In this document: positions 1-51,424 of the stretch, piece after piece
How the letters are laid out: each line of letters opens with the position of its first letter
How positions within the stretch are numbered: position 1 is the first letter of the stretch
Assembly (NCBI GenBank): GCA_016219275.1
Contig: JACRBM010000041.1
Coordinates: forward strand, 1 to 51,424
DNA: 51,424 nucleotides
From: Chloroflexota bacterium
Lineage (GTDB): Bacteria; Chloroflexota; Anaerolineae; UBA4142
Reading direction: 5' to 3'
Made by a program: the position numbers and the translations under genes
Notes under the pieces: model-generated
The model's database searches: none
What the model was told of the DNA's origin: nothing
Seen by the model: only the letters and a program-made list of their open reading frames with translations

Positions 1-140
1 TGCCAAGTTCGCAGTTACATTTCCACCGCGCAGAAAAACGGACAGCGGGTCTTGGATGCACTCAAGTCGGCGTTGCAAGGAACACCCTATGTGCCGCCCA
101 TCTTGGCTACGCAACCTGCATCAACCGCCTGAGCAGTTAC
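1..140 (+). mobile_element. IS66-family element, 3' end with transposase C-terminus
   Basis: The reading frame open from base 1 to the TGA at 130-132 encodes a peptide containing [17 protein letters not shown], the typical C-terminus of IS66 (TnpC-type) transposases, which catalyse cut-and-paste transposition. The stop codon sits inside the terminal inverted repeat GCCTGAGCAGTTAC (127-140). That sequence is the exact reverse complement of GTAACTGCTCAGGC at 51286, where another IS66-type element begins, so the element ends at base 140. The rest of the transposase lies outside the window. The next base already belongs to a PIN-domain gene. The family call is from remembered family consensus; the repeat match is direct. 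Confidence 0.85.
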
Positions 141-141
141 C

Positions 142-1137
142 ATTGACACTAATATCTTCTTGTCCTTTTATCACTTCACAAGTGATGATTTAGAAGAATT
201 GCGAAAGTTGATTGTGCTTCTACGCAGAGATGAGGTACGTCTCTTACTCCCGCGACAAGTTGAGGTTGAATTTAGAAGAAACCGTGAAAATAAGATTGTA
301 GATGCCCTGAAAAGACTACGAGAACAGAAACTCAACCTACAATTTCCACAACTGTGCAAAGAATATGAAGAATACGATCAGCTCAGAGAACTGCAAAGAC
401 ACTATGAAACTGCTCACGCAAGACTTCTAGAAAAGATCTTCATAGATGTTTCAGATGAAACACTGAAGGCTGATGGTATTATCAAAGAACTATTCAATCT
501 TGCAGTTCGAATCCTTACTACAGACACCGTATTAGCAAAAGCTCGACTCCGTGTTGAACTCGGAAACCCACCTGGCAAAACCGGCTCATTGGGTGATGCG
601 CTAAATTGGGAATCCTTGCTTGAGGCATCGCCAAATGGAGAGCATATTTACTTCGTTACAGATGACAAGGATTACAGTTCGCCAATAGATGATAGCAAAT
701 TCGATCCCTTTCTTCTAGATGAATGGAAAAACACAAAAGGGTCGCTACTCTTTTTCAGCAACAAATTGTCATCTTTCTTTCGGGAAAGGTTCCCCGCGAT
801 CAAGCTAGCAAGCGAGTATGAAAAAGAAATTCTGATAAGAGACCTATCAGGAAGTACATCTTTTTCGCGGACTCACAGCGTCATAGCAAGGCTCAAACAT
901 CATAATGATTTCACACAATCCCAAGTTAACGATATCGTTAGTACGTGTCTTGGCAATTCGCAAATTTTTCTGATAATGGGCGATCCAGATGTGATGGCAT
1001 TCATTAGGAACATTACAAAAGATTATAAAGAGCAAATAGATCCTCGGAGTATGAGCCAGTTATGTGAAGTCTTCAAATCAAGAACAGGAAAAGAATTGGA
1101 ATCTCTCACAACTTTCGACGGAGAGCTCCCTTTTTGA
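142..1137 (+). CDS. PIN-domain nuclease-like protein (DUF4935 type), 5' end cut by IS66
   Basis: The frame opens right after the IS66 end and reads IDTNIFLSFYHF, the first strand and catalytic Asp motif of a PIN-like RNase domain. Further acidic candidates follow the family pattern: VEVEF early on, GDALNWE mid-protein and TDDKDY before the C-terminal half. No ATG, GTG or TTG precedes the DTN motif in this frame after the TGA at 130. The first standard start is TTG at 160, which would drop the catalytic Asp; ATT at 142 is a rare alternative. The original start was probably removed by the insertion, with only a few codons lost. Codon use is clearly AT-rich compared with the next gene, suggesting transfer. 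The gene may be dead or expressed from a non-standard start. No paired antitoxin is visible. Confidence 0.7.
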   Translation: MDTNIFLSFYHFTSDDLEELRKLIVLLRRDEVRLLLPRQVEVEFRRNRENKIVDALKRLREQKLNLQFPQLCKEYEEYDQLRELQRHYETAHARLLEKIFIDVSDETLKADGIIKELFNLAVRILTTDTVLAKARLRVELGNPPGKTGSLGDALNWESLLEASPNGEHIYFVTDDKDYSSPIDDSKFDPFLLDEWKNTKGSLLFFSNKLSSFFRERFPAIKLASEYEKEILIRDLSGSTSFSRTHSVIARLKHHNDFTQSQVNDIVSTCLGNSQIFLIMGDPDVMAFIRNITKDYKEQIDPRSMSQLCEVFKSRTGKELESLTTFDGELPF

Positions 1138-1199
1138 CTCTTCCAATCAACTCACTACCAGGATCTGATGATAATTGGTGATATGCTCCTAAGGTTTCA

Positions 1200-2420
1200 A
1201 TGAAAATCGCTCTCGTTTCTCCGTACGATTATCCGTATCCCGGCGGCGTGACGGAACACATCACACACCTCGACCGGCACTTTCGCGCGCTCGGGCACGA
1301 CACACGCATCATCGCCGCGTCGAGCGCGGATGACGCCGCGCTCGACGCGCACATCATTCGCGTCACGGACGATGTGTCGCTCGTGCCGTTCAGCGGCTCG
1401 AAAGCGCGCGTCACTCTGTCGCCGCAAATCTATCGCCGCGTCAAAAAAATTCTCGAGCAAGAAAATTTCGACATCGTGCACGTCCACGAGCCGACCGCGC
1501 CAATCCTCTGCCCCATCGTCCTGCGCCACTCGAAAGCGATCAACATCGGCACGTTCCACGCGTATCGCGAAACGAACGCAGTGTACGACATGGCGAACAG
1601 TCTTATCAAGCGCGCCCTGGGTCGTCTGCACGGACGCATTTTCGTTTCCGAAGCCGCGCGCGATTACATCACCCAGTATTTTCCCGGCGATTACGCGCTG
1701 ATTCCCAACGGTGTAGACTGCGCGCAGTTTTGCGCGCCTCACATTCAACCCATCGAGCGCTATAACGATGGACGCCCGAATGTGTTGTTCGTCGGACGAC
1801 TCGAAGCGCGTAAAGGATTTCGCCATCTGATTCGCGCGTGGCACGCGATCAAGCAAGCCCAGCCCGACGCGCGCTTGCTCGTCGTCGGCGCGTACAGCCA
1901 CAAGGACAAGGCGCCGTTCGTGCGGTACGCGCGCTCGCACCATGTGCACGGCATTCATTTCATCGGCTATGCCTCGCCCGAAGAATTGCCGCGCTATTTT
2001 CGCACGGCGACGATTTTTTGCGCGCCCTCAACCGGCTTTGAAAGTTTCGGCATCGTCCTGCTCGAAGCAATGGCAGCGGGCGTGCCGATTGTCGCGAGCG
2101 ACATCGCCGGTTATCGCACCGTTCTCGATCCGGGTATTGAAGGGCTGCTCGTGCCGCCGAAAGACGAGGACGCGCTCGCAGACGCGGTCGGCGTACTCTT
2201 GCGCGATCCAACGCGCCGCGCGCAAATGACGACCGCGTGCAAAGTCAAAGCCGCGCAGTACGATTGGAGCATCATTGCGCAACGCGTGCTTGACTATTAC
2301 GACCAGGTGCGCGCACAAACGCGTCTCGCGCCGGCGAAATCGAAAATCTCGTACCGCAAACGCATCACACGGATGGGACGCATCCTGAGTTGGCAACTGC
2401 GAAAAGGGAAAATCGGATGA
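1200..2420 (+). CDS. GT4 glycosyltransferase, PimA-like (phosphatidylinositol mannosyltransferase type)
   Basis: This 406-residue GT-B enzyme is predicted to transfer a sugar, probably mannose from GDP-mannose, to a lipid at the cytoplasmic membrane face. The N-terminus has PYDYPYPGGVTEH, then an SGSKAR stretch, HVHEPTAPIL, GTFHAY and PNGVD. The nucleotide-sugar site is GFESFGIVLLEAMAAG near residues 279-296. This order of motifs closely follows mycobacterial PimA. It is the first gene of a run with an FAD oxidoreductase (4-bp ATGA overlap at 2417), a CDP-alcohol phosphatidyltransferase and an acyltransferase-like protein, which supports a role in phospholipid glycosylation. Substrate identity is inferred; a generic GT4 acting on another lipid is the alternative. 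Confidence 0.85.
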   Translation: MKIALVSPYDYPYPGGVTEHITHLDRHFRALGHDTRIIAASSADDAALDAHIIRVTDDVSLVPFSGSKARVTLSPQIYRRVKKILEQENFDIVHVHEPTAPILCPIVLRHSKAINIGTFHAYRETNAVYDMANSLIKRALGRLHGRIFVSEAARDYITQYFPGDYALIPNGVDCAQFCAPHIQPIERYNDGRPNVLFVGRLEARKGFRHLIRAWHAIKQAQPDARLLVVGAYSHKDKAPFVRYARSHHVHGIHFIGYASPEELPRYFRTATIFCAPSTGFESFGIVLLEAMAAGVPIVASDIAGYRTVLDPGIEGLLVPPKDEDALADAVGVLLRDPTRRAQMTTACKVKAAQYDWSIIAQRVLDYYDQVRAQTRLAPAKSKISYRKRITRMGRILSWQLRKGKIG

Positions 2421-3553
2421 ATCGCTTTGCCGATGTCGTGATTGTAGGTGGCGGCGTGATGGGCTGTAGCGCCGCGTTTCATCTCGCGCGCGGCGCGCGC
2501 GTCAGCGATGACGCGCGACCGCTGAACGCGCGCATCGTCGTCGTCGAGAAAGGATCGGTCGCGTCGGGCATGACGAAACGGAGCGGCGGTCTGATGCACG
2601 CGAGTTTGCCCGACGAGACCCAGGCACAGCTTGCATGGAAGAGTCTGGAGTACGTGCGAAACTGGAAGAGCATCGTCGGCGGCGAATGCGCGTTCATCAA
2701 AACTGGGTTGCTCGCGCTCGCGCCCGAAACGGTATTGCGCGAGCAAGCCACGATGCTCGCGCGGATCGGCGCACCGGCGCAAACCTTGTCCGCCGATGAG
2801 TTACGCGAGTTTCAACCAGGTGTGAACGCGGACGACGCGCCGCGCGCGCTGTTCGAGCCGGACGCAGGTTACGTGGACCCGATGCAGATGGCGCAATCGC
2901 TCGCCGCGCGCGCGAAAGAGTACGGCGCAGAGTTTCGCACGGGCACGCTTGCCAAAAGTATTCGCGTGGAGCACGGGCGCGTGACCGGCATCGAGACGAC
3001 GACCGGCACCATTGAAACGCTCGCGGTCGTCGTGATGGCGGGCGCGTGGAGCGAACGCCTACTCAAACCGCTCGGCATCGAACTGGGCATGCGCGTCGCG
3101 CGAACCCAGGTCGCGTTCTTTGATCGTCCCGCCGAATTGAAAAAAGGGCATCCCGCGTTTTTCGATGCGTACACCGGCGCGTACTTTCGTCCGCACACCT
3201 TCGGCTTGCTGTACGCCGGGATGATCGAGCCGAACGACGAAAATGTAAACCCCGATCATTTCGACGAAAGCGTATCCCCCGCGTTCGTCAATGAATTGCG
3301 CCAGCGCATCGTGACGCGATTGCCGGTCATGGCGAACGCGCGCTATGTGCGAGGACACGCGGGAGTTTATGATGTGACCGCGCACGCGCATCCAATCATC
3401 GGCAAAGCCCCAGCAATCACAGGGTTGTTCGTTGCCGCCGGATTTGGTGGGTACGGTCTCGCGCTCGCGCCCGCCGTCGGCGCGTGTGTCGCGGAACTCG
3501 TCACCGAAGGCGCGGCGAGTACGGTCGAGTTGAAGGAATTCCAAGTGCAATAG
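2417..3553 (+). CDS. FAD-dependent oxidoreductase, DAO/sarcosine-glycine oxidase type
   Basis: The protein (378 aa from ATG 2417) begins with the dinucleotide-binding fold VVIVGGGVMGCSAAFHLA. It ends with a second FAD-contact region around GLFVAAGFGGYGLALAPAVG, as in D-amino-acid oxidase, sarcosine oxidase beta and glycine oxidase relatives. These flavoproteins oxidise C-N bonds of small amines in the cytoplasm; the substrate cannot be read from sequence. ATG 2417 overlaps the upstream stop as ATGA, implying translational coupling to the glycosyltransferase, so it is preferred over the TTG at 2390. A lipid-related role is only suggested by context. A second, distant DAO-family gene lies at 44933. 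Confidence 0.85.
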   Translation: MNRFADVVIVGGGVMGCSAAFHLARGARVSDDARPLNARIVVVEKGSVASGMTKRSGGLMHASLPDETQAQLAWKSLEYVRNWKSIVGGECAFIKTGLLALAPETVLREQATMLARIGAPAQTLSADELREFQPGVNADDAPRALFEPDAGYVDPMQMAQSLAARAKEYGAEFRTGTLAKSIRVEHGRVTGIETTTGTIETLAVVVMAGAWSERLLKPLGIELGMRVARTQVAFFDRPAELKKGHPAFFDAYTGAYFRPHTFGLLYAGMIEPNDENVNPDHFDESVSPAFVNELRQRIVTRLPVMANARYVRGHAGVYDVTAHAHPIIGKAPAITGLFVAAGFGGYGLALAPAVGACVAELVTEGAASTVELKEFQVQ

Positions 3554-3615
3554 TGCAATAGTACGATAGTGCGATAGTGCGTCAACTATCGCACTATCGC
3601 ACGAACACACTATCG
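3554..3615. repeat. 8-bp tandem repeat forming a hairpin
   Basis: Five degenerate copies of an 8-mer (AGTGCAAT, AGTGCAAT, AGTACGAT, AGTGCGAT, AGTGCG) are followed by their reverse complement (CTATCGCACTATCGCAC), giving a strong potential hairpin between the oxidoreductase and the phosphatidyltransferase. The 16-mer GCGTCAACTATCGCAC at 3579-3594 recurs exactly at 4273-4288, over codons 2-7 of the acyltransferase-like gene. No T-run follows the hairpin, so it is not a classic terminator. Confidence 0.7.
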
Positions 3616-3631
3616 CACTACTGAGGTTGCC

Positions 3632-4225
3632 TTGCTGAGTAATTGGATTCGCCAACGCGCGCAATCGTTTTTGAATGCGATCGCGCGCGGCTTGCACAAA
3701 CTGGGATTGACGCCGAACGCGCTGACGCTGATCGGGTTTGCCGGGATGTGTCTCATCGGCGTCGTGCTCGCGACCGGGCAACTCGCGCTCGGCGGTTTGC
3801 TCATCATCGCGTCCGGCATTCTCGACGCGCTCGACGGCACGCTCGCGCGGATGACGAATCGCGTGACCAAGTTCGGCGCGTTTCTCGATTCGACGACGGA
3901 TCGTTTTGCCGAAGGCGCGCTCTTTTTCGGAATCTTGTACTGGTATCTGCAACAAGGATTCACATTCATCGTTTACGTGATCTACTTTGCGCTGCTCGGT
4001 TCGTTGATGGTTAGCTACGCACGCGCGCGCGCCGAGGGCATCGGCGTCGAATGCAAGGAAGGTTGGTTCACACGATTCGAGCGCATCGCGTTGCTCGTTA
4101 TCGGTCTGTTGCTCACCGCGCTTTTCGGCGATACACCCTTGTTCACCGTCCTGGGAATTCTCGCGATTTTTGCGAACGTGACCGCCGTGCAACGCATGTG
4201 GCTGGTGTACAAAGCATCAAAGTAG
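3632..4225 (+). CDS. CDP-alcohol phosphatidyltransferase (PI/PG-phosphate synthase family)
   Basis: This 197-residue integral membrane enzyme carries the full family signature D-G-x2-A-R-x8-G-x3-D-x3-D at residues 68-90, preceded by D65. The aspartates bind two metal ions and activate transfer of a phosphatidyl group from CDP-diacylglycerol to an alcohol. Several hydrophobic segments fill the rest. TTG 3632 is used as start, with GAGG about 8 nt upstream. The PimA-like enzyme two genes upstream suggests inositol-phosphate or a similar polyol as acceptor; glycerol-3-phosphate (PgsA) is the alternative. In mycobacteria the PI-phosphate synthase, an acyltransferase and PimA are also neighbours, in another order. 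Confidence 0.88.
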   Translation: MLSNWIRQRAQSFLNAIARGLHKLGLTPNALTLIGFAGMCLIGVVLATGQLALGGLLIIASGILDALDGTLARMTNRVTKFGAFLDSTTDRFAEGALFFGILYWYLQQGFTFIVYVIYFALLGSLMVSYARARAEGIGVECKEGWFTRFERIALLVIGLLLTALFGDTPLFTVLGILAIFANVTAVQRMWLVYKASK

Positions 4226-4268
4226 AGACGCCCCGGCGGGGCAGCTCTACGCGCGAAACGGAAATTAC
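4226..4268. repeat. Short palindromic repeat in the gap
   Basis: The 43-nt gap contains GCCCCGGCGGGGC, a small GC-rich palindrome of the dispersed-hairpin kind. No T-run follows, so co-transcription with the next gene is likely. Confidence 0.4.
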
Positions 4269-5069
4269 GTGAGCGTCAACTATCGCACCTGGCATCCACG
4301 TTTAGTCGTACCATTTCTTCTCACACTCACCGGCATTCCCAAACCTCTGAGCCGCGACGCGGCGTTGCTTTTACAAGGCGCACACCCAGCCCCGCGCGCG
4401 CTCAACTCCGAAAATATTCCGGCTGATTCCCCGTTCATCCTCGTCCTCAATCACTATGATCGTCCGGGACTCGGCGCGTGGTGGGGCGCATCGCTCGTGC
4501 TTGCGACCATTACCGCGCGACGCACGCGCGAACCGCGCGAGGTGCACTTTGCGATGGCGCGTGAGTGGTGGTATCCGAGCAGATTCGGACGCTGGGTCAA
4601 ACAACCGCTCACGCGTTGGTTCTTCGGGCAACTCGCCAAAACGTACGGACTTGTGACACTGCCGCCGGTCGTCGAGCACTATCGCGGCACCGCCGCGTAC
4701 GCGATTCGCCGCGCGCTCGCGTTGACACGCGGCGACGCGCCGGAATTGGTTGGACTTGCGCCGGAAGGAAACACGGGACCAGGACTCGCATTGTGCGAGC
4801 CGCCCTCAGGCGCAGGGCTGTTTTTGCTGATGCTCGCGCACAACACGATTCCATTTTTGCCGGTCGGCGTGTACGAAGAGGACACTCTCCTCGCAAATTT
4901 CGGCGAGCCGTTCGACTTGCGCGTGCCGCACACGTTGCCGCGCACACAGCGCGATCGCGAAGCGGCGCGGCAAGTGATGACGCGCATCGGCGCGCGATTG
5001 CCAGAGCAAATGTGGGGCGTGTATCGGGAAGACATTCAGAGTTGTTTGGACACGAAGGAACACAGATGA
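4269..5069 (+). CDS. Divergent glycerolipid acyltransferase-like protein
   Basis: This 266-residue protein resembles the PlsC/PatA acyltransferase fold in motif order: ILVLNHYDRPG (about residues 57-67) where block I is expected, APEGNTGPG (164-172) resembling the substrate-phosphate block, and PFLPVGVYEE (195-204) resembling the last block. The classic HX4D catalytic pair is not present in block I; the Asp follows the His by two residues. It may therefore be a variant or a non-catalytic relative. The GTG start overlaps the 16-base repeat described at 3579, so the first codons may derive from a repeat. It closes the lipid gene run, consistent with acylation of a lipid or glycolipid. Confidence 0.6.
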   Translation: MSVNYRTWHPRLVVPFLLTLTGIPKPLSRDAALLLQGAHPAPRALNSENIPADSPFILVLNHYDRPGLGAWWGASLVLATITARRTREPREVHFAMAREWWYPSRFGRWVKQPLTRWFFGQLAKTYGLVTLPPVVEHYRGTAAYAIRRALALTRGDAPELVGLAPEGNTGPGLALCEPPSGAGLFLLMLAHNTIPFLPVGVYEEDTLLANFGEPFDLRVPHTLPRTQRDREAARQVMTRIGARLPEQMWGVYREDIQSCLDTKEHR

Positions 5070-5129
5070 ACGCGGATTAAAAAATCTGCGTTTGTGCGCG
5101 TTCATTCGTTTCCCATTTTTGGAATTAGA

Positions 5130-5906
5130 ATGAATCGCATTATCACGCTAACGACTGATTTCGGATCGAGCGATGGATTTGTCGGGACGATGAAAGGCGT
5201 CATCCTCAATATCAATCCGCAAGCCAGCATCGTGGACATTACACACGACATCGCGCCGCAGAACATTGAACAGGGCGCGTTTTTGTTTGCAAACGCGTGC
5301 GGGTTTTTCCCGGCGAACACCATTCACGTCGTCGTCGTTGACCCAGGTGTTGGCACATCGCGACGACCCATCGCGATGCAAATCGGCGAAACGTTTTTCG
5401 TCGCGCCGGATAACGGCGTGATCGCGCCAGCAATGACCAATTACCCATTACCATTTCGCGTCGTGCATCTGAATCGTCCGCAATTTTTTCTGCCGCGCGT
5501 TTCCCACACCTTTCACGGTCGCGATATTTTTGCGCCCGTCGCCGCGCACCTCTCGCTCGGCGTGCCGCTCGACGCGCTGGGCGACGCGATAGACGACTGG
5601 ACACAACTCGACATCGCGATGGCAACGCGCGATACGGACGGCGCGATTGTCGGCAAGGTCGTTCACATTGATCGCTTCGGCAATCTCATCACGAACATTC
5701 CAGGTGGGATACTGGGTGGATTGACACGCGTTCACCTCGCGGGACGCGTGCTGATCGGCATTCGCCAGACCTACGCGGAGGCGGCGCTGGGCGAGCCGCT
5801 CGCGCTCGTCAGTTCGAGCGGTACCCTCGAAATCGCGGTGCGAAACGGCAACGCGGCGGTCGCGTTTGGTATCGAAATCGGCACGACGGTTCGCGTAACT
5901 TCTTGA
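5130..5906 (+). CDS. SAM hydrolase / S-adenosyl-L-methionine hydroxide adenosyltransferase (DUF62)
   Basis: The protein (258 aa from ATG 5130) starts ITLTTDFGSSDGFVGTMKGV, followed by VDITHDI, VVDPGVGT and FVAPDNGV, the hallmark motifs of the DUF62 SAM-hydrolase/fluorinase superfamily. Members split SAM to adenosine and methionine using water or, rarely, a halide. In the family these usually include the Asp of TTDFG and the Asp of APDNG. The later FHGRDIFAPVAAHL motif is also typical. A short heptad-like stretch (CCAATTACCCATTACC, 5437-5452) lies within codons for MTNYPLPFR, just after the APDNG motif, and may be a repeat insertion. The family usually lacks a known physiological role. Confidence 0.9.
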   Translation: MNRIITLTTDFGSSDGFVGTMKGVILNINPQASIVDITHDIAPQNIEQGAFLFANACGFFPANTIHVVVVDPGVGTSRRPIAMQIGETFFVAPDNGVIAPAMTNYPLPFRVVHLNRPQFFLPRVSHTFHGRDIFAPVAAHLSLGVPLDALGDAIDDWTQLDIAMATRDTDGAIVGKVVHIDRFGNLITNIPGGILGGLTRVHLAGRVLIGIRQTYAEAALGEPLALVSSSGTLEIAVRNGNAAVAFGIEIGTTVRVTS

Positions 5907-5931
5907 CAAGTGCTTTTCTTTGTGCTAAAAT
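5903..5931 (+). promoter_or_regulatory. Sigma-70-type promoter of hrcA-grpE-dnaK
   Basis: A perfect -35 (TTGACA, 5903-5908) is separated by 17 nt from TAAAAT (5926-5931). It overlaps the 3' end of the SAM hydrolase gene and is followed immediately by the CIRCE operator. Confidence 0.9.
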
Positions 5932-5932
5932 C

Positions 5933-5959
5933 TTGGCACTCATGTGCCGAGAGTGCTAA
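5933..5959 (+). promoter_or_regulatory. CIRCE operator
   Basis: TTGGCACTC (5933-5941), 9 nt, GAGTGCTAA (5951-5959). This matches the CIRCE consensus TTAGCACTC-N9-GAGTGCTAA with one change. It is the binding site for HrcA, encoded 20 nt downstream, so the operon is autorepressed and heat-inducible. Confidence 0.95.
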
Positions 5960-5979
5960 ATCGGAAAGAGTATAATTTT

Positions 5980-7002
5980 ATGACAGATTTGAGCGAACGC
6001 CAGCGGCGGGTTTTGGCGCTGGTCGTCCAGGAATTTGTGGAAAACGCCCAGCCGGTCGGGTCGGAAACCCTCCGCCAGCGTGGGCTTGGCGTCAGTTCGG
6101 CGACAATCCGCAATGAACTCTCCGCGCTTGAGGAATTGGGTTATTTGATGCACCCGCACACGTCGGCGGGGCGCATCCCGACCGAAAAGGGCTACCGCTA
6201 TTTTGTCGAATCGTTAATGGAGGAATTTGAACTGCCGCTCGTCGAACAGCGGATGATTCGGCACCAATTTCATCAGGTCACGCTCGACGTGGATCAGTGG
6301 ATGCGACTCGCGGCGGCAGTGCTCGCGCACGCATCGCACAGCGCCGCGCTCGTGACCGCGCCGCAAGCCGAACGTTGTCGTTTCAAACATTTGCAACTCG
6401 TCACGATTAGTGATCAAGTCGCGCTGCTCGTCCTCGTTTTGCAAGAAGGCACGGTCAAACAACAAATGCTCGCGCTGCCGCAAGCGGTGCCGCAAGAAGA
6501 GTTGATGCGGATTTCGAATCGGCTGAACGAGCATCTTGCCGGACGCAACACCGATCAAATTCGTACGCTCGGGCTCGCGCTTTCGATGTTTGAAAGCGAT
6601 GTCATCGGCACCGTCCTGGATTTGATGCGGCAAGTAGATACGCGCACGACCCAGGATGTGTATCGCGATGGCATGATGGATATTTTGCGTCAGCCGGAAT
6701 TTTCCGCGATCGGGCGAATGCAGGCATTGCTGGAAATGCTCGAACAACGCAGTATGCTCGAAACGATGTTGAGCGATCTCGCGCCGGCGCGCGGCGTGCA
6801 CGTCGTCATCGGCAGCGAGAATCAGTACGACGAAATGGGCGACTATAGCATGGTGCTCACGCGCTATGGTTTGCCCGGCGAAGCGACCGGTATCGTCGGC
6901 GTCCTGGGTCCGGTGCGGATGCAGTACGCGCGTTCGATTGGCGCGGTGCGCTACGTCGCCGGTCTGTTGGATGATTTGATGGCGCGGATGCACGGAAGAT
7001 AG
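5980..7002 (+). CDS. hrcA: Heat-inducible transcription repressor HrcA
   Basis: HrcA (340 aa from ATG 5980) represses chaperone operons by binding CIRCE. The N-terminal winged helix spans about residues 1-75 and includes SSATIRNELSALEELGYL and HTSAGRIPTEKGYR, both diagnostic. The C-terminal half contains the usual dimerisation and inserted domain, ending with GPVRMQYARSIGAVRYVAGLL. ATG 5980 is preferred over 5944, because 5944 would lie inside the CIRCE element and the upstream sequence GGAAAGAG provides a ribosome site. It is the first gene of hrcA-grpE-dnaK under the promoter and operator just upstream. Confidence 0.97.
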   Translation: MTDLSERQRRVLALVVQEFVENAQPVGSETLRQRGLGVSSATIRNELSALEELGYLMHPHTSAGRIPTEKGYRYFVESLMEEFELPLVEQRMIRHQFHQVTLDVDQWMRLAAAVLAHASHSAALVTAPQAERCRFKHLQLVTISDQVALLVLVLQEGTVKQQMLALPQAVPQEELMRISNRLNEHLAGRNTDQIRTLGLALSMFESDVIGTVLDLMRQVDTRTTQDVYRDGMMDILRQPEFSAIGRMQALLEMLEQRSMLETMLSDLAPARGVHVVIGSENQYDEMGDYSMVLTRYGLPGEATGIVGVLGPVRMQYARSIGAVRYVAGLLDDLMARMHGR

Positions 7003-7044
7003 TGGGCAGTGGACCGTGAACAGTTTTCAGTGGAGGCTCATCGA

Positions 7045-7572
7045 ATGTCGGAAGAACAAGTGAAAGAACTGGAAGAAAAACACCCAGAAGCAGTAGAGGA
7101 TGCGGCATCGTTAAAGAAACAGTTGGAAGACGAGCGCGCGAAATCTGCCGAGTATCTCGATCAATGGCAGCGCGCGCGCGCCGATTTGTCGAACTTTCGC
7201 AAGCGCGCGGACAAGGAGCGGGAGGATTTCGGCAAATTTGCGAACAGCGTGCTGATCGCGCGATTGTTACCGGTGCTCGACGATTTCGACCGCGCGTTCC
7301 AAACGATTCCCGACAATCTGCGCGAGTTGACCTGGATTCAGGGCGTGATGCTGATCGCGCGCAAGATGAACGCGGTGCTCGAAGCCGAGGGGCTGAAACC
7401 GATTGACGCGTTGAATCAGCCATTCGATCCGAACGTACACGAAGCCGTCATTCACGAAGAGACGGATCAACACGATGATGGCGTCGTCATCGCGGAATTG
7501 CAAAAAGGGTTCAAGTTGAACGACCGCGTGATACGTCCAACGATGGTCAAAGTGGCAAAGAAGAAAAACTAA
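7045..7572 (+). CDS. grpE: Nucleotide exchange factor GrpE
   Basis: GrpE (175 aa from ATG 7045) releases ADP from DnaK. The N-terminal part is a charged coiled coil ([25 protein letters not shown] by composition), followed by the conserved [20 protein letters not shown] helix and the C-terminal beta domain with [13 protein letters not shown] and [23 protein letters not shown] lies about 10 nt before ATG 7045, which is why GTG 7009 is rejected. The 5' spacer (7003-7035) is a degenerate heptad repeat. Confidence 0.97.
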
Positions 7573-7651
7573 TTCCCTTGTTTCCCAGAGTTCCCGGCAC
7601 GAACGAAGGGAACTGAAGGAACTGAAGGAAAAACACGAGGAGTTTATAGAC

Positions 7652-9565
7652 ATGGCTACAAAATCAAAAATCATTGGCATTGACCTGGGAACGACGAACT
7701 CGGTTGTAGCGGTGATGGAAGGCAGCGATCCCGTCGTGATTACGAACACGGAAGGGGCGCGGCTCACACCGTCCGTCGTCGCGATTACGAAAACTGGCGA
7801 GCGCCTCGTCGGTCAGGTCGCGAAACGGCAAGCGATTACGAATCCGGAAAATACGATCTTTTCGATCAAACGTTTGATGGGGCGCAAGTTCACCGACGCC
7901 GAAGTGCAAAAGGCGCGCAAGATTCTGCCGTACAAAATCGTCGAAGCGTCGAACGGCGATGCCTGGGTCGAGCTTGCCGGTAAGCAGTACTCGCCGCAGG
8001 AAATTTCCGGGATGATTCTCGCGAAACTAAAAGCGGACGCGGAAGCGTACCTCGGCGAAACCGTGACGCAAGCCGTCATCACCGTGCCAGCGTACTTTAA
8101 CGACTCGCAACGCCAAGCGACCAAGGACGCGGGACGCATCGCCGGCTTGGAAGTCCTGCGCATCATCAACGAACCGACCGCGTCCTCGCTCGCGTACGGA
8201 CTCGAGAAAAAGAAAGACGAGACCATCGCGGTGTACGACTTTGGCGGCGGCACGTTCGATATTTCAGTCTTGTCGCTCGGCGAAGGCGTGTTCGAAGTGA
8301 AATCTACGAACGGCGACACGTTCCTCGGCGGCGACGATTTCGATCAACGCGTCATCCAGTGGATCGCGGATGAGTTCCGCAAAGAATCCGGAATTGATCT
8401 GCGCAATGATCGCATGGCATTGCAACGCTTGAAGGAAGCGGCAGAAAAAGCCAAGATCGAACTCTCGACCGTGATGACGAGCGAGATCAATTTGCCGTTC
8501 GTGACCGCGGACGCCTCGGGACCCAAGCACTTGACGATGACGCTCACGCGCGCCAAACTCGAACAACTCGTCGGCGACCTCGTCGAGAATTCGCTCAACC
8601 CGGTCAAGCGCGCGATGGAAGACGCGAAACTGTCGCAATCGCAAATTGACGAAGTCGTGCTCGTCGGTGGTCAGACGCGCATGCCGATGATGCAACAAGT
8701 CGTGCAACGTTATTTTGGCAAAGAGCCGCACAAGGGCATCAACCCGGACGAAGTCGTCGCGGTTGGCGCGGCGATTCAAGCCGGCGTGCTCGGCGGCGAA
8801 GTGAAAGATATCTTGTTGCTCGACGTGACGCCGTTGACACTCGGCATCGAAACGCTGGGTGGCGTGGCGACGCCGTTGATCGAACGCAACACGACGATCC
8901 CGACGAAGAAATCCCAGGTGTTCTCGACCGCCGCCGATATGCAAACCCAGGTCGAAGTGAACGTGTTGCAGGGCGAACGCCCGATGGCAGCGGACAACAA
9001 ATCATTGGGCACGTTTCACTTGGATGGTATTCCGCCCGCGCCGCGCGGCGTGCCGCAAATCGAAGTCACGTTCGACATTGACGCGAACGGCATCGTCAAT
9101 GTGACCGCCAAAGACAAGGCGACCGGGCGCGAGCAGAAAATCACCATCACCGCGTCTTCCGGCTTGAGCAAGGAAGAGATTGACAAGATGGTGAAAGAGT
9201 CGCAAAAGTTCGCGGCGGAAGATCAAAAGCGCAAGGACGAAGTCGAAACGCGCAACGCCGCCGAGAACGCGGTGTATCAATCGGAAAAAATGTTGAAAGA
9301 CCTCGGCGAAAAAGTTCCCGCGGATGTCAAGACCGAAGTCGAAGGCAAAATCGCTGAACTCAAAACCGCCATGGGCGGACGCGATGTCGCGGAGATCAAA
9401 AAGAAGAACGAAGCGTTGACGCAATCGCTGCAAAAGATTGGCGAGAAAATGTACCAGCAGACCGGCGGCGCAACGCCTCCACCCGGCGGCGAACCGGAAA
9501 GTGGCACGCCACCACCCGGCAAAGGCGACACCGTCGAGGGCGAGTTCCGCGAAGTGAAGGAATAG
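7652..9565 (+). CDS. dnaK: Chaperone protein DnaK
   Basis: This is a full-length Hsp70 (637 aa). The ATPase domain contains [13 protein letters not shown] at the start, [15 protein letters not shown] and [22 protein letters not shown]. The substrate-binding domain contains [17 protein letters not shown] and the helical lid follows. The tail is Pro/Gly-rich and ends [10 protein letters not shown], matching the usual DnaK C-terminal EEVK-like end. GAGGAG precedes ATG 7652. It works with GrpE from the same operon. No dnaJ follows within the window; the next transcription unit is a T-box leader. Confidence 0.98.
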
Positions 9566-9595
9566 TCGCCAGTAGACAGTAGACCGTAGACAGAT
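9566..9595. repeat. Heptad tandem repeat after dnaK
   Basis: Degenerate 7-mers CGCCAGT, AGACAGT, AGACCGT, AGACAG run head to tail directly after the dnaK stop. Confidence 0.6.
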
Positions 9596-9606
9596 AAAAC
9601 GAACAT

Positions 9607-9641
9607 CGGAGTTGAGTTTAGTGCTCGACTCCGCTGTTTGT
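9607..9641 (+). terminator. Probable terminator of hrcA-grpE-dnaK
   Basis: CGGAGTTGAG (9607-9616) can pair with CTCGACTCCG (9624-9633) with one internal mismatch pair, followed by the T-rich CTGTTTGTTTG. The T-run is interrupted, so strength is uncertain. Confidence 0.55.
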
Positions 9642-9700
9642 TTGAGCGTGTGGATGCGAAATAGTTGTACGGTCGGTGTAAAGTCTATTGACAATTCGAG

Positions 9701-9785
9701 TTGTCATTTCGAGGAGCGTTTTTTGCGACGAGAAATCTCGCTTTTGTCAGAGGCGCGGGATTTCTCGCTGCGCTCGAAATGACAA
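9701..9785. repeat. Palindromic dispersed element
   Basis: The outer 13-bp arms TTGTCATTTCGAG (9701-9713) and CTCGAAATGACAA (9773-9785) are perfect inverted repeats; an inner pair GAGAAATC (9730-9737) and GATTTCTC (9759-9766) is nested inside. The element is non-coding and resembles the element inserted in rsmD (16403-16523), whose arms are TGTCATTGCGAG and CTCGCAATGACA. Confidence 0.8.
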
Positions 9786-9830
9786 ACAAAACGACTTTGC
9801 ATCAGCCGTAGAAATAGTTGTCCCAGACGT

Positions 9831-9859
9831 TTGACACATCACGTTACTCGTGTTAAAAT
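9831..9859 (+). promoter_or_regulatory. Promoter of the T-box transcript
   Basis: TTGACA (9831-9836), 17 nt, TAAAAT (9854-9859). Transcription should start near 9866, just before the T-box leader. Confidence 0.9.
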
Positions 9860-9865
9860 CTTGGC

Positions 9866-10167
9866 ACAGTTGAATACGAACAACGTCGAACCGGAAGAGT
9901 AGAGCGAATCGCGTTGAAAGAGAAGAGAGGTCATCGGGTGCAAACCTCTCGCAACAAGGACGCTCGAACGTCGCCGGGGAGTTGGGTCAGCGAAATGCTT
10001 GTCGCAGATTAGTTGGCTCCGGTTCGCCCCGTTAACGCGTTGAGACGGCAAGGTAATCAGTAATTTTTAATTTGTAATTTGTAATTACCAGTTACCAATT
10101 ACTACTTGCCAAACAAGGTGGTACCGCGAACTCCCTTTCGCCCTTGAGGTGAAGGGGATTTTTTATT
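9866..10167 (+). ncRNA. T-box riboswitch leader, valine-type (GUC specifier)
   Basis: The leader senses uncharged tRNA and lets transcription proceed when the cognate amino acid is short. Stem I can be drawn with CCGG (9891-9894)/CCGG (9974-9977) below and GAGCG (9902-9906)/CGCTC (9961-9965) above an internal loop. The 5' side of this loop is AAGAGTA and the 3' side reads GAAC-GTC-G, so GUC (Val, 9970-9972) is the likely specifier. The conserved T-box AAGGTGGTACCGCG lies at 10115-10128; its TGGT fits a discriminator A. A heptad repeat (10053-10109) fills the stem just before it, closed by GGCAAG/CTTGCC. valS is the only synthetase downstream, though 2 kb away. Confidence 0.9.
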
Positions 10168-10168
10168 T
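10130..10168 (+). terminator. T-box intrinsic terminator
   Basis: TCCCTTTCGCC pairs with GGTGAAGGGGA (10149-10159 region) and is followed by a run of six T. It competes with the antiterminator formed by the T-box sequence just upstream. Confidence 0.9.
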
Positions 10169-10245
10169 TGGATTTTCGATTTTCGATTTCAGGTTTCAGA
10201 TTTCAAATTCCGAATTTTGAATTTTGAATTTTCAACTTCAGAATT
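10168..10245. repeat. AT-rich heptad tandem repeat
   Basis: About ten head-to-tail 7-mers are visible, drifting from GATTTTC to GATTTCA, AATTTTG and AACTTCA. They separate the T-box terminator from the first membrane gene. Confidence 0.7.
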
Positions 10246-10250
10246 AAACA

Positions 10251-10790
10251 ATGACAACGATCAAACTACTCTTCGGCACAACCTGGCGCGGCGGCGCGTG
10301 GGGCTTGCTCGGCGGGACGATGCTGGGCACGGCTTACGGCGCGATTTTCGCGAACGTGCTGTTTGCGTTTGGCTTGGCGGCGCAAGCGCCGTTCGATTTG
10401 CAGCGCGATGACATTCCGCGCGCCATCGTCGCGGTGTTGGTTCTCGCGCTCATCGGCTCGGTGATGGGCGCGCTGTTCGGCGTGCCGACTGGTTTGGTGG
10501 TTGGGTTGTTGGATGGTTTGTTAATTGGAATCGTAACGCGAGTTTTTTTCTTTCCGTTGAAGGATGCGAAAACGTATCGCCGCGTGATCGCGATTACATG
10601 CGCGGTGTTCACGACGATTGCCGCGTGGCTCGGCTTTTTTGCGATCATGCTGTTTTACGCGGATCGCGACAAGGCGAATGTGGGCACGCTCGCGCTCGCC
10701 GTGACGCTCCCCGCGCTGATTGCCGGGGTCGCGTCCGCGTTTATCAGCCGCGTGATTGCGCGGTGGTATGAACAGGAGAGCGCGAGATGA
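10251..10790 (+). CDS. Small glycine-rich membrane protein, paralog 1 of a tandem array
   Basis: This 179-residue protein has four to five predicted membrane segments and an N-terminal signature GTTWRGGAWGLLGG shared with the two genes that follow, then many small residues (GSVMGALFGVPTGLVVGLLDG) suggesting glycine-zipper packing. It ends VIARWYEQESAR; the HWYERES version of this tail recurs in its neighbours and in two decayed copies. The function is not recognised. It is the first gene after the valine T-box terminator, so it should be transcribed under valine control. Its base composition is GC-rich like the host, unlike paralogs 2 and 3. The stop overlaps the next start (ATGA at 10787). 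Confidence 0.75.
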   Translation: MTTIKLLFGTTWRGGAWGLLGGTMLGTAYGAIFANVLFAFGLAAQAPFDLQRDDIPRAIVAVLVLALIGSVMGALFGVPTGLVVGLLDGLLIGIVTRVFFFPLKDAKTYRRVIAITCAVFTTIAAWLGFFAIMLFYADRDKANVGTLALAVTLPALIAGVASAFISRVIARWYEQESAR

Positions 10791-11338
10791 AAAAAGAGGA
10801 ATTGGTGTTGGGGGCAATTCAGCGCGGCAGTGGCTGGGGAATAGTCACAAGTGCAGTTCTCGGCGGATTATATGGTTTCATTTTGTTTTTCTACACGGGC
10901 TTTTCAATTGTTCCAATAGACCGATCGCCCTCAATGAGACTGATATCGTCACTATTTGTAGGCTCTATTGCTGGAGCAATTATTGGCATGATTATGGGAT
11001 TAGTACTTGGTTGTACGGCTGGTCTTCTCTGGGGAAACATGGTACATTTCCTCACAACCTGGCACCGCGGACAATCACTTATTTGTCAATTTGCGGGAAC
11101 AATTTGTGTTATCTACGTAACTTCCAGCAGTCTGATTCTCCTTAAAGCAATGTACACATTCTTTGACATGGATTACGGGACCCCACCTAGGCCACTGAAT
11201 TTCATCGGTTTCGCATTGTTCTACAATGTGCCTATTCTATTAGCCGCGATAGGAGCAGCCTTCGCCAGCCAGCGTCTCGCCCACTGGTATGAACGCGAAT
11301 CAACAAAAGGGATCGCGCAAAATGTTTCGCCTAACTGA
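10787..11338 (+). CDS. Small membrane protein, paralog 2
   Basis: This 183-residue paralog of the preceding gene begins EELVLGAIQRGSGWG and has the same hydrophobic layout with glycine-rich segments (GSIAGAIIGMIMGLVLG). It ends RLAHWYERESTKGIAQNVSPN. ATG 10787 overlaps the upstream TGA. Codon use is markedly more AT-rich than in paralog 1, indicating a different age or source. Its last bases overlap a short ORF (11322-11423) that preserves only the ends of another copy. No domain is recognised and function is unknown. Confidence 0.7.
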   Translation: MKKEELVLGAIQRGSGWGIVTSAVLGGLYGFILFFYTGFSIVPIDRSPSMRLISSLFVGSIAGAIIGMIMGLVLGCTAGLLWGNMVHFLTTWHRGQSLICQFAGTICVIYVTSSSLILLKAMYTFFDMDYGTPPRPLNFIGFALFYNVPILLAAIGAAFASQRLAHWYERESTKGIAQNVSPN

Positions 11339-11423
11339 AACACGCAAGGCAAAATCAAACACCGTCATCGTTCTCATCCCCGCGCTGATTGCGTTCTGGT
11401 ACGAAAAGGAGGCCGCGAAATGA
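11322..11423 (+). pseudogene. Relic of a fourth membrane paralog
   Basis: A 33-codon frame ends with VIVLIPALIAFWYEKEAAK, recalling the LPALIAG...WYEQES end of paralog 1 with the middle deleted. Its stop overlaps ATG of paralog 3 (11420). The same DNA recurs at 12088-12158 in another decayed form, showing local duplication. Confidence 0.55.
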
Positions 11424-12007
11424 CGACACGCAAGTTGTTGTGGGGAATGACGTGGCGCGGCGGAGTATGGGGACTAGTCTGTGGAGGACTGCTTGGCGGT
11501 GGTTATTCGGTAGTTTTACTTGGACTGCTCTACATGGGGTACGTAATTAACGCCTTCCTGTTTTCTGATTTTGATTACCTTTTCTACGTTCTTACCGATG
11601 CAACGCTGGCTGCTTTGCCGACCATGTTGGTAAGTTTCTTCTTGGGGTCACCGGTTGGCGGAGTTGCCGGAGCTACTGTTGGTTGTGTCATTGGGATATT
11701 TACACGAATTCTTTTCTATCCATCCGAAGATGAAAAACGATTTCAACTTTCCATTCGAGTTCTCGGCGATGTTGCTGCAATCATCGCGACATTCCTATCG
11801 CTGGGATTTGCAATAACGCGGTCTTCAGAAGGGCTGGCATTGAACGACGCTTTGATAACCGCGTTTATCGCGTTTATCGCTGGACAAACGATTATACTCG
11901 TCCAGAAACCGACTACCGCCTGGTTCGTAGATGAAATGCACAAAACAATAGATTTCAAAAAAAAGATAGAGTTTCAGTCGCGTCTTACACCTTGGGAGTC
12001 TAACTGA
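11420..12007 (+). CDS. Small membrane protein, paralog 3
   Basis: This 195-residue member of the tandem family begins KLLWGMTWRGGVWGLVCGG, very close to paralog 1 at the N-terminus, and has five or so hydrophobic segments including a glycine-rich SPVGGVAGATVGCVIG. The C-terminus has diverged and lacks the WYERES tail. GGAGG-like sequence (AAGGAGG, 11406-11412) precedes the ATG. Base composition is AT-richer than paralog 1. The function is unknown; presence of three intact and at least two broken copies between a T-box and its synthetase suggests repeated duplication at this site. Confidence 0.7.
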   Translation: MTTRKLLWGMTWRGGVWGLVCGGLLGGGYSVVLLGLLYMGYVINAFLFSDFDYLFYVLTDATLAALPTMLVSFFLGSPVGGVAGATVGCVIGIFTRILFYPSEDEKRFQLSIRVLGDVAAIIATFLSLGFAITRSSEGLALNDALITAFIAFIAGQTIILVQKPTTAWFVDEMHKTIDFKKKIEFQSRLTPWESN

Positions 12008-12011
12008 GGCA

Positions 12012-12177
12012 ATGTTCATCAGCCGCTTGATTGCTCGGCTTTTATTTCACTGGTACGAACGCGAATCAGCAAAAGGAATCCCACAAAATGTTTCGCCCAA
12101 CTGAAACATGCAAAACAAAATCAACGACCGTCATCGTTCTCATCCCCGCGTTGATTCCCAGTATCGGCGCGGGGTAG
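12012..12177 (+). pseudogene. Decayed copies of membrane paralog tails
   Basis: ATG 12012 opens a 30-codon frame reading FISRLIARLLFHWYERES and ending NVSPN, which matches the ends of paralogs 1 and 2. An overlapping frame at 12088-12177 repeats the relic at 11322 (IVLIPALI) and then degenerates. The block 12048-12158 is a direct, diverged repeat of 11279-11394. These are remnants of lost family members just upstream of valS. Confidence 0.7.
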
Positions 12178-12206
12178 TCCAATTACCAATTACCAATTAC
12201 CATTTT
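12178..12206. repeat. CCAATTA heptad tandem repeat
   Basis: Almost four copies of CCAATTA run from 12178 between the paralog relics and the valS ribosome site. The same unit reappears inside the valS coding sequence. Confidence 0.8.
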
Positions 12207-12227
12207 CTCACACAGGAGTTATACCCA

Positions 12228-14996
12228 ATGTCAACACCAACCGAAATGCCCAAAGCGTACGATCCCAAAATCGTGGAGCAACGCCTCTACGATTGGTGGG
12301 AGTCGCGCGGTTATTTCAAACCGCGCATTGATCCCGGCAAAAAACCATTCGTGATTTCGATTCCGCCGCCGAACATCACCGGCGAACTGCATCACGGTCA
12401 CGCCATGTTCCTCGCGTTCGAAGACCTGATGATTCGCTGGCATCGGATGCTCGGCGAGCCGACGCTGTGGGTGCCGGGCAGCGATCACGCCGGCATCGCG
12501 ACGCAAAACGTCGTGGAAAAAAATCTGGAAAAGCAAGGCATCAAACGCCGCGACCTGGGACGCGAAGAATTCGTCAAGCGCGTGTGGGAATGGAAAGCCG
12601 AGTACGGCGGCATCATCACAAACCAGATTCGCCGCATGGGCGCATCGTGCGACTGGACGCGCGAACGATTCACGCTCGACGATGGTTTGTCGCGCGCGGT
12701 GCGCGAAGCATTCGTGCGGCTCTACGAAAAGAAACTCATCTATCGCGGACCGCGCCTCGTGAACTGGTGCCCGCGCGACGAGTCCGCCATCAGCGACCTC
12801 GAAGTGGAACACGAGGACGAGCAAGGCAAGTTGTACTACGTCAAGTACTGGCTCGAACCGAATCCCCAATTACCAATTACCAATAACGAATTTATCACCG
12901 TCGCAACAACGCGTCCAGAGACGATCCTGGGCGATACGGCTGTCGCGGTGAATCCAAAAGACGAACGCTACAAACATCTCATCGGGCGCAACGCGATTCT
13001 GCCCGCGCTCGGTCGGCGCATCCCAATCATCGCGGATGACTCAGTGGACACCGAGTTCGGCACCGGCGCGGTCAAGGTAACGCCGGGTCACGACCCGACG
13101 GATTACGACATCGGCGCGCGGCACAATCTGCCGATCATCAACATCATGAACACGAACGCGACGATCAACGCGAACGGCGGAGCGTACGCGGGACTGGATC
13201 GCTACGACGCGCGCAAAAAACTCGTAGACGATTTGCAAGCCGCCGGTCAACTCGACCGCATCGAAGACCATGCCATGTCCATCGGACGATGCCAGCGTTG
13301 CAATACCGTGGTCGAGCCACTGATTTCAACTCAATGGTTTGTCAAGATCGCGCCGCTCGCCAAAAAAGCGATCAAGGCAGTCAAGACCGGCGAAATCGAA
13401 ATCGTGCCGGAACGTTTCAACAAAATCTATTTCAACTGGATGAACAGCATCCGCGATTGGTGCATCAGCCGCCAACTGTGGTGGGGGCATCGCATCCCGG
13501 TGTGGTACTGCGAGAACGGACACGAGACCTGCACGCGCACCGATCCAACGCAATGCGCGGTGTGCGGCTCGACGAACATTCGCCAAGATGAAGATGTGCT
13601 CGATACCTGGTTTTCGTCCGGGTTGTGGCCCTTCTCGACCCTGGGTTGGCCCGATGAAACGCCCGACCTCAAATACTTTTATCCAACCTCGGTGCTTGAA
13701 ACCGGGTACGACATTTTGTTCTTCTGGGTCGCACGCATGATTATGGACGGACTCGAATTCACTGGCGAGGTGCCGTTCCGCACCGTGTATCTGCACGGCT
13801 TGATTCGTCACAAGGACGGCAGCAAGATCAGCAAATCGAATCCACAGCCAGGCGACAATCCGCTCGATGTGATTGCCGATTATAGCGCGGACGCGTTGCG
13901 CTTTACGATCATGACGTCGTCTGCGCCCGGCAACGACACCAAGCTTGATATGGAAAAGGTCGAGCACGCGCGCAACTTTGGCAACAAGATTTGGAACATG
14001 GCGCGCTTCATCACAAGCAACCTGAAACCCAACGAACCGATCGCGCCAATTCCCAATGCCCAATTACTGTCTCTCCCCGACCGCTGGATTCTCTCGCGCT
14101 TGCATCACGTCATCGCGACCGTGAACGATACGTACCGTCGTTGGGATTTCGGCGAAGGGACGCGGCAGGTACACGATTTTCTCTGGAGCGAGTTTGCCGA
14201 TTGGTACATCGAAGCCGCCAAGAACGCCCTCTACGGGAACGATGCAAACGCGGCGAAACGCACGCGTGCAATTTTGCTTTACGCGCTCGACCAGGGTTTG
14301 CGTTTGTTGCATCCGGCGATGCCGTTCGTCACCGAAGAGACCTGGCAACAACTACGCGCGTTCGGAATGCCAAGCCAGTACGACGCGTTGATGGTCGCGG
14401 AATTTCCGCAAGCGGACAAACGATTCTTCGACGACCGCGCGGAAAAAGAATTCGCGACGGTGATGGATATAGTCCGCGCGATTCGCAACGCGCGCGCCGA
14501 GTTCAACGTCGAACCGGGTAAGCGCATCCCGGCGATCATCTCCGCGGGGGCGGCGACGAGTCTGCTCGAATCGCAACGCGAAACGATTGTCTCGCTCGCG
14601 CGGCTCGATGCGAGCGCGTTCGAGATCGCAAAGCGCGCGGCGAAACCGGCGCAGTCGCTCGCGCTCATCGCCGGCAAAATCGAAATCTATTTGCCGCTCG
14701 CCGGGATGATTGACCTCGAAAAAGAAAAGGCGCGGCTCGCTAAAGAAATCGCGAACGTGCGCGGCGCAATTGATCGCGCCGAAAAACAACTTGCAAGCGA
14801 TTTCAGTAAAAAAGCGCCGAAGGAGGTCGTGCAAAAAGTGCGCGACACGCTCGCGGCAAACCAGGAACGCGGCGCAAAACTCGACGCGCAACTCGCCGGA
14901 TTGGAAGGACGCGAGATCGCGAAACCTCCGAAACGCGCGAAAATCGCGAAGAAGAAAACGCCAACGAACAAACGAATGAAAAAGGCGCGTAAATAA
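12228..14996 (+). CDS. valS: Valyl-tRNA synthetase
   Basis: ValS (922 aa from ATG 12228, preceded by AGGAG) charges tRNA-Val in the cytoplasm. The class I signatures are PPPNITGELHHGHAM (HIGH-type) and GSKISKSNPQP (KMSKS-type). The editing domain contains TTRPETILGDTAVAV, and the C-terminus has the expected basic coiled-coil arm from about MIDLEKEKARLAKEIANVRG. A CCAATTA-type heptad stretch inside the gene at 12866-12887 encodes QLPITNNE, and another at 14046-14067 encodes PIPNAQLL; both fall in variable surface segments and look like in-frame repeat insertions. Control is expected from the valine T-box at 9866, across three intervening genes. Confidence 0.97.
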   Translation: MSTPTEMPKAYDPKIVEQRLYDWWESRGYFKPRIDPGKKPFVISIPPPNITGELHHGHAMFLAFEDLMIRWHRMLGEPTLWVPGSDHAGIATQNVVEKNLEKQGIKRRDLGREEFVKRVWEWKAEYGGIITNQIRRMGASCDWTRERFTLDDGLSRAVREAFVRLYEKKLIYRGPRLVNWCPRDESAISDLEVEHEDEQGKLYYVKYWLEPNPQLPITNNEFITVATTRPETILGDTAVAVNPKDERYKHLIGRNAILPALGRRIPIIADDSVDTEFGTGAVKVTPGHDPTDYDIGARHNLPIINIMNTNATINANGGAYAGLDRYDARKKLVDDLQAAGQLDRIEDHAMSIGRCQRCNTVVEPLISTQWFVKIAPLAKKAIKAVKTGEIEIVPERFNKIYFNWMNSIRDWCISRQLWWGHRIPVWYCENGHETCTRTDPTQCAVCGSTNIRQDEDVLDTWFSSGLWPFSTLGWPDETPDLKYFYPTSVLETGYDILFFWVARMIMDGLEFTGEVPFRTVYLHGLIRHKDGSKISKSNPQPGDNPLDVIADYSADALRFTIMTSSAPGNDTKLDMEKVEHARNFGNKIWNMARFITSNLKPNEPIAPIPNAQLLSLPDRWILSRLHHVIATVNDTYRRWDFGEGTRQVHDFLWSEFADWYIEAAKNALYGNDANAAKRTRAILLYALDQGLRLLHPAMPFVTEETWQQLRAFGMPSQYDALMVAEFPQADKRFFDDRAEKEFATVMDIVRAIRNARAEFNVEPGKRIPAIISAGAATSLLESQRETIVSLARLDASAFEIAKRAAKPAQSLALIAGKIEIYLPLAGMIDLEKEKARLAKEIANVRGAIDRAEKQLASDFSKKAPKEVVQKVRDTLAANQERGAKLDAQLAGLEGREIAKPPKRAKIAKKKTPTNKRMKKARK

Positions 14997-15002
14997 TTTC
15001 GT

Positions 15003-15038
15003 AGGGGCGACCCTTGTGGTCGCCCCATTCCTTTTTGA
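15003..15038 (+). terminator. Hairpin after valS
   Basis: GGGGCGACC (15004-15012) and GGTCGCCCC (15018-15026) form a perfect 9-bp stem, followed within a few bases by CTTTTT. It is probably both a dispersed hairpin repeat and the valS terminator. Confidence 0.7.
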
Positions 15039-15063
15039 CACAAAACAGAATCAATGCGAAAAT
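15035..15063 (+). promoter_or_regulatory. Possible promoter of the TPR lipoprotein
   Basis: TTGACA (15035-15040), 17 nt, GAAAAT (15058-15063). The -10 is imperfect. Confidence 0.4.
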
Positions 15064-15092
15064 CCTAGCAGATCAAACTTGGAACACATTGA

Positions 15093-15830
15093 ATGAGAAT
15101 CAATATTTGTGCGCTCATCATTCTGGTTGTCGCGTTAGTTGGTTGCAACGCCGAGCCGACATCGCCCTATCCCGCGCCGTCTGCGCCGCCGTATCCCGCG
15201 CCTGCATCGCTTCCTTACCCAGGTCCAAACGTCGCGCCGCCCGCTGCACTGACGCCACGCGCCGAGTCGCTGTCACAATCGCTGTTCCAGCGCGCGGAAC
15301 AAGCGCAACGCCAAGGCGATCTCGACACGGCGATTGATCTTTACACCCAGGCGATTGCCGCCGATGCCAGGTATGCCAACGCGTACTATAATCGCGCGGT
15401 CGCGTTCGAGGACAAGGGCGACGCCGAACGCGCGATTGCCGATTACACGAAAGCGATTCAACTCGATCCCAAACTCGTTCGCGCGTTTTACAATCGCGGC
15501 ATTCTCTATCACGACCAAGGCAAGCTCGACGAGGCGCTCGCCGATTACACACGCGCGCTAGAGATCGAACCGAACCTGCCGCGCGTCTACAACAATCGCG
15601 GACTCGTCTACTACGACAAGGGCGACTATGCGCGCGCGATTGCGGATTACACCAAGGCGCTCGAACTCGATCCTGGGATGTCTATCGCGTATCTCAATCG
15701 CGGACTCGCGTACCGCAAGCAAAACAATCGCGCATTGGCGATTACCGATCTTGAGAAACATCTGCAACTTGAGCCGAACACGCCCGACCGCGCGCAGATC
15801 GAAGAATGGTTGCGCGAATTGAAGAAATGA
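15093..15830 (+). CDS. TPR-repeat lipoprotein
   Basis: This 245-residue protein has a lipoprotein signal peptide ending ALVGC (Cys18), so it should be anchored on the outer face of the membrane. A Pro/Tyr-rich stretch follows (SPYPAPSAPPYPAPASLPYPGP), then about five tetratricopeptide repeats with the pattern ANAYYNRAVAFEDKGDAERAIADYTKAIQLDP. TPRs are protein-interaction scaffolds; no enzymatic domain is present and the partner is unknown. The gene is monocistronic by spacing, with a possible promoter just upstream. Confidence 0.85.
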   Translation: MRINICALIILVVALVGCNAEPTSPYPAPSAPPYPAPASLPYPGPNVAPPAALTPRAESLSQSLFQRAEQAQRQGDLDTAIDLYTQAIAADARYANAYYNRAVAFEDKGDAERAIADYTKAIQLDPKLVRAFYNRGILYHDQGKLDEALADYTRALEIEPNLPRVYNNRGLVYYDKGDYARAIADYTKALELDPGMSIAYLNRGLAYRKQNNRALAITDLEKHLQLEPNTPDRAQIEEWLRELKK

Positions 15831-15849
15831 ATCGCCGTACTTTGAACAA

Positions 15850-15901
15850 CACCTTCGCCAAAATCATAAATTAATCCGCGAATAACGCGAATAACGCGAA
15901 T
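15850..15901. repeat. Half copy of the ACCTTCGCCAAA element
   Basis: ACCTTCGCCAAAAT (15851-15864) and ATCCGCGAATAACGCGAA (15874-15891) match one arm of the 154-bp palindromic element at 46420-46573, with two mismatches over about 38 nt. The rest of the 228-nt gap to rsmD holds a second imperfect palindrome. Confidence 0.75.
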
Positions 15902-15930
15902 GGATTAGACATTATCGGGGATAGGGCATA

Positions 15931-16003
15931 TCTCGCCAAGCCGCCAAGAACGCCAAGTTTTTTCAATATGATTCTTTGCGTGCTTTGCGTCTTGGCGAGA
16001 GGC
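15931..16003. repeat. Imperfect palindrome of CGCCAAG units
   Basis: TCTCGCCAAG and two further GCCAAG units face CTTTGCGTGCTTTGCGTCTTGGCGAGA, so the segment can fold on itself. No coding content is seen. Confidence 0.6.
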
Positions 16004-16082
16004 AAAAGTTGTTTCCAATAAAGTCTATAAGAGGATGCCTTGCGTTCATTCAAAATGATTGGACATTATCGGTGGTGAAACG

Positions 16083-16745
16083 ATGCGCGTGATTTCCGGC
16101 ACAGCCAGAGGACGTACACTCAAATCGCCAGGTGAGGCGACGCGTCCGATCACCGACCGCGTGAAAGAGAGTTTGTTCAACATTATCGCCGCGGATGTGC
16201 GCGATGCGAACGTGCTCGACCTGTTCGCTGGCGCGGGCAGCGTCGGCATCGAGGCGCTTTCGCGCGGCGCCCGCGCGGCAACATTCGTCGAACTCGACCG
16301 CGCGGCGCTGAACGCGATTCGCGCGAATCTCGAACTGACGCGCTTGACCAGTCGCGCGAGAATCGTGCGGCTCGACGTGTTCAAGTTCATTCGCGGTTAT
16401 CCTGTCATTGCGAGCCGCGAAGCGTCGAAGCAATCTAGCCCTCCCAACCCTCCCCTTGACAAGGGGAGGGCGAAGGTGGGGTTGGAGATTGCTTCGTCGC
16501 AAAGGTCGCTCCTCGCAATGACACCGTTTGATTTGATCTACATCGCGCCGCCGCAGTACAAGGAATTGTGGTCCGAAACACTCAAGACGCTCGACACGCG
16601 CGAGGTGCTCGCACCCGACGGCATCCTCGTCGCGCAGATTCATCCGAAAGAGTACACAGAACTTGCGCTGACCCAGTTCGAACTGTACGATCAGCGCAAG
16701 TATGGCAGCACGATGCTGTGTTTTTATCGAAAGCGTGAGGCGTGA
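16083..16745 (+). CDS. rsmD: 16S rRNA (guanine-966-N2)-methyltransferase RsmD, with inserted repeat
   Basis: RsmD methylates G966 of 16S rRNA using SAM. The N-terminus MRVISGTARGR and motif I VLDLFAGAGSVGIEALSRGA are diagnostic, followed by ELDRAALNAI. The catalytic loop reads PFDLIYIAPPQY. At 220 aa the protein is about 35-40 residues longer than typical RsmD. The excess coincides with codons 107-147, which are encoded by a nested palindromic element (16403-16523) lying in frame between FKFIRG and PFDLIYIAPP. This position is a loop before the active-site strand, so the enzyme may still work. ATG 16083 is chosen because the conserved protein start falls there. Confidence 0.92.
   Translation: MRVISGTARGRTLKSPGEATRPITDRVKESLFNIIAADVRDANVLDLFAGAGSVGIEALSRGARAATFVELDRAALNAIRANLELTRLTSRARIVRLDVFKFIRGYPVIASREASKQSSPPNPPLDKGRAKVGLEIASSQRSLLAMTPFDLIYIAPPQYKELWSETLKTLDTREVLAPDGILVAQIHPKEYTELALTQFELYDQRKYGSTMLCFYRKREA
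16403..16523. repeat. Nested palindromic element inserted in rsmD
   Basis: Three perfect inverted pairs are nested: TGTCATTGCGAG (16403-16414)/CTCGCAATGACA (16512-16523), CGAAGCAATCT (16426-16436)/AGATTGCTTCG (16486-16496), and CCCTCCCCTT (16448-16457)/AAGGGGAGGG (16461-16470). The whole is translated in frame as part of RsmD. Confidence 0.9.
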
Positions 16746-16760
16746 ATCTCGCGCGGCGGA

Positions 16761-17057
16761 TTACGCGACCTGCAAAACCTTGACCTCACGGTTAATGCGC
16801 TTGGCTATCTTGGCTTCGGCAACTTCAAGATCATAACGCGCTTGCATACGAAGCCAGACGTTTGCGCTCGTACCAAAGTAGCGCGCCAACCGCAGGGCGG
16901 TGTCCGCCGTAATGGAACGCTCTCCGCGCACGATTTGGGTAATCCGCAAAGTCGGCACCCCAATATCTTTCGCCACGCGATATTGGCTCAAGCCGAGTGG
17001 TTTGATGAAATCTTCGAGTAGTACTTCGCCAGGATGAATAGGCGGTAATCTTTCCAT
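16761..17057 (-). CDS. higA: HigA-family antitoxin (HTH)
   Basis: This 98-residue protein starts MERLPPIHPGEVLLEDFI, the classic HigA/VapI opening, and continues with an HTH-3 domain (SQYRVAKDIGVPTLRITQIVRGERSITADTALRL in shape). It neutralises the HigB toxin and represses their shared promoter. ATG at 17057 gives a normal-length protein; the longer frame upstream is only read-through of the toxin gene in another frame. It lies 13 nt downstream of higB, the toxin-first order typical of this family. Confidence 0.92.
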   Translation of the reverse strand: MERLPPIHPGEVLLEDFIKPLGLSQYRVAKDIGVPTLRITQIVRGERSITADTALRLARYFGTSANVWLRMQARYDLEVAEAKIAKRINREVKVLQVA

Positions 17058-17070
17058 ACGTAACCTCTGT

Positions 17071-17352
17071 TTAGGGATAATCCGTAATCTCCACGTCTTT
17101 CGCTTTGCCTTTTGACCACTTGAAACAGATTCGGTATTGATCATTGATCCGGATGCTATGTTGACCTTCACGGTTTCCGTGAAGCGCTTCGAGTCTGTTG
17201 CCAGGCGGCGCAGACAGGTCACGCAAGCCATCAGCATCATCCAAGTAGACCAGTTTACGTCGCGCCGTTTTCTGAATGGTGAAAGGCAGCTTGCGCGAAG
17301 CAATGCCCTGGAAGATTTTTTCTGTTTCAGGGTCGGCGAAAGACTCAATCAC
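17071..17352 (-). CDS. higB: HigB/RelE-family toxin
   Basis: This 93-residue protein (MIESFADPETEKIFQG... ending in RICFKWSKGKAKDVEITDYP) matches the HigB branch of RelE-like mRNA interferases, which cut ribosome-bound mRNA. Conserved features include the FADPETEKIFQG start, the LDDADGLRDLSAPPGNRLEAL middle and the NDQYRICF strand. The start is GTG at 17352; the ATG four bases upstream is out of frame and stops at once. It forms a module with higA and a palindromic operator upstream. Confidence 0.92.
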   Translation of the reverse strand: MIESFADPETEKIFQGIASRKLPFTIQKTARRKLVYLDDADGLRDLSAPPGNRLEALHGNREGQHSIRINDQYRICFKWSKGKAKDVEITDYP

Positions 17353-17359
17353 ACATGAA

Positions 17360-17380
17360 TAGTATCATATAACGATACTA
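17360..17380 (-). promoter_or_regulatory. Palindromic operator of higBA
   Basis: TAGTATC (17360-17366) and GATACTA (17374-17380) form a perfect 7-bp inverted repeat with 7-nt spacer, 8 nt upstream of the HigB start. This is the expected place for HigA autoregulation. Confidence 0.75.
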
Positions 17381-17506
17381 GCGTCAAGATGCCGACCGAT
17401 TCAAAACCGCACAAACGCGAAACGTACGCCGGCAACGACGGAGCGGCTTGCAATTGGAAGGTACTTTCGATTCGTCCACCGTTGCGGTGTACCCCGAGTT
17501 CACACC

Positions 17507-18148
17507 TCACGCATCACGCTCCACTTCCTCCAGCAATCTTACCACCTCTTCATCGCTCGTCTGCCCAAACTGAGTATAGAATCGCCCGACGGCGAAGAAG
17601 GGGTCCGGCGTATCCACGACAACAACCTGGTCGCACTCAAACGCAAGTTGGCGCATCGTGTCTGCGGGTCCCACTGGCACGGCGAGGATCAATCGCGCTG
17701 GATTTTGTTTGCGTAACGCGCGCAACGCAACGAGCACCGTCGAGCCAGTCGCCACGCCGTCGTCCACCAGAACGACGGTTTTGTTTTTCACATCAAGCGG
17801 CGCGCGTTTGCCGCGATACATTTCAACGCGATGCTCAATGTCCGCGCGCGTCTGTTCCACCACGCGTTCAATCGCGCGCTGACCCAACCGCAGTTCGTCA
17901 AGCGCCGCTTCATCGAACCATACTTCGCCCGTGCTCGTCAGCGCGCCGATGGCGAGTTCGGCATTGAACGGCGCGCCAATTTTGTGCGCGATAAAAACGT
18001 CGAGCAGCGCGTGCAACTCGCGCGCCACCTCCACCGCGACGACCACTCCGCCGCGTGGAATGCCAAGCACGATCAGATCGGTCTCCGCTGTGAGAAACAC
18101 GAGCCGCGCGGCAAGTTGCTTGCCCGCGTCGCGACGATCAAGAAACAC
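17507..18148 (-). CDS. Phosphoribosyltransferase-family protein
   Basis: This 213-residue protein carries the type I PRPP-binding loop VVLVDDGVATGST (residues 125-137). It also has the LGIPRGGVVVAVEVA and VDTPDPFFAVGRFYTQFGQTSDEEV motifs seen in the stand-alone phosphoribosyltransferases often annotated as predicted PRTases. The substrate is not known. It starts 12 nt after the stop of the thpR-like gene on the same strand, so the two are likely co-transcribed. Confidence 0.85.
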   Translation of the reverse strand: MFLDRRDAGKQLAARLVFLTAETDLIVLGIPRGGVVVAVEVARELHALLDVFIAHKIGAPFNAELAIGALTSTGEVWFDEAALDELRLGQRAIERVVEQTRADIEHRVEMYRGKRAPLDVKNKTVVLVDDGVATGSTVLVALRALRKQNPARLILAVPVGPADTMRQLAFECDQVVVVDTPDPFFAVGRFYTQFGQTSDEEVVRLLEEVERDA

Positions 18149-18160
18149 GATCGTCCTCCG

Positions 18161-18754
18161 TCATCCGTCCTTCATCAATCCAATCTCTGCTAATCGCGAG
18201 TATGCGCTCCCGCCCGGACGCAACTCGCTTCTCATCACACTGACGCACGTGACGCGCAACACGCCGAGCTTGCCCACTTGCGCCTGCTCGATCATCTTGC
18301 CGACGAACTGCCGATCACTCGGCGACGCATCGCGCTTGACGCGCCCGAGCGTGAGATGCGCGGTGAACGGTCGTTCCTCGCGCGCGTAGCCGAGCGCGGC
18401 GCACGCGTCTTCCACGCGTTGCGCCAATCGTTCCAGCGCCGCGACATCACCTTCGACGCCAATCCACACATTGTTTGGACGCCGCGTGTTCGGGAATGCG
18501 CCCGCGCCGGTGATCGTCAACGCGAACGGCGCGATGCCCCCGCACGCGCGCGCCGCCGCGTTCTGCAATTCGGGCACGCGTTCCGCCGCGACCTCGCCGA
18601 GAAATTTGAGCGTGACGTGAACATTCTCCGGCGCGACCCAGCGCACGTAACTCGCCGCGCGATCGCGTTTCAACCGCGCTTGCGCCTCGCCTAACGCGCG
18701 TCGCGTCGCGTCGTCCAACTCAATCGCGATAAACGTTCGAATCATGTCTGTCAT
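18161..18754 (-). CDS. thpR: RNA 2',3'-cyclic phosphodiesterase (2'-5' RNA ligase family)
   Basis: This 197-residue 2H-phosphoesterase has both HxT motifs: HVTLKFLG at residues 46-53 and HLTLGRVK at 133-140. Enzymes of this family open 2',3'-cyclic phosphates at RNA ends. The start MTDMIRTFIAIEL at ATG 18754 is preceded by GGGAGA at good spacing; the longer frame lacks such a site. The downstream partner is a phosphoribosyltransferase. Confidence 0.92.
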   Translation of the reverse strand: MTDMIRTFIAIELDDATRRALGEAQARLKRDRAASYVRWVAPENVHVTLKFLGEVAAERVPELQNAAARACGGIAPFALTITGAGAFPNTRRPNNVWIGVEGDVAALERLAQRVEDACAALGYAREERPFTAHLTLGRVKRDASPSDRQFVGKMIEQAQVGKLGVLRVTCVSVMRSELRPGGSAYSRLAEIGLMKDG

Positions 18755-18814
18755 TGCGAATTTCTCCCAACCCAATTCTCCGCCAAAGCCAATCAAAAGT
18801 CAAGAAACAATCTA

Positions 18815-18854
18815 CCGTTTGCCATTCGCCATCCGCCATTTGCCATTCTCCGCG
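18815..18854. repeat. GCCATTC-type heptad tandem repeat
   Basis: GCCATTC, GCCATCC, GCCATTT, GCCATTC run head to tail. The same unit recurs at 46614-46655. A possible promoter for the next gene (TTGCCA 18840, N18, TAGAAT 18864) overlaps its end. Confidence 0.65.
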
Positions 18855-18910
18855 CTCTTGTGATAGAATTGTCGCCGTCCGTGTGACATTCTTTTTTTTG
18901 AGGAGAAACC

Positions 18911-19294
18911 ATGCCATCGAATTTTCTTCTGAACGAAATGCCCGCCTCCCGCCACGCGATTGAAAACGCACTCCGCTTTGAATTCTGGCGCGCCGGTTTC
19001 AAAACGATGTGGTTCTCATGCGTCAAAGACGCCGCGCCGTTCCAAGCCCAGGCAGCCTGGGGCGAAAAAAATTTCGCGATTGAATGGGAACCGAAAAAGT
19101 ATCTCTTGCTCAAATTGAGCAAACCCGATCAAGCCGCGCTCAACGCGTTTGAACTCGTCCTCAAACACAAACCGCTCGCGGCGTACAAAGACGGCGACGG
19201 CAAGGTAGTCGTCGAGTGGCGCGTTAAGGACGGCGACGCGCGCTTTCAAGAATTGCAATCGGCGGGCGTTGCCGAATTGCAGCGCATCAAGTAA
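18911..19294 (+). CDS. Uncharacterised 127-aa protein
   Basis: No known domain is recognised. The protein is soluble, rich in Lys, Trp and aromatic residues, and reads as a compact alpha/beta domain (FWRAGFKTMWFSCVKDAAPF, then KYLLLKLSKPDQAALNAFELVL, then VVVEWRVKDGDARFQEL). GAGGAG precedes the ATG at ideal distance, and the codon use is like that of the host, so it is a genuine gene. It lies 16 nt upstream of polA and may share its transcript. Confidence 0.75.
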   Translation: MPSNFLLNEMPASRHAIENALRFEFWRAGFKTMWFSCVKDAAPFQAQAAWGEKNFAIEWEPKKYLLLKLSKPDQAALNAFELVLKHKPLAAYKDGDGKVVVEWRVKDGDARFQELQSAGVAELQRIK

Positions 19295-19310
19295 CTCGCA
19301 ACCCACAATC

Positions 19311-22115
19311 ATGAAACTTGTCCTTCTCGATTCGCACGCGCTCATTCATCGCGCGTATCACGCGGTCCCGCCCACGCTCACCAGTCCCAGCGGTGAGCCG
19401 ACGAACGCGACGTACGGTTTTGCTTCCACGCTCCTCAAAGTGTTGAGCGACGAAAAACCGGACTATATCGCCGCCACGTTCGACGTGGGCAAAAGTTTTC
19501 GCGATGATCTGTACGCGCAATACAAAGCGCATCGCCCGCCGCTCGCGGATGATCTCGTGCCGCAACTGCAACGCTCGCGCGAGGTCGTCGCCGCGTTCGG
19601 CTTTCCCACGTTCGGCAAAGAAGGGTACGAGGCGGACGATTTGCTCGGCACGCTCGCGCACCTCGCGAGTCAACGCGCCAATCTCGAAACAATCATCGTC
19701 ACCGGCGATTCGGACACGTTTCAACTCATCACGCCGCGCGTGCGCGTATTAACCTTTGCGCGGCAGATCAACGAGACGGTCATTTACGATCACGCCGCGG
19801 TTGTCAAACGGTACGGACTCGAACCGAAACAGTTGATTGACTTCAAGGCGCTGAAAGGCGATCCGTCCGACAATGTGCCCGGCGTCCCAGGCATTGGTGA
19901 AAAGACCGCGACGAAATTGCTCCAACAGTTTCACTCGCTCGACAACATCTACACGCATCTCGACGAGATTGACGCGCGCACGCGCGAGAAATTGCGCGCC
20001 GGCAAAGATGCGGCGTATCAAAGCCAAAAACTCGTCACGATCGTGACCGACGCGCCGATTCAACTCGATCTCGATGCATGCCGCGTAACCCAGTTCAATC
20101 GCGAACGCGTCGTCGCGCTCTTTCGCGACCTGGGTTTCCGCAGTTTGATCGAACGACTTCCTGGCACACCCACCCAAGCCGAACTCGTCGCCGAACCATC
20201 AGCGCCCGACTCGGTCGCGCCGGTCAGCGATAATTATCACACGGTAGATACAGACGCCGAGCTCGATCAACTCGTCGCGCGTTTGCAATCGCTCGACGCG
20301 TTCGTGTTCGATGTCGAAACAACCGGCACGAACGCGATGCTCGCGCAGCTCGTCGGCATCGCGATTGGCGTCGGCAAGGGCGAGGCGTACTATATCCCGT
20401 TGGAATTAGACGAAGGACGAAAGCCGAAAGACGGAGGACAACTTGCTTTCGACACGAATCCTTCGTCCTCCGTCCTCCGTCCTCCGTCTCTATCCCAGGA
20501 TCGCGTGCTTGCTAAACTGAAACCGCTCTTTGAGAGCACACGCATCGCCAAGTACGCGCACAACGCCAAGTACGATGCGCTCGTGCTCGCGCAAGCCGGC
20601 ATCACCGTCAACCACATCGCGTTCGATTCGATCATCGCGGCGCACCTCATCGAACCCAGCACGCAATTGCTTGGGTTGAAAAAACTTGTCGCGGACAAAT
20701 TCAAAATCGAGATGACCGAGATCGAAGCGTTGATCGGCAAAGGCAAGAATCAGATTTCGATGGATCAGGTAGACGTGGCGCAGGTGTCCAAGTACGCGTG
20801 CGCGGACGCCGACTACACATTTCGCCTCGTCGAACACTATCGCCCACAACTTGCCGAACGCGGACTGGACAAATTATTCAACGAACTTGAGATGCCGCTC
20901 GTTCCCGTTCTCGTCGCGATAGAACGCGCCGGGGTGTTGCTCGACCTGGACGCGTTGCGCGTCATGTCCGGCGATTTGGCGAAACGCTTGCTCGAACTCG
21001 AAAAACAAATTCAAGCGCACGTCGGCGCGCCGCTCAACGTCGCGTCACCCGCGCAACTCGCCGATGCGCTCTTCAACAAACTGGGACTGCCAACGGCTGG
21101 CGTTCCTAAAACGAGCACCGGAAAAATTTCGACCGCCGCCGATGTGCTCGACTCGTTGCGGAACGCGCATCCGGTCGTCCCGTTGATTCTCGAACATCGC
21201 GAGTTGTCCAAGTTGAAAGGGACGTACGTGGACGCGCTGCCTGCGCTCGTGCACCCCGACACCGGGCGCGTGCACACAAGTTACAATCAAACCGGTACCG
21301 TGACCGGGCGCGTGTCGTCGTCCGACCCGAACCTCCAAAATATTCCGATCCGCACCGAGCTGGGTCGCCAAGTGCGCCGCGCGTTCATTGCGCCGCGCGG
21401 CAGCAAACTGATCAGCGCGGACTATTCCCAGGTCGAACTTCGTATCCTCGCGCACATCACGCGCGACCCAGGTTTGCTCGAGGCGTTCGCGCACAACGAA
21501 GACATTCACGCCGCGACTGCCGCGCGTCTGTTCAACGTGCCGCTCGCGCAAGTCACGTCGGACATGCGCCGGCTCGGCAAGACGATCAACTTTGGCATCG
21601 CCTACGGCATCACCGGCTATGGCGTCGCCGCGCGCACCGAGTTGTCACAAACGCAAGCGCGTGAATTGATTGACAACTATTTCACCCAGTTTGCGAAAGT
21701 AAAAGAGTACACCGAAGCAACCAAGCGCGAGGCAAGCACGCGCGGGTACGTGCAAACGTTGCTGGGTCGCCGCCGTTACTTTCCCGAGTTGCAGAACGCG
21801 GCAAGCCGCAACGTCGCCGCGCGTAACGCCGCCGAACGCGAAGCGATCAACATGCCGATTCAAGGCAGCGCCGCCGACATTATCAAGATCGCGATGCTGC
21901 GTTTGCACCACGAATTGCATGCGCGCCAGTTGCGCGCGCGGATGACACTCCAAGTCCACGACGAACTCGTCCTCGAATGTCCCGACGATGAACTCGCCGC
22001 CGTGGTGCCGCTCGTGCGCGAGATCATGGAAAACGCGTACGCGCTCGAATCGAAGTTGCGGGTGGATGTCACGGTCGGACAAAACTGGGACGAGCAACAA
22101 GAATTCAAAAAATGA
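19311..22115 (+). CDS. polA: DNA polymerase I
   Basis: PolA (934 aa) has the 5'-3' exonuclease domain (KLVLLDSHALIHRAYHA, YEADDLLGTLA, FKALKGDPSDNVPGVPGIGEKTATKLL), a 3'-5' exonuclease domain with FVFDVETTGTNA, YAHNAKYDALVL and the later KYACADADYTFRL, and the polymerase domain with DYSQVELRILAH, RRLGKTINFGIAYGITGYG and LQVHDELVLE. The exonuclease acidic residues appear retained. Codons 367-395 are encoded by two opposed heptad-repeat tracts (20409-20440 and 20457-20493). They separate YYIPLEL from VLAKLKPLF, a loop in the proofreading domain. The stop overlaps the next start (ATGA at 22112). Confidence 0.96.
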   Translation: MKLVLLDSHALIHRAYHAVPPTLTSPSGEPTNATYGFASTLLKVLSDEKPDYIAATFDVGKSFRDDLYAQYKAHRPPLADDLVPQLQRSREVVAAFGFPTFGKEGYEADDLLGTLAHLASQRANLETIIVTGDSDTFQLITPRVRVLTFARQINETVIYDHAAVVKRYGLEPKQLIDFKALKGDPSDNVPGVPGIGEKTATKLLQQFHSLDNIYTHLDEIDARTREKLRAGKDAAYQSQKLVTIVTDAPIQLDLDACRVTQFNRERVVALFRDLGFRSLIERLPGTPTQAELVAEPSAPDSVAPVSDNYHTVDTDAELDQLVARLQSLDAFVFDVETTGTNAMLAQLVGIAIGVGKGEAYYIPLELDEGRKPKDGGQLAFDTNPSSSVLRPPSLSQDRVLAKLKPLFESTRIAKYAHNAKYDALVLAQAGITVNHIAFDSIIAAHLIEPSTQLLGLKKLVADKFKIEMTEIEALIGKGKNQISMDQVDVAQVSKYACADADYTFRLVEHYRPQLAERGLDKLFNELEMPLVPVLVAIERAGVLLDLDALRVMSGDLAKRLLELEKQIQAHVGAPLNVASPAQLADALFNKLGLPTAGVPKTSTGKISTAADVLDSLRNAHPVVPLILEHRELSKLKGTYVDALPALVHPDTGRVHTSYNQTGTVTGRVSSSDPNLQNIPIRTELGRQVRRAFIAPRGSKLISADYSQVELRILAHITRDPGLLEAFAHNEDIHAATAARLFNVPLAQVTSDMRRLGKTINFGIAYGITGYGVAARTELSQTQARELIDNYFTQFAKVKEYTEATKREASTRGYVQTLLGRRRYFPELQNAASRNVAARNAAEREAINMPIQGSAADIIKIAMLRLHHELHARQLRARMTLQVHDELVLECPDDELAAVVPLVREIMENAYALESKLRVDVTVGQNWDEQQEFKK
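20409..20495. repeat. Opposed heptad repeats inside polA
   Basis: GACGAAG, GACGAAA, GCCGAAA, GACGGAG run forward. They are followed by TCCTTCG and three TCCTCCG copies, their reverse complement. The pair could form a hairpin in mRNA and is translated as about 29 extra residues. Confidence 0.85.
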
Positions 22116-23377
22116 AAGTGGCGTCGTTCGTCATCGCGATCGTATTCCTCGTACTCACGTTTCCCCTGACCAAACCCCAGCCCGCCGCGTGGAACGACAT
22201 CGCACGCGTCGCGGCAATCGAGTCGCTCGTCGAGCGCGGCACCTGGGCGATTGACGATTCGCCCTGGGTTAACGCGACCAAAGACAAGGTTTGGCTCAAC
22301 GGTAAATTTTACTCGGACAAGATGCCGATGCTCACACTGATGGGCGTCGGCATTTATGCGCCCCTGCATTGGGCTGGATTATCGTTAGCGCCGGACTGTA
22401 ACGCTTGCGCGTATCCCTGGCTTGCGCGCGTGTTCGATGCGCTCCCTGCCGCGATTACACTCGCGCTCTTTTTCGATTTGGCGCGCCGCCAAAACGTAGC
22501 GACCTGGATCGCTTTGCTCGGCACGTTCGCGCTCGGTATCGGAACGATGTGGTTTCCATACGCACTCGTGCTGAACCATCACATCCCGGCGGCGAGCGCG
22601 GCATTCGGCAGTTTCTACTTGATCGTTACGCGCCGCGAGGATCGTCGCGCGATCTTTTTCGCGGGCGTGCTCGCCGCGCTTGCGATTGCGTTCGACGTTC
22701 TGGCAGGCATCGTCGCGGCGACGGTCGGCGTGATCGCGCTCGTGCGCGTGCGCCGCGAGTTCTTTTTCTTCGCGCTGGGCGGCGCGCTGCCGCTCGTCCT
22801 CACCGCGCTGCTCGATTATCAAATCGCGGGGATGATCATTCCGCCGTACATGATTACGAATGGCTACAACTATCCTGGGTCGGAATTTCCAGCGACGTTC
22901 GCCGGCAACGGCACACCGGACGATTACGCGGCATACGCTTTTCGAATGTTCCTGGGTGGGCAAGGTCTGTTCGCTTACAATCCTCTGTTGCTTTTCGCCA
23001 TCGTCGGCGCGATTGCCGTCGCATGGAATCGCCGCCACACGTGGTGGATCGAAGGTCTCGCCGCCATCATCGGATTTGCCGCGCTGTGTCTCTACCTTGC
23101 AACGAACACCGGCAACTATGGCGGGAACGCGTATGGCGAACGGTGGTTCATCCCGGCAATTCCGCTTTTGTTCGCGTTCATTTTCTTCGCGCCGCCTTTG
23201 AGCGCGCGAACGTGGAAACATCTCGCGTGGGCGTTGATCATCCCGGCATTGGCGTTGTCGCTTCTTTCGACGTGGCAAGGTTCGCAAGCGCCGTGGCAAT
23301 ACATCGCGCCGCCGCTGCAAATGACGCGCAACATCAACCAGTTTCCGTTTTTCGGTTTCAAGTGGAACGTGCACTAA
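22112..23377 (+). CDS. Polytopic membrane protein (GT-C-like)
   Basis: This 421-residue protein has an N-terminal membrane helix, an external loop with RGTWAIDDSPW, and about nine further membrane segments. The layout (short N-terminal helix, large first loop with acidic residues, helix-rich remainder) is like dolichyl-phosphate-sugar-dependent GT-C glycosyltransferases, but no decisive catalytic motif is identified. It is translationally coupled to polA by the ATGA overlap and precedes two other large membrane proteins. An envelope polysaccharide or glycoprotein role is an inference only. Confidence 0.65.
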   Translation: MKVASFVIAIVFLVLTFPLTKPQPAAWNDIARVAAIESLVERGTWAIDDSPWVNATKDKVWLNGKFYSDKMPMLTLMGVGIYAPLHWAGLSLAPDCNACAYPWLARVFDALPAAITLALFFDLARRQNVATWIALLGTFALGIGTMWFPYALVLNHHIPAASAAFGSFYLIVTRREDRRAIFFAGVLAALAIAFDVLAGIVAATVGVIALVRVRREFFFFALGGALPLVLTALLDYQIAGMIIPPYMITNGYNYPGSEFPATFAGNGTPDDYAAYAFRMFLGGQGLFAYNPLLLFAIVGAIAVAWNRRHTWWIEGLAAIIGFAALCLYLATNTGNYGGNAYGERWFIPAIPLLFAFIFFAPPLSARTWKHLAWALIIPALALSLLSTWQGSQAPWQYIAPPLQMTRNINQFPFFGFKWNVH

Positions 23378-23389
23378 ACACACCGCGCG

Positions 23390-23417
23390 TTGACCCCTGA
23401 TTTTTTCTCGCTATAAT
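23390..23417 (+). promoter_or_regulatory. Promoter giving a leaderless YfhO-like mRNA
   Basis: TTGACC (23390-23395), 16 nt, TATAAT (23412-23417). Transcription would start at about 23424-23425, on the ATG at 23425. Confidence 0.65.
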
Positions 23418-23424
23418 GAATTCC

Positions 23425-26160
23425 ATGCTTGCTTTCCGCGCCGCGCACGCGCCGCTGTTCAAAATTCTATCCAACCGCGATGTCTGGGCAATCGCATTCC
23501 TGTTCGCGTTTCCGTGGCTTTATTTTTGGCGCGTGACGCTGGGACAAGCCGTTTGGTTTACCACCGACATTATGCTGTTGTATCATCCTTTCGGCGTCGA
23601 GCTTTCGCGCGCGCTCGCCGAGAATCGCCTGCCACTTTGGTCGCCAAATTTCATTGCCGGTTTTCCGCTTATCGCCGAAGGACACGTCGCGACATTTTCC
23701 CCGATCTATTTGTTGCTCTTTAAATTCTTGCCGCCGCATTTCGCGATTTCATATGGGATGGTGTTGCATCTATCATGGATAGGCGTTGGGATGTACGTGT
23801 GTGCGCGTGCAATGCAATTGAATCGTCCGAGCGCGTTACTTGCCGGTTTCATTTTTTCTTTCAACGGTTTGACGCTCGAAAAACTGTATCATACTCCGAT
23901 TCTCGTCGCCAGCGCCTGGCTCCCCTGGCTCATTTTCTTGCACAGCCAATTCCTCCACACGCACAAACGCATTTGGTTTCTGCTTTTGACGTTCAGTATC
24001 GGTTTGCAACTCGTCTCTGGATTTCCGCAGACCGCGTTGTTGAGCGCAATGACCCTGGGATTATTCGGCTTGTTTGAAATCGTAACCGAGCAAGCGTATG
24101 CCCCGCTTCGGCGATTTCTAGTCTCGACGATCCTTCCGCTGGGATTGGGCGCGGGCATCGCGGCGATTCAAATCGTTCCGACGATGGAACTGATTCAGCA
24201 ATCCGTTCGCGGCGCGGCGATGAGCAAGGACTATCTAACCGAGTATTCTTTGCCGCCATCTTTTCTCGCGCAATTTATCTTCCCGTACACACAAGGCGAA
24301 CCGATCGAACACACGAACGAATACTGGGCATACTTCGGCATCGCGCCTTTTGCGCTCGCCATACTCGCGCCGCTCATACGCCGCACCCGGCGCACGCTTT
24401 TTTTGACGCTGTTCGTGCTCATCACATTGTCATTTGCGCTCGGCAGTTTCAACCCGGCATACGAATTGATTTACCGGCTACCACTCTTCAACTTGTTTCG
24501 CACACCCGCGCGCTATATTTTCTTGGCGCTGTTTGGCGCGATTCTACTCAGCGCGATCGCGTTCGACGAATTGTCGAATCGGTTGGCATCCTCGCGCGTG
24601 AACAAAAAAGCGATTGGCATCGCGACGATCCTGGGCGCGCTCGCAGGCATTTCGTTTTGGCTCACTCAATCGCAATCGCTCGAGTTTTGGCTCACCGCGT
24701 GGCAATGGCTTCCGTTCGCGATTGGCATTGGCGCGGTGTGCTTCATCGCACTCGCTTGGCGACGAAAAATTTTACGCGCCACGTTCATCGCGACATTGCT
24801 GGGCTTGACCTTGTTCGATCTCGTGAGTTTTGCGCCACCCTTTCTTTTCACGCTCGCACAACTGACCCCGCCTTCGTACGTCGAGACGCCACCGCGCGTT
24901 GTGAATGCCCTGGGTGAACCGCGCGTGACGGATCGCGTGTTAACGGATCTGTCCATCGTGCCGAGCGTCCCGGCAGTGCGCGGTAGTCTTGCACCCAACC
25001 AAGCGACCGTGTATGGACGTCAGAGCGCGCAAGTGTACTCGCCGTTGCCGTACGCGCGACACGAAGAGTACCTCAATCTTTTGTCCGCGCCCATGTTGAA
25101 TTTACTGAACGTGCGCTATTTCATGTTGCCGTTGGAACCACGCACGCATCGCATCGCCGCGCCAACCCAATCGCTCGCGTGGTTGCTCAACAATGAACCA
25201 GCGCGCATCGCGGCAACGCTCGCCTCGGCAATCCAGGTCACATCGTTCACCGAACAAACCGCGAATCTGCCCGCCGGCACTCTGGCGGCGCACATCGTTC
25301 TGACCTTGGACGATAACAGTACTCTACAATTTCCGTTGCGGGTCAGCGTCGAAACGGATGACTGGGATTTCGACCGCGCGAATGACACCAGGACAGCGCA
25401 ACATCCACGCGCGCGTGTCGCGCACAGTTATCCCGGTGCGACGCGCGCGTACGGGAAATTGTTCGAGGCGCATACCTATCGCGCGCGCTACGAACTCGCG
25501 CCGGCGCGGCGCATCGTCGCGATGAATGTGGAATCGGCGCTACCAGACGGACGCTTGTGCATCGAAAGTGTATCGCTCATCGGCGAGAACAATCAAGCCA
25601 TTTCATTGGCAACCCTTACCGGCAAGCCCAACTTGTCTGTGGCGTACATGAGCGATACGGTCGGCGCGTGGGAAAATCGCGATCAGTTGCCGCGCGCGTT
25701 CATCGTTCACACCGCCGAGATCGCCGATGACGCGACGGCATTTGCGCGTTTGCAAAAACCGGATTTCCCTGCCGACCGAATTGTACTGTTGGAACAAGGG
25801 GTTCCGCTTCAATTCAATGGCGATAATTCTCTGGATCGCGTTGAAATCCGCGATTACAAACCAGAGCACATCGCCTTGCGCGCGGCAACTGATCGCCCAG
25901 GTTATTTGGTGCTGACGGACGCCTGGTATCCTGGGTGGAACGCGTGGGTGGATGCTGAGCCAATCCCTATTTCGCGCGCCGATGTGCTATTCCGCGCCGT
26001 ACCGCTTGAATCCGGCGAACATGATATCGTATTCGATTATCAACCGATGTCACTCGTCCTGGGCGCGGGCATCAGTGCATTGTGCGGGTTGGTCACTCTG
26101 GGCATCGCTTTTTTCATTGAAGGTTTCGTTTCGCACAACCGGCAAACTGAATTGCGTTAG
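23425..26160 (+). CDS. YfhO-family large membrane protein
   Basis: This 911-residue protein has about a dozen membrane segments in the first 500 residues, with DIMLLYHPFGVELSRALAENRLPLWSPNFIAGFPLIAEG in the first external loop, as in YfhO/GT-C proteins. YfhO relatives are implicated in glycosylation of teichoic acids or surface proteins. The C-terminal 400 residues form an external, beta-rich region, ending with one more helix. ATG 23416 lies inside the -10 box, so ATG 23425 is preferred. No Shine-Dalgarno is seen, fitting a leaderless message. Confidence 0.8.
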   Translation: MLAFRAAHAPLFKILSNRDVWAIAFLFAFPWLYFWRVTLGQAVWFTTDIMLLYHPFGVELSRALAENRLPLWSPNFIAGFPLIAEGHVATFSPIYLLLFKFLPPHFAISYGMVLHLSWIGVGMYVCARAMQLNRPSALLAGFIFSFNGLTLEKLYHTPILVASAWLPWLIFLHSQFLHTHKRIWFLLLTFSIGLQLVSGFPQTALLSAMTLGLFGLFEIVTEQAYAPLRRFLVSTILPLGLGAGIAAIQIVPTMELIQQSVRGAAMSKDYLTEYSLPPSFLAQFIFPYTQGEPIEHTNEYWAYFGIAPFALAILAPLIRRTRRTLFLTLFVLITLSFALGSFNPAYELIYRLPLFNLFRTPARYIFLALFGAILLSAIAFDELSNRLASSRVNKKAIGIATILGALAGISFWLTQSQSLEFWLTAWQWLPFAIGIGAVCFIALAWRRKILRATFIATLLGLTLFDLVSFAPPFLFTLAQLTPPSYVETPPRVVNALGEPRVTDRVLTDLSIVPSVPAVRGSLAPNQATVYGRQSAQVYSPLPYARHEEYLNLLSAPMLNLLNVRYFMLPLEPRTHRIAAPTQSLAWLLNNEPARIAATLASAIQVTSFTEQTANLPAGTLAAHIVLTLDDNSTLQFPLRVSVETDDWDFDRANDTRTAQHPRARVAHSYPGATRAYGKLFEAHTYRARYELAPARRIVAMNVESALPDGRLCIESVSLIGENNQAISLATLTGKPNLSVAYMSDTVGAWENRDQLPRAFIVHTAEIADDATAFARLQKPDFPADRIVLLEQGVPLQFNGDNSLDRVEIRDYKPEHIALRAATDRPGYLVLTDAWYPGWNAWVDAEPIPISRADVLFRAVPLESGEHDIVFDYQPMSLVLGAGISALCGLVTLGIAFFIEGFVSHNRQTELR

Positions 26161-26164
26161 CACG

Positions 26165-28081
26165 ATGAACCAAACATCTCAAGCAAATCATCCCAACAAA
26201 TTTCAAGCAAACCTGGCGCGTGGATTCGGCTGGGGCGCAGGTTTGATCATCATCATTCTGTACAGCCCAGTGTTCGCCGCGTACTTTAATGCCGACGATT
26301 TTAGTTTTCTTCGATTCTTGCATTTCAACCGCGCGGCGATGTTGAACGGACTACAGTGGGAGGAATGGTTCATCGGCGGCATCGTCAACTATAGCGTCTT
26401 TCGTCCGATGAGCCACGTGTATTGGTTGCTCAACTTTATCGCGTTTGGGCTGGAACCATTCGGTTACCATGCGGTCAGTGTGTTGAGCCACTGGATCGTA
26501 TCTCTGCTCGTTTTCATCTTGATCTATTTGCTCACGCGCCAACGCGTGACCGCTGGCATCGGCGCGCTCATCTTCGCGAGTATGCCGGTTCATGCCGAAG
26601 CCGTATCCTGGCTCGCCGCGAACTATGACGTGTGGTGCGGCATCTATTTTCTTCTCGCCATTTCTTTTTTCATTTTATATCGCCGGAAACTGGCGTGGCG
26701 TTTTTACTTGATCGCGTTGATCGCGTTCGCACTCGCGCTATCCTCGCGCGAAACCGCGTTGACGTTTCCCGCCATCGTATTCGCCTACGATGCAATTTAT
26801 TGGCGTCAACATCGAACGGACTTGCGACGCATCGTGATCGAGCACATTCCGTTCTGGGTCGTGGCGGCTGGACGATTGATTTTTTTCGGGCACGGTTATC
26901 GCGGGCTGACGCTCGCGCCGGAGGGATGGGCGTACTACGTTGACGCGAATCTCGCGCGCGTTTTCGATCCGCTCGCCGAATCCTTGGGCGACCTGCGCTG
27001 GGTCGCCCTGGGATGCGTCGCGTGTTTGTTGCTCGCTTATCGTTGGCGCGCCGAAATCATTTTCGGTTTGCTGTGGATTCCAATCACATTATTCACCACA
27101 ACAGTTGGCGGCGTGAATGATCGCTCGTTCTACATTCCATCGTTTGGCGTGGCGCTGGTCGGAGCAATCGTCTTGGCGTCATTCGTGCAGCACAAAACCT
27201 GGGTCGCGCGGATTGCCGGACTGGCGGGCGTCGGCGCGGTGATTCTGCTGTACAGCAATTCGCTCTGGGCGCGCAACCAAGCGTATGTCCGCGCGAGCCA
27301 GGTAACCCAGGCGATTCTGCAACGCGTCACCGAGTCGCATCCGACGATGCCGCCCGAGGCGCGCCTCGTTTTTGCCGGCGTGCCCGATGCAACGACCGAA
27401 GGCGCGCCGGTTTTTGGCGCGGGATTCTGGGAAGCGCTCACGATTGTTTACGACGATCCATCGCTACAAATTTCAAAATCATCCCGGTTTCCGATTTGGC
27501 TCGACGACCTCGACCGCACCTTTTTCTTTCAAGTGGACCATCGCCGCGTCGCCGAACGCGCCGACTTGATCGCGACGCTCGCATCGCGCAAACAGTGCGC
27601 CGATTTCTCGCGTCCCGCGCTGACCTGGGATTTTTCGCGCGATTCGCAAGGGTGGGTCGCCTGGAACGATTTGGACGAATTGGCGAATCGCGATGGCGCG
27701 CTCATCACGCGCGCAACCGGCGATGATCCGTATATGGGCAGTCCCGTGTTCGACATTCCCAGTCTCGCGCTGGGCGACATCGAGATCACGCTGCGCGTCC
27801 GCGCGGCGCAACCGACGTTTGCGGGCGAGGTCTACTGGCTCACCGCCGACCAACCCGATTTCTCGCCCGTGCTCAAGCAATCGTTCATTGGGCAAGCCGA
27901 TGGCGCGTGGCACACCTATCGCGTGGACATGGCGAAGAGCGGGATGCTGTGGCTCGACCATCGCGTCACGCGTCTGCGGCTCGATCCAGTCGCGATGCCG
28001 GCAGACATCGCGATTCGATCCATTCAGGTCAACGTTCACTGCGAACCGGCGGAAACCGCGCGCTGTGTTTGTCCGCGTTAA
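26165..28081 (+). CDS. Membrane protein, GT39/TMTC-like with extracytoplasmic C-terminal domain
   Basis: This 638-residue protein (ATG 26165, 4 nt after the preceding stop) begins with a cytoplasmic tail and a helix. The first loop reads FNADDFSFLRFL, and the acidic DD there is where GT-C enzymes keep catalytic residues. About ten further helices follow; after them the last 200 residues are an external domain with a beta-sandwich look (LTWDFSRDSQGWVAWNDLDEL). Together with the previous two genes it suggests a membrane glycosylation cluster. The substrate is unknown. Confidence 0.7.
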   Translation: MNQTSQANHPNKFQANLARGFGWGAGLIIIILYSPVFAAYFNADDFSFLRFLHFNRAAMLNGLQWEEWFIGGIVNYSVFRPMSHVYWLLNFIAFGLEPFGYHAVSVLSHWIVSLLVFILIYLLTRQRVTAGIGALIFASMPVHAEAVSWLAANYDVWCGIYFLLAISFFILYRRKLAWRFYLIALIAFALALSSRETALTFPAIVFAYDAIYWRQHRTDLRRIVIEHIPFWVVAAGRLIFFGHGYRGLTLAPEGWAYYVDANLARVFDPLAESLGDLRWVALGCVACLLLAYRWRAEIIFGLLWIPITLFTTTVGGVNDRSFYIPSFGVALVGAIVLASFVQHKTWVARIAGLAGVGAVILLYSNSLWARNQAYVRASQVTQAILQRVTESHPTMPPEARLVFAGVPDATTEGAPVFGAGFWEALTIVYDDPSLQISKSSRFPIWLDDLDRTFFFQVDHRRVAERADLIATLASRKQCADFSRPALTWDFSRDSQGWVAWNDLDELANRDGALITRATGDDPYMGSPVFDIPSLALGDIEITLRVRAAQPTFAGEVYWLTADQPDFSPVLKQSFIGQADGAWHTYRVDMAKSGMLWLDHRVTRLRLDPVAMPADIAIRSIQVNVHCEPAETARCVCPR

Positions 28082-28093
28082 ATATCGCACTAC

Positions 28094-28122
28094 TTGACAC
28101 AGTTCCAATTACAGGTTACAAA
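28094..28122 (+). promoter_or_regulatory. Possible promoter
   Basis: TTGACA (28094-28099), 17 nt, TACAAA (28117-28122), followed by the start at 28169. Confidence 0.45.
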
Positions 28123-28168
28123 GCAGAACAAATTCAATGCGATCTTTGACACTCGAAATGAATCTCCG

Positions 28169-28978
28169 ATGACCAACCCAACTTTCTTTTCACCCGCCGA
28201 CTATGCCTTGTTCGAAAGCGGCATTACCACCAATCCCGAATACGACGGCGAGCGCGAACGCGTGCGCGAAAAACTCGTTACGCTACACAAGAGCATTTAT
28301 CCGGAAATTCGCAAACAGAAATGGGACCTGCACCCACACTGGATGCCGCAGTGGCTCATCAGCGCATCACGCATTTCGCCCGCCACCCCGCGCGTCGAGT
28401 TTATGACGTTGCGGTACTCCAAGCCCGAAACGACGATCAAGTTGATGAAGAAACAACTGATCGAAGACTTTGGACACTTTTACGCGAACGCGATGCTCGC
28501 GGCTCGCGTTGACAAGAGCGGCTTTGCGATTGAACTGCTCATCAGCGAAAAAGCGTGGGTGGACGGACAGAATTTGAAAAGTCGTCTCGAAGAGAACGCG
28601 ACCCAGCGCGGTCATTTTCGCGCGCTGCTCGCCGAACTGGGCGGCGAACACACCTTGCGTCTCACGCAATTCGTGCGTCCCGACGACGGCTATCCAGGGT
28701 ATCAAGAAATTTTGCGCGCCAAAGCCAGTCGCCTGGTCAACGTGGGCATGTTGAACTCGACGATGGACAAGTATAAACCGGGCGGGCACGAGTTGCGCCT
28801 CGGCATCACGTATGCGCCTAATGACAAACGACTGCATCCCGACGACATCGCGACCGAGATTTTGAAACGCGTCGAGCAGTTGTATCCGATTTACGCGTTT
28901 CTCAGTTGGTCGCCCAAAAATGATTATAGAAAGAATCACAACCATGCTCATCAAAAATCATCTCGCCGAACTGGTTAA
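28169..28978 (+). CDS. Uncharacterised 269-aa protein
   Basis: The protein is soluble, without signal or membrane segments, and not recognised. It has charged helical stretches (YDGERERVREKLVTLHKSI), a Trp-rich loop (KWDLHPHWMPQWL) and a basic C-terminus rich in His and Lys. ATG 28169 is the first in-frame ATG; the frame upstream lacks conserved character. The 3' end overlaps the argS start (28944) by 35 nt, so the true end may not be critical for function. Confidence 0.65.
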   Translation: MTNPTFFSPADYALFESGITTNPEYDGERERVREKLVTLHKSIYPEIRKQKWDLHPHWMPQWLISASRISPATPRVEFMTLRYSKPETTIKLMKKQLIEDFGHFYANAMLAARVDKSGFAIELLISEKAWVDGQNLKSRLEENATQRGHFRALLAELGGEHTLRLTQFVRPDDGYPGYQEILRAKASRLVNVGMLNSTMDKYKPGGHELRLGITYAPNDKRLHPDDIATEILKRVEQLYPIYAFLSWSPKNDYRKNHNHAHQKSSRRTG

Positions 28979-30635
28979 ACACGCGATCCTCTCCGCGCAA
29001 AACGCCGGGGCGCTCCCCGCGTTCGCGATGCCTGACACGTTTGTCGAACGCGCGCAACGCAAAGAGTGGGGCGACTATTCGACCGCGCTGGCGTTAAAAC
29101 TCGCGCGCGAAGCGAAACGCGCGCCGCTACAAATCGCGCAAACCATCGCCGCACATTTTCCGAACGACGACACGATTGCAAAAGTGGAAGCAACCGCGCC
29201 TGGCTTTGTAAACATCACGCTCAACGATGCGTGGCTCACGCGCCAAGTCGAAGAAATTCTCGCGCAAGGCGCGCGCTTTGGCGATGTGCCCACCGCAAAA
29301 CCTGAACACGTCCAGGTTGAGTACGTCAGCGCGAATCCAACCGGACCGTTGCACATCGGCGGAGGACGGAACGGCGCGATTGGCGACACGCTGGCAAATA
29401 TATTACAAGCATCGGGTCACGATGTTCAACGCGAATTCTACATCAACGATAACGGCACCCAGGTGCGACTCTTTGGTGCGAGTGTTTTCGCGCGATACGC
29501 GCAGACGCTCGGTCGTGACGAGCCATTTCCGGAAAAAGGGTATCAAGGCGCGTATGTGATCGAAATGGGAGAACAGATCGCGCAGGAACAGGGCGAACGA
29601 TTTTTGCGAATGCCGCGCGATCAAGCCCTTCGTGAACTCGGGCGCATGGGCATCGCCACCGTGTTGAGCGATTACGCCAAGACACTCGCGCGGATGGGCG
29701 TGCGCTTTGACAATTGGTTTTCCGAGCGGTCGCTGCACGAAGGCGGATTGTTCTCGCAAGTGTTTCAGGTCTTGAAAGACAAGGGCTTGACCGTCGAAAA
29801 GGATGGCGCGATTTGGTTCGCCGCGCAAGAGTTGGGCGAAGACAAGGACGCGGTGTTGATCCGCTCGCCGCAAGTGATCGCGGAGCCGGACGAGCGACCG
29901 ACGTACCTGGCGTCCGATGTCGCGTACGTGTGGAACAAGTTGGTCGTCCGGAAATTTGATCGCGCGATTTACATCTGGGGCGCGGATCATCACGGCGACG
30001 TGCCGCGCGTACTTGCTGTCGCGCGCGCGCTGGGACTCGATCCCGCGCGAGTCATCATCCTGATTCATCAGTTCGTCAACCTGAAACGCGGCAGCGAGTT
30101 GGTCAAGATGAGCAAGCGCGCTGGCGAGTATGTCACGATGGACGAGCTGATTGACGAAGTTGGCGCGGATGCAGTGCGCTTTATGCTGATCTCGCAATCC
30201 GCGAACACGACGATGGACTTCGATCTCGAACTGGCGAAAAAACAATCGGACGAAAATCCGGTGTACTATGTGCAGTACGCGCACGCGCGCATCGCCAGCA
30301 TTCTCGCCAAAGCGAACGAAGTTGGCATCACGAGCGCAGACGGCGACGTGGCGCTGCTCACGCATCCCGCCGAACTCGATTTGATTCGCGAACTGTTGCG
30401 CTTGCCTGAAATTGTCGAACTCGCGGCGACGAAACTCGAACCGCATCATCTACCGCATTACGCGATTGAACTCGCCGGCATCTTTCACGCGTTCTACAAG
30501 CAGTGCCGCGTCCTGTCGTCCGAACCCGGCGACGCCGCGATCAGCCGCGCGCGTTTGAAACTCGTCGCCGCCGCCAAGAGCACACTCGCGCGCACGTTGA
30601 GCTTAATAGGCGTGCGCGCGCCAGAGACGATGTGA
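28944..30635 (+). CDS. argS: Arginyl-tRNA synthetase
   Basis: ArgS (563 aa) charges tRNA-Arg. The N-terminal additional domain (about residues 1-100) precedes the HIGH-type motif SANPTGPLHIGGGRNGAIGD (HIGG 137-140). The KMSKR motif sits near residues 388-392 (VKMSKRAGEYVTMDEL). The DALR anticodon-binding domain closes the protein, ending SLIGVRAPETM. All normal features are present and the length is typical. The start at 28944 lies inside the preceding ORF. Confidence 0.96.
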   Translation: MLIKNHLAELVKHAILSAQNAGALPAFAMPDTFVERAQRKEWGDYSTALALKLAREAKRAPLQIAQTIAAHFPNDDTIAKVEATAPGFVNITLNDAWLTRQVEEILAQGARFGDVPTAKPEHVQVEYVSANPTGPLHIGGGRNGAIGDTLANILQASGHDVQREFYINDNGTQVRLFGASVFARYAQTLGRDEPFPEKGYQGAYVIEMGEQIAQEQGERFLRMPRDQALRELGRMGIATVLSDYAKTLARMGVRFDNWFSERSLHEGGLFSQVFQVLKDKGLTVEKDGAIWFAAQELGEDKDAVLIRSPQVIAEPDERPTYLASDVAYVWNKLVVRKFDRAIYIWGADHHGDVPRVLAVARALGLDPARVIILIHQFVNLKRGSELVKMSKRAGEYVTMDELIDEVGADAVRFMLISQSANTTMDFDLELAKKQSDENPVYYVQYAHARIASILAKANEVGITSADGDVALLTHPAELDLIRELLRLPEIVELAATKLEPHHLPHYAIELAGIFHAFYKQCRVLSSEPGDAAISRARLKLVAAAKSTLARTLSLIGVRAPETM

Positions 30636-30663
30636 GCCAGTGACGAGTGACGAGTAACGAGAA
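30634..30663. repeat. GAGTGAC heptad repeat
   Basis: CAGTGAC, GAGTGAC, GAGTAAC, GAGAAAT fill the whole 28-nt gap between argS and the next start. Confidence 0.6.
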
Positions 30664-31209
30664 ATGAAATCGCTTGCGATTGGTTGCGCGGGCTTGGTAC
30701 TCGGCATCATCATCGGCACGGTGCTCGCGTTTGGCGTAAATGCGTTGTTCGCCAGCCGCGCCGCTGAGAACGTCGTGGTACCGCAACCGTTGCCGGGACA
30801 ACCGGATGTTTCGGTGACGACGAGTACTGCGTACATCAACGCACAAATTCAACCCATCGCGCGTTCGAGCGGTCTCGCGCGCCAAATGACCCTCACGTTC
30901 AGCGCGCCCAATCTGTGCCGCGCAGTCGTCGTCAGCGATCTCGGCGCCGCGGTCACGTTGAACGCGACGATCACGCTGCGCGTCGCCGTACAAAACAATC
31001 GCATCGTGTTGACCGTGCAAGACACGCAGGTCAGCGGCGCGAGCATCGTGCAAGTCGTCGTGTCGCAACAAGTCGAAAAGATTCGCGCCCAAGCGGAAGA
31101 GCAAATCAATCGGCAACTGCAACGCGCATTGCAGGGCACCGGGATGCGGCTGGTCGGCATCAACATTACACCGAGCGATGTGACATTACAGTTCAAAACT
31201 GGACAGTGA
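30664..31209 (+). CDS. Membrane-anchored protein, possibly LmeA/DUF2993-like
   Basis: This 181-residue protein has one N-terminal membrane helix (residues 6-30) and an external alpha/beta domain (ITLRVAVQNNRIVLTVQDTQVSGASIVQ in shape), with an amphipathic helix EKIRAQAEEQINRQLQRALQ. The pattern of long strands plus amphipathic helix suggests a lipid-binding TULIP-like domain such as LmeA (DUF2993), but this is only a resemblance. The gene follows argS after a heptad repeat. Confidence 0.55.
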   Translation: MKSLAIGCAGLVLGIIIGTVLAFGVNALFASRAAENVVVPQPLPGQPDVSVTTSTAYINAQIQPIARSSGLARQMTLTFSAPNLCRAVVVSDLGAAVTLNATITLRVAVQNNRIVLTVQDTQVSGASIVQVVVSQQVEKIRAQAEEQINRQLQRALQGTGMRLVGINITPSDVTLQFKTGQ

Positions 31210-31224
31210 AGTTGAGCGTCTTGC

Positions 31225-31797
31225 GTGAACGACATTCCGATCATTTTATTCAAACGAGAAAAAGATTGGACGACCTGGCTCGACAAAAATCATGTCGCGT
31301 CGTCCGGCATCTGGATGAAGCTGGCAAAGAAAAACTCTGAGCTAGTTTCGATCACTTACGCTGAAGCGCTTCAAGTCGCGTTATGCTACGGCTGGATTGA
31401 TGGTCAGAAAAAAGGATTCGATGAATCCGCATGGCTTCAAAAATTTACGCCGCGCGGTGCGAAAAGTATTTGGTCCAAGATCAATCGCGAAAAAGCCGAC
31501 ATGCTCATCCAGAGCGGACGGATGAAACCTGCCGGGCTAAAAGCCATACAAGCGGCAAAGCAAGATGGACGATGGGATGCGGCGTACAGTTCATCGCGCA
31601 ATGCAACGATCCCGAACGATTTTCAGTCCGAGTTGGACGAGCACTCTAATGCAAAATCTTTTTTCGAAACGCTCGACCGCGCGAACCGCTACGCGATTCT
31701 CTTTCGACTTGAGACCGCCAAAAAAGCCGAGACCCGCGCCAAACAGATTCAGCAATTCATTCGCATGTTAGAAAAGCACGAAAAAATCCATCCATAA
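31225..31797 (+). CDS. YdeI/OmpD-associated family protein
   Basis: This 190-residue cytosolic protein has the family blocks SSGIWMKLAKKNSE, ALCYGWIDGQKKGFDESAWLQKFTPRGAKSIWSK and an Ala/Lys-rich C-terminal helix (RTIPN-type core NATIPNDFQSEL). Relatives are annotated as bacteriocin-protection/YdeI proteins, with little firm functional evidence. The start is GTG 31225, 15 nt after the preceding stop. Confidence 0.85.
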   Translation: MNDIPIILFKREKDWTTWLDKNHVASSGIWMKLAKKNSELVSITYAEALQVALCYGWIDGQKKGFDESAWLQKFTPRGAKSIWSKINREKADMLIQSGRMKPAGLKAIQAAKQDGRWDAAYSSSRNATIPNDFQSELDEHSNAKSFFETLDRANRYAILFRLETAKKAETRAKQIQQFIRMLEKHEKIHP

Positions 31798-31819
31798 CCA
31801 AATAGGATTATTCAATCCA

Positions 31820-31848
31820 TTGACACGGCACGCGCGGAATGTTACAAT
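31820..31848 (+). promoter_or_regulatory. Promoter of the LprG-like lipoprotein gene
   Basis: TTGACA (31820-31825), 17 nt, TACAAT (31843-31848). The predicted start lies about 8 nt before the ATG at 31863, so the leader is nearly absent. Confidence 0.8.
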
Positions 31849-31862
31849 CATCCCAGATACCT

Positions 31863-32609
31863 ATGAAGCCAAATTCCAGTACGCGCCGAGCTCTCCGGTT
31901 TCTCCTCATCGCGACTGCCGCGTGGCTTGCCGCGTGCTCTCTCGCGACGCCTCCCGCACCGCCTCCGCGCGACCTGGTCAATCAAGCCGCGCAAAAATTC
32001 TCCGCGATTCAATCGCTCCACTTTAGCATCGAGTTTAGCGGCGATCCGACGTACCTCGACCGCGCGCACACGCTGGCGTTGCGCCGCGTCGAAGGCGACG
32101 TAGTACGCCCTGACCGAATGCGCGCAAGCGTCAAAGCCGCGTTGCCGGGCGCGTACGTCCTCATCAACGCGATCGGCATCGGCGAACACCAATTCGCGAC
32201 GAATCCGCTCAACGGCAAGTGGGAAAAAATTCCAACCGAGTGGGGTTTTAATCCCGCGATTTTGTTTCAGTCGAGCACCGGTCTCGGCGCGTTGATGACC
32301 CAAGCGCAAAACCTCACCGCACTCGCGGACGAACATATCGAGAACCAACGTTATCATCGTTTACGCGGCGACATTGCCGGTACGGCGGTCGCGCCGATCA
32401 CGGGTTGGCTCATCGGCGACGGCACGATCCAGGTCGAGTTGTGGATCGGCGCGAACGATGCGCCGTTGCGCCGCATTCGTCTGACGGAAATCTTGCCGAA
32501 CGCGACGCCCTCGCCAGGCACACCCGTCCCGCCGACGCAATGGTTGATTGACCTGACCAAGTTCGATGTGCCGGTCGAAATCAATCAGCCGGAGATCGGA
32601 AGCAAGTAG
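31863..32609 (+). CDS. LppX/LprG-like lipoprotein
   Basis: This 248-residue protein has a signal peptide ending WLAAC (Cys25) and should be a membrane-anchored lipoprotein. The mature part begins with VNQAAQKFSAIQSLHFSIEFSG, followed by a region with alternating strands and amphipathic helices such as DEHIENQRYHRLRGDI. This arrangement is that of the LppX_LprAFG fold, a lipid-carrying half-barrel. In mycobacteria LprG carries triacylglycerol and PI-mannosides and is encoded with the MFS exporter Rv1410c/P55; here too an MFS gene follows, about 80 nt downstream. Confidence 0.75.
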   Translation: MKPNSSTRRALRFLLIATAAWLAACSLATPPAPPPRDLVNQAAQKFSAIQSLHFSIEFSGDPTYLDRAHTLALRRVEGDVVRPDRMRASVKAALPGAYVLINAIGIGEHQFATNPLNGKWEKIPTEWGFNPAILFQSSTGLGALMTQAQNLTALADEHIENQRYHRLRGDIAGTAVAPITGWLIGDGTIQVELWIGANDAPLRRIRLTEILPNATPSPGTPVPPTQWLIDLTKFDVPVEINQPEIGSK

Positions 32610-32689
32610 ACACGGAAACCGGGAATCAAGGGAAATGAGGGAACTTGACCTGTTTCCCTGTTTCCTTGTTTACTCCACACCATTATCCA

Positions 32690-34180
32690 ATGAACACCCG
32701 CTCACTTCACCCAACATTCACACTTGCACTCGTCGCGTTCGCGGTGTTTCTCGGCGCGCTCGATCTCACCGTCGTTTCGACGATTTTGCGCCAAGTCATT
32801 TTCGATTTCGAAATTCCGTTTCCGAGCGGACTGAATCAAGCCGCGTGGATCGTCACCGGCTATTTGCTCGCGTACACCTTGACGATGCCGGTCATGGGTC
32901 GCCTCTCCGATCTGTACGGCAGACGCCGCGTGTACACCGCATCGCTCGCGTTGTTCGTCGTCGGCTCCGTGATCGTCGCGCTGTCCAATTCGCTTGAGAC
33001 GATGATTGCGGGACGCGTTGTGCAAGCCCTGGGCGCGGGCGCACTCGTCCCGGTCGCGATGGCAATCGTGGGCGATGTGTTGCCGCCAGAGAAACGCGCG
33101 GTCGCGCTTGGCATCATCGGCGCGGTGGACACCGCCGGCTGGGTTGCGGGACCGCTCTACGGCGCGTGGATGGTCACCCAGTTCGAGTGGCGTTGGGTGT
33201 TTTGGATCAACCTTCCACTCGGCATCGTCGCGGGCGTGCTTGCGTTCATCGCGTTGCGCGATCTCGATCACGCGACAACACACGCGCGAATGGATTACGC
33301 CGGCGCAACGTTGTTGTGCATCGCGCTCGCCTCGCTCAGTCTCGCGCTCACGGGCGAATCGAATTCGGAATCCGCGTTCGCTGCCGCAAGCGCATCGAGC
33401 AGCGGAGGTTTATCGCCGTACGCGCCGGCATTCTTCGCGCTCGGTCTCGTCGCGATCCTGGGATTTGTTTGGCGCGAACGCCGCGCGGCGAGTCCGCTGA
33501 TTGATCTCGCGATGTTCAACGACGCGACGTTTCGCGCGGCGTGCGCGGTGAATCTGCTCGTCGGCGGTGTGTTGATCGCGGCAGTCGTGGACGTGCCGTT
33601 GTTCGTCAACACGGTGATGTTGCTCGCGCGGCGCATGACGCCCGCGCAAGCCGATTGGCACAGCGGCGTGATTCTCGCGATGCTCACCACCTCGATGATG
33701 CTCGCGGCATTCGTCGGCGGCGCGCTCACCGCGCGGTGGAGTTTTCGCGTACCGGTTCTGCTCGGCTTGGTCGTCACGACGCTGGGCTTGGGATTGCTCA
33801 GTCGTTGGAACGCGTCGCTCGACAACGTGACCCAAGCGCGCGACCTGGTCGTGTGCGGCGTCGGACTCGGCATCGTCATCTCGCCGATTGCCACCGCGGT
33901 GATCAACACCGTCGCGGAACACCATCGCGGCACCGCGTCCGCGATTGTGTTGATCTTGCGACTGGTTGGCATGACGATCGCGATCTCGGTGTTGACGACC
34001 TGGGGTGTGCATCGCTTTGACGAACTCTCGCGCGCCGCGCCGCTCGGCGCGCTGACCGCCGAATTTGTCGTCAACATTTCCGCGACCGTGATGAACGAAA
34101 TTTTTCTCATTGCCGCTACGATCTCGGCTATCGCGCTGGTTCCCGCATTGTGGTTGAAATCTGTACGCATTCAAACGTAA
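32690..34180 (+). CDS. MFS transporter, 14-TM DHA2 type (P55/Rv1410-like)
   Basis: This 496-residue transporter has motif D1-like GALDLTVVSTIL (residues 22-33), motif A GRLSDLYGRRR (70-80) and about 14 predicted membrane segments. DHA2-type exporters move drugs and, for mycobacterial P55/Rv1410c, triacylglycerides and PI-mannosides out of the cell. Coupling to the LprG-like lipoprotein suggests a lipid export role here. ATG 32690 is chosen for the conserved start. The two genes are separated by an octad-like repeat (TGTTTCCC tandems, 32640-32676). Confidence 0.85.
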   Translation: MNTRSLHPTFTLALVAFAVFLGALDLTVVSTILRQVIFDFEIPFPSGLNQAAWIVTGYLLAYTLTMPVMGRLSDLYGRRRVYTASLALFVVGSVIVALSNSLETMIAGRVVQALGAGALVPVAMAIVGDVLPPEKRAVALGIIGAVDTAGWVAGPLYGAWMVTQFEWRWVFWINLPLGIVAGVLAFIALRDLDHATTHARMDYAGATLLCIALASLSLALTGESNSESAFAAASASSSGGLSPYAPAFFALGLVAILGFVWRERRAASPLIDLAMFNDATFRAACAVNLLVGGVLIAAVVDVPLFVNTVMLLARRMTPAQADWHSGVILAMLTTSMMLAAFVGGALTARWSFRVPVLLGLVVTTLGLGLLSRWNASLDNVTQARDLVVCGVGLGIVISPIATAVINTVAEHHRGTASAIVLILRLVGMTIAISVLTTWGVHRFDELSRAAPLGALTAEFVVNISATVMNEIFLIAATISAIALVPALWLKSVRIQT

Positions 34181-34222
34181 GGCAAGTTTCCAACTTGCCA
34201 TCTGGCAAATTAGAAATTTGCC
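34181..34222. repeat. Two tandem 8-3-8 hairpins
   Basis: GGCAAGTT-TCC-AACTTGCC (34181-34199) is followed by GGCAAATT-AGA-AATTTGCC (34204-34222). Both are perfect 8-bp stems with 3-nt loops. They directly follow the transporter stop and could attenuate transcription, though no T-run follows. Confidence 0.85.
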
Positions 34223-34246
34223 CCACTGCCCAACTCGGAGGATGAA

Positions 34247-35965
34247 ATGCAAGGAATGGCTCCGCAAGCGTCGCCGGAATCCGGCGGCAACAAAACGCTG
34301 TTGATCGGTTGTAGTGTGCTCGCCGTGCTACTCCTGGTCTGTGTCGGTATTTGGGTCGCGGTGGTGATGGTCGTCGGGACGGATACGCTACTCGCGCTCG
34401 CCGGCTTGGGACCCAAGGCGCAAGCCGCGTCGTTCGCGCCGGTAAACGCGCCGATCTTTGCGTCGCTCGATGTGGATTTTCAGCAAGCCGTGAATTTTCA
34501 AAAGGTGTGGAGCGCATTCGAGCAATCGCCGCGCGCGAAACAAAACACGGACGATTTCAAAAAACAATTTCGCGACGCGTTCAGTTGTGATTTCGACGCG
34601 GACATCGCGCCGTGGTGGGGTCCCGACCTCGCGTTCTTCTTCACCGACCTGACCAACCTCGCGCCGAGTACGACTTCCAGTCGCGCGACGACGAGCGCGC
34701 CGCCGAATTTCGTCGTCGCGATGGGCGTGCGCGATCAGGCGAAAGCGACTGCCGCGATCCAAAAGTGCGTCCCGAAAGATCAAACTGCGCGCACCGAAAC
34801 GTACAAGAATAATAATCTGAAAATCTACAAAGACGCAACGGTCGCGCTGGTCGCGAACCATGTCCTGGTGAGCACGACCACCGATGCGATGCGCGCGGCG
34901 ATTGACGCGCAAACCGGCGGCGCGACAACCGCGCTCGCGAACAGCGCGAAATACAAAAACGCGCTGGCGAATTTGCCGACGAGTCGTACCGCGACATTTT
35001 ACGCCGATTTCGCGCCGCTCGCGGCGACGTACCTCAAATCGCAACCTGGGATTCAGCCGCAGATCCTGACACAACTGGACGCGTATCAAGCCGTCGCCGG
35101 GTCGCTGGCGTTCGTCGAGAACGGCGTCAATCTGGACACGGCTATTACATTCGACATGGCAAAATTGCCGGAATGCTCGCGCAACCTGGCGAAACAACAG
35201 ACCACGCCGACCAAGGCGCTCAACGCGCTGCCCGCGAATACGCTAGGCGTGGTGGCGGCGCACGATTGGAAGAGTCTGTGGGACTGTTCGCTCAGTGTCA
35301 TGGATGCGACCTCGCGCAAGCAAATGCAAGATTCTTTCGATATGGTAAAAAAGCAGACTGGCATTGATATCAATACAGACGTTTTCGATTGGATGACCGG
35401 CGATTTTGCGATTGCCATGACGCCGGCAAAACCGGTGACGTCTGGCGCGCCAGGACTGGGTTTCCTTTTGTTCGTCGAAGCCAAAGACCAAAGTGGAATG
35501 ACCGCCAAGTTGGACAAGATCGTGGACGCGCTCGCCAAGCAAGGGATGCCGCCGATGAAAGATCAAAACATCAAGGGCGTCACGTTCAAGACCGCCAAGC
35601 TGGGTTCGCCGAGCGATCCAAACGCGCCCGCGGCGGGATATGGATTCACCGGCGGATTTCTCGTGATCGGTGGTCCGCTCGACGCGCTCGATGCCGCGGT
35701 CGGCGCGTCGAGCAACGCGCTGACCAAAGACGCGACGTACACTTCGGTGCAAACTGGCGTCGGTAAAAAGAATAGTAGTGTGTTCTACGTCAATGTGAGC
35801 AGTGCGGAATCCGTTTACGCCAGCACACTGACCGGACGCGCGCGCACGAGTTACGAGACCGAGGTTCAACCCTGGGTCAAACCGATCAAGGCGATGGGCA
35901 TCGCAAGTGAAATGACCAAACCGGACGCGAGTGTCAGCACGCTGTTCATCTACATCGCCAAATAA
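34247..35965 (+). CDS. DUF3352-family membrane-anchored protein
   Basis: This 572-residue protein has an N-terminal membrane helix (about residues 17-43) and a large external region. That region begins APVNAPIFASLDVDFQQAVNFQKVW and continues with paired domains containing AFFFTDL and DWMTGDFAIAMTP; these suggest the DUF3352 fold. Its role is unknown. GGAGG precedes the ATG. It follows the LprG-like and MFS genes on the same strand, and a terminator ends the run just downstream. Confidence 0.8.
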   Translation: MQGMAPQASPESGGNKTLLIGCSVLAVLLLVCVGIWVAVVMVVGTDTLLALAGLGPKAQAASFAPVNAPIFASLDVDFQQAVNFQKVWSAFEQSPRAKQNTDDFKKQFRDAFSCDFDADIAPWWGPDLAFFFTDLTNLAPSTTSSRATTSAPPNFVVAMGVRDQAKATAAIQKCVPKDQTARTETYKNNNLKIYKDATVALVANHVLVSTTTDAMRAAIDAQTGGATTALANSAKYKNALANLPTSRTATFYADFAPLAATYLKSQPGIQPQILTQLDAYQAVAGSLAFVENGVNLDTAITFDMAKLPECSRNLAKQQTTPTKALNALPANTLGVVAAHDWKSLWDCSLSVMDATSRKQMQDSFDMVKKQTGIDINTDVFDWMTGDFAIAMTPAKPVTSGAPGLGFLLFVEAKDQSGMTAKLDKIVDALAKQGMPPMKDQNIKGVTFKTAKLGSPSDPNAPAAGYGFTGGFLVIGGPLDALDAAVGASSNALTKDATYTSVQTGVGKKNSSVFYVNVSSAESVYASTLTGRARTSYETEVQPWVKPIKAMGIASEMTKPDASVSTLFIYIAK

Positions 35966-35989
35966 AATAAATTCATCAGCAAAAACCAG

Positions 35990-36026
35990 AGGCGAGCCAG
36001 TGATGGCTCGCCTCATCTTTTTCTTG
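35990..36026. terminator. Bidirectional-looking terminator
   Basis: AGGCGAGCCA (35990-35999) pairs with TGGCTCGCCT (36004-36013) and is followed by CATCTTTTTCTTG. It sits between the DUF3352 gene and the convergent anti-sigma gene. Confidence 0.85.
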
Positions 36027-36052
36027 TGTGCTTGGCGCGATTCGCGCGCGCT

Positions 36053-37003
36053 TTATCGTCGTCGCCACAACATCAAGGTCAACGCGGCGAGAAACACTGC
36101 CGCGAACAAGACGACGAATTGCGCGACGCGCAGCGGCGTGAACAAGTTTTGTCGCGGCGCAGATATTGGTTCGGGCGCAATCGCAATCGTCGGCGGGATG
36201 ATCGCGACGCGCGTAGGCAGAGGAGTCGCGGTCGGCGCGAGCGTGGCGGTCGGCGATGGCACAACCGTTGGCGATGGCGCGGCAGTTGGCGATGTGGCAT
36301 CACGCGGCGCGACTGCCGGTTGCGCGACTTTGCTGGTCGCGTCCGTCGCGGGTGTCATGGTTTCAGTTACGTTGCCAAGACTCGCTGGCGGCGCTGGTGT
36401 CGCCGCGCGCGTGCCTTCGAACGCATTCCCAGCCCGCGCGGTCGTCGGCAACGCGGCGGCAGTCGCCGCCGGCGCAGATGTTGGTTTCGGCGCAGAGGTC
36501 GGCAACGCGGCGGGCGCGGGTGCGGCAGGTCTGGTCGGCTCCGGCGCGCGCGTCGCTGCCGGCGCTTTGGTTGGTGCAGGTGCTTGCGTCGGCGCAAATG
36601 CGAGCGAGGTCGGCGCGGCTTGTTCTTGCGCTGGCGCGCGCATCAATGCCGCCGGCGCCGGTGCAGACGTACCGGAAGATTGCATCAACAGATCAGTCGC
36701 GATGAGCGCGAACAACAACACCGTCGCAGCGACCGTCGCGAAACGCAGTGCGACAAAACCGAATGACGGCGCGCGCTGAACCGGCACGGGTAACACAAAC
36801 GAACGCCGCAACTTGGGCGCGGGCGCTTGCTTGACGAGCGACATCGTCCACCGCAACGCGTCGAGACTCGTGCGGCAACCCGCGCACCCGCGCAGATGCG
36901 TTTCAATTTGCGCGCGCGTGGTAGAGTCGAGTTGCCCATCCACGTACGCGGATAGACGATCTTCGACCCACGCATGCACTTTATCGTTACTATCGCCAAA
37001 CAT
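36053..37003 (-). CDS. Anti-sigma factor, zinc-finger type, with long extracytoplasmic region
   Basis: This 316-residue protein starts with a cytoplasmic ZAS domain carrying H36-x3-C40-x2-C43 (HLRGCAGC), which binds an ECF sigma factor. A membrane helix spans about residues 85-107. An external region of some 180 residues is almost entirely Pro, Ala and Thr, followed by a second membrane helix and a short basic tail (MLWRRR). The Pro/Ala/Thr linker could be a stalk or a glycosylation site. The sigma gene lies 3 nt upstream, so the pair is co-transcribed. Confidence 0.88.
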   Translation of the reverse strand: MFGDSNDKVHAWVEDRLSAYVDGQLDSTTRAQIETHLRGCAGCRTSLDALRWTMSLVKQAPAPKLRRSFVLPVPVQRAPSFGFVALRFATVAATVLLFALIATDLLMQSSGTSAPAPAALMRAPAQEQAAPTSLAFAPTQAPAPTKAPAATRAPEPTRPAAPAPAALPTSAPKPTSAPAATAAALPTTARAGNAFEGTRAATPAPPASLGNVTETMTPATDATSKVAQPAVAPRDATSPTAAPSPTVVPSPTATLAPTATPLPTRVAIIPPTIAIAPEPISAPRQNLFTPLRVAQFVVLFAAVFLAALTLMLWRRR

Positions 37004-37006
37004 ATT

Positions 37007-37609
37007 TCACACTCGCTCACTATTCAGACGATAACGCGCGGGCAAAAGTTCCTGCTGGTTCAACAGAAAATCGCGCACGTGCGCACGCGCGCGACTAAGC
37101 CGCGATTTCACCGTGCCGACGTTCGTATTCGTCGCGGTCGCGGCTTCGTCATAATCGAATCCTTCGATATCCACCAACACCAACGTCGCGCGCTGATCCG
37201 GCGGCAAAGTCGCGATGCCGCGTTGAATCAGCGCGCCGAGTTCTTGACGTTCGGCAAATTCCTGAGGTGTTTCCGGCGCAGCGCGATCCACGCCCGGCGC
37301 GGGATTGTCCGGATCAACCAACAACGCGTCGAGCGAGGCGGTTGGACGGCGTTGCTTGGCGCGCAGTTGATCGTAGCACGCGTTCGTCACGATGCGTAAC
37401 AACCACGCTTTGAACGAGCCGCCGCGAAAATCGCGCAGATGTTTGAACGCGGAAATGAACGCGTTTTGCGTCGCATCTTCCGCCGCGGCGGTATCGCCAA
37501 CTACGCGATACGCGGTGCGGTACGCCAACGCCTGATACGCGCGGACAAGTTGGTTGAATGACGGCACATCCCCTTTTTGTGCCGCAAAAATCAGCGTTTT
37601 TTCGTCCAT
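37007..37609 (-). CDS. ECF RNA polymerase sigma factor
   Basis: This 200-residue protein has region 2 (FNQLVRAYQALAYRTAYRVVGD, then EDATQNAFISAFKHLRDFRGG and FKAWLLRIVTNACYDQLR) and region 4 (LPPDQRATLVLVDIEGFDYDEAATATNTNVGTVKSRLSRAR in shape). It directs polymerase to stress-specific promoters and is held by the anti-sigma factor encoded next. Its own promoter is not clear, because the upstream bases also carry the divergent tRNA promoter. Confidence 0.93.
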   Translation of the reverse strand: MDEKTLIFAAQKGDVPSFNQLVRAYQALAYRTAYRVVGDTAAAEDATQNAFISAFKHLRDFRGGSFKAWLLRIVTNACYDQLRAKQRRPTASLDALLVDPDNPAPGVDRAAPETPQEFAERQELGALIQRGIATLPPDQRATLVLVDIEGFDYDEAATATNTNVGTVKSRLSRARAHVRDFLLNQQELLPARYRLNSERV

Positions 37610-37626
37610 AGCGAAGTTGAGATAAT

Positions 37627-37655
37627 TTGACTTAACAACGTTTTTCCAATATACT
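37627..37655 (+). promoter_or_regulatory. Promoter of tRNA-Leu
   Basis: TTGACT (37627-37632), 17 nt, TATACT (37650-37655). The tRNA begins 13 nt after the -10. Confidence 0.8.
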
Positions 37656-37667
37656 TGCTATCGTCAA

Positions 37668-37751
37668 GCCGAAGTGGCGGAACTGGCAGACGCGCACGAC
37701 TCAAAATCGTGTGAGCTTACGCTCTTGTGGGTTCGATTCCCTCCTTCGGCA
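37668..37751 (+). tRNA. tRNA-Leu (anticodon CAA)
   Basis: GCCGAAG at the 5' end pairs with CTTCGGC at 37744-37750, followed by discriminator A. The anticodon stem CACGA/TCGTG encloses the loop CTCAAAA, giving CAA. The long variable arm GAGCTTACGCTC marks a class II tRNA, and the T arm reads GTGGGTTCGATTCCCTC. The 3' CCA is not encoded. Confidence 0.96.
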
Positions 37752-37920
37752 CTCACATTTTTATTATATCATGATTCGAGATTAAAGCCACATTCGCCGG
37801 TGATGAAACATCCATTACTTGCGCGAGCATCCCGCTCGACAAATTTTCATTCTTCCATCGGCGTTTTATCCTCTCCAGTGCTTTCATCAACTCCGCCGTC
37901 GCACAGACCCGGCGGAACGC

Positions 37921-38739
37921 GTGCGCCTTGAGCGCGAGGAAACAAACGGAGCAAAACGAATCTCCCGAAACACCAAAGATGTTTCGCTCGTGTCGGTGAT
38001 TGGAGCCACGGTAACGAGCGCGGTCTTGGGCATGGCGATCGGTTTGGCGATTGCGTGGCTGGGCGTCCCGGTTCCCTTTTGGAATACCAGCCCCGCGAGC
38101 TTGCGCCAATCCATCAAAAACGATTATGTCCGCATGATCAGCGCCTCGTACGAGTTGTCCGGCGATCTGCCGCTGGCTAGACGACGCCTGGAACAACTCG
38201 AACTGAGCGACCCCGCACGAACATTCTTGGATCTCATCGCACAGGAAAAACAATCTCTGGGCAACTCGGCAATTCAAGATTCGTTGATCCATTTGGGTCA
38301 AGCGCTGGGCTATCGTCTGCCCTACACCGCACAACGTCCCGCGCCCGGCGCGCGTACATCGTCCGATCCCATTGCGCTGCCAACCCAAGCCATCGCGACC
38401 TTTGTATTGAAGGAACACACCAAACTGACTTGTACGGAAGAACCCGACGCCGCGTTTCTTCGTCTGATCGTGCGCGATCAAACCGGCCGCGACTTGCCGA
38501 ACATGGCGATTGCAGTCCGTTCGGCAAACGGCGAAGAAATCGTCTACACGGGACTCAAGCCCGAACGCGGACTCGGTTACGCGGATGTGCAGGTCGAACC
38601 CGGCAAGTACGCCGTGACGATTCTCAACGCGCCGAGCGAAGCGGCGACCGATTTGCTGATCGGCGCACCGCCGGCGAACTGCCGCAATGATCGCGGCGCA
38701 ACGCCGCGCGGATGGAAGATTGTTTTTCAGCAGAAATGA
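37921..38739 (+). CDS. Uncharacterised membrane-anchored protein
   Basis: The 272-residue protein has a basic N-terminus, one membrane helix (VSLVSVIGATVTSAVLGMAI) and an external domain. This contains YELSGDLPLARRRLEQLELSD, a TPR-like hairpin, and then a beta-rich part (AFLRLIVRDQTGRDLPNMAIAVRS). The last part resembles a carboxypeptidase-regulatory-like or Ig fold, but this is uncertain. GTG 37921 follows GGCGG and is preferred; the frame continues upstream to a TTG at 37819 without convincing sequence. A reverse-strand ORF overlapping it is a shadow. Confidence 0.6.
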   Translation: MRLEREETNGAKRISRNTKDVSLVSVIGATVTSAVLGMAIGLAIAWLGVPVPFWNTSPASLRQSIKNDYVRMISASYELSGDLPLARRRLEQLELSDPARTFLDLIAQEKQSLGNSAIQDSLIHLGQALGYRLPYTAQRPAPGARTSSDPIALPTQAIATFVLKEHTKLTCTEEPDAAFLRLIVRDQTGRDLPNMAIAVRSANGEEIVYTGLKPERGLGYADVQVEPGKYAVTILNAPSEAATDLLIGAPPANCRNDRGATPRGWKIVFQQK

Positions 38740-38746
38740 ACGACTA

Positions 38747-38822
38747 CTCAGCCCACCCTTGCAAAAGTTGCCAATCCCTTTTCCAAGTAAGCACGCCTTC
38801 AAAACTTCGCAAGGGTGAGCAG
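38747..38822. repeat. Imperfect palindrome upstream of the cNMP-domain gene
   Basis: CTCAGCCCACCCTTGCAAAAGTT faces AAAACTTCGCAAGGGTGAG, so the segment can form a long hairpin. It lies between two genes and has no coding content. Confidence 0.65.
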
Positions 38823-38858
38823 TCACAGAAATGAACTTTGTCCCGGAGGAAATCCTGA

Positions 38859-41771
38859 GTGATTCCACAACCTATTGACCAAGTACCACTCTTTCAGAAC
38901 TTGTCGGATGACGAACGCCAACCTTTGATCGCGCGTTTGCGCCGACGCACCGTTGCCAGTGGCGAATTGATTTTTGCCGAGGGTTATCCCAGCGACGCGC
39001 TCTATGTCGTGCATGCGGGCTTGGTCAAACTTTCCAGTGGTTCCAAGACCGCGACGCTCGCCAACCTGGGCGCGGGCAGTTTGCTCGGCGAAGTAGATTG
39101 CTTGCTCGAACGTCCGTACTCCGCGACCGCGCACGCCGCGGCGAATACCGAGCTGCTCGTGCTCGCGCGCGCGGACATTGAAGAATTGATCAGCGAACAT
39201 CCTGGCATCGGGTTAAAGCTCGGCGCGGGTTTGGGCGTCCACATTCCATTCCTCGAACAATACCTCGTTCAACATCGCTTGCGTAACATCGAACTCCTCA
39301 GCGCGTTGTCGGAAGAAGATCTGCGTTTGATCGCGCAGAGTCTTGGCTTTGGCACGTTCGCGCGCGGCGATACGCTGATCGAAGATGGGATGGATGGCGA
39401 AGCCGCGTTCATTATCGAAGAAGGACAGGTGCGACTCATCACCGAATCGTCCGACGGCACGTCGTTCGACGATTTGAACGAAGGACAGATTTTCGGTCTG
39501 ACCTCGCTCATCACCGGCAAGCCGTACACTTCGACGGCGCGCGCCGTGACGCCGGTGAACGTTTGGGTGCTCGCGCGCGAAAATTATCAATACCTGATCA
39601 ACGAACGTCCCGCGATCAAACTTGCGTTCAGTCGCGCGCTCGCCGAATCGTTGAGCACGAACGATCAAGCCGACGCGGTGCAACGTATGCGCGCACTCGA
39701 TCTGTTTCACGATGTGCCGAACGACGCGCTCACCGCGATTGCCGCGCGCCTGGTCTTGCGTCATTTTCCGGCGGAAGAAGCGATTTACACCGAAGGCACA
39801 CCGGGCGACGCGATGTACATCATCGAAGCCGGCGAAGTCAAGTTGATGGAGACCGCGTTCTCCGACGCGCAATTGCTCGAGCGCATTCGCGCCGGCAGTT
39901 TCTTCGGCGAAATGGCGCTCCTCACCGGACGCACGCGCGCGGAATGCGCTCGCGCCGCGACCGACACGACCGTGTGGGTACTCTACAAAGGCGACTTTGA
40001 CGACGTGATGGTGCGCTTTCCGGAAATCAGCGTTTCGTTGAGCCGCGCGATCACCGACCGCCTCGCCTCACGCGAGAATGATTTCGTGATTCGGCACTTG
40101 CGCCGCATCGCGCTCTTTTCGAATTTGACGAATGCCGAGTTGAACGCGATCGCGAAAAAAGTGCGCGGCTTGCGTTTTCGTCCCGGCGAGATCATTTGCT
40201 TTGGCGGACAACCAGCGCACACGCTGTACATGATCGAGCGCGGCGAAGTCAAACGCATCGGCGTCGGTCCGAACGGCGAACCGGTTACGGTGGACTTGCT
40301 CGACGCCGGCGATTCGTTCAGCGAACAAGCCATCGTGCAAAACCTGGGTTACGAGTACACCGCGCAGGCGCTCGAAGAAGTTGAAGTGTGGACGATCAGC
40401 AAAGGCGATTTCGTCGCGCTGATGGAACAGTATCCGTCGCTTGCGATGACCGTCACGCGTTTGATCGCCGATCGGTTGTCGCACGCGCAAGGCGCGCCCG
40501 CGTCGCACACGCGTCCGCCGACTACGCGTCCACCCGGCGCGATGCCGCCGCCGCGTCCGCCGGTCGGGCGCATCCAACGACCGCCGTCCGGTGCGCGTCC
40601 GATTTCGCGCGCGTCCATCGTGCCGCCCATCGCGCCAAATGCGATTTTGCCCGGCGCGACCGCGTCGGCAAGCGCGCCAGCGCAACCGGTCAATCGCGCG
40701 CCGCGACCGCCCAAACCTCCGTTTCATCTCCCGTTCCAGAAATCCGGCGCACTCGTGCCGGCAACAAGTCGCGCGCCTGCCGCACCTAGCGCGACGAATC
40801 GCGCGCCGCGACCGCCGAAACCTGGGTTGCATCTCCCGTTCCAGCACGTCCACGCGGCGCAAGCCAAAACTCAACCGGTCTCATCCAAGCTACAACCCGC
40901 CGCGCCGAAGACCTACGCGCCGGCGCAACCGCGTCGCGGTTTCTTTGCCGAAGCCGGCGAGTGGCTCAACGGTTTGTCATTCGGCGCGAAAATGCGCGCG
41001 TTGACGCTGGGCGCGTTGGTGATGTGGCTCGCGTTGATCGCACTGCCGTTCACGACGATCAGCGCCGTCAGTTCGACTGTCGGCGGATTGCAGATTTCAA
41101 ACGCGCAAAACGGCAACAGTGGAACAACGAACGCGTCCGCGCAGAACGAACCGGATCCGATCAATCGTTTGAAAATCGCGTTCGCCATTCCGACCGACAC
41201 GCCGCGTCCCACCCCAACTCCGAAACCAACAAGCACACCGCGCCCGACCCCGACGCGTGTCGTCGCAACGCGCGTCCCGCCGACACCGGTCCCCGCGCCG
41301 GTCGCCGCCGCGCCCGCCGCGCCCGCCGCGCCGCCCCTTGCCCCGCGTTACATTGATCCGCGTCTGGGCAATGGACCGCAAGTGTTGCCGCATCTCGAGG
41401 GCGTCAAGGTAGAAGAGGCGCAAGGTGTTCAGCGCGGACAGAAATTCTGGCGCGTGATCAGTCTTAAGTTCGAAAATATTGACGAGTCCGGCAGCGATCA
41501 CACCATCTATGTCAAAGTGCTCGGCGAAGATGGCAAACGCGTGGATGGTAAAAAAGCGCATCTCACGAGCGTGGGTGGTCTATCAGAATATCCCGATGAA
41601 AAGCCCGCCGCCGATATGTGCGATTGCAACTATAACTATCCGATGTATGGCGACGGCTATGGCTTTAACATCGAAGATCAATACCCCAGCGACAAAGCGA
41701 TGGGCATGATTATGCCCTTGAAGCGACACGTAAACTATCGAGTCACTTTTCAACTCGTTACCATGCCGTAA
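38859..41771 (+). CDS. Transmembrane protein with four cyclic-nucleotide-binding-like domains and an external domain
   Basis: This 970-residue protein has four tandem CRP-type effector domains (roughly 8-130, 140-255, 265-390, 395-520), each with a L-F-x-x-L start and a beta-roll such as GDAMYIIEAGEVKLME. A Pro-rich region with two near-repeats (NRAPRPPKP..HLPFQ) leads to a membrane helix near 714-738, then a Thr/Pro linker (PTPTPKPTSTPRPTPT) and an external domain of about 140 residues ending QLVTMP. In the phosphate-binding cassette only domain 3 keeps the GE...R pattern (GEMALLTGRTRAECA); domains 1, 2 and 4 have Y or other residues instead of the Arg. No HTH or enzyme domain is present. 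GGAGG precedes GTG 38859. A terminator follows. Confidence 0.85.
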   Translation: MIPQPIDQVPLFQNLSDDERQPLIARLRRRTVASGELIFAEGYPSDALYVVHAGLVKLSSGSKTATLANLGAGSLLGEVDCLLERPYSATAHAAANTELLVLARADIEELISEHPGIGLKLGAGLGVHIPFLEQYLVQHRLRNIELLSALSEEDLRLIAQSLGFGTFARGDTLIEDGMDGEAAFIIEEGQVRLITESSDGTSFDDLNEGQIFGLTSLITGKPYTSTARAVTPVNVWVLARENYQYLINERPAIKLAFSRALAESLSTNDQADAVQRMRALDLFHDVPNDALTAIAARLVLRHFPAEEAIYTEGTPGDAMYIIEAGEVKLMETAFSDAQLLERIRAGSFFGEMALLTGRTRAECARAATDTTVWVLYKGDFDDVMVRFPEISVSLSRAITDRLASRENDFVIRHLRRIALFSNLTNAELNAIAKKVRGLRFRPGEIICFGGQPAHTLYMIERGEVKRIGVGPNGEPVTVDLLDAGDSFSEQAIVQNLGYEYTAQALEEVEVWTISKGDFVALMEQYPSLAMTVTRLIADRLSHAQGAPASHTRPPTTRPPGAMPPPRPPVGRIQRPPSGARPISRASIVPPIAPNAILPGATASASAPAQPVNRAPRPPKPPFHLPFQKSGALVPATSRAPAAPSATNRAPRPPKPGLHLPFQHVHAAQAKTQPVSSKLQPAAPKTYAPAQPRRGFFAEAGEWLNGLSFGAKMRALTLGALVMWLALIALPFTTISAVSSTVGGLQISNAQNGNSGTTNASAQNEPDPINRLKIAFAIPTDTPRPTPTPKPTSTPRPTPTRVVATRVPPTPVPAPVAAAPAAPAAPPLAPRYIDPRLGNGPQVLPHLEGVKVEEAQGVQRGQKFWRVISLKFENIDESGSDHTIYVKVLGEDGKRVDGKKAHLTSVGGLSEYPDEKPAADMCDCNYNYPMYGDGYGFNIEDQYPSDKAMGMIMPLKRHVNYRVTFQLVTMP

Positions 41772-41777
41772 CGCACA

Positions 41778-41862
41778 CCACGGCAGACGCGTTTATGCGT
41801 CTGCCGTTGCATTTTGCGAACATGTCAAGGCGGATACGCGATGAATCCGCCTTGCTTTTTTG
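41778..41862 (+). terminator. Two consecutive terminator hairpins
   Basis: CGGCAGACGC (41781-41790)/GCGTCTGCCG (41797-41806) is followed by TTGCATTTT. CAAGGCGGAT (41826-41835)/ATCCGCCTTG (41845-41854) is followed by CTTTTTT. Both have perfect 10-bp stems. Confidence 0.88.
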
Positions 41863-41904
41863 GAATGGGCTTGATGTATAATTGTGCGTTCGGTATGTTC
41901 TGAG

Positions 41905-41910
41905 TATAAT
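41905..41910 (+). promoter_or_regulatory. -10 box of the kinase gene
   Basis: TATAAT at 41905-41910 overlaps the ATG at 41909, so that ATG cannot be the start if the box is used. No clear -35 is seen. Confidence 0.55.
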
Positions 41911-41938
41911 GGGACAACACCACGCGGAGAAAATCGGA

Positions 41939-43936
41939 ATGGGATTTGTCGTCGGCGAACATGTTGGGCAATTCAAAATCGTAGAGTACCTCGGGCAAGG
42001 CGGGATGGCAACGATCTTCAAGGCGTACCAAACCAACCTCGATCGGCACGTAGCGCTCAAAGTCATTCACCCCACGCTCAAAAATGATCAATCGTTCGTC
42101 GCGCGTCTGACGCGCGAGGCGACCGTCGTCGCCAACCTCACGCACCCGAATATCGTACAGGTGCACGACCTCATCACCTCCGAGGGCATTCCGTTTCTCG
42201 TGATGCAATTCATCGAAGGCAAAACGCTCAAGGATGTGTTGCTCGAACGCCACCTCACGCCGAACGAAATCCTTAACATTCTGCGCCCCGTCGGCGACGC
42301 GTTGCATTACGCGCACGCGCGCGGCGTACTCCATCGCGATGTCAAGCCGTCGAACATTATGATTGACAAGGACGGCAATGTCTTTCTCACCGATTTCGGT
42401 CTCGCACGCATCGAACGTAGCGGCGAGTCCACGATGTCGCAGGATATGCTCATCGGCTCGCCGCAGTATCTCTCGCCCGAGCAAGCGCGCAGCGAGCAGG
42501 TGGATCAACGCACCGATGTCTACTCGCTCGGCATCGTGCTGTACGAAATGTTCACCGGGCGCGCACCGTTTATGGGCGATACGCCATACGCGACGATCAT
42601 GGCGCAGATCAACGACGCGCCAGCGCCGCCGCGCGCGCTCAATCCCAGCATCTCGATTCCGGTCGAGCAAGTTCTCCTCAAGTGCCTGGAAAAAGATCCG
42701 GCGAAACGCTACAACGGCGTGCGCGAACTGGTGCGCGCGATGGAGAACGCGGTGCGCGGTCCGCAAATGGATATGGACGCGATTCCGATTGTCCTCCCAT
42801 TCGCGGATGAGCCAAAGCCCGCGCCGATGTCGCTCACCAAACCTGCGTCCACGCCCAAGCCCGCGCCAGAATCCGACGCACCGACCAATCGCCGACCCTG
42901 GTTCGTCGCCGTCATCGGCGGATTGATTGCGCTGGCGCTCTGCGGCGTACTGGCGTTCGGCGTTTTTTCGCTCGGCAGTAAACCGACCCCCACTCCGCCC
43001 ATCGCGATCGTCCTGACGACGCGCTTTCCAGCCACGCCGACGACCGCACCCTTGATCGCCACGCCGACGCGCGTCGCGATTGTCGTGCCGACCGCGACGC
43101 CCGTACCGACGCGCGTACCGACCACCGTCGCACCCGAAACACTACGCGGCAAGATCGCGTACAGCGTATCAACCGGCGAAGCGCCGGATCAAAAAGCGAT
43201 TTGGGTCGCCGACACGGACGGCAGCAACGCGCACAAAATCCTGGACGCGGCGATGTGGCCCTCGCTGTCGCCGGATGGAACCAGGATCGCGTATGCTACC
43301 TTGAAAGAACCGGGCATCTACACGGCGAACAGCGACGGCTCCGGCGTGCGTCGCCTCACCACGACCGAGGCATACAATCCGCAGTGGTCGCCGGACGGCA
43401 AACGCATCGTGTACTTTCAAGGCAAGTTCAAAGTCGGCGGCGAAATTCATGTGATGAACGCCGACGGCTCTAACGACACGGAAATCACGACGGGCTTTAG
43501 TCCCGACTTTGCGCCTGACGGCAATCGCATCGCGTATGCCGGTTGCCAGAACACGTCACGCGGTTGCGGACTGTTCATCTACGATCTGCGAACCAAAAAC
43601 ATCGCGATGATTACGACGGACAATGGCGCAAGCCCGCAATGGTCGCCGACCGGCGATAAACTCGTTTATCAAGCCGATAGCGGCAATGGCACGGTCAATG
43701 TGTTCAGCGTCAACACGGATGGCAGCAATCGCAAACAATTGACGACCGGCAAAAGCAACGATGGTCAACCCACCTGGTCGCGCGATGGCAATTTTATTTT
43801 TTGGCGTTCCGACCAAAACGGCACCGGCTGGGCGATCTTTGTGATGCGCGCCGACGGCGCGAGTCCCAGGCGCGTCATCAATCCCGCCATCCCGGACGGT
43901 AATTTGTGGGGACGCGAATCGTTGAGCGCGCGTTGA
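41939..43936 (+). CDS. Serine/threonine protein kinase with TolB/PD40 beta-propeller
   Basis: This 665-residue PknB-type receptor kinase has GQGGMATIFKAY (glycine loop), K41, LHRDVKPSNIM (catalytic loop 131-141), TDFGLARI (DFG 152-154) and SPQYLSPEQ. A proline-rich juxtamembrane region is followed by a membrane helix (321-346), a Thr/Pro linker (to about 400) and an external domain of repeated DGSN..WSPDG and SRDGNFIFW blocks, typical of a TolB-like propeller. External ligand binding may control the kinase. ATG 41939 is chosen because GGAG lies 9 nt upstream and the upstream ATG overlaps the -10. It is next to the cNMP-domain protein, which carries a similar Thr/Pro linker. Confidence 0.92.
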   Translation: MGFVVGEHVGQFKIVEYLGQGGMATIFKAYQTNLDRHVALKVIHPTLKNDQSFVARLTREATVVANLTHPNIVQVHDLITSEGIPFLVMQFIEGKTLKDVLLERHLTPNEILNILRPVGDALHYAHARGVLHRDVKPSNIMIDKDGNVFLTDFGLARIERSGESTMSQDMLIGSPQYLSPEQARSEQVDQRTDVYSLGIVLYEMFTGRAPFMGDTPYATIMAQINDAPAPPRALNPSISIPVEQVLLKCLEKDPAKRYNGVRELVRAMENAVRGPQMDMDAIPIVLPFADEPKPAPMSLTKPASTPKPAPESDAPTNRRPWFVAVIGGLIALALCGVLAFGVFSLGSKPTPTPPIAIVLTTRFPATPTTAPLIATPTRVAIVVPTATPVPTRVPTTVAPETLRGKIAYSVSTGEAPDQKAIWVADTDGSNAHKILDAAMWPSLSPDGTRIAYATLKEPGIYTANSDGSGVRRLTTTEAYNPQWSPDGKRIVYFQGKFKVGGEIHVMNADGSNDTEITTGFSPDFAPDGNRIAYAGCQNTSRGCGLFIYDLRTKNIAMITTDNGASPQWSPTGDKLVYQADSGNGTVNVFSVNTDGSNRKQLTTGKSNDGQPTWSRDGNFIFWRSDQNGTGWAIFVMRADGASPRRVINPAIPDGNLWGRESLSAR

Positions 43937-43957
43937 CCTGGGACTCGATGAACGATT

Positions 43958-43990
43958 TCGAAGGGGCGAGGTCATCTCGCCCCTTCAGCA
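43958..43990 (+). terminator. Hairpin after the kinase gene
   Basis: GAAGGGGCGAG and CTCGCCCCTTC form a perfect 11-bp stem with a 5-nt loop. There is no strong T-run, so termination is uncertain. Confidence 0.6.
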
Positions 43991-44026
43991 TTATCAAACA
44001 GATTGATTCTATCTGGAGCGATTTCG

Positions 44027-44884
44027 ATGACCACACCCCTGCTCGTTTCCACGACCTGGCTCGCCGAGCATTTGCATGATCCCAGCATTCGCATCGCCGA
44101 TGTGCGTTGGTACCTTTTCGAAAAAGACATCACCGGGCGCGGCGAGTACGCGAAAGGTCACATCCCCGGCGCGGTGTTCGTTGACGTAGACACCGATCTT
44201 TCGTCACCGCCTTTGCAAGGACCGGGACGCCATCCGCTGCCGACCGCGACCCAGTTCGCAAACGCGATGGTGCGTGCGGGCATCGGCGCGGGCACGCACG
44301 TCATTTGCTACGATGATCGCGGTGGCGCAGTCTCAGCGCGCTTGTGGTGGTTGTTGCGCTATTTCGGTCACGACGACGTATCGCTGCTCGACGGCGGCAT
44401 CGCGCAATGGCGCACAGAAAATCGTCCTCTCACGACAGACGTACCGCAAATCGCGCGCGCGAATTTTGTGCCGCGTCCACGCCCGGACATGATGGTGAAT
44501 CGCGAGCAGGTACGCGCGCTGGCAAACGATCCGCGCGGCTTGGTGCTGGATGTGCGCCTCAACGAGCGCTACACCGGCAAAACCGAACCGCTCGATCCGC
44601 GCGCGGGACACGTGCCTGGGGCGAAGAACGTGCCGCTTGCCGGGAACTTGCGCGCGCCGGACGATTTCCGTTTTCGCGACCCAGCCGAGTTACGCGCGCG
44701 CTACGACGCGCTCGGTGCGAATCAAGCAGAAACAATCGCGGCGTACTGCGGAAGCGGCATCAATGCGAGCCAAGCCGTGTTCGCGTTGACGCTCGCCGGG
44801 TATGCCAACCCGCGCCTCTACGAAGGTTCGTGGAGCGATTGGAGTCGCTCGGAGTTGCCGATGAAGACGGGAGAGGAGCCGTAA
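44027..44884 (+). CDS. Thiosulfate/3-mercaptopyruvate sulfurtransferase (rhodanese)
   Basis: This 285-residue protein has two rhodanese domains. The N-terminal domain (IRIADVRWYLFEKDITGRGEYAKGHIPGAVFVD) is inactive, and the C-terminal one carries the catalytic loop YCGSGINAS with Cys241. It moves sulfur from thiosulfate or mercaptopyruvate to a thiophilic acceptor. The GSG loop is unlike the charged CRXGXR loop of thiosulfate enzymes and closer to mercaptopyruvate-type loops (CGSGV). ATG 44027 has GGAG 9 nt upstream. Confidence 0.92.
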   Translation: MTTPLLVSTTWLAEHLHDPSIRIADVRWYLFEKDITGRGEYAKGHIPGAVFVDVDTDLSSPPLQGPGRHPLPTATQFANAMVRAGIGAGTHVICYDDRGGAVSARLWWLLRYFGHDDVSLLDGGIAQWRTENRPLTTDVPQIARANFVPRPRPDMMVNREQVRALANDPRGLVLDVRLNERYTGKTEPLDPRAGHVPGAKNVPLAGNLRAPDDFRFRDPAELRARYDALGANQAETIAAYCGSGINASQAVFALTLAGYANPRLYEGSWSDWSRSELPMKTGEEP

Positions 44885-44885
44885 A

Positions 44886-44932
44886 TCCCAGGGCAGGAAG
44901 GAAATGAGGGAACTGAGGGAACGTGTCTGGCA
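44886..44932. repeat. GGGAACT-type short tandem repeat
   Basis: AGGGAACTG, AGGGAACGTG and flanking G/A-rich units fill the 48-nt gap. Similar units lie at 7600-7640 and 32610-32650. Confidence 0.4.
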
Positions 44933-46303
44933 ATGAACCCGTCAATTATCATTTGCGGCGCGGGTATCGCAGGGATCAGCGCCGCGTATTTTCTAACGCA
45001 ACTCGGCGCGCGCGATATTGTGTTGATTGACGAACGCGCGCCGCTCTCGCTCACGAGCGACAAATCAACCGAATGTTATCGCAATTGGTGGAGCGGTCCC
45101 GACAACGCGATGGTGCAATTGATGAATCGAAGTATCGCGTTGATGGACGATCTCGCGCGCGCGAGCGACAATGTTTTCCATCTCAATCGGCGCGGCTATC
45201 TCTACGTCACCGCCGATCCCGCACGTGTCGTCGAGTTTCGCCGCGCGGGCATCCAAGCCGCGGAGTACGGCGCGGGCGCGTTGCGCGAACACAGACCCTC
45301 CCCCGCTTTACAAGGGAGGGAGTTGTATCAACCGGCATCGCCACACGGATTTGAAAGTACGCTTGACGGTGCGGATTTGATTCTCGACCCAGGATTGATT
45401 CGCCAATATTTTCCGTACCTGTCCGAGCGCGTCGTCGCCGTTCTGCACGCGCGGCGATGCGGCTGGTTGAGCGCGCAACAACTGGGCATGTACTTGTTCG
45501 AGCAAGCCTGCGCACGCGGCGTGCGTTTTATCTCCGCGCGCGTCGAATCGGTCGAGACGCATGGCGGCGCAGTGAGCGGCGTGCGCTTGAGCGACGGCAC
45601 ATCGCTCGCGTGCGATACGTTCGTCATGGCGGCGGGACCATTCCTCAAACACGTCGCGCAGATGCTCGGAGTTGAATTACCGGTCTTTTCGGAACTGCAT
45701 CAAAAAATGAGTTTCAGCGACGAACTGGGCATCGTGCCGCGCGATGCGCCTTTGCTGATTTGGAGCGACCCACAACATTTGCCATTCACCGACGAAGAGC
45801 GCGCGCTGCTCGGCGAATCACCCGAAACGCGCGGACTGCTCGACGAGTTTCCGGCTGGCGCGCACGTGCGTCCCGAAGGCGGCGCATCGAGTCGCATCGC
45901 GTTGATGCTGTGGGCGTACCACACGCCGCCCCTTCCGGAAAATTTCCCGCCGCCGTTCGACGAGATGTATCCGCAAATCGTTTTGCGCGGCATGGCGGCG
46001 CTCTTGCCAGGACTCGCGAATTACTTTGATCATCCGCCCAAGCCGTGGATAGATGGCGGTTATTACACCAAAACGCGCGAGAACCGTCCACTGATTGGCG
46101 CGTTGCCGGTGCGCGGCGCATTCGTCATCGGCGCGTTATCTGGATTCGGCGTGATGGCGGCGTGCGCGTCCGGCGAGTTGCTCGCCAATTGCGTCTTGGG
46201 TAACCCACTACCGGACTATGCGCGCGCGTTCGCGCCCGCGCGCTACGACGACCCAGATTATCGCGCGCGCCTCGCCATGTGGAGCGAAACCGGACAACTG
46301 TAG
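44933..46303 (+). CDS. FAD-dependent oxidoreductase, DAO family, with inserted hairpin
   Basis: This 456-residue flavoprotein begins IIICGAGIAGISAAYFL (FAD fold) and ends with ENRPLIGALPVRGAFVIGALSGFGVM. It belongs to the family of sarcosine oxidase beta, proline dehydrogenase beta and related amine oxidases; the substrate is unknown. The segment REHRPSPALQGRELYQPAS is encoded by a CCCTCCC...GGGAGGG hairpin (45296-45320), similar to the innermost hairpin in rsmD, and is probably a repeat insertion. ATG 44933 lies 48 nt after the rhodanese stop. Confidence 0.88.
   Translation: MNPSIIICGAGIAGISAAYFLTQLGARDIVLIDERAPLSLTSDKSTECYRNWWSGPDNAMVQLMNRSIALMDDLARASDNVFHLNRRGYLYVTADPARVVEFRRAGIQAAEYGAGALREHRPSPALQGRELYQPASPHGFESTLDGADLILDPGLIRQYFPYLSERVVAVLHARRCGWLSAQQLGMYLFEQACARGVRFISARVESVETHGGAVSGVRLSDGTSLACDTFVMAAGPFLKHVAQMLGVELPVFSELHQKMSFSDELGIVPRDAPLLIWSDPQHLPFTDEERALLGESPETRGLLDEFPAGAHVRPEGGASSRIALMLWAYHTPPLPENFPPPFDEMYPQIVLRGMAALLPGLANYFDHPPKPWIDGGYYTKTRENRPLIGALPVRGAFVIGALSGFGVMAACASGELLANCVLGNPLPDYARAFAPARYDDPDYRARLAMWSETGQL
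45296..45320. repeat. CCCTCCC/GGGAGGG hairpin inside the oxidoreductase
   Basis: CCCTCCC (45296-45302) and GGGAGGG (45314-45320) form a perfect 7-bp stem within codons. The arms match the core hairpin of the rsmD element. Confidence 0.75.
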
Positions 46304-46419
46304 ACATTATCTGAAATAATTTTTCTCCCCCGAAGAACACCAAGGTCAAGAAATTTTCAAGAATTTTTCGTGCGCTTCGTGGGCAAATTCTTATTCTGAA
46401 TAACGTCATATACTACAAT

Positions 46420-46573
46420 ACCTTCGCCAAATCGTTTTCACTCGTTTTTTTATCCGCGAATAACGCGAATCTCCGCTAAATTTTAAATTCATTCGCGTTA
46501 CACTTGCCCTGGCGGGAACGCAAGTGCCAGGGTTCGCGTTATTCGCGGATGAATTTATAATTTTGGCGAAGGT
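46420..46573. repeat. 154-bp palindromic element, MITE-like
   Basis: The terminal arms ACCTTCGCCAAA (46420-46431) and TTTGGCGAAGGT (46562-46573) are perfect 12-bp inverted repeats. Inside lie ATCCGCGAATAACGCGAA (46452-46469) and its exact 18-bp reverse complement (46533-46550), and a core hairpin CCCTGGC/GCCAGGG (46507-46532). A half copy is at 15850. No ORF is inside. Together with a GCCATTC heptad repeat (46614-46655) it fills most of the 348-nt gap before the minus-strand gene. Confidence 0.85.
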
Positions 46574-46651
46574 GATGATACTATTAAACCGAATGGCGGA
46601 GTCGAAGTTGACTCCGCCATTCGCCATTTGCTATTTGCCATCCGCCATTCG

Positions 46652-47920
46652 CTACTTGTGCAAATTCTTCGCCGCGATAAACGCGTGCCCGTGCTTGGTC
46701 AATTCCTCTGCCGTGTGATTTAGCGCCGCGTGCTTGTCCATGTAATTCTGCAACAATGTCGGCATCAACCCCTTGGCTTCGACATCCGCTTTCGGAATAA
46801 AGTACTCGAGCAAGTTCGATGGATGCGCGCGCGTCGCTTCGACCTCTGGATCGCCGCCCTCGTGTTTCGCGGAAATGTTCTTGACCTTGCCGGCGAGTTC
46901 CATCAATTCCGCGCGGCGGTCATACGGCTGGCGCACGATGCTCTTGTACGTTTCGGTAATGTGATGCTCGATGCGAACGACATTCTCGAATCCAAATTTT
47001 TTGCGAATGTCCGCCGCCGCCTCAATCGTGCAATTGTTCACCGAGTTGCTCAAGTTGAAACCGATGAGCGGCGTTGTGCCATTGGGTCGCGCGAACAGTT
47101 TCGCCATCATCAACGTCCACGCGATAAAGTACGGATTGTCGTTGCCGACGAACACGGAAATCTTGAACTCGTTGTTGATGCCGAGGCGATGGATCAAATA
47201 ACCAATGAGAATCGTGCCGGCGTTGATGTTCAAAACCTGGTAGATGCCATAGTTGGTGTAATAGTACAGAAACTCGTCGAGCCATTTGAGCGCGTACTCG
47301 TTCGGCTCGCCGATGCCGCCGAAATAGCCGGCAATCGTGTCCGCGCCGCCGAGATGCACATTCGAGCCATCGGTGCCTTTCGTATCGAGCGTGTCCACGT
47401 ACGACGAACCCAGGATTTGCATCGCCGCCATCCCCGCGAGCAAATCGCCCTGATCCGATTCGGACTCTTTCATGTACCGCACGCGAATGAATCGTCCTGG
47501 CATCAACCCTTTTTTCTCGATGGCATGTTGCGCTTCCGCGATGATCCAGGGAAAGTACTGGAACGCGCTGATCTCGAGTGTGACCGCGTATGACTTTTTG
47601 AACTTTATCGTCGCGGCGGCATCGCCCAACACCTTGCGCCGATAATCGGCGACGCTGACGAACGCGCCGGCGTCGCGCTGTTCGATCAGCCATTCGAGAT
47701 CGGGCACGTACGGCGAATTCATCGCGCGCAAGCGCTTCATCAAGTTCGGCAGTTGGCGCGCCTCCGCCGATTTGTGATTGATCGCGTCAATCGTGCCGTG
47801 CTTGGCGATCACCGCGAGCACATCGTTGACAAGCTTGCTTTTCGGATCGAGCAGAAGACCGTTGAGCGCGGCGAGATTTCTCGCGGGGATTTTGAGTTTG
47901 CTGCGCAATTTACTGTCCAT
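46652..47920 (-). CDS. Uncharacterised 422-aa protein paired with panB
   Basis: This soluble protein is not recognised. The middle reads LLAGMAAMQILGSSYVDTLDTKGTDGSNVHLGGADTIAGYFGG, followed by YYYTNYGIYQVLNINAGTILIGYLIHRLG and PLIGFNLSNSVNNCTIEAAADIRKKFG, suggesting a barrel-like or metabolic enzyme with several Gly-rich turns. The C-terminus is charged, with ITETYKSIVRQPYDRRAELMELAGKVKNIS. GGAG precedes the ATG. It lies 125 nt downstream of panB on the same strand, so both may be co-transcribed; a role with pantothenate or 2-oxoacid metabolism is a guess from position alone. Confidence 0.7.
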   Translation of the reverse strand: MDSKLRSKLKIPARNLAALNGLLLDPKSKLVNDVLAVIAKHGTIDAINHKSAEARQLPNLMKRLRAMNSPYVPDLEWLIEQRDAGAFVSVADYRRKVLGDAAATIKFKKSYAVTLEISAFQYFPWIIAEAQHAIEKKGLMPGRFIRVRYMKESESDQGDLLAGMAAMQILGSSYVDTLDTKGTDGSNVHLGGADTIAGYFGGIGEPNEYALKWLDEFLYYYTNYGIYQVLNINAGTILIGYLIHRLGINNEFKISVFVGNDNPYFIAWTLMMAKLFARPNGTTPLIGFNLSNSVNNCTIEAAADIRKKFGFENVVRIEHHITETYKSIVRQPYDRRAELMELAGKVKNISAKHEGGDPEVEATRAHPSNLLEYFIPKADVEAKGLMPTLLQNYMDKHAALNHTAEELTKHGHAFIAAKNLHK

Positions 47921-47978
47921 TCGTTTCTCCTTTGAAAACGACGATCATCCTTCGCCAGTGCTCAGGACTGGCTCTGAC

Positions 47979-48017
47979 CGCCGACCACCCTTGCATCATC
48001 GCCATCAGTGGTCGGCG
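47979..48017. repeat. Perfect hairpin between the panB stop and the unknown gene start
   Basis: CGCCGACCAC (47979-47988) and GTGGTCGGCG (48008-48017) form a 10-bp stem. The T-run (ATTTTT) lies on the plus-strand side, so it does not look like a terminator for the minus-strand genes. Confidence 0.6.
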
Positions 48018-48045
48018 ATTTTTGTTACGCATCACAGATTACGTT

Positions 48046-48900
48046 TTACTTTTCTAGCATCTTCAATAACTCGGCGTACTCTTCATCCTTGATGCCGAAC
48101 CAGTTTTCGGACTGCGGAAATTGTTTCGACGTGACCTCGGCGACGTACTGCTTCAACCCATCGCCGATCACTTTACCCGCATCGCCAAACACTTTTGCCA
48201 TCCTGGGTTTGAACTTGGGGTACAATCCGAACATATCGTGGAAGATGAGCAACTGTCCGTGCGCGTTTATTCCCGAACCGAGACTGATGATCGGGATGCC
48301 CGCGCGTTTCGTGATGATCTCGCACACGCGGTCGGGAACCATTTCGAGCAAAATCGAATAGCACCCGGCGTCTTCGAGTGCCTTGGCATCGTCAATAATC
48401 TTCTTCGCCTGCGTCGCGCCTTTGCCTTGCACTTTGTACCCGCCGAGCGCGGACACGCTTTGCGGCGTCAATCCCAGGTGTCCCATGCACGGAATTCCAG
48501 ACTTGACAATGCCCGCGACGCGATCCGCCATCTCGATACCGCCTTCGAGCTTCACGCCGTCACACGCGGCTTCTGCCATGAAACGACCGGCGCAGCGAAT
48601 CGCGGTCTCGACGGACGGCTGGTACGTCATGTACGGCATATCGCCGATGAGCCACGCATTCGGCGTGCCGCGCCGTACCGCTTGCACGTGCGGCATCATC
48701 ACATCCTGGGTCACGGGCAAGGTCGAATCGTAACCCAGGATCGTCATGCCTAACGAATCGCCGACGAGCACCATGTCCACGCCGGCTTTCTCGACCAGGT
48801 CTGCCATCGGATAATCGTAGCAAGTGATCATGGTGATCGGCGTACCCTGGCGCATCTTGTCGTACAGCGAACCGAGCGTCACTTTTTGTCGTCCAGCCAT
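48046..48900 (-). CDS. panB: 3-methyl-2-oxobutanoate hydroxymethyltransferase
   Basis: PanB (284 aa) makes ketopantoate from 2-oxoisovalerate and methylene-THF, the first step of pantothenate synthesis. The N-terminus KVTLGSLYDKMRQGTPITMITCYDYPMADLVEKAG, the VLVGDSLGMTILGYDSTLPVT metal-binding block, KLEGGIEM and LGLTPQSVSALGGYKVQGK are all diagnostic. ATG 48900 has GGAGG upstream; the longer ORF extends over a promoter. The rest of the pathway (panC, panD) is not in the window. Confidence 0.97.
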   Translation of the reverse strand: MAGRQKVTLGSLYDKMRQGTPITMITCYDYPMADLVEKAGVDMVLVGDSLGMTILGYDSTLPVTQDVMMPHVQAVRRGTPNAWLIGDMPYMTYQPSVETAIRCAGRFMAEAACDGVKLEGGIEMADRVAGIVKSGIPCMGHLGLTPQSVSALGGYKVQGKGATQAKKIIDDAKALEDAGCYSILLEMVPDRVCEIITKRAGIPIISLGSGINAHGQLLIFHDMFGLYPKFKPRMAKVFGDAGKVIGDGLKQYVAEVTSKQFPQSENWFGIKDEEYAELLKMLEK

Positions 48901-49032
48901 CTCCCACCTCCAGATAAAAATAATAACGCCCGTCTGCACCCAACCCCAGGCGCGGTGAGACGAGCAACCGTGCGCGACTCGCATCGCGACTAGTCTCAAA
49001 AAGATTATAACGCGTGGAGTGAGAGATGTCAA
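48901..49032 (-). promoter_or_regulatory. panB promoter and leader
   Basis: On the minus strand a perfect TTGACA (49027-49032), 17 nt and TATAAT (49004-49009) lie 104 nt before the start. The roughly 97-nt leader begins with TGAGAC...GTCTCA, able to form a closing stem with an inner structured part. No matching riboswitch class is recognised. Confidence 0.85.
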
Positions 49033-49102
49033 AGATTCGAGGTATTGACGCCAAGGTGCAAGCACCCTATACTCTACCCAGCCCAGCAAGCGAAAGGAAC
49101 AC

Positions 49103-49867
49103 ATGACTGCATCAAGAAGCGTTTACGAAAGTACGCGTCTCGCCGATGGCTACGCGTTCGCGCGACCGCCGGTGCATCCGCGCGTCATCGCAATGATCGC
49201 CGATCATCAAAGTCAACGCCGCAGTGTGCGCGCGCTCGATGTCGGATGCGGCGCGGGTCGCTCGACCGATGCGCTTGTGCCGCTCGCGGATGTCGTGGTT
49301 GGCATCGAGCCAATCTACACGATGCTGACGTATTGCCGCGCGGTAGCTCCAAACGCGCAATTTGCAGTTGCATTTGCGGAAAGTCTGCCGTTCGCCAATC
49401 GCGCGTTCGACCTCATCACCGCGGCTGGCTCGTTGAACTACGCCGACCTGGGTCGCTTTTTGCCAGACGCGGTACGCATTCTCACGCCGACTGGCACGCT
49501 CATCATTTACGATTTTTCCGCAGGTAGGCGTTTTCGCGATGACGATGCGCTGGACAAGTGGTTCGCCGAGTTTGAACGTCGTTATCCTTTCCAACCCGGT
49601 TATGCGCTCGATGTGCGCGCGATGGATTTCGCGCGATGCGGTCTGCGACTCGACGCGTACCACGAATTTGAGATCGCGTTGCCTATGAGCACGGACGCGT
49701 ACGGGCGATACGTTCTCAGTGAAACGAATGTGGAGCGCGCAATTGCGCGCGGCGTACCGGAAAACGAAATTCGCGATTGGTGCAGTCGCACGATTGCGGC
49801 AATTTTCGGGGATGCTCCGCGCGAGGTTTTGTTTACTGGATATGTGGCGTATGTGAAACCGGCTTGA
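49103..49867 (+). CDS. Class I SAM-dependent methyltransferase
   Basis: This 254-residue protein has motif I ALDVGCGAGRSTDALV, the acidic residue after VVGIEP, motif II-like LITAAGSLNYADL and motif III-like RILTPTGTLIIYDFS. It is a Rossmann-fold methyltransferase of the UbiE/Methyltransf_11 type; the substrate is unknown. AAAGGAA precedes the ATG. It runs divergently from panB across a 200-nt gap. Confidence 0.88.
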   Translation: MTASRSVYESTRLADGYAFARPPVHPRVIAMIADHQSQRRSVRALDVGCGAGRSTDALVPLADVVVGIEPIYTMLTYCRAVAPNAQFAVAFAESLPFANRAFDLITAAGSLNYADLGRFLPDAVRILTPTGTLIIYDFSAGRRFRDDDALDKWFAEFERRYPFQPGYALDVRAMDFARCGLRLDAYHEFEIALPMSTDAYGRYVLSETNVERAIARGVPENEIRDWCSRTIAAIFGDAPREVLFTGYVAYVKPA

Positions 49868-49891
49868 TCGCATCGAATTGGTTCATAACAA

Positions 49892-49919
49892 TTGCTTTTC
49901 TTGGGAGTTGTTATATAAT
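49892..49919 (+). promoter_or_regulatory. Possible promoter
   Basis: TTGCTT (49892-49897), 16 nt, TATAAT (49914-49919). It lies before a 180-nt stretch of palindromes and no ORF, and would transcribe into the reductase gene. Confidence 0.45.
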
Positions 49920-50003
49920 TCGCACATAGGCGGGTAGGCAGAAAAAATTCCGTATAACACCCCCAGGGGATTCTTATACCGAAATTTGTCCGCATAAGAC
50001 ATA

Positions 50004-50113
50004 GTGCGAGCGGACGCTTCGCGCCGCTCGCACGGGGCGGCGGACTTCCATCCGCTGTTCTCGGCGCTGCGCGCCGTCGAACAAGCGGATGCAGCCGCCC
50101 CGTTGGGCTGAAA
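50004..50113. repeat. Two strong palindromes ending in GTTGGGC
   Basis: GTGCGAGCGG (50004-50013)/CCGCTCGCAC (50024-50033) is followed directly by GGGGCGGC (50034-50041)/GCCGCCCC (50094-50101) with an inner CATCCGCT (50049-50056)/AGCGGATG (50084-50091). GTTGGGC follows at 50102. Continued as GTTGGGCTGAAA, this is the exact inverted copy of TTTCAGCCCAAC at 50601-50612. Confidence 0.8.
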
Positions 50114-50144
50114 ACCTGTGATCGAGTTTCATACACCCAAAAGG

Positions 50145-50555
50145 ATGCCTAACCCAGCTATGAATGAAGAAATCAAAGAGGCTCTGCGGAAAGATCGAAC
50201 GATTGATATCATCACCGTTGGCGCAAAGTCAGGATTTCCCAGAAAAATTGAAATCTGGTTTACCAATGTGAATGGTCGTATTATCATCTGCGGAACACCC
50301 GATGCAGAAGGTGGTAAAGGCCCTCGCTCGCGGCGGGACTGGTTAGCAAACTTGAAAGCCAATCCCGAGTTTACATTTTGTCTCAAAGAATCTCTCCAAG
50401 TTGAACTACCCGCAAGAGCCGTTGAAATTGTTGACCCAGAAGATCGTAGAATTTTGATGAGTGCTCCAGAAACGAAATGGTATCGCGACCAGGTGGCTTC
50501 ACTTGATGATTTGGTAAATGCAAGTCCAATCGTGGAAGTGTTCTTTAGGGATTAA
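50145..50555 (+). CDS. Deazaflavin/FMN-dependent nitroreductase-like protein (DUF385 type)
   Basis: The protein (136 aa from ATG 50145, or 131 from ATG 50160) has a split-barrel fold. It shows RTIDIITVGAKSGFPRKIEIWFTNVNGRIIICGTP, then SRRDWLANLKANPEFTFCLKESLQVELPARAVEI, the block order of the DUF385 (Ddn-like) nitroreductase/quinone reductase family, which usually bind F420 or FMN. The gene is AT-rich relative to the host, lies alone between palindromic sites with matching ends, and looks like a mobile cassette gene. The start is not certain. Confidence 0.78.
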   Translation: MPNPAMNEEIKEALRKDRTIDIITVGAKSGFPRKIEIWFTNVNGRIIICGTPDAEGGKGPRSRRDWLANLKANPEFTFCLKESLQVELPARAVEIVDPEDRRILMSAPETKWYRDQVASLDDLVNASPIVEVFFRD

Positions 50556-50605
50556 CACAGGGTCAGGAAAGGTCGAAATAAACGTGATGAGAGCGTGCAA
50601 TTTCA

Positions 50606-50738
50606 GCCCAACAATGCGTGCAGCGGACGGCGGGGAGTCTGCGCGATTTATAAGCCTTTTTCTGGCTTTGAGTTTTTTTCGCTCCCAGGCTTTTATCTAC
50701 ACCCGCTCCTTGTCCGCCGCTAACGCCAACCGTTGGCT
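50606..50738. repeat. attC-like palindromic site
   Basis: The 133-bp segment begins GCCCAAC (50606-50612) and ends GTTGGCT (50732-50738). The arms GCGTGCAGCGGAC and GTCCGCCGCTAACGC can pair with unpaired bases between, as attC sites of integron cassettes do. The end differs from the GTTRRRY consensus by one base. Other palindromic repeats could give this pattern. Confidence 0.5.
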
Positions 50739-50755
50739 TGCCCATTGCATAATTT

Positions 50756-51289
50756 ATGAATCGTGAAGAACAGATCACGCTTGAATACTTGAAAAGTTTG
50801 CTTGGCGAAGATGTGGTTCCTGTGCCAAAGCATAAAGACCCGCCTGATATTCTTGTGGGTTCAACTATAGCTGTAGAGGTCAGAAGATTGAATCAACATT
50901 TCTTTGAAGGTGGAAAGCCTGAAGGGTTAGAGAATCTATCTTATCCTTTAGATGACGCATTTGAAGAAGTATTGAAATCGTTCAATCATTTGTACACTGG
51001 AAAATCATATTGGGTTTTTGTCGATTACAGACGCCCGCTCAAATCAGAAATTCGCCAAGCAAAAAAAGATATGCGCTTGGCGTTACAGAAATTTCTTGAC
51101 TCGAGAATCTCTAAATTTCCTTGCGAAATTTCGGTAAATTCGGAATTCACTTTCTCAATTTATAAATCAGATCCTGGTAACGGAAAATTATTTCCTGTTG
51201 CTGGAAGTGGAGATTTTGACGCTGGTGGAGGGGTCATTGGAGTTTATGCCGAAAATATCCGTCATTGCATAAACGAAAAATCATCGTAA
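50756..51289 (+). CDS. Uncharacterised protein, 3' end defined by IS66 insertion
   Basis: The 177-residue frame begins 18 nt after the attC-like site. It reads MNREEQITLEYLKSLLG, then PKHKDPPDILVGSTIAVEVRRLNQHFF, where PPD...AVEVRR resembles the D-(x)n-ExK/ExR core of restriction-like nucleases, though this is only a resemblance. It is AT-rich. Its stop codon TAA at 51287-51289 lies in the terminal repeat of the IS66 element starting at 51286, so the natural C-terminus may be lost. Confidence 0.65.
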   Translation: MNREEQITLEYLKSLLGEDVVPVPKHKDPPDILVGSTIAVEVRRLNQHFFEGGKPEGLENLSYPLDDAFEEVLKSFNHLYTGKSYWVFVDYRRPLKSEIRQAKKDMRLALQKFLDSRISKFPCEISVNSEFTFSIYKSDPGNGKLFPVAGSGDFDAGGGVIGVYAENIRHCINEKSS

Positions 51290-51424
51290 CTGCTCAGGCA
51301 TAACCAAACTTGGACGACTCTTGTATTGCAAAGCATACATTCATCAGGCATACTGTAGACAATGACACCGTCCCCATTACCTACTGACGAACAAATCCGT
51401 GCGGCATACCAGCAAGGCGAAGAA
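51286..51424 (+). mobile_element. IS66-family element, left end with transposase start
   Basis: The terminal repeat GTAACTGCTCAGGC (51286-51299) is followed after 62 nt by ATG 51362. That ORF reads MTPSPLPTDEQIRAAYQQGEE up to the window end, the usual start of IS66 transposases. The orientation is the same as the element at base 1, and the repeat is the exact inverse of its right end. Confidence 0.85.

Follow-up and report, generated by a model that had tools for sequence, protein, structure and literature searches.

A palindromic repeat of a dispersed family, in frame within a loop of RsmD in a Chloroflexota genome

The rsmD gene in the window analysed (the whole stretch of 51,424 nucleotides, from the Chloroflexota genome here called G000) contains a 121-bp palindromic element through which the reading frame continues, and which has many copies elsewhere in the same genome (Table 1). 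Our explanation, to which we assign a probability of about 0.87, is that a dispersed palindrome sits in a tolerated loop of RsmD, with the frame kept and the fold intact. The insert would belong to the TGTCATTGCGAG family of non-autonomous palindromes, similar to MITEs and REPs, and within it to a composite subtype whose core is CCCTCCCC. It would occupy a variable loop on the protein surface, flanked by the helix that ends in DVFKFI and by the IAPPQY strand. It presumably arrived by transposition or conversion, and would be read as a flexible loop of ca. 40 residues that leaves the methyltransferase fold intact.

Table 1. Positions of the features discussed (window coordinates, except for the epimerase gene).
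Feature	Position	Strand	Details and evidence
rsmD, 16S rRNA (guanine966-N2)-methyltransferase	16083-16745 (ATG to stop)	+	220 aa including the insert; TIGR00095, PF03602, Foldseek
Complete 121-bp palindromic element, in frame	16403-16523	+	encodes VIASREASKQSSPPNPPLDKGRAKVGLEIASSQRSLLAMT; genome copies, empty site in relatives
Outer left arm TGTCATTGCGAG	16403-16414	+	12 bp perfect, pairs with 16512-16523
Outer right arm CTCGCAATGACA	16512-16523	+	12 bp perfect, pairs with 16403-16414
Second left arm GCGTCGAAGCAATCT	16422-16436	+	perfect 10 bp at 16427-16436
Second right arm AGATTGCTTCGTCGC	16486-16500	+	perfect 10 bp at 16486-16495
Inner CCCTCCC-type repeat, loop of the composite subfamily	16438-16484 (approximate limits)	+	CCTCCCC/GGGGAGG in 19/54 elements; junctions by eye
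Inner perfect hairpin CCCTCCCCTTG-A-CAAGGGGAGGG	16448-16470	+	arms 16448-16458 and 16460-16470
Sugar-phosphate epimerase gene with element	C32:122308-123225 (L238, G000)		

An earlier note on this DNA, made from the letters alone, had described three nested perfect inverted pairs (12, 10 and 11 bp) within 121 bp, and all of them are present. The second pair extends to 15 nt with 93% complementarity, containing the perfect 10 bp, and the 11 perfect bp of the inner hairpin close on a loop of a single nucleotide. The strand of the element folds at -77 kcal/mol versus a mean of -45 for shuffled sequences (z = -7.9, 0 of 200 shuffles), and the search for the arms that the note had suggested gave, for GTCATTGCGAG, 112 matches in the G000 genome (52 + 60) versus none for the reversed control. 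Given these two results, the nested inverted pairs are beyond chance.

The product of the gene passes the equivalog cut-off for RsmD (TIGR00095, 140.2 bits versus 117.5), matches Pfam PF03602, and its predicted structure has 2fpo, the E. coli YhhF/RsmD, as top Foldseek match. The frame is open across the insert, as had been read from the sequence, and no second rsmD was found in the G000 genome. Among the rsmD genes of the family dN/dS lies between 0.08 and 0.21, values that suggest purifying selection on the enzyme. In the AlphaFold model (alignment of 30 sequences, mean pLDDT 89) the insert falls between helix 99-105 and strand 149-154, mostly with pLDDT 55-62; the methyltransferase core is thus predicted to be kept, with the insert as a low-confidence loop, and we infer that RsmD with the insert still methylates G966. 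The motif that follows (16539-16556) reads IAPPQY, and both the alignment consensus and those family relatives that were read have APPQY too; the motif of RsmD is usually (D/N)PPF/Y.

The linker from DVFKFI to [YF]DLIY has 45 aa in G000 versus 6-7 aa in seven relatives in which the site is empty (G001, G003, G004, G005, G010, G011, and G013), and it is also empty in order-level outgroups; the comparison with sister genomes proposed in the note thus gave empty sites. The 38-39 extra residues, just before IAPPQY, agree with the excess of 35-40 that had been estimated ahead of the catalytic motif. Three relatives from other genera carry the same class of element at the identical base pair of rsmD. 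In two of them (G006 and G009) it is flanked by the same 11 bp on the left and 3 bp on the right as in G000, and in the third (G007) the same 11-bp left boundary is found and the sequence reads to ...GCAATGAC, followed by an assembly gap on the right. The right arm in G006 also holds a CCCTTCGACTCCGCTTCGCTCCGCTCAGGA segment, and a similar right-arm segment is present in G000 at C88:90399. Different inserts were found at this site in G012, a short CCCTCCC...CATCCCC/GGGGATG hairpin for which the G012 genome has other copies only if 2-3 mismatches are allowed, and in G008, a CTTGGAACTTGGGAC repeat with 16 matches at up to one mismatch. Hairpin repeats would thus come and go in a single permissive loop of RsmD. 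The dispersed copies, the empty relatives, the preserved frame and the purifying selection together bear out what the note had proposed, an in-frame palindromic insertion of mobile type in RsmD.

The 54 elements examined are those with paired arms in the G000 stretches read, which cover all but about 12 of the 112 arm matches; the paired copies range from 41 to 156 bp. They have in common the outer arms and an GAAGCAATC/GATTGCTTC stem, and are variable in the side segments and the loop. The CCCTCCCC-type hairpin (CCTCCCC/GGGGAGG) was found inside 19 of the 54 and, in the copies listed, occupies the loop with recurring junctions (CAATCTACCCCTCCC...GGGGTTGGAGATTG, by eye) in both orientations; the junctions of the inner repeat in these copies (CAATCTA.../...TTGGAGATTG, again by eye) also occur in both. 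Because of this recurrence the composite in rsmD is probably a widespread subtype and not a local double insertion, and the idea that the inner hairpin had landed there in an older element has to be abandoned in favour of a genome-wide subfamily. The majority of the G000 copies apparently lie outside identifiable genes. The family is patchy in its distribution, present in all 14 genomes of the taxonomic family with 3 to 452 exact arm matches and, in a sample of the class, in 47 of 100 genomes (0 up to 724 copies of the 12-mer). Rfam gave only sub-threshold miRNA and Acido-Lenti-1 scores for the element, and the literature matches listed for the arm sequence seem unrelated, judging by title and abstract.

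Other repeats were seen in the window. Directly upstream of rsmD (15906-16027) there is a second dispersed repeat of ca. 122 bp, which starts near GACATTATCGGG and contains CGCCAAGCCGCCAAGAACGCCAAG; it is 91% identical to a copy at L088, itself nested in an TGTCATTCCGAG element, and 79% identical to one at L119. At 9702-9784 lies a palindrome of a sister family, TGTCATTTCGAG...CTCGAAATGACA, which shares the TGTCAT/ATGACA ends and has similar copies at C15:6345, C26:12137, and C75:6778. Elsewhere in the genome, copies of the TGTCATTGCGAG element coincide with lipoprotein-like N termini or directly precede them (L124, C96:90629; L116, C88:61564; L004, C3:36174), and might there lengthen the signal peptide region in frame.

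Apart from the gene in the window, the element is found in frame in other genes of G000. From a list made by hand, the apparently intact ORFs of this kind number at least eight: rsmD, the sugar-phosphate epimerase, a GH67 gene, a heparinase-like protein, HsdR, an ATPase, a membrane protein, and an NRPS. In all eight the frame of the ORF coincides with VIAS...LAMT; the length of the copy is 1 mod 3 in seven of them, versus 17 of the 46 remaining copies. Pfam domains, scanned in six of the seven ORFs other than rsmD, flank or span the element in the epimerase, GH67, heparinase-like protein and HsdR, and lie on one side of it in the membrane protein; the match in the ATPase was below the cut-off. 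In GH67, the element fills a loop where G012 has an TCCAATCTCCAATCTTC-like stretch. Frame openness is intrinsic to the element, since most copies, coding or non-coding, keep three or four of the six frames open. It is this openness that would keep rsmD in frame, because such copies are the usual ones and those of 1 mod 3 are mostly stop-free as VIAS...LAMT. The epimerase (L238, compared with L239, L240, and L241), chosen solely because G000 has the element in it, repeats the rsmD pattern of occupied and empty relatives. The base pair occupied in G000 has an intact element in G006 as well, a decayed left arm that runs on into other repeat sequence in G001 and G012, and an empty site in G002, G004, G007, G010, and G013. 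The decayed left arms would fit an older insertion.

The flanks of the 54 copies have no excess of matches at offset 0 of the kind left by a target-site duplication (one at k = 3, none at k = 4-9, and numbers near chance at k = 1-2), and display a weak preference for YY at -5/-6 and for A at -8. A Y1_Tnp/RAYT protein was rejected as the mobiliser, as PF01797 does not track copy number; it is absent from G007, with 159 copies, and has a single match each in G000 and G001. No transposase linked to the element family was found, Y1_Tnp being the one tested against copy number.

There are two ways to read the presence of the element at one base pair in several genera. One would be that the RsmD loop is a preferred site that has been occupied more than once, which we think rather probable. 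A wider version of this proposal, in which a palindrome family with a coding-compatible open frame, along with other repeat types, repeatedly enters the same base pair of specific loops (RsmD, the sugar-phosphate epimerase) across genera, in the manner of the rickettsial elements and with an independent origin in Chloroflexi, is offered tentatively, at a little short of even chances. The other alternative, which we consider possible but hold with less confidence, is a single ancient insertion that dates from the base of the family and was passed on vertically, with gene conversion from genomic copies keeping it young in appearance and with many losses or replacements. In the RpoB tree G000, which is occupied, and the empty G001 are sisters (100/99), as are G009, also occupied, and G008 with its other repeat. 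G012, with another repeat again, and the empty G013 fall into one group with the occupied G006; an old insertion would need ca. 8 losses or replacements, each restoring a linker of 6-7 residues. Moreover, the empty linkers of G001, G010, and G013 are alike (RHTQEQ, RRTQEK, and RDTPEP) and look ancestral and not post-deletion, a similarity by which an empty ancestor is favoured.

The arms are also much less diverged than the gene, which speaks against great age. Between G000 and G006 the arm segments have 1 mismatch in 71 versus a difference of 22.9% in the surrounding gene, with P of ca. 8e-8 under an equal rate of 0.24, a value to be taken as a guide and not as a clean test since the segments were chosen by hand around the nested parts. 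From this contrast, the arms would be either far younger than the gene, arriving separately at one base pair, or kept alike by conversion. On the side of an old insertion there is the identical position in G000, G006, G007, and G009, and a second gene, the epimerase, with the same position in different genomes and with its decayed left arms. The 12-nt loops of G006 and G007 are similar as well (8/12, by eye), a hint that these two copies, at least, may be orthologous, and both this partly shared loop and the exact position favour the old insertion. Transfer of an occupied rsmD allele between lineages is ruled out by an AU test on rsmD genes without the linker, which rejected the four occupied genes as one clade (p = 2.6e-5); therefore, the shared allele did not spread along with the rsmD gene.

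Judging by its coding capacity, the element is most likely translated as a loop of RsmD. Alternatively, the transcribed element could be skipped by the ribosome or be removed, as palindromic inserts of Magnusiomyces mitochondria are reported to be (work mentioned in PMC6649704), and the hairpin in the message would indeed be very stable and the fold does not need the insert. However, every occupied copy keeps the frame without a stop, and one common open frame is used, with the 1 mod 3 length in seven of the eight in-frame copies, neither of which bypassing would require, so that we consider it very improbable. No system of this kind is known to us in the Chloroflexi phylum. The persistence of the hairpin at one place in several genera might also suggest that it was co-opted, either as a regulator of rsmD expression or as a functional loop added to the enzyme, but it is absent from most relatives, the inserted peptide tracks the repeat family and not the host protein, and the loop is a low-confidence one in AlphaFold; the chances of this seem slighter still. 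Least probable of all is an assembly error or a pseudogene. The genomes are metagenome-assembled and repeats are hard to assemble, but the same base pair is occupied in separate assemblies, and the open frame, the dN/dS of ca. 0.2 and the single rsmD in the genome also speak against it.

The best-known coding palindromes are those of Rickettsia and Wolbachia, and the one described here would apparently be a second family, in Chloroflexi and unrelated to those. Occupied, empty, decayed and replaced alleles of one loop provide a direct view of how a repeat enters a gene without breaking it, and the Chloroflexi family lets one ask if insertion prefers certain sites and how new protein segments arise. 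With the REP/REPIN systems (Y1/RAYT) the element has in common the short paired inverted repeats, the internal hairpins, and that no target duplication was seen, but no GTAG or CGTC tag was seen in it and the Y1 transposase is not linked to copy number here. REPs, as a rule, lie outside genes. Bacterial MITEs (such as Correia, ERIC, and BOX), for which in-frame fusions are known (PMC10969869), are also non-autonomous with terminal inverted repeats; our element differs in that no target-site duplication was found. The coding palindromes of nematomorph mitochondria are likewise long inverted repeats inside coding sequence, although they are perfect, actively maintained, located in animal mitochondria and not a dispersed family (PMC6649704).

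The nearest parallel, as the earlier note had proposed, is that of the rickettsial palindromic elements (RPEs), dispersed palindromes found in frame in genes, which are described as palindromes of 100-150 bp inserted in ORFs without destroying the frame (Ogata, 2000, as cited in PMC3767692 and PMC10969869). None of the NCBIfam models, among them those for RPEs if present in the collection, matched any of four forms of the insert (one of them an invented hybrid) with an E value of 10 or less, and for this reason, together with the Chloroflexi lineage, we have not filed the element as an RPE. It differs in its host, which belongs to Chloroflexi/Anaerolineae and not to the Rickettsiales, in that most copies apparently lie outside identifiable genes, and in the frequency of the composite subtype with its CCCTCCCC core. 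In R. japonica the RPE type at a locus, or close to it, may differ between orthologues, for which a hotspot or a diverged common origin was offered (PMC3767692). Like the RPEs, the element is dispersed, of similar size (121 bp) and present in many copies (112 arm matches), it lies in frame in unrelated, otherwise conserved genes where it is read in an open frame, and its ends carry ATGAC, frequent in RPE-4/6/7 (PMC3767692). In these respects it works like an RPE.
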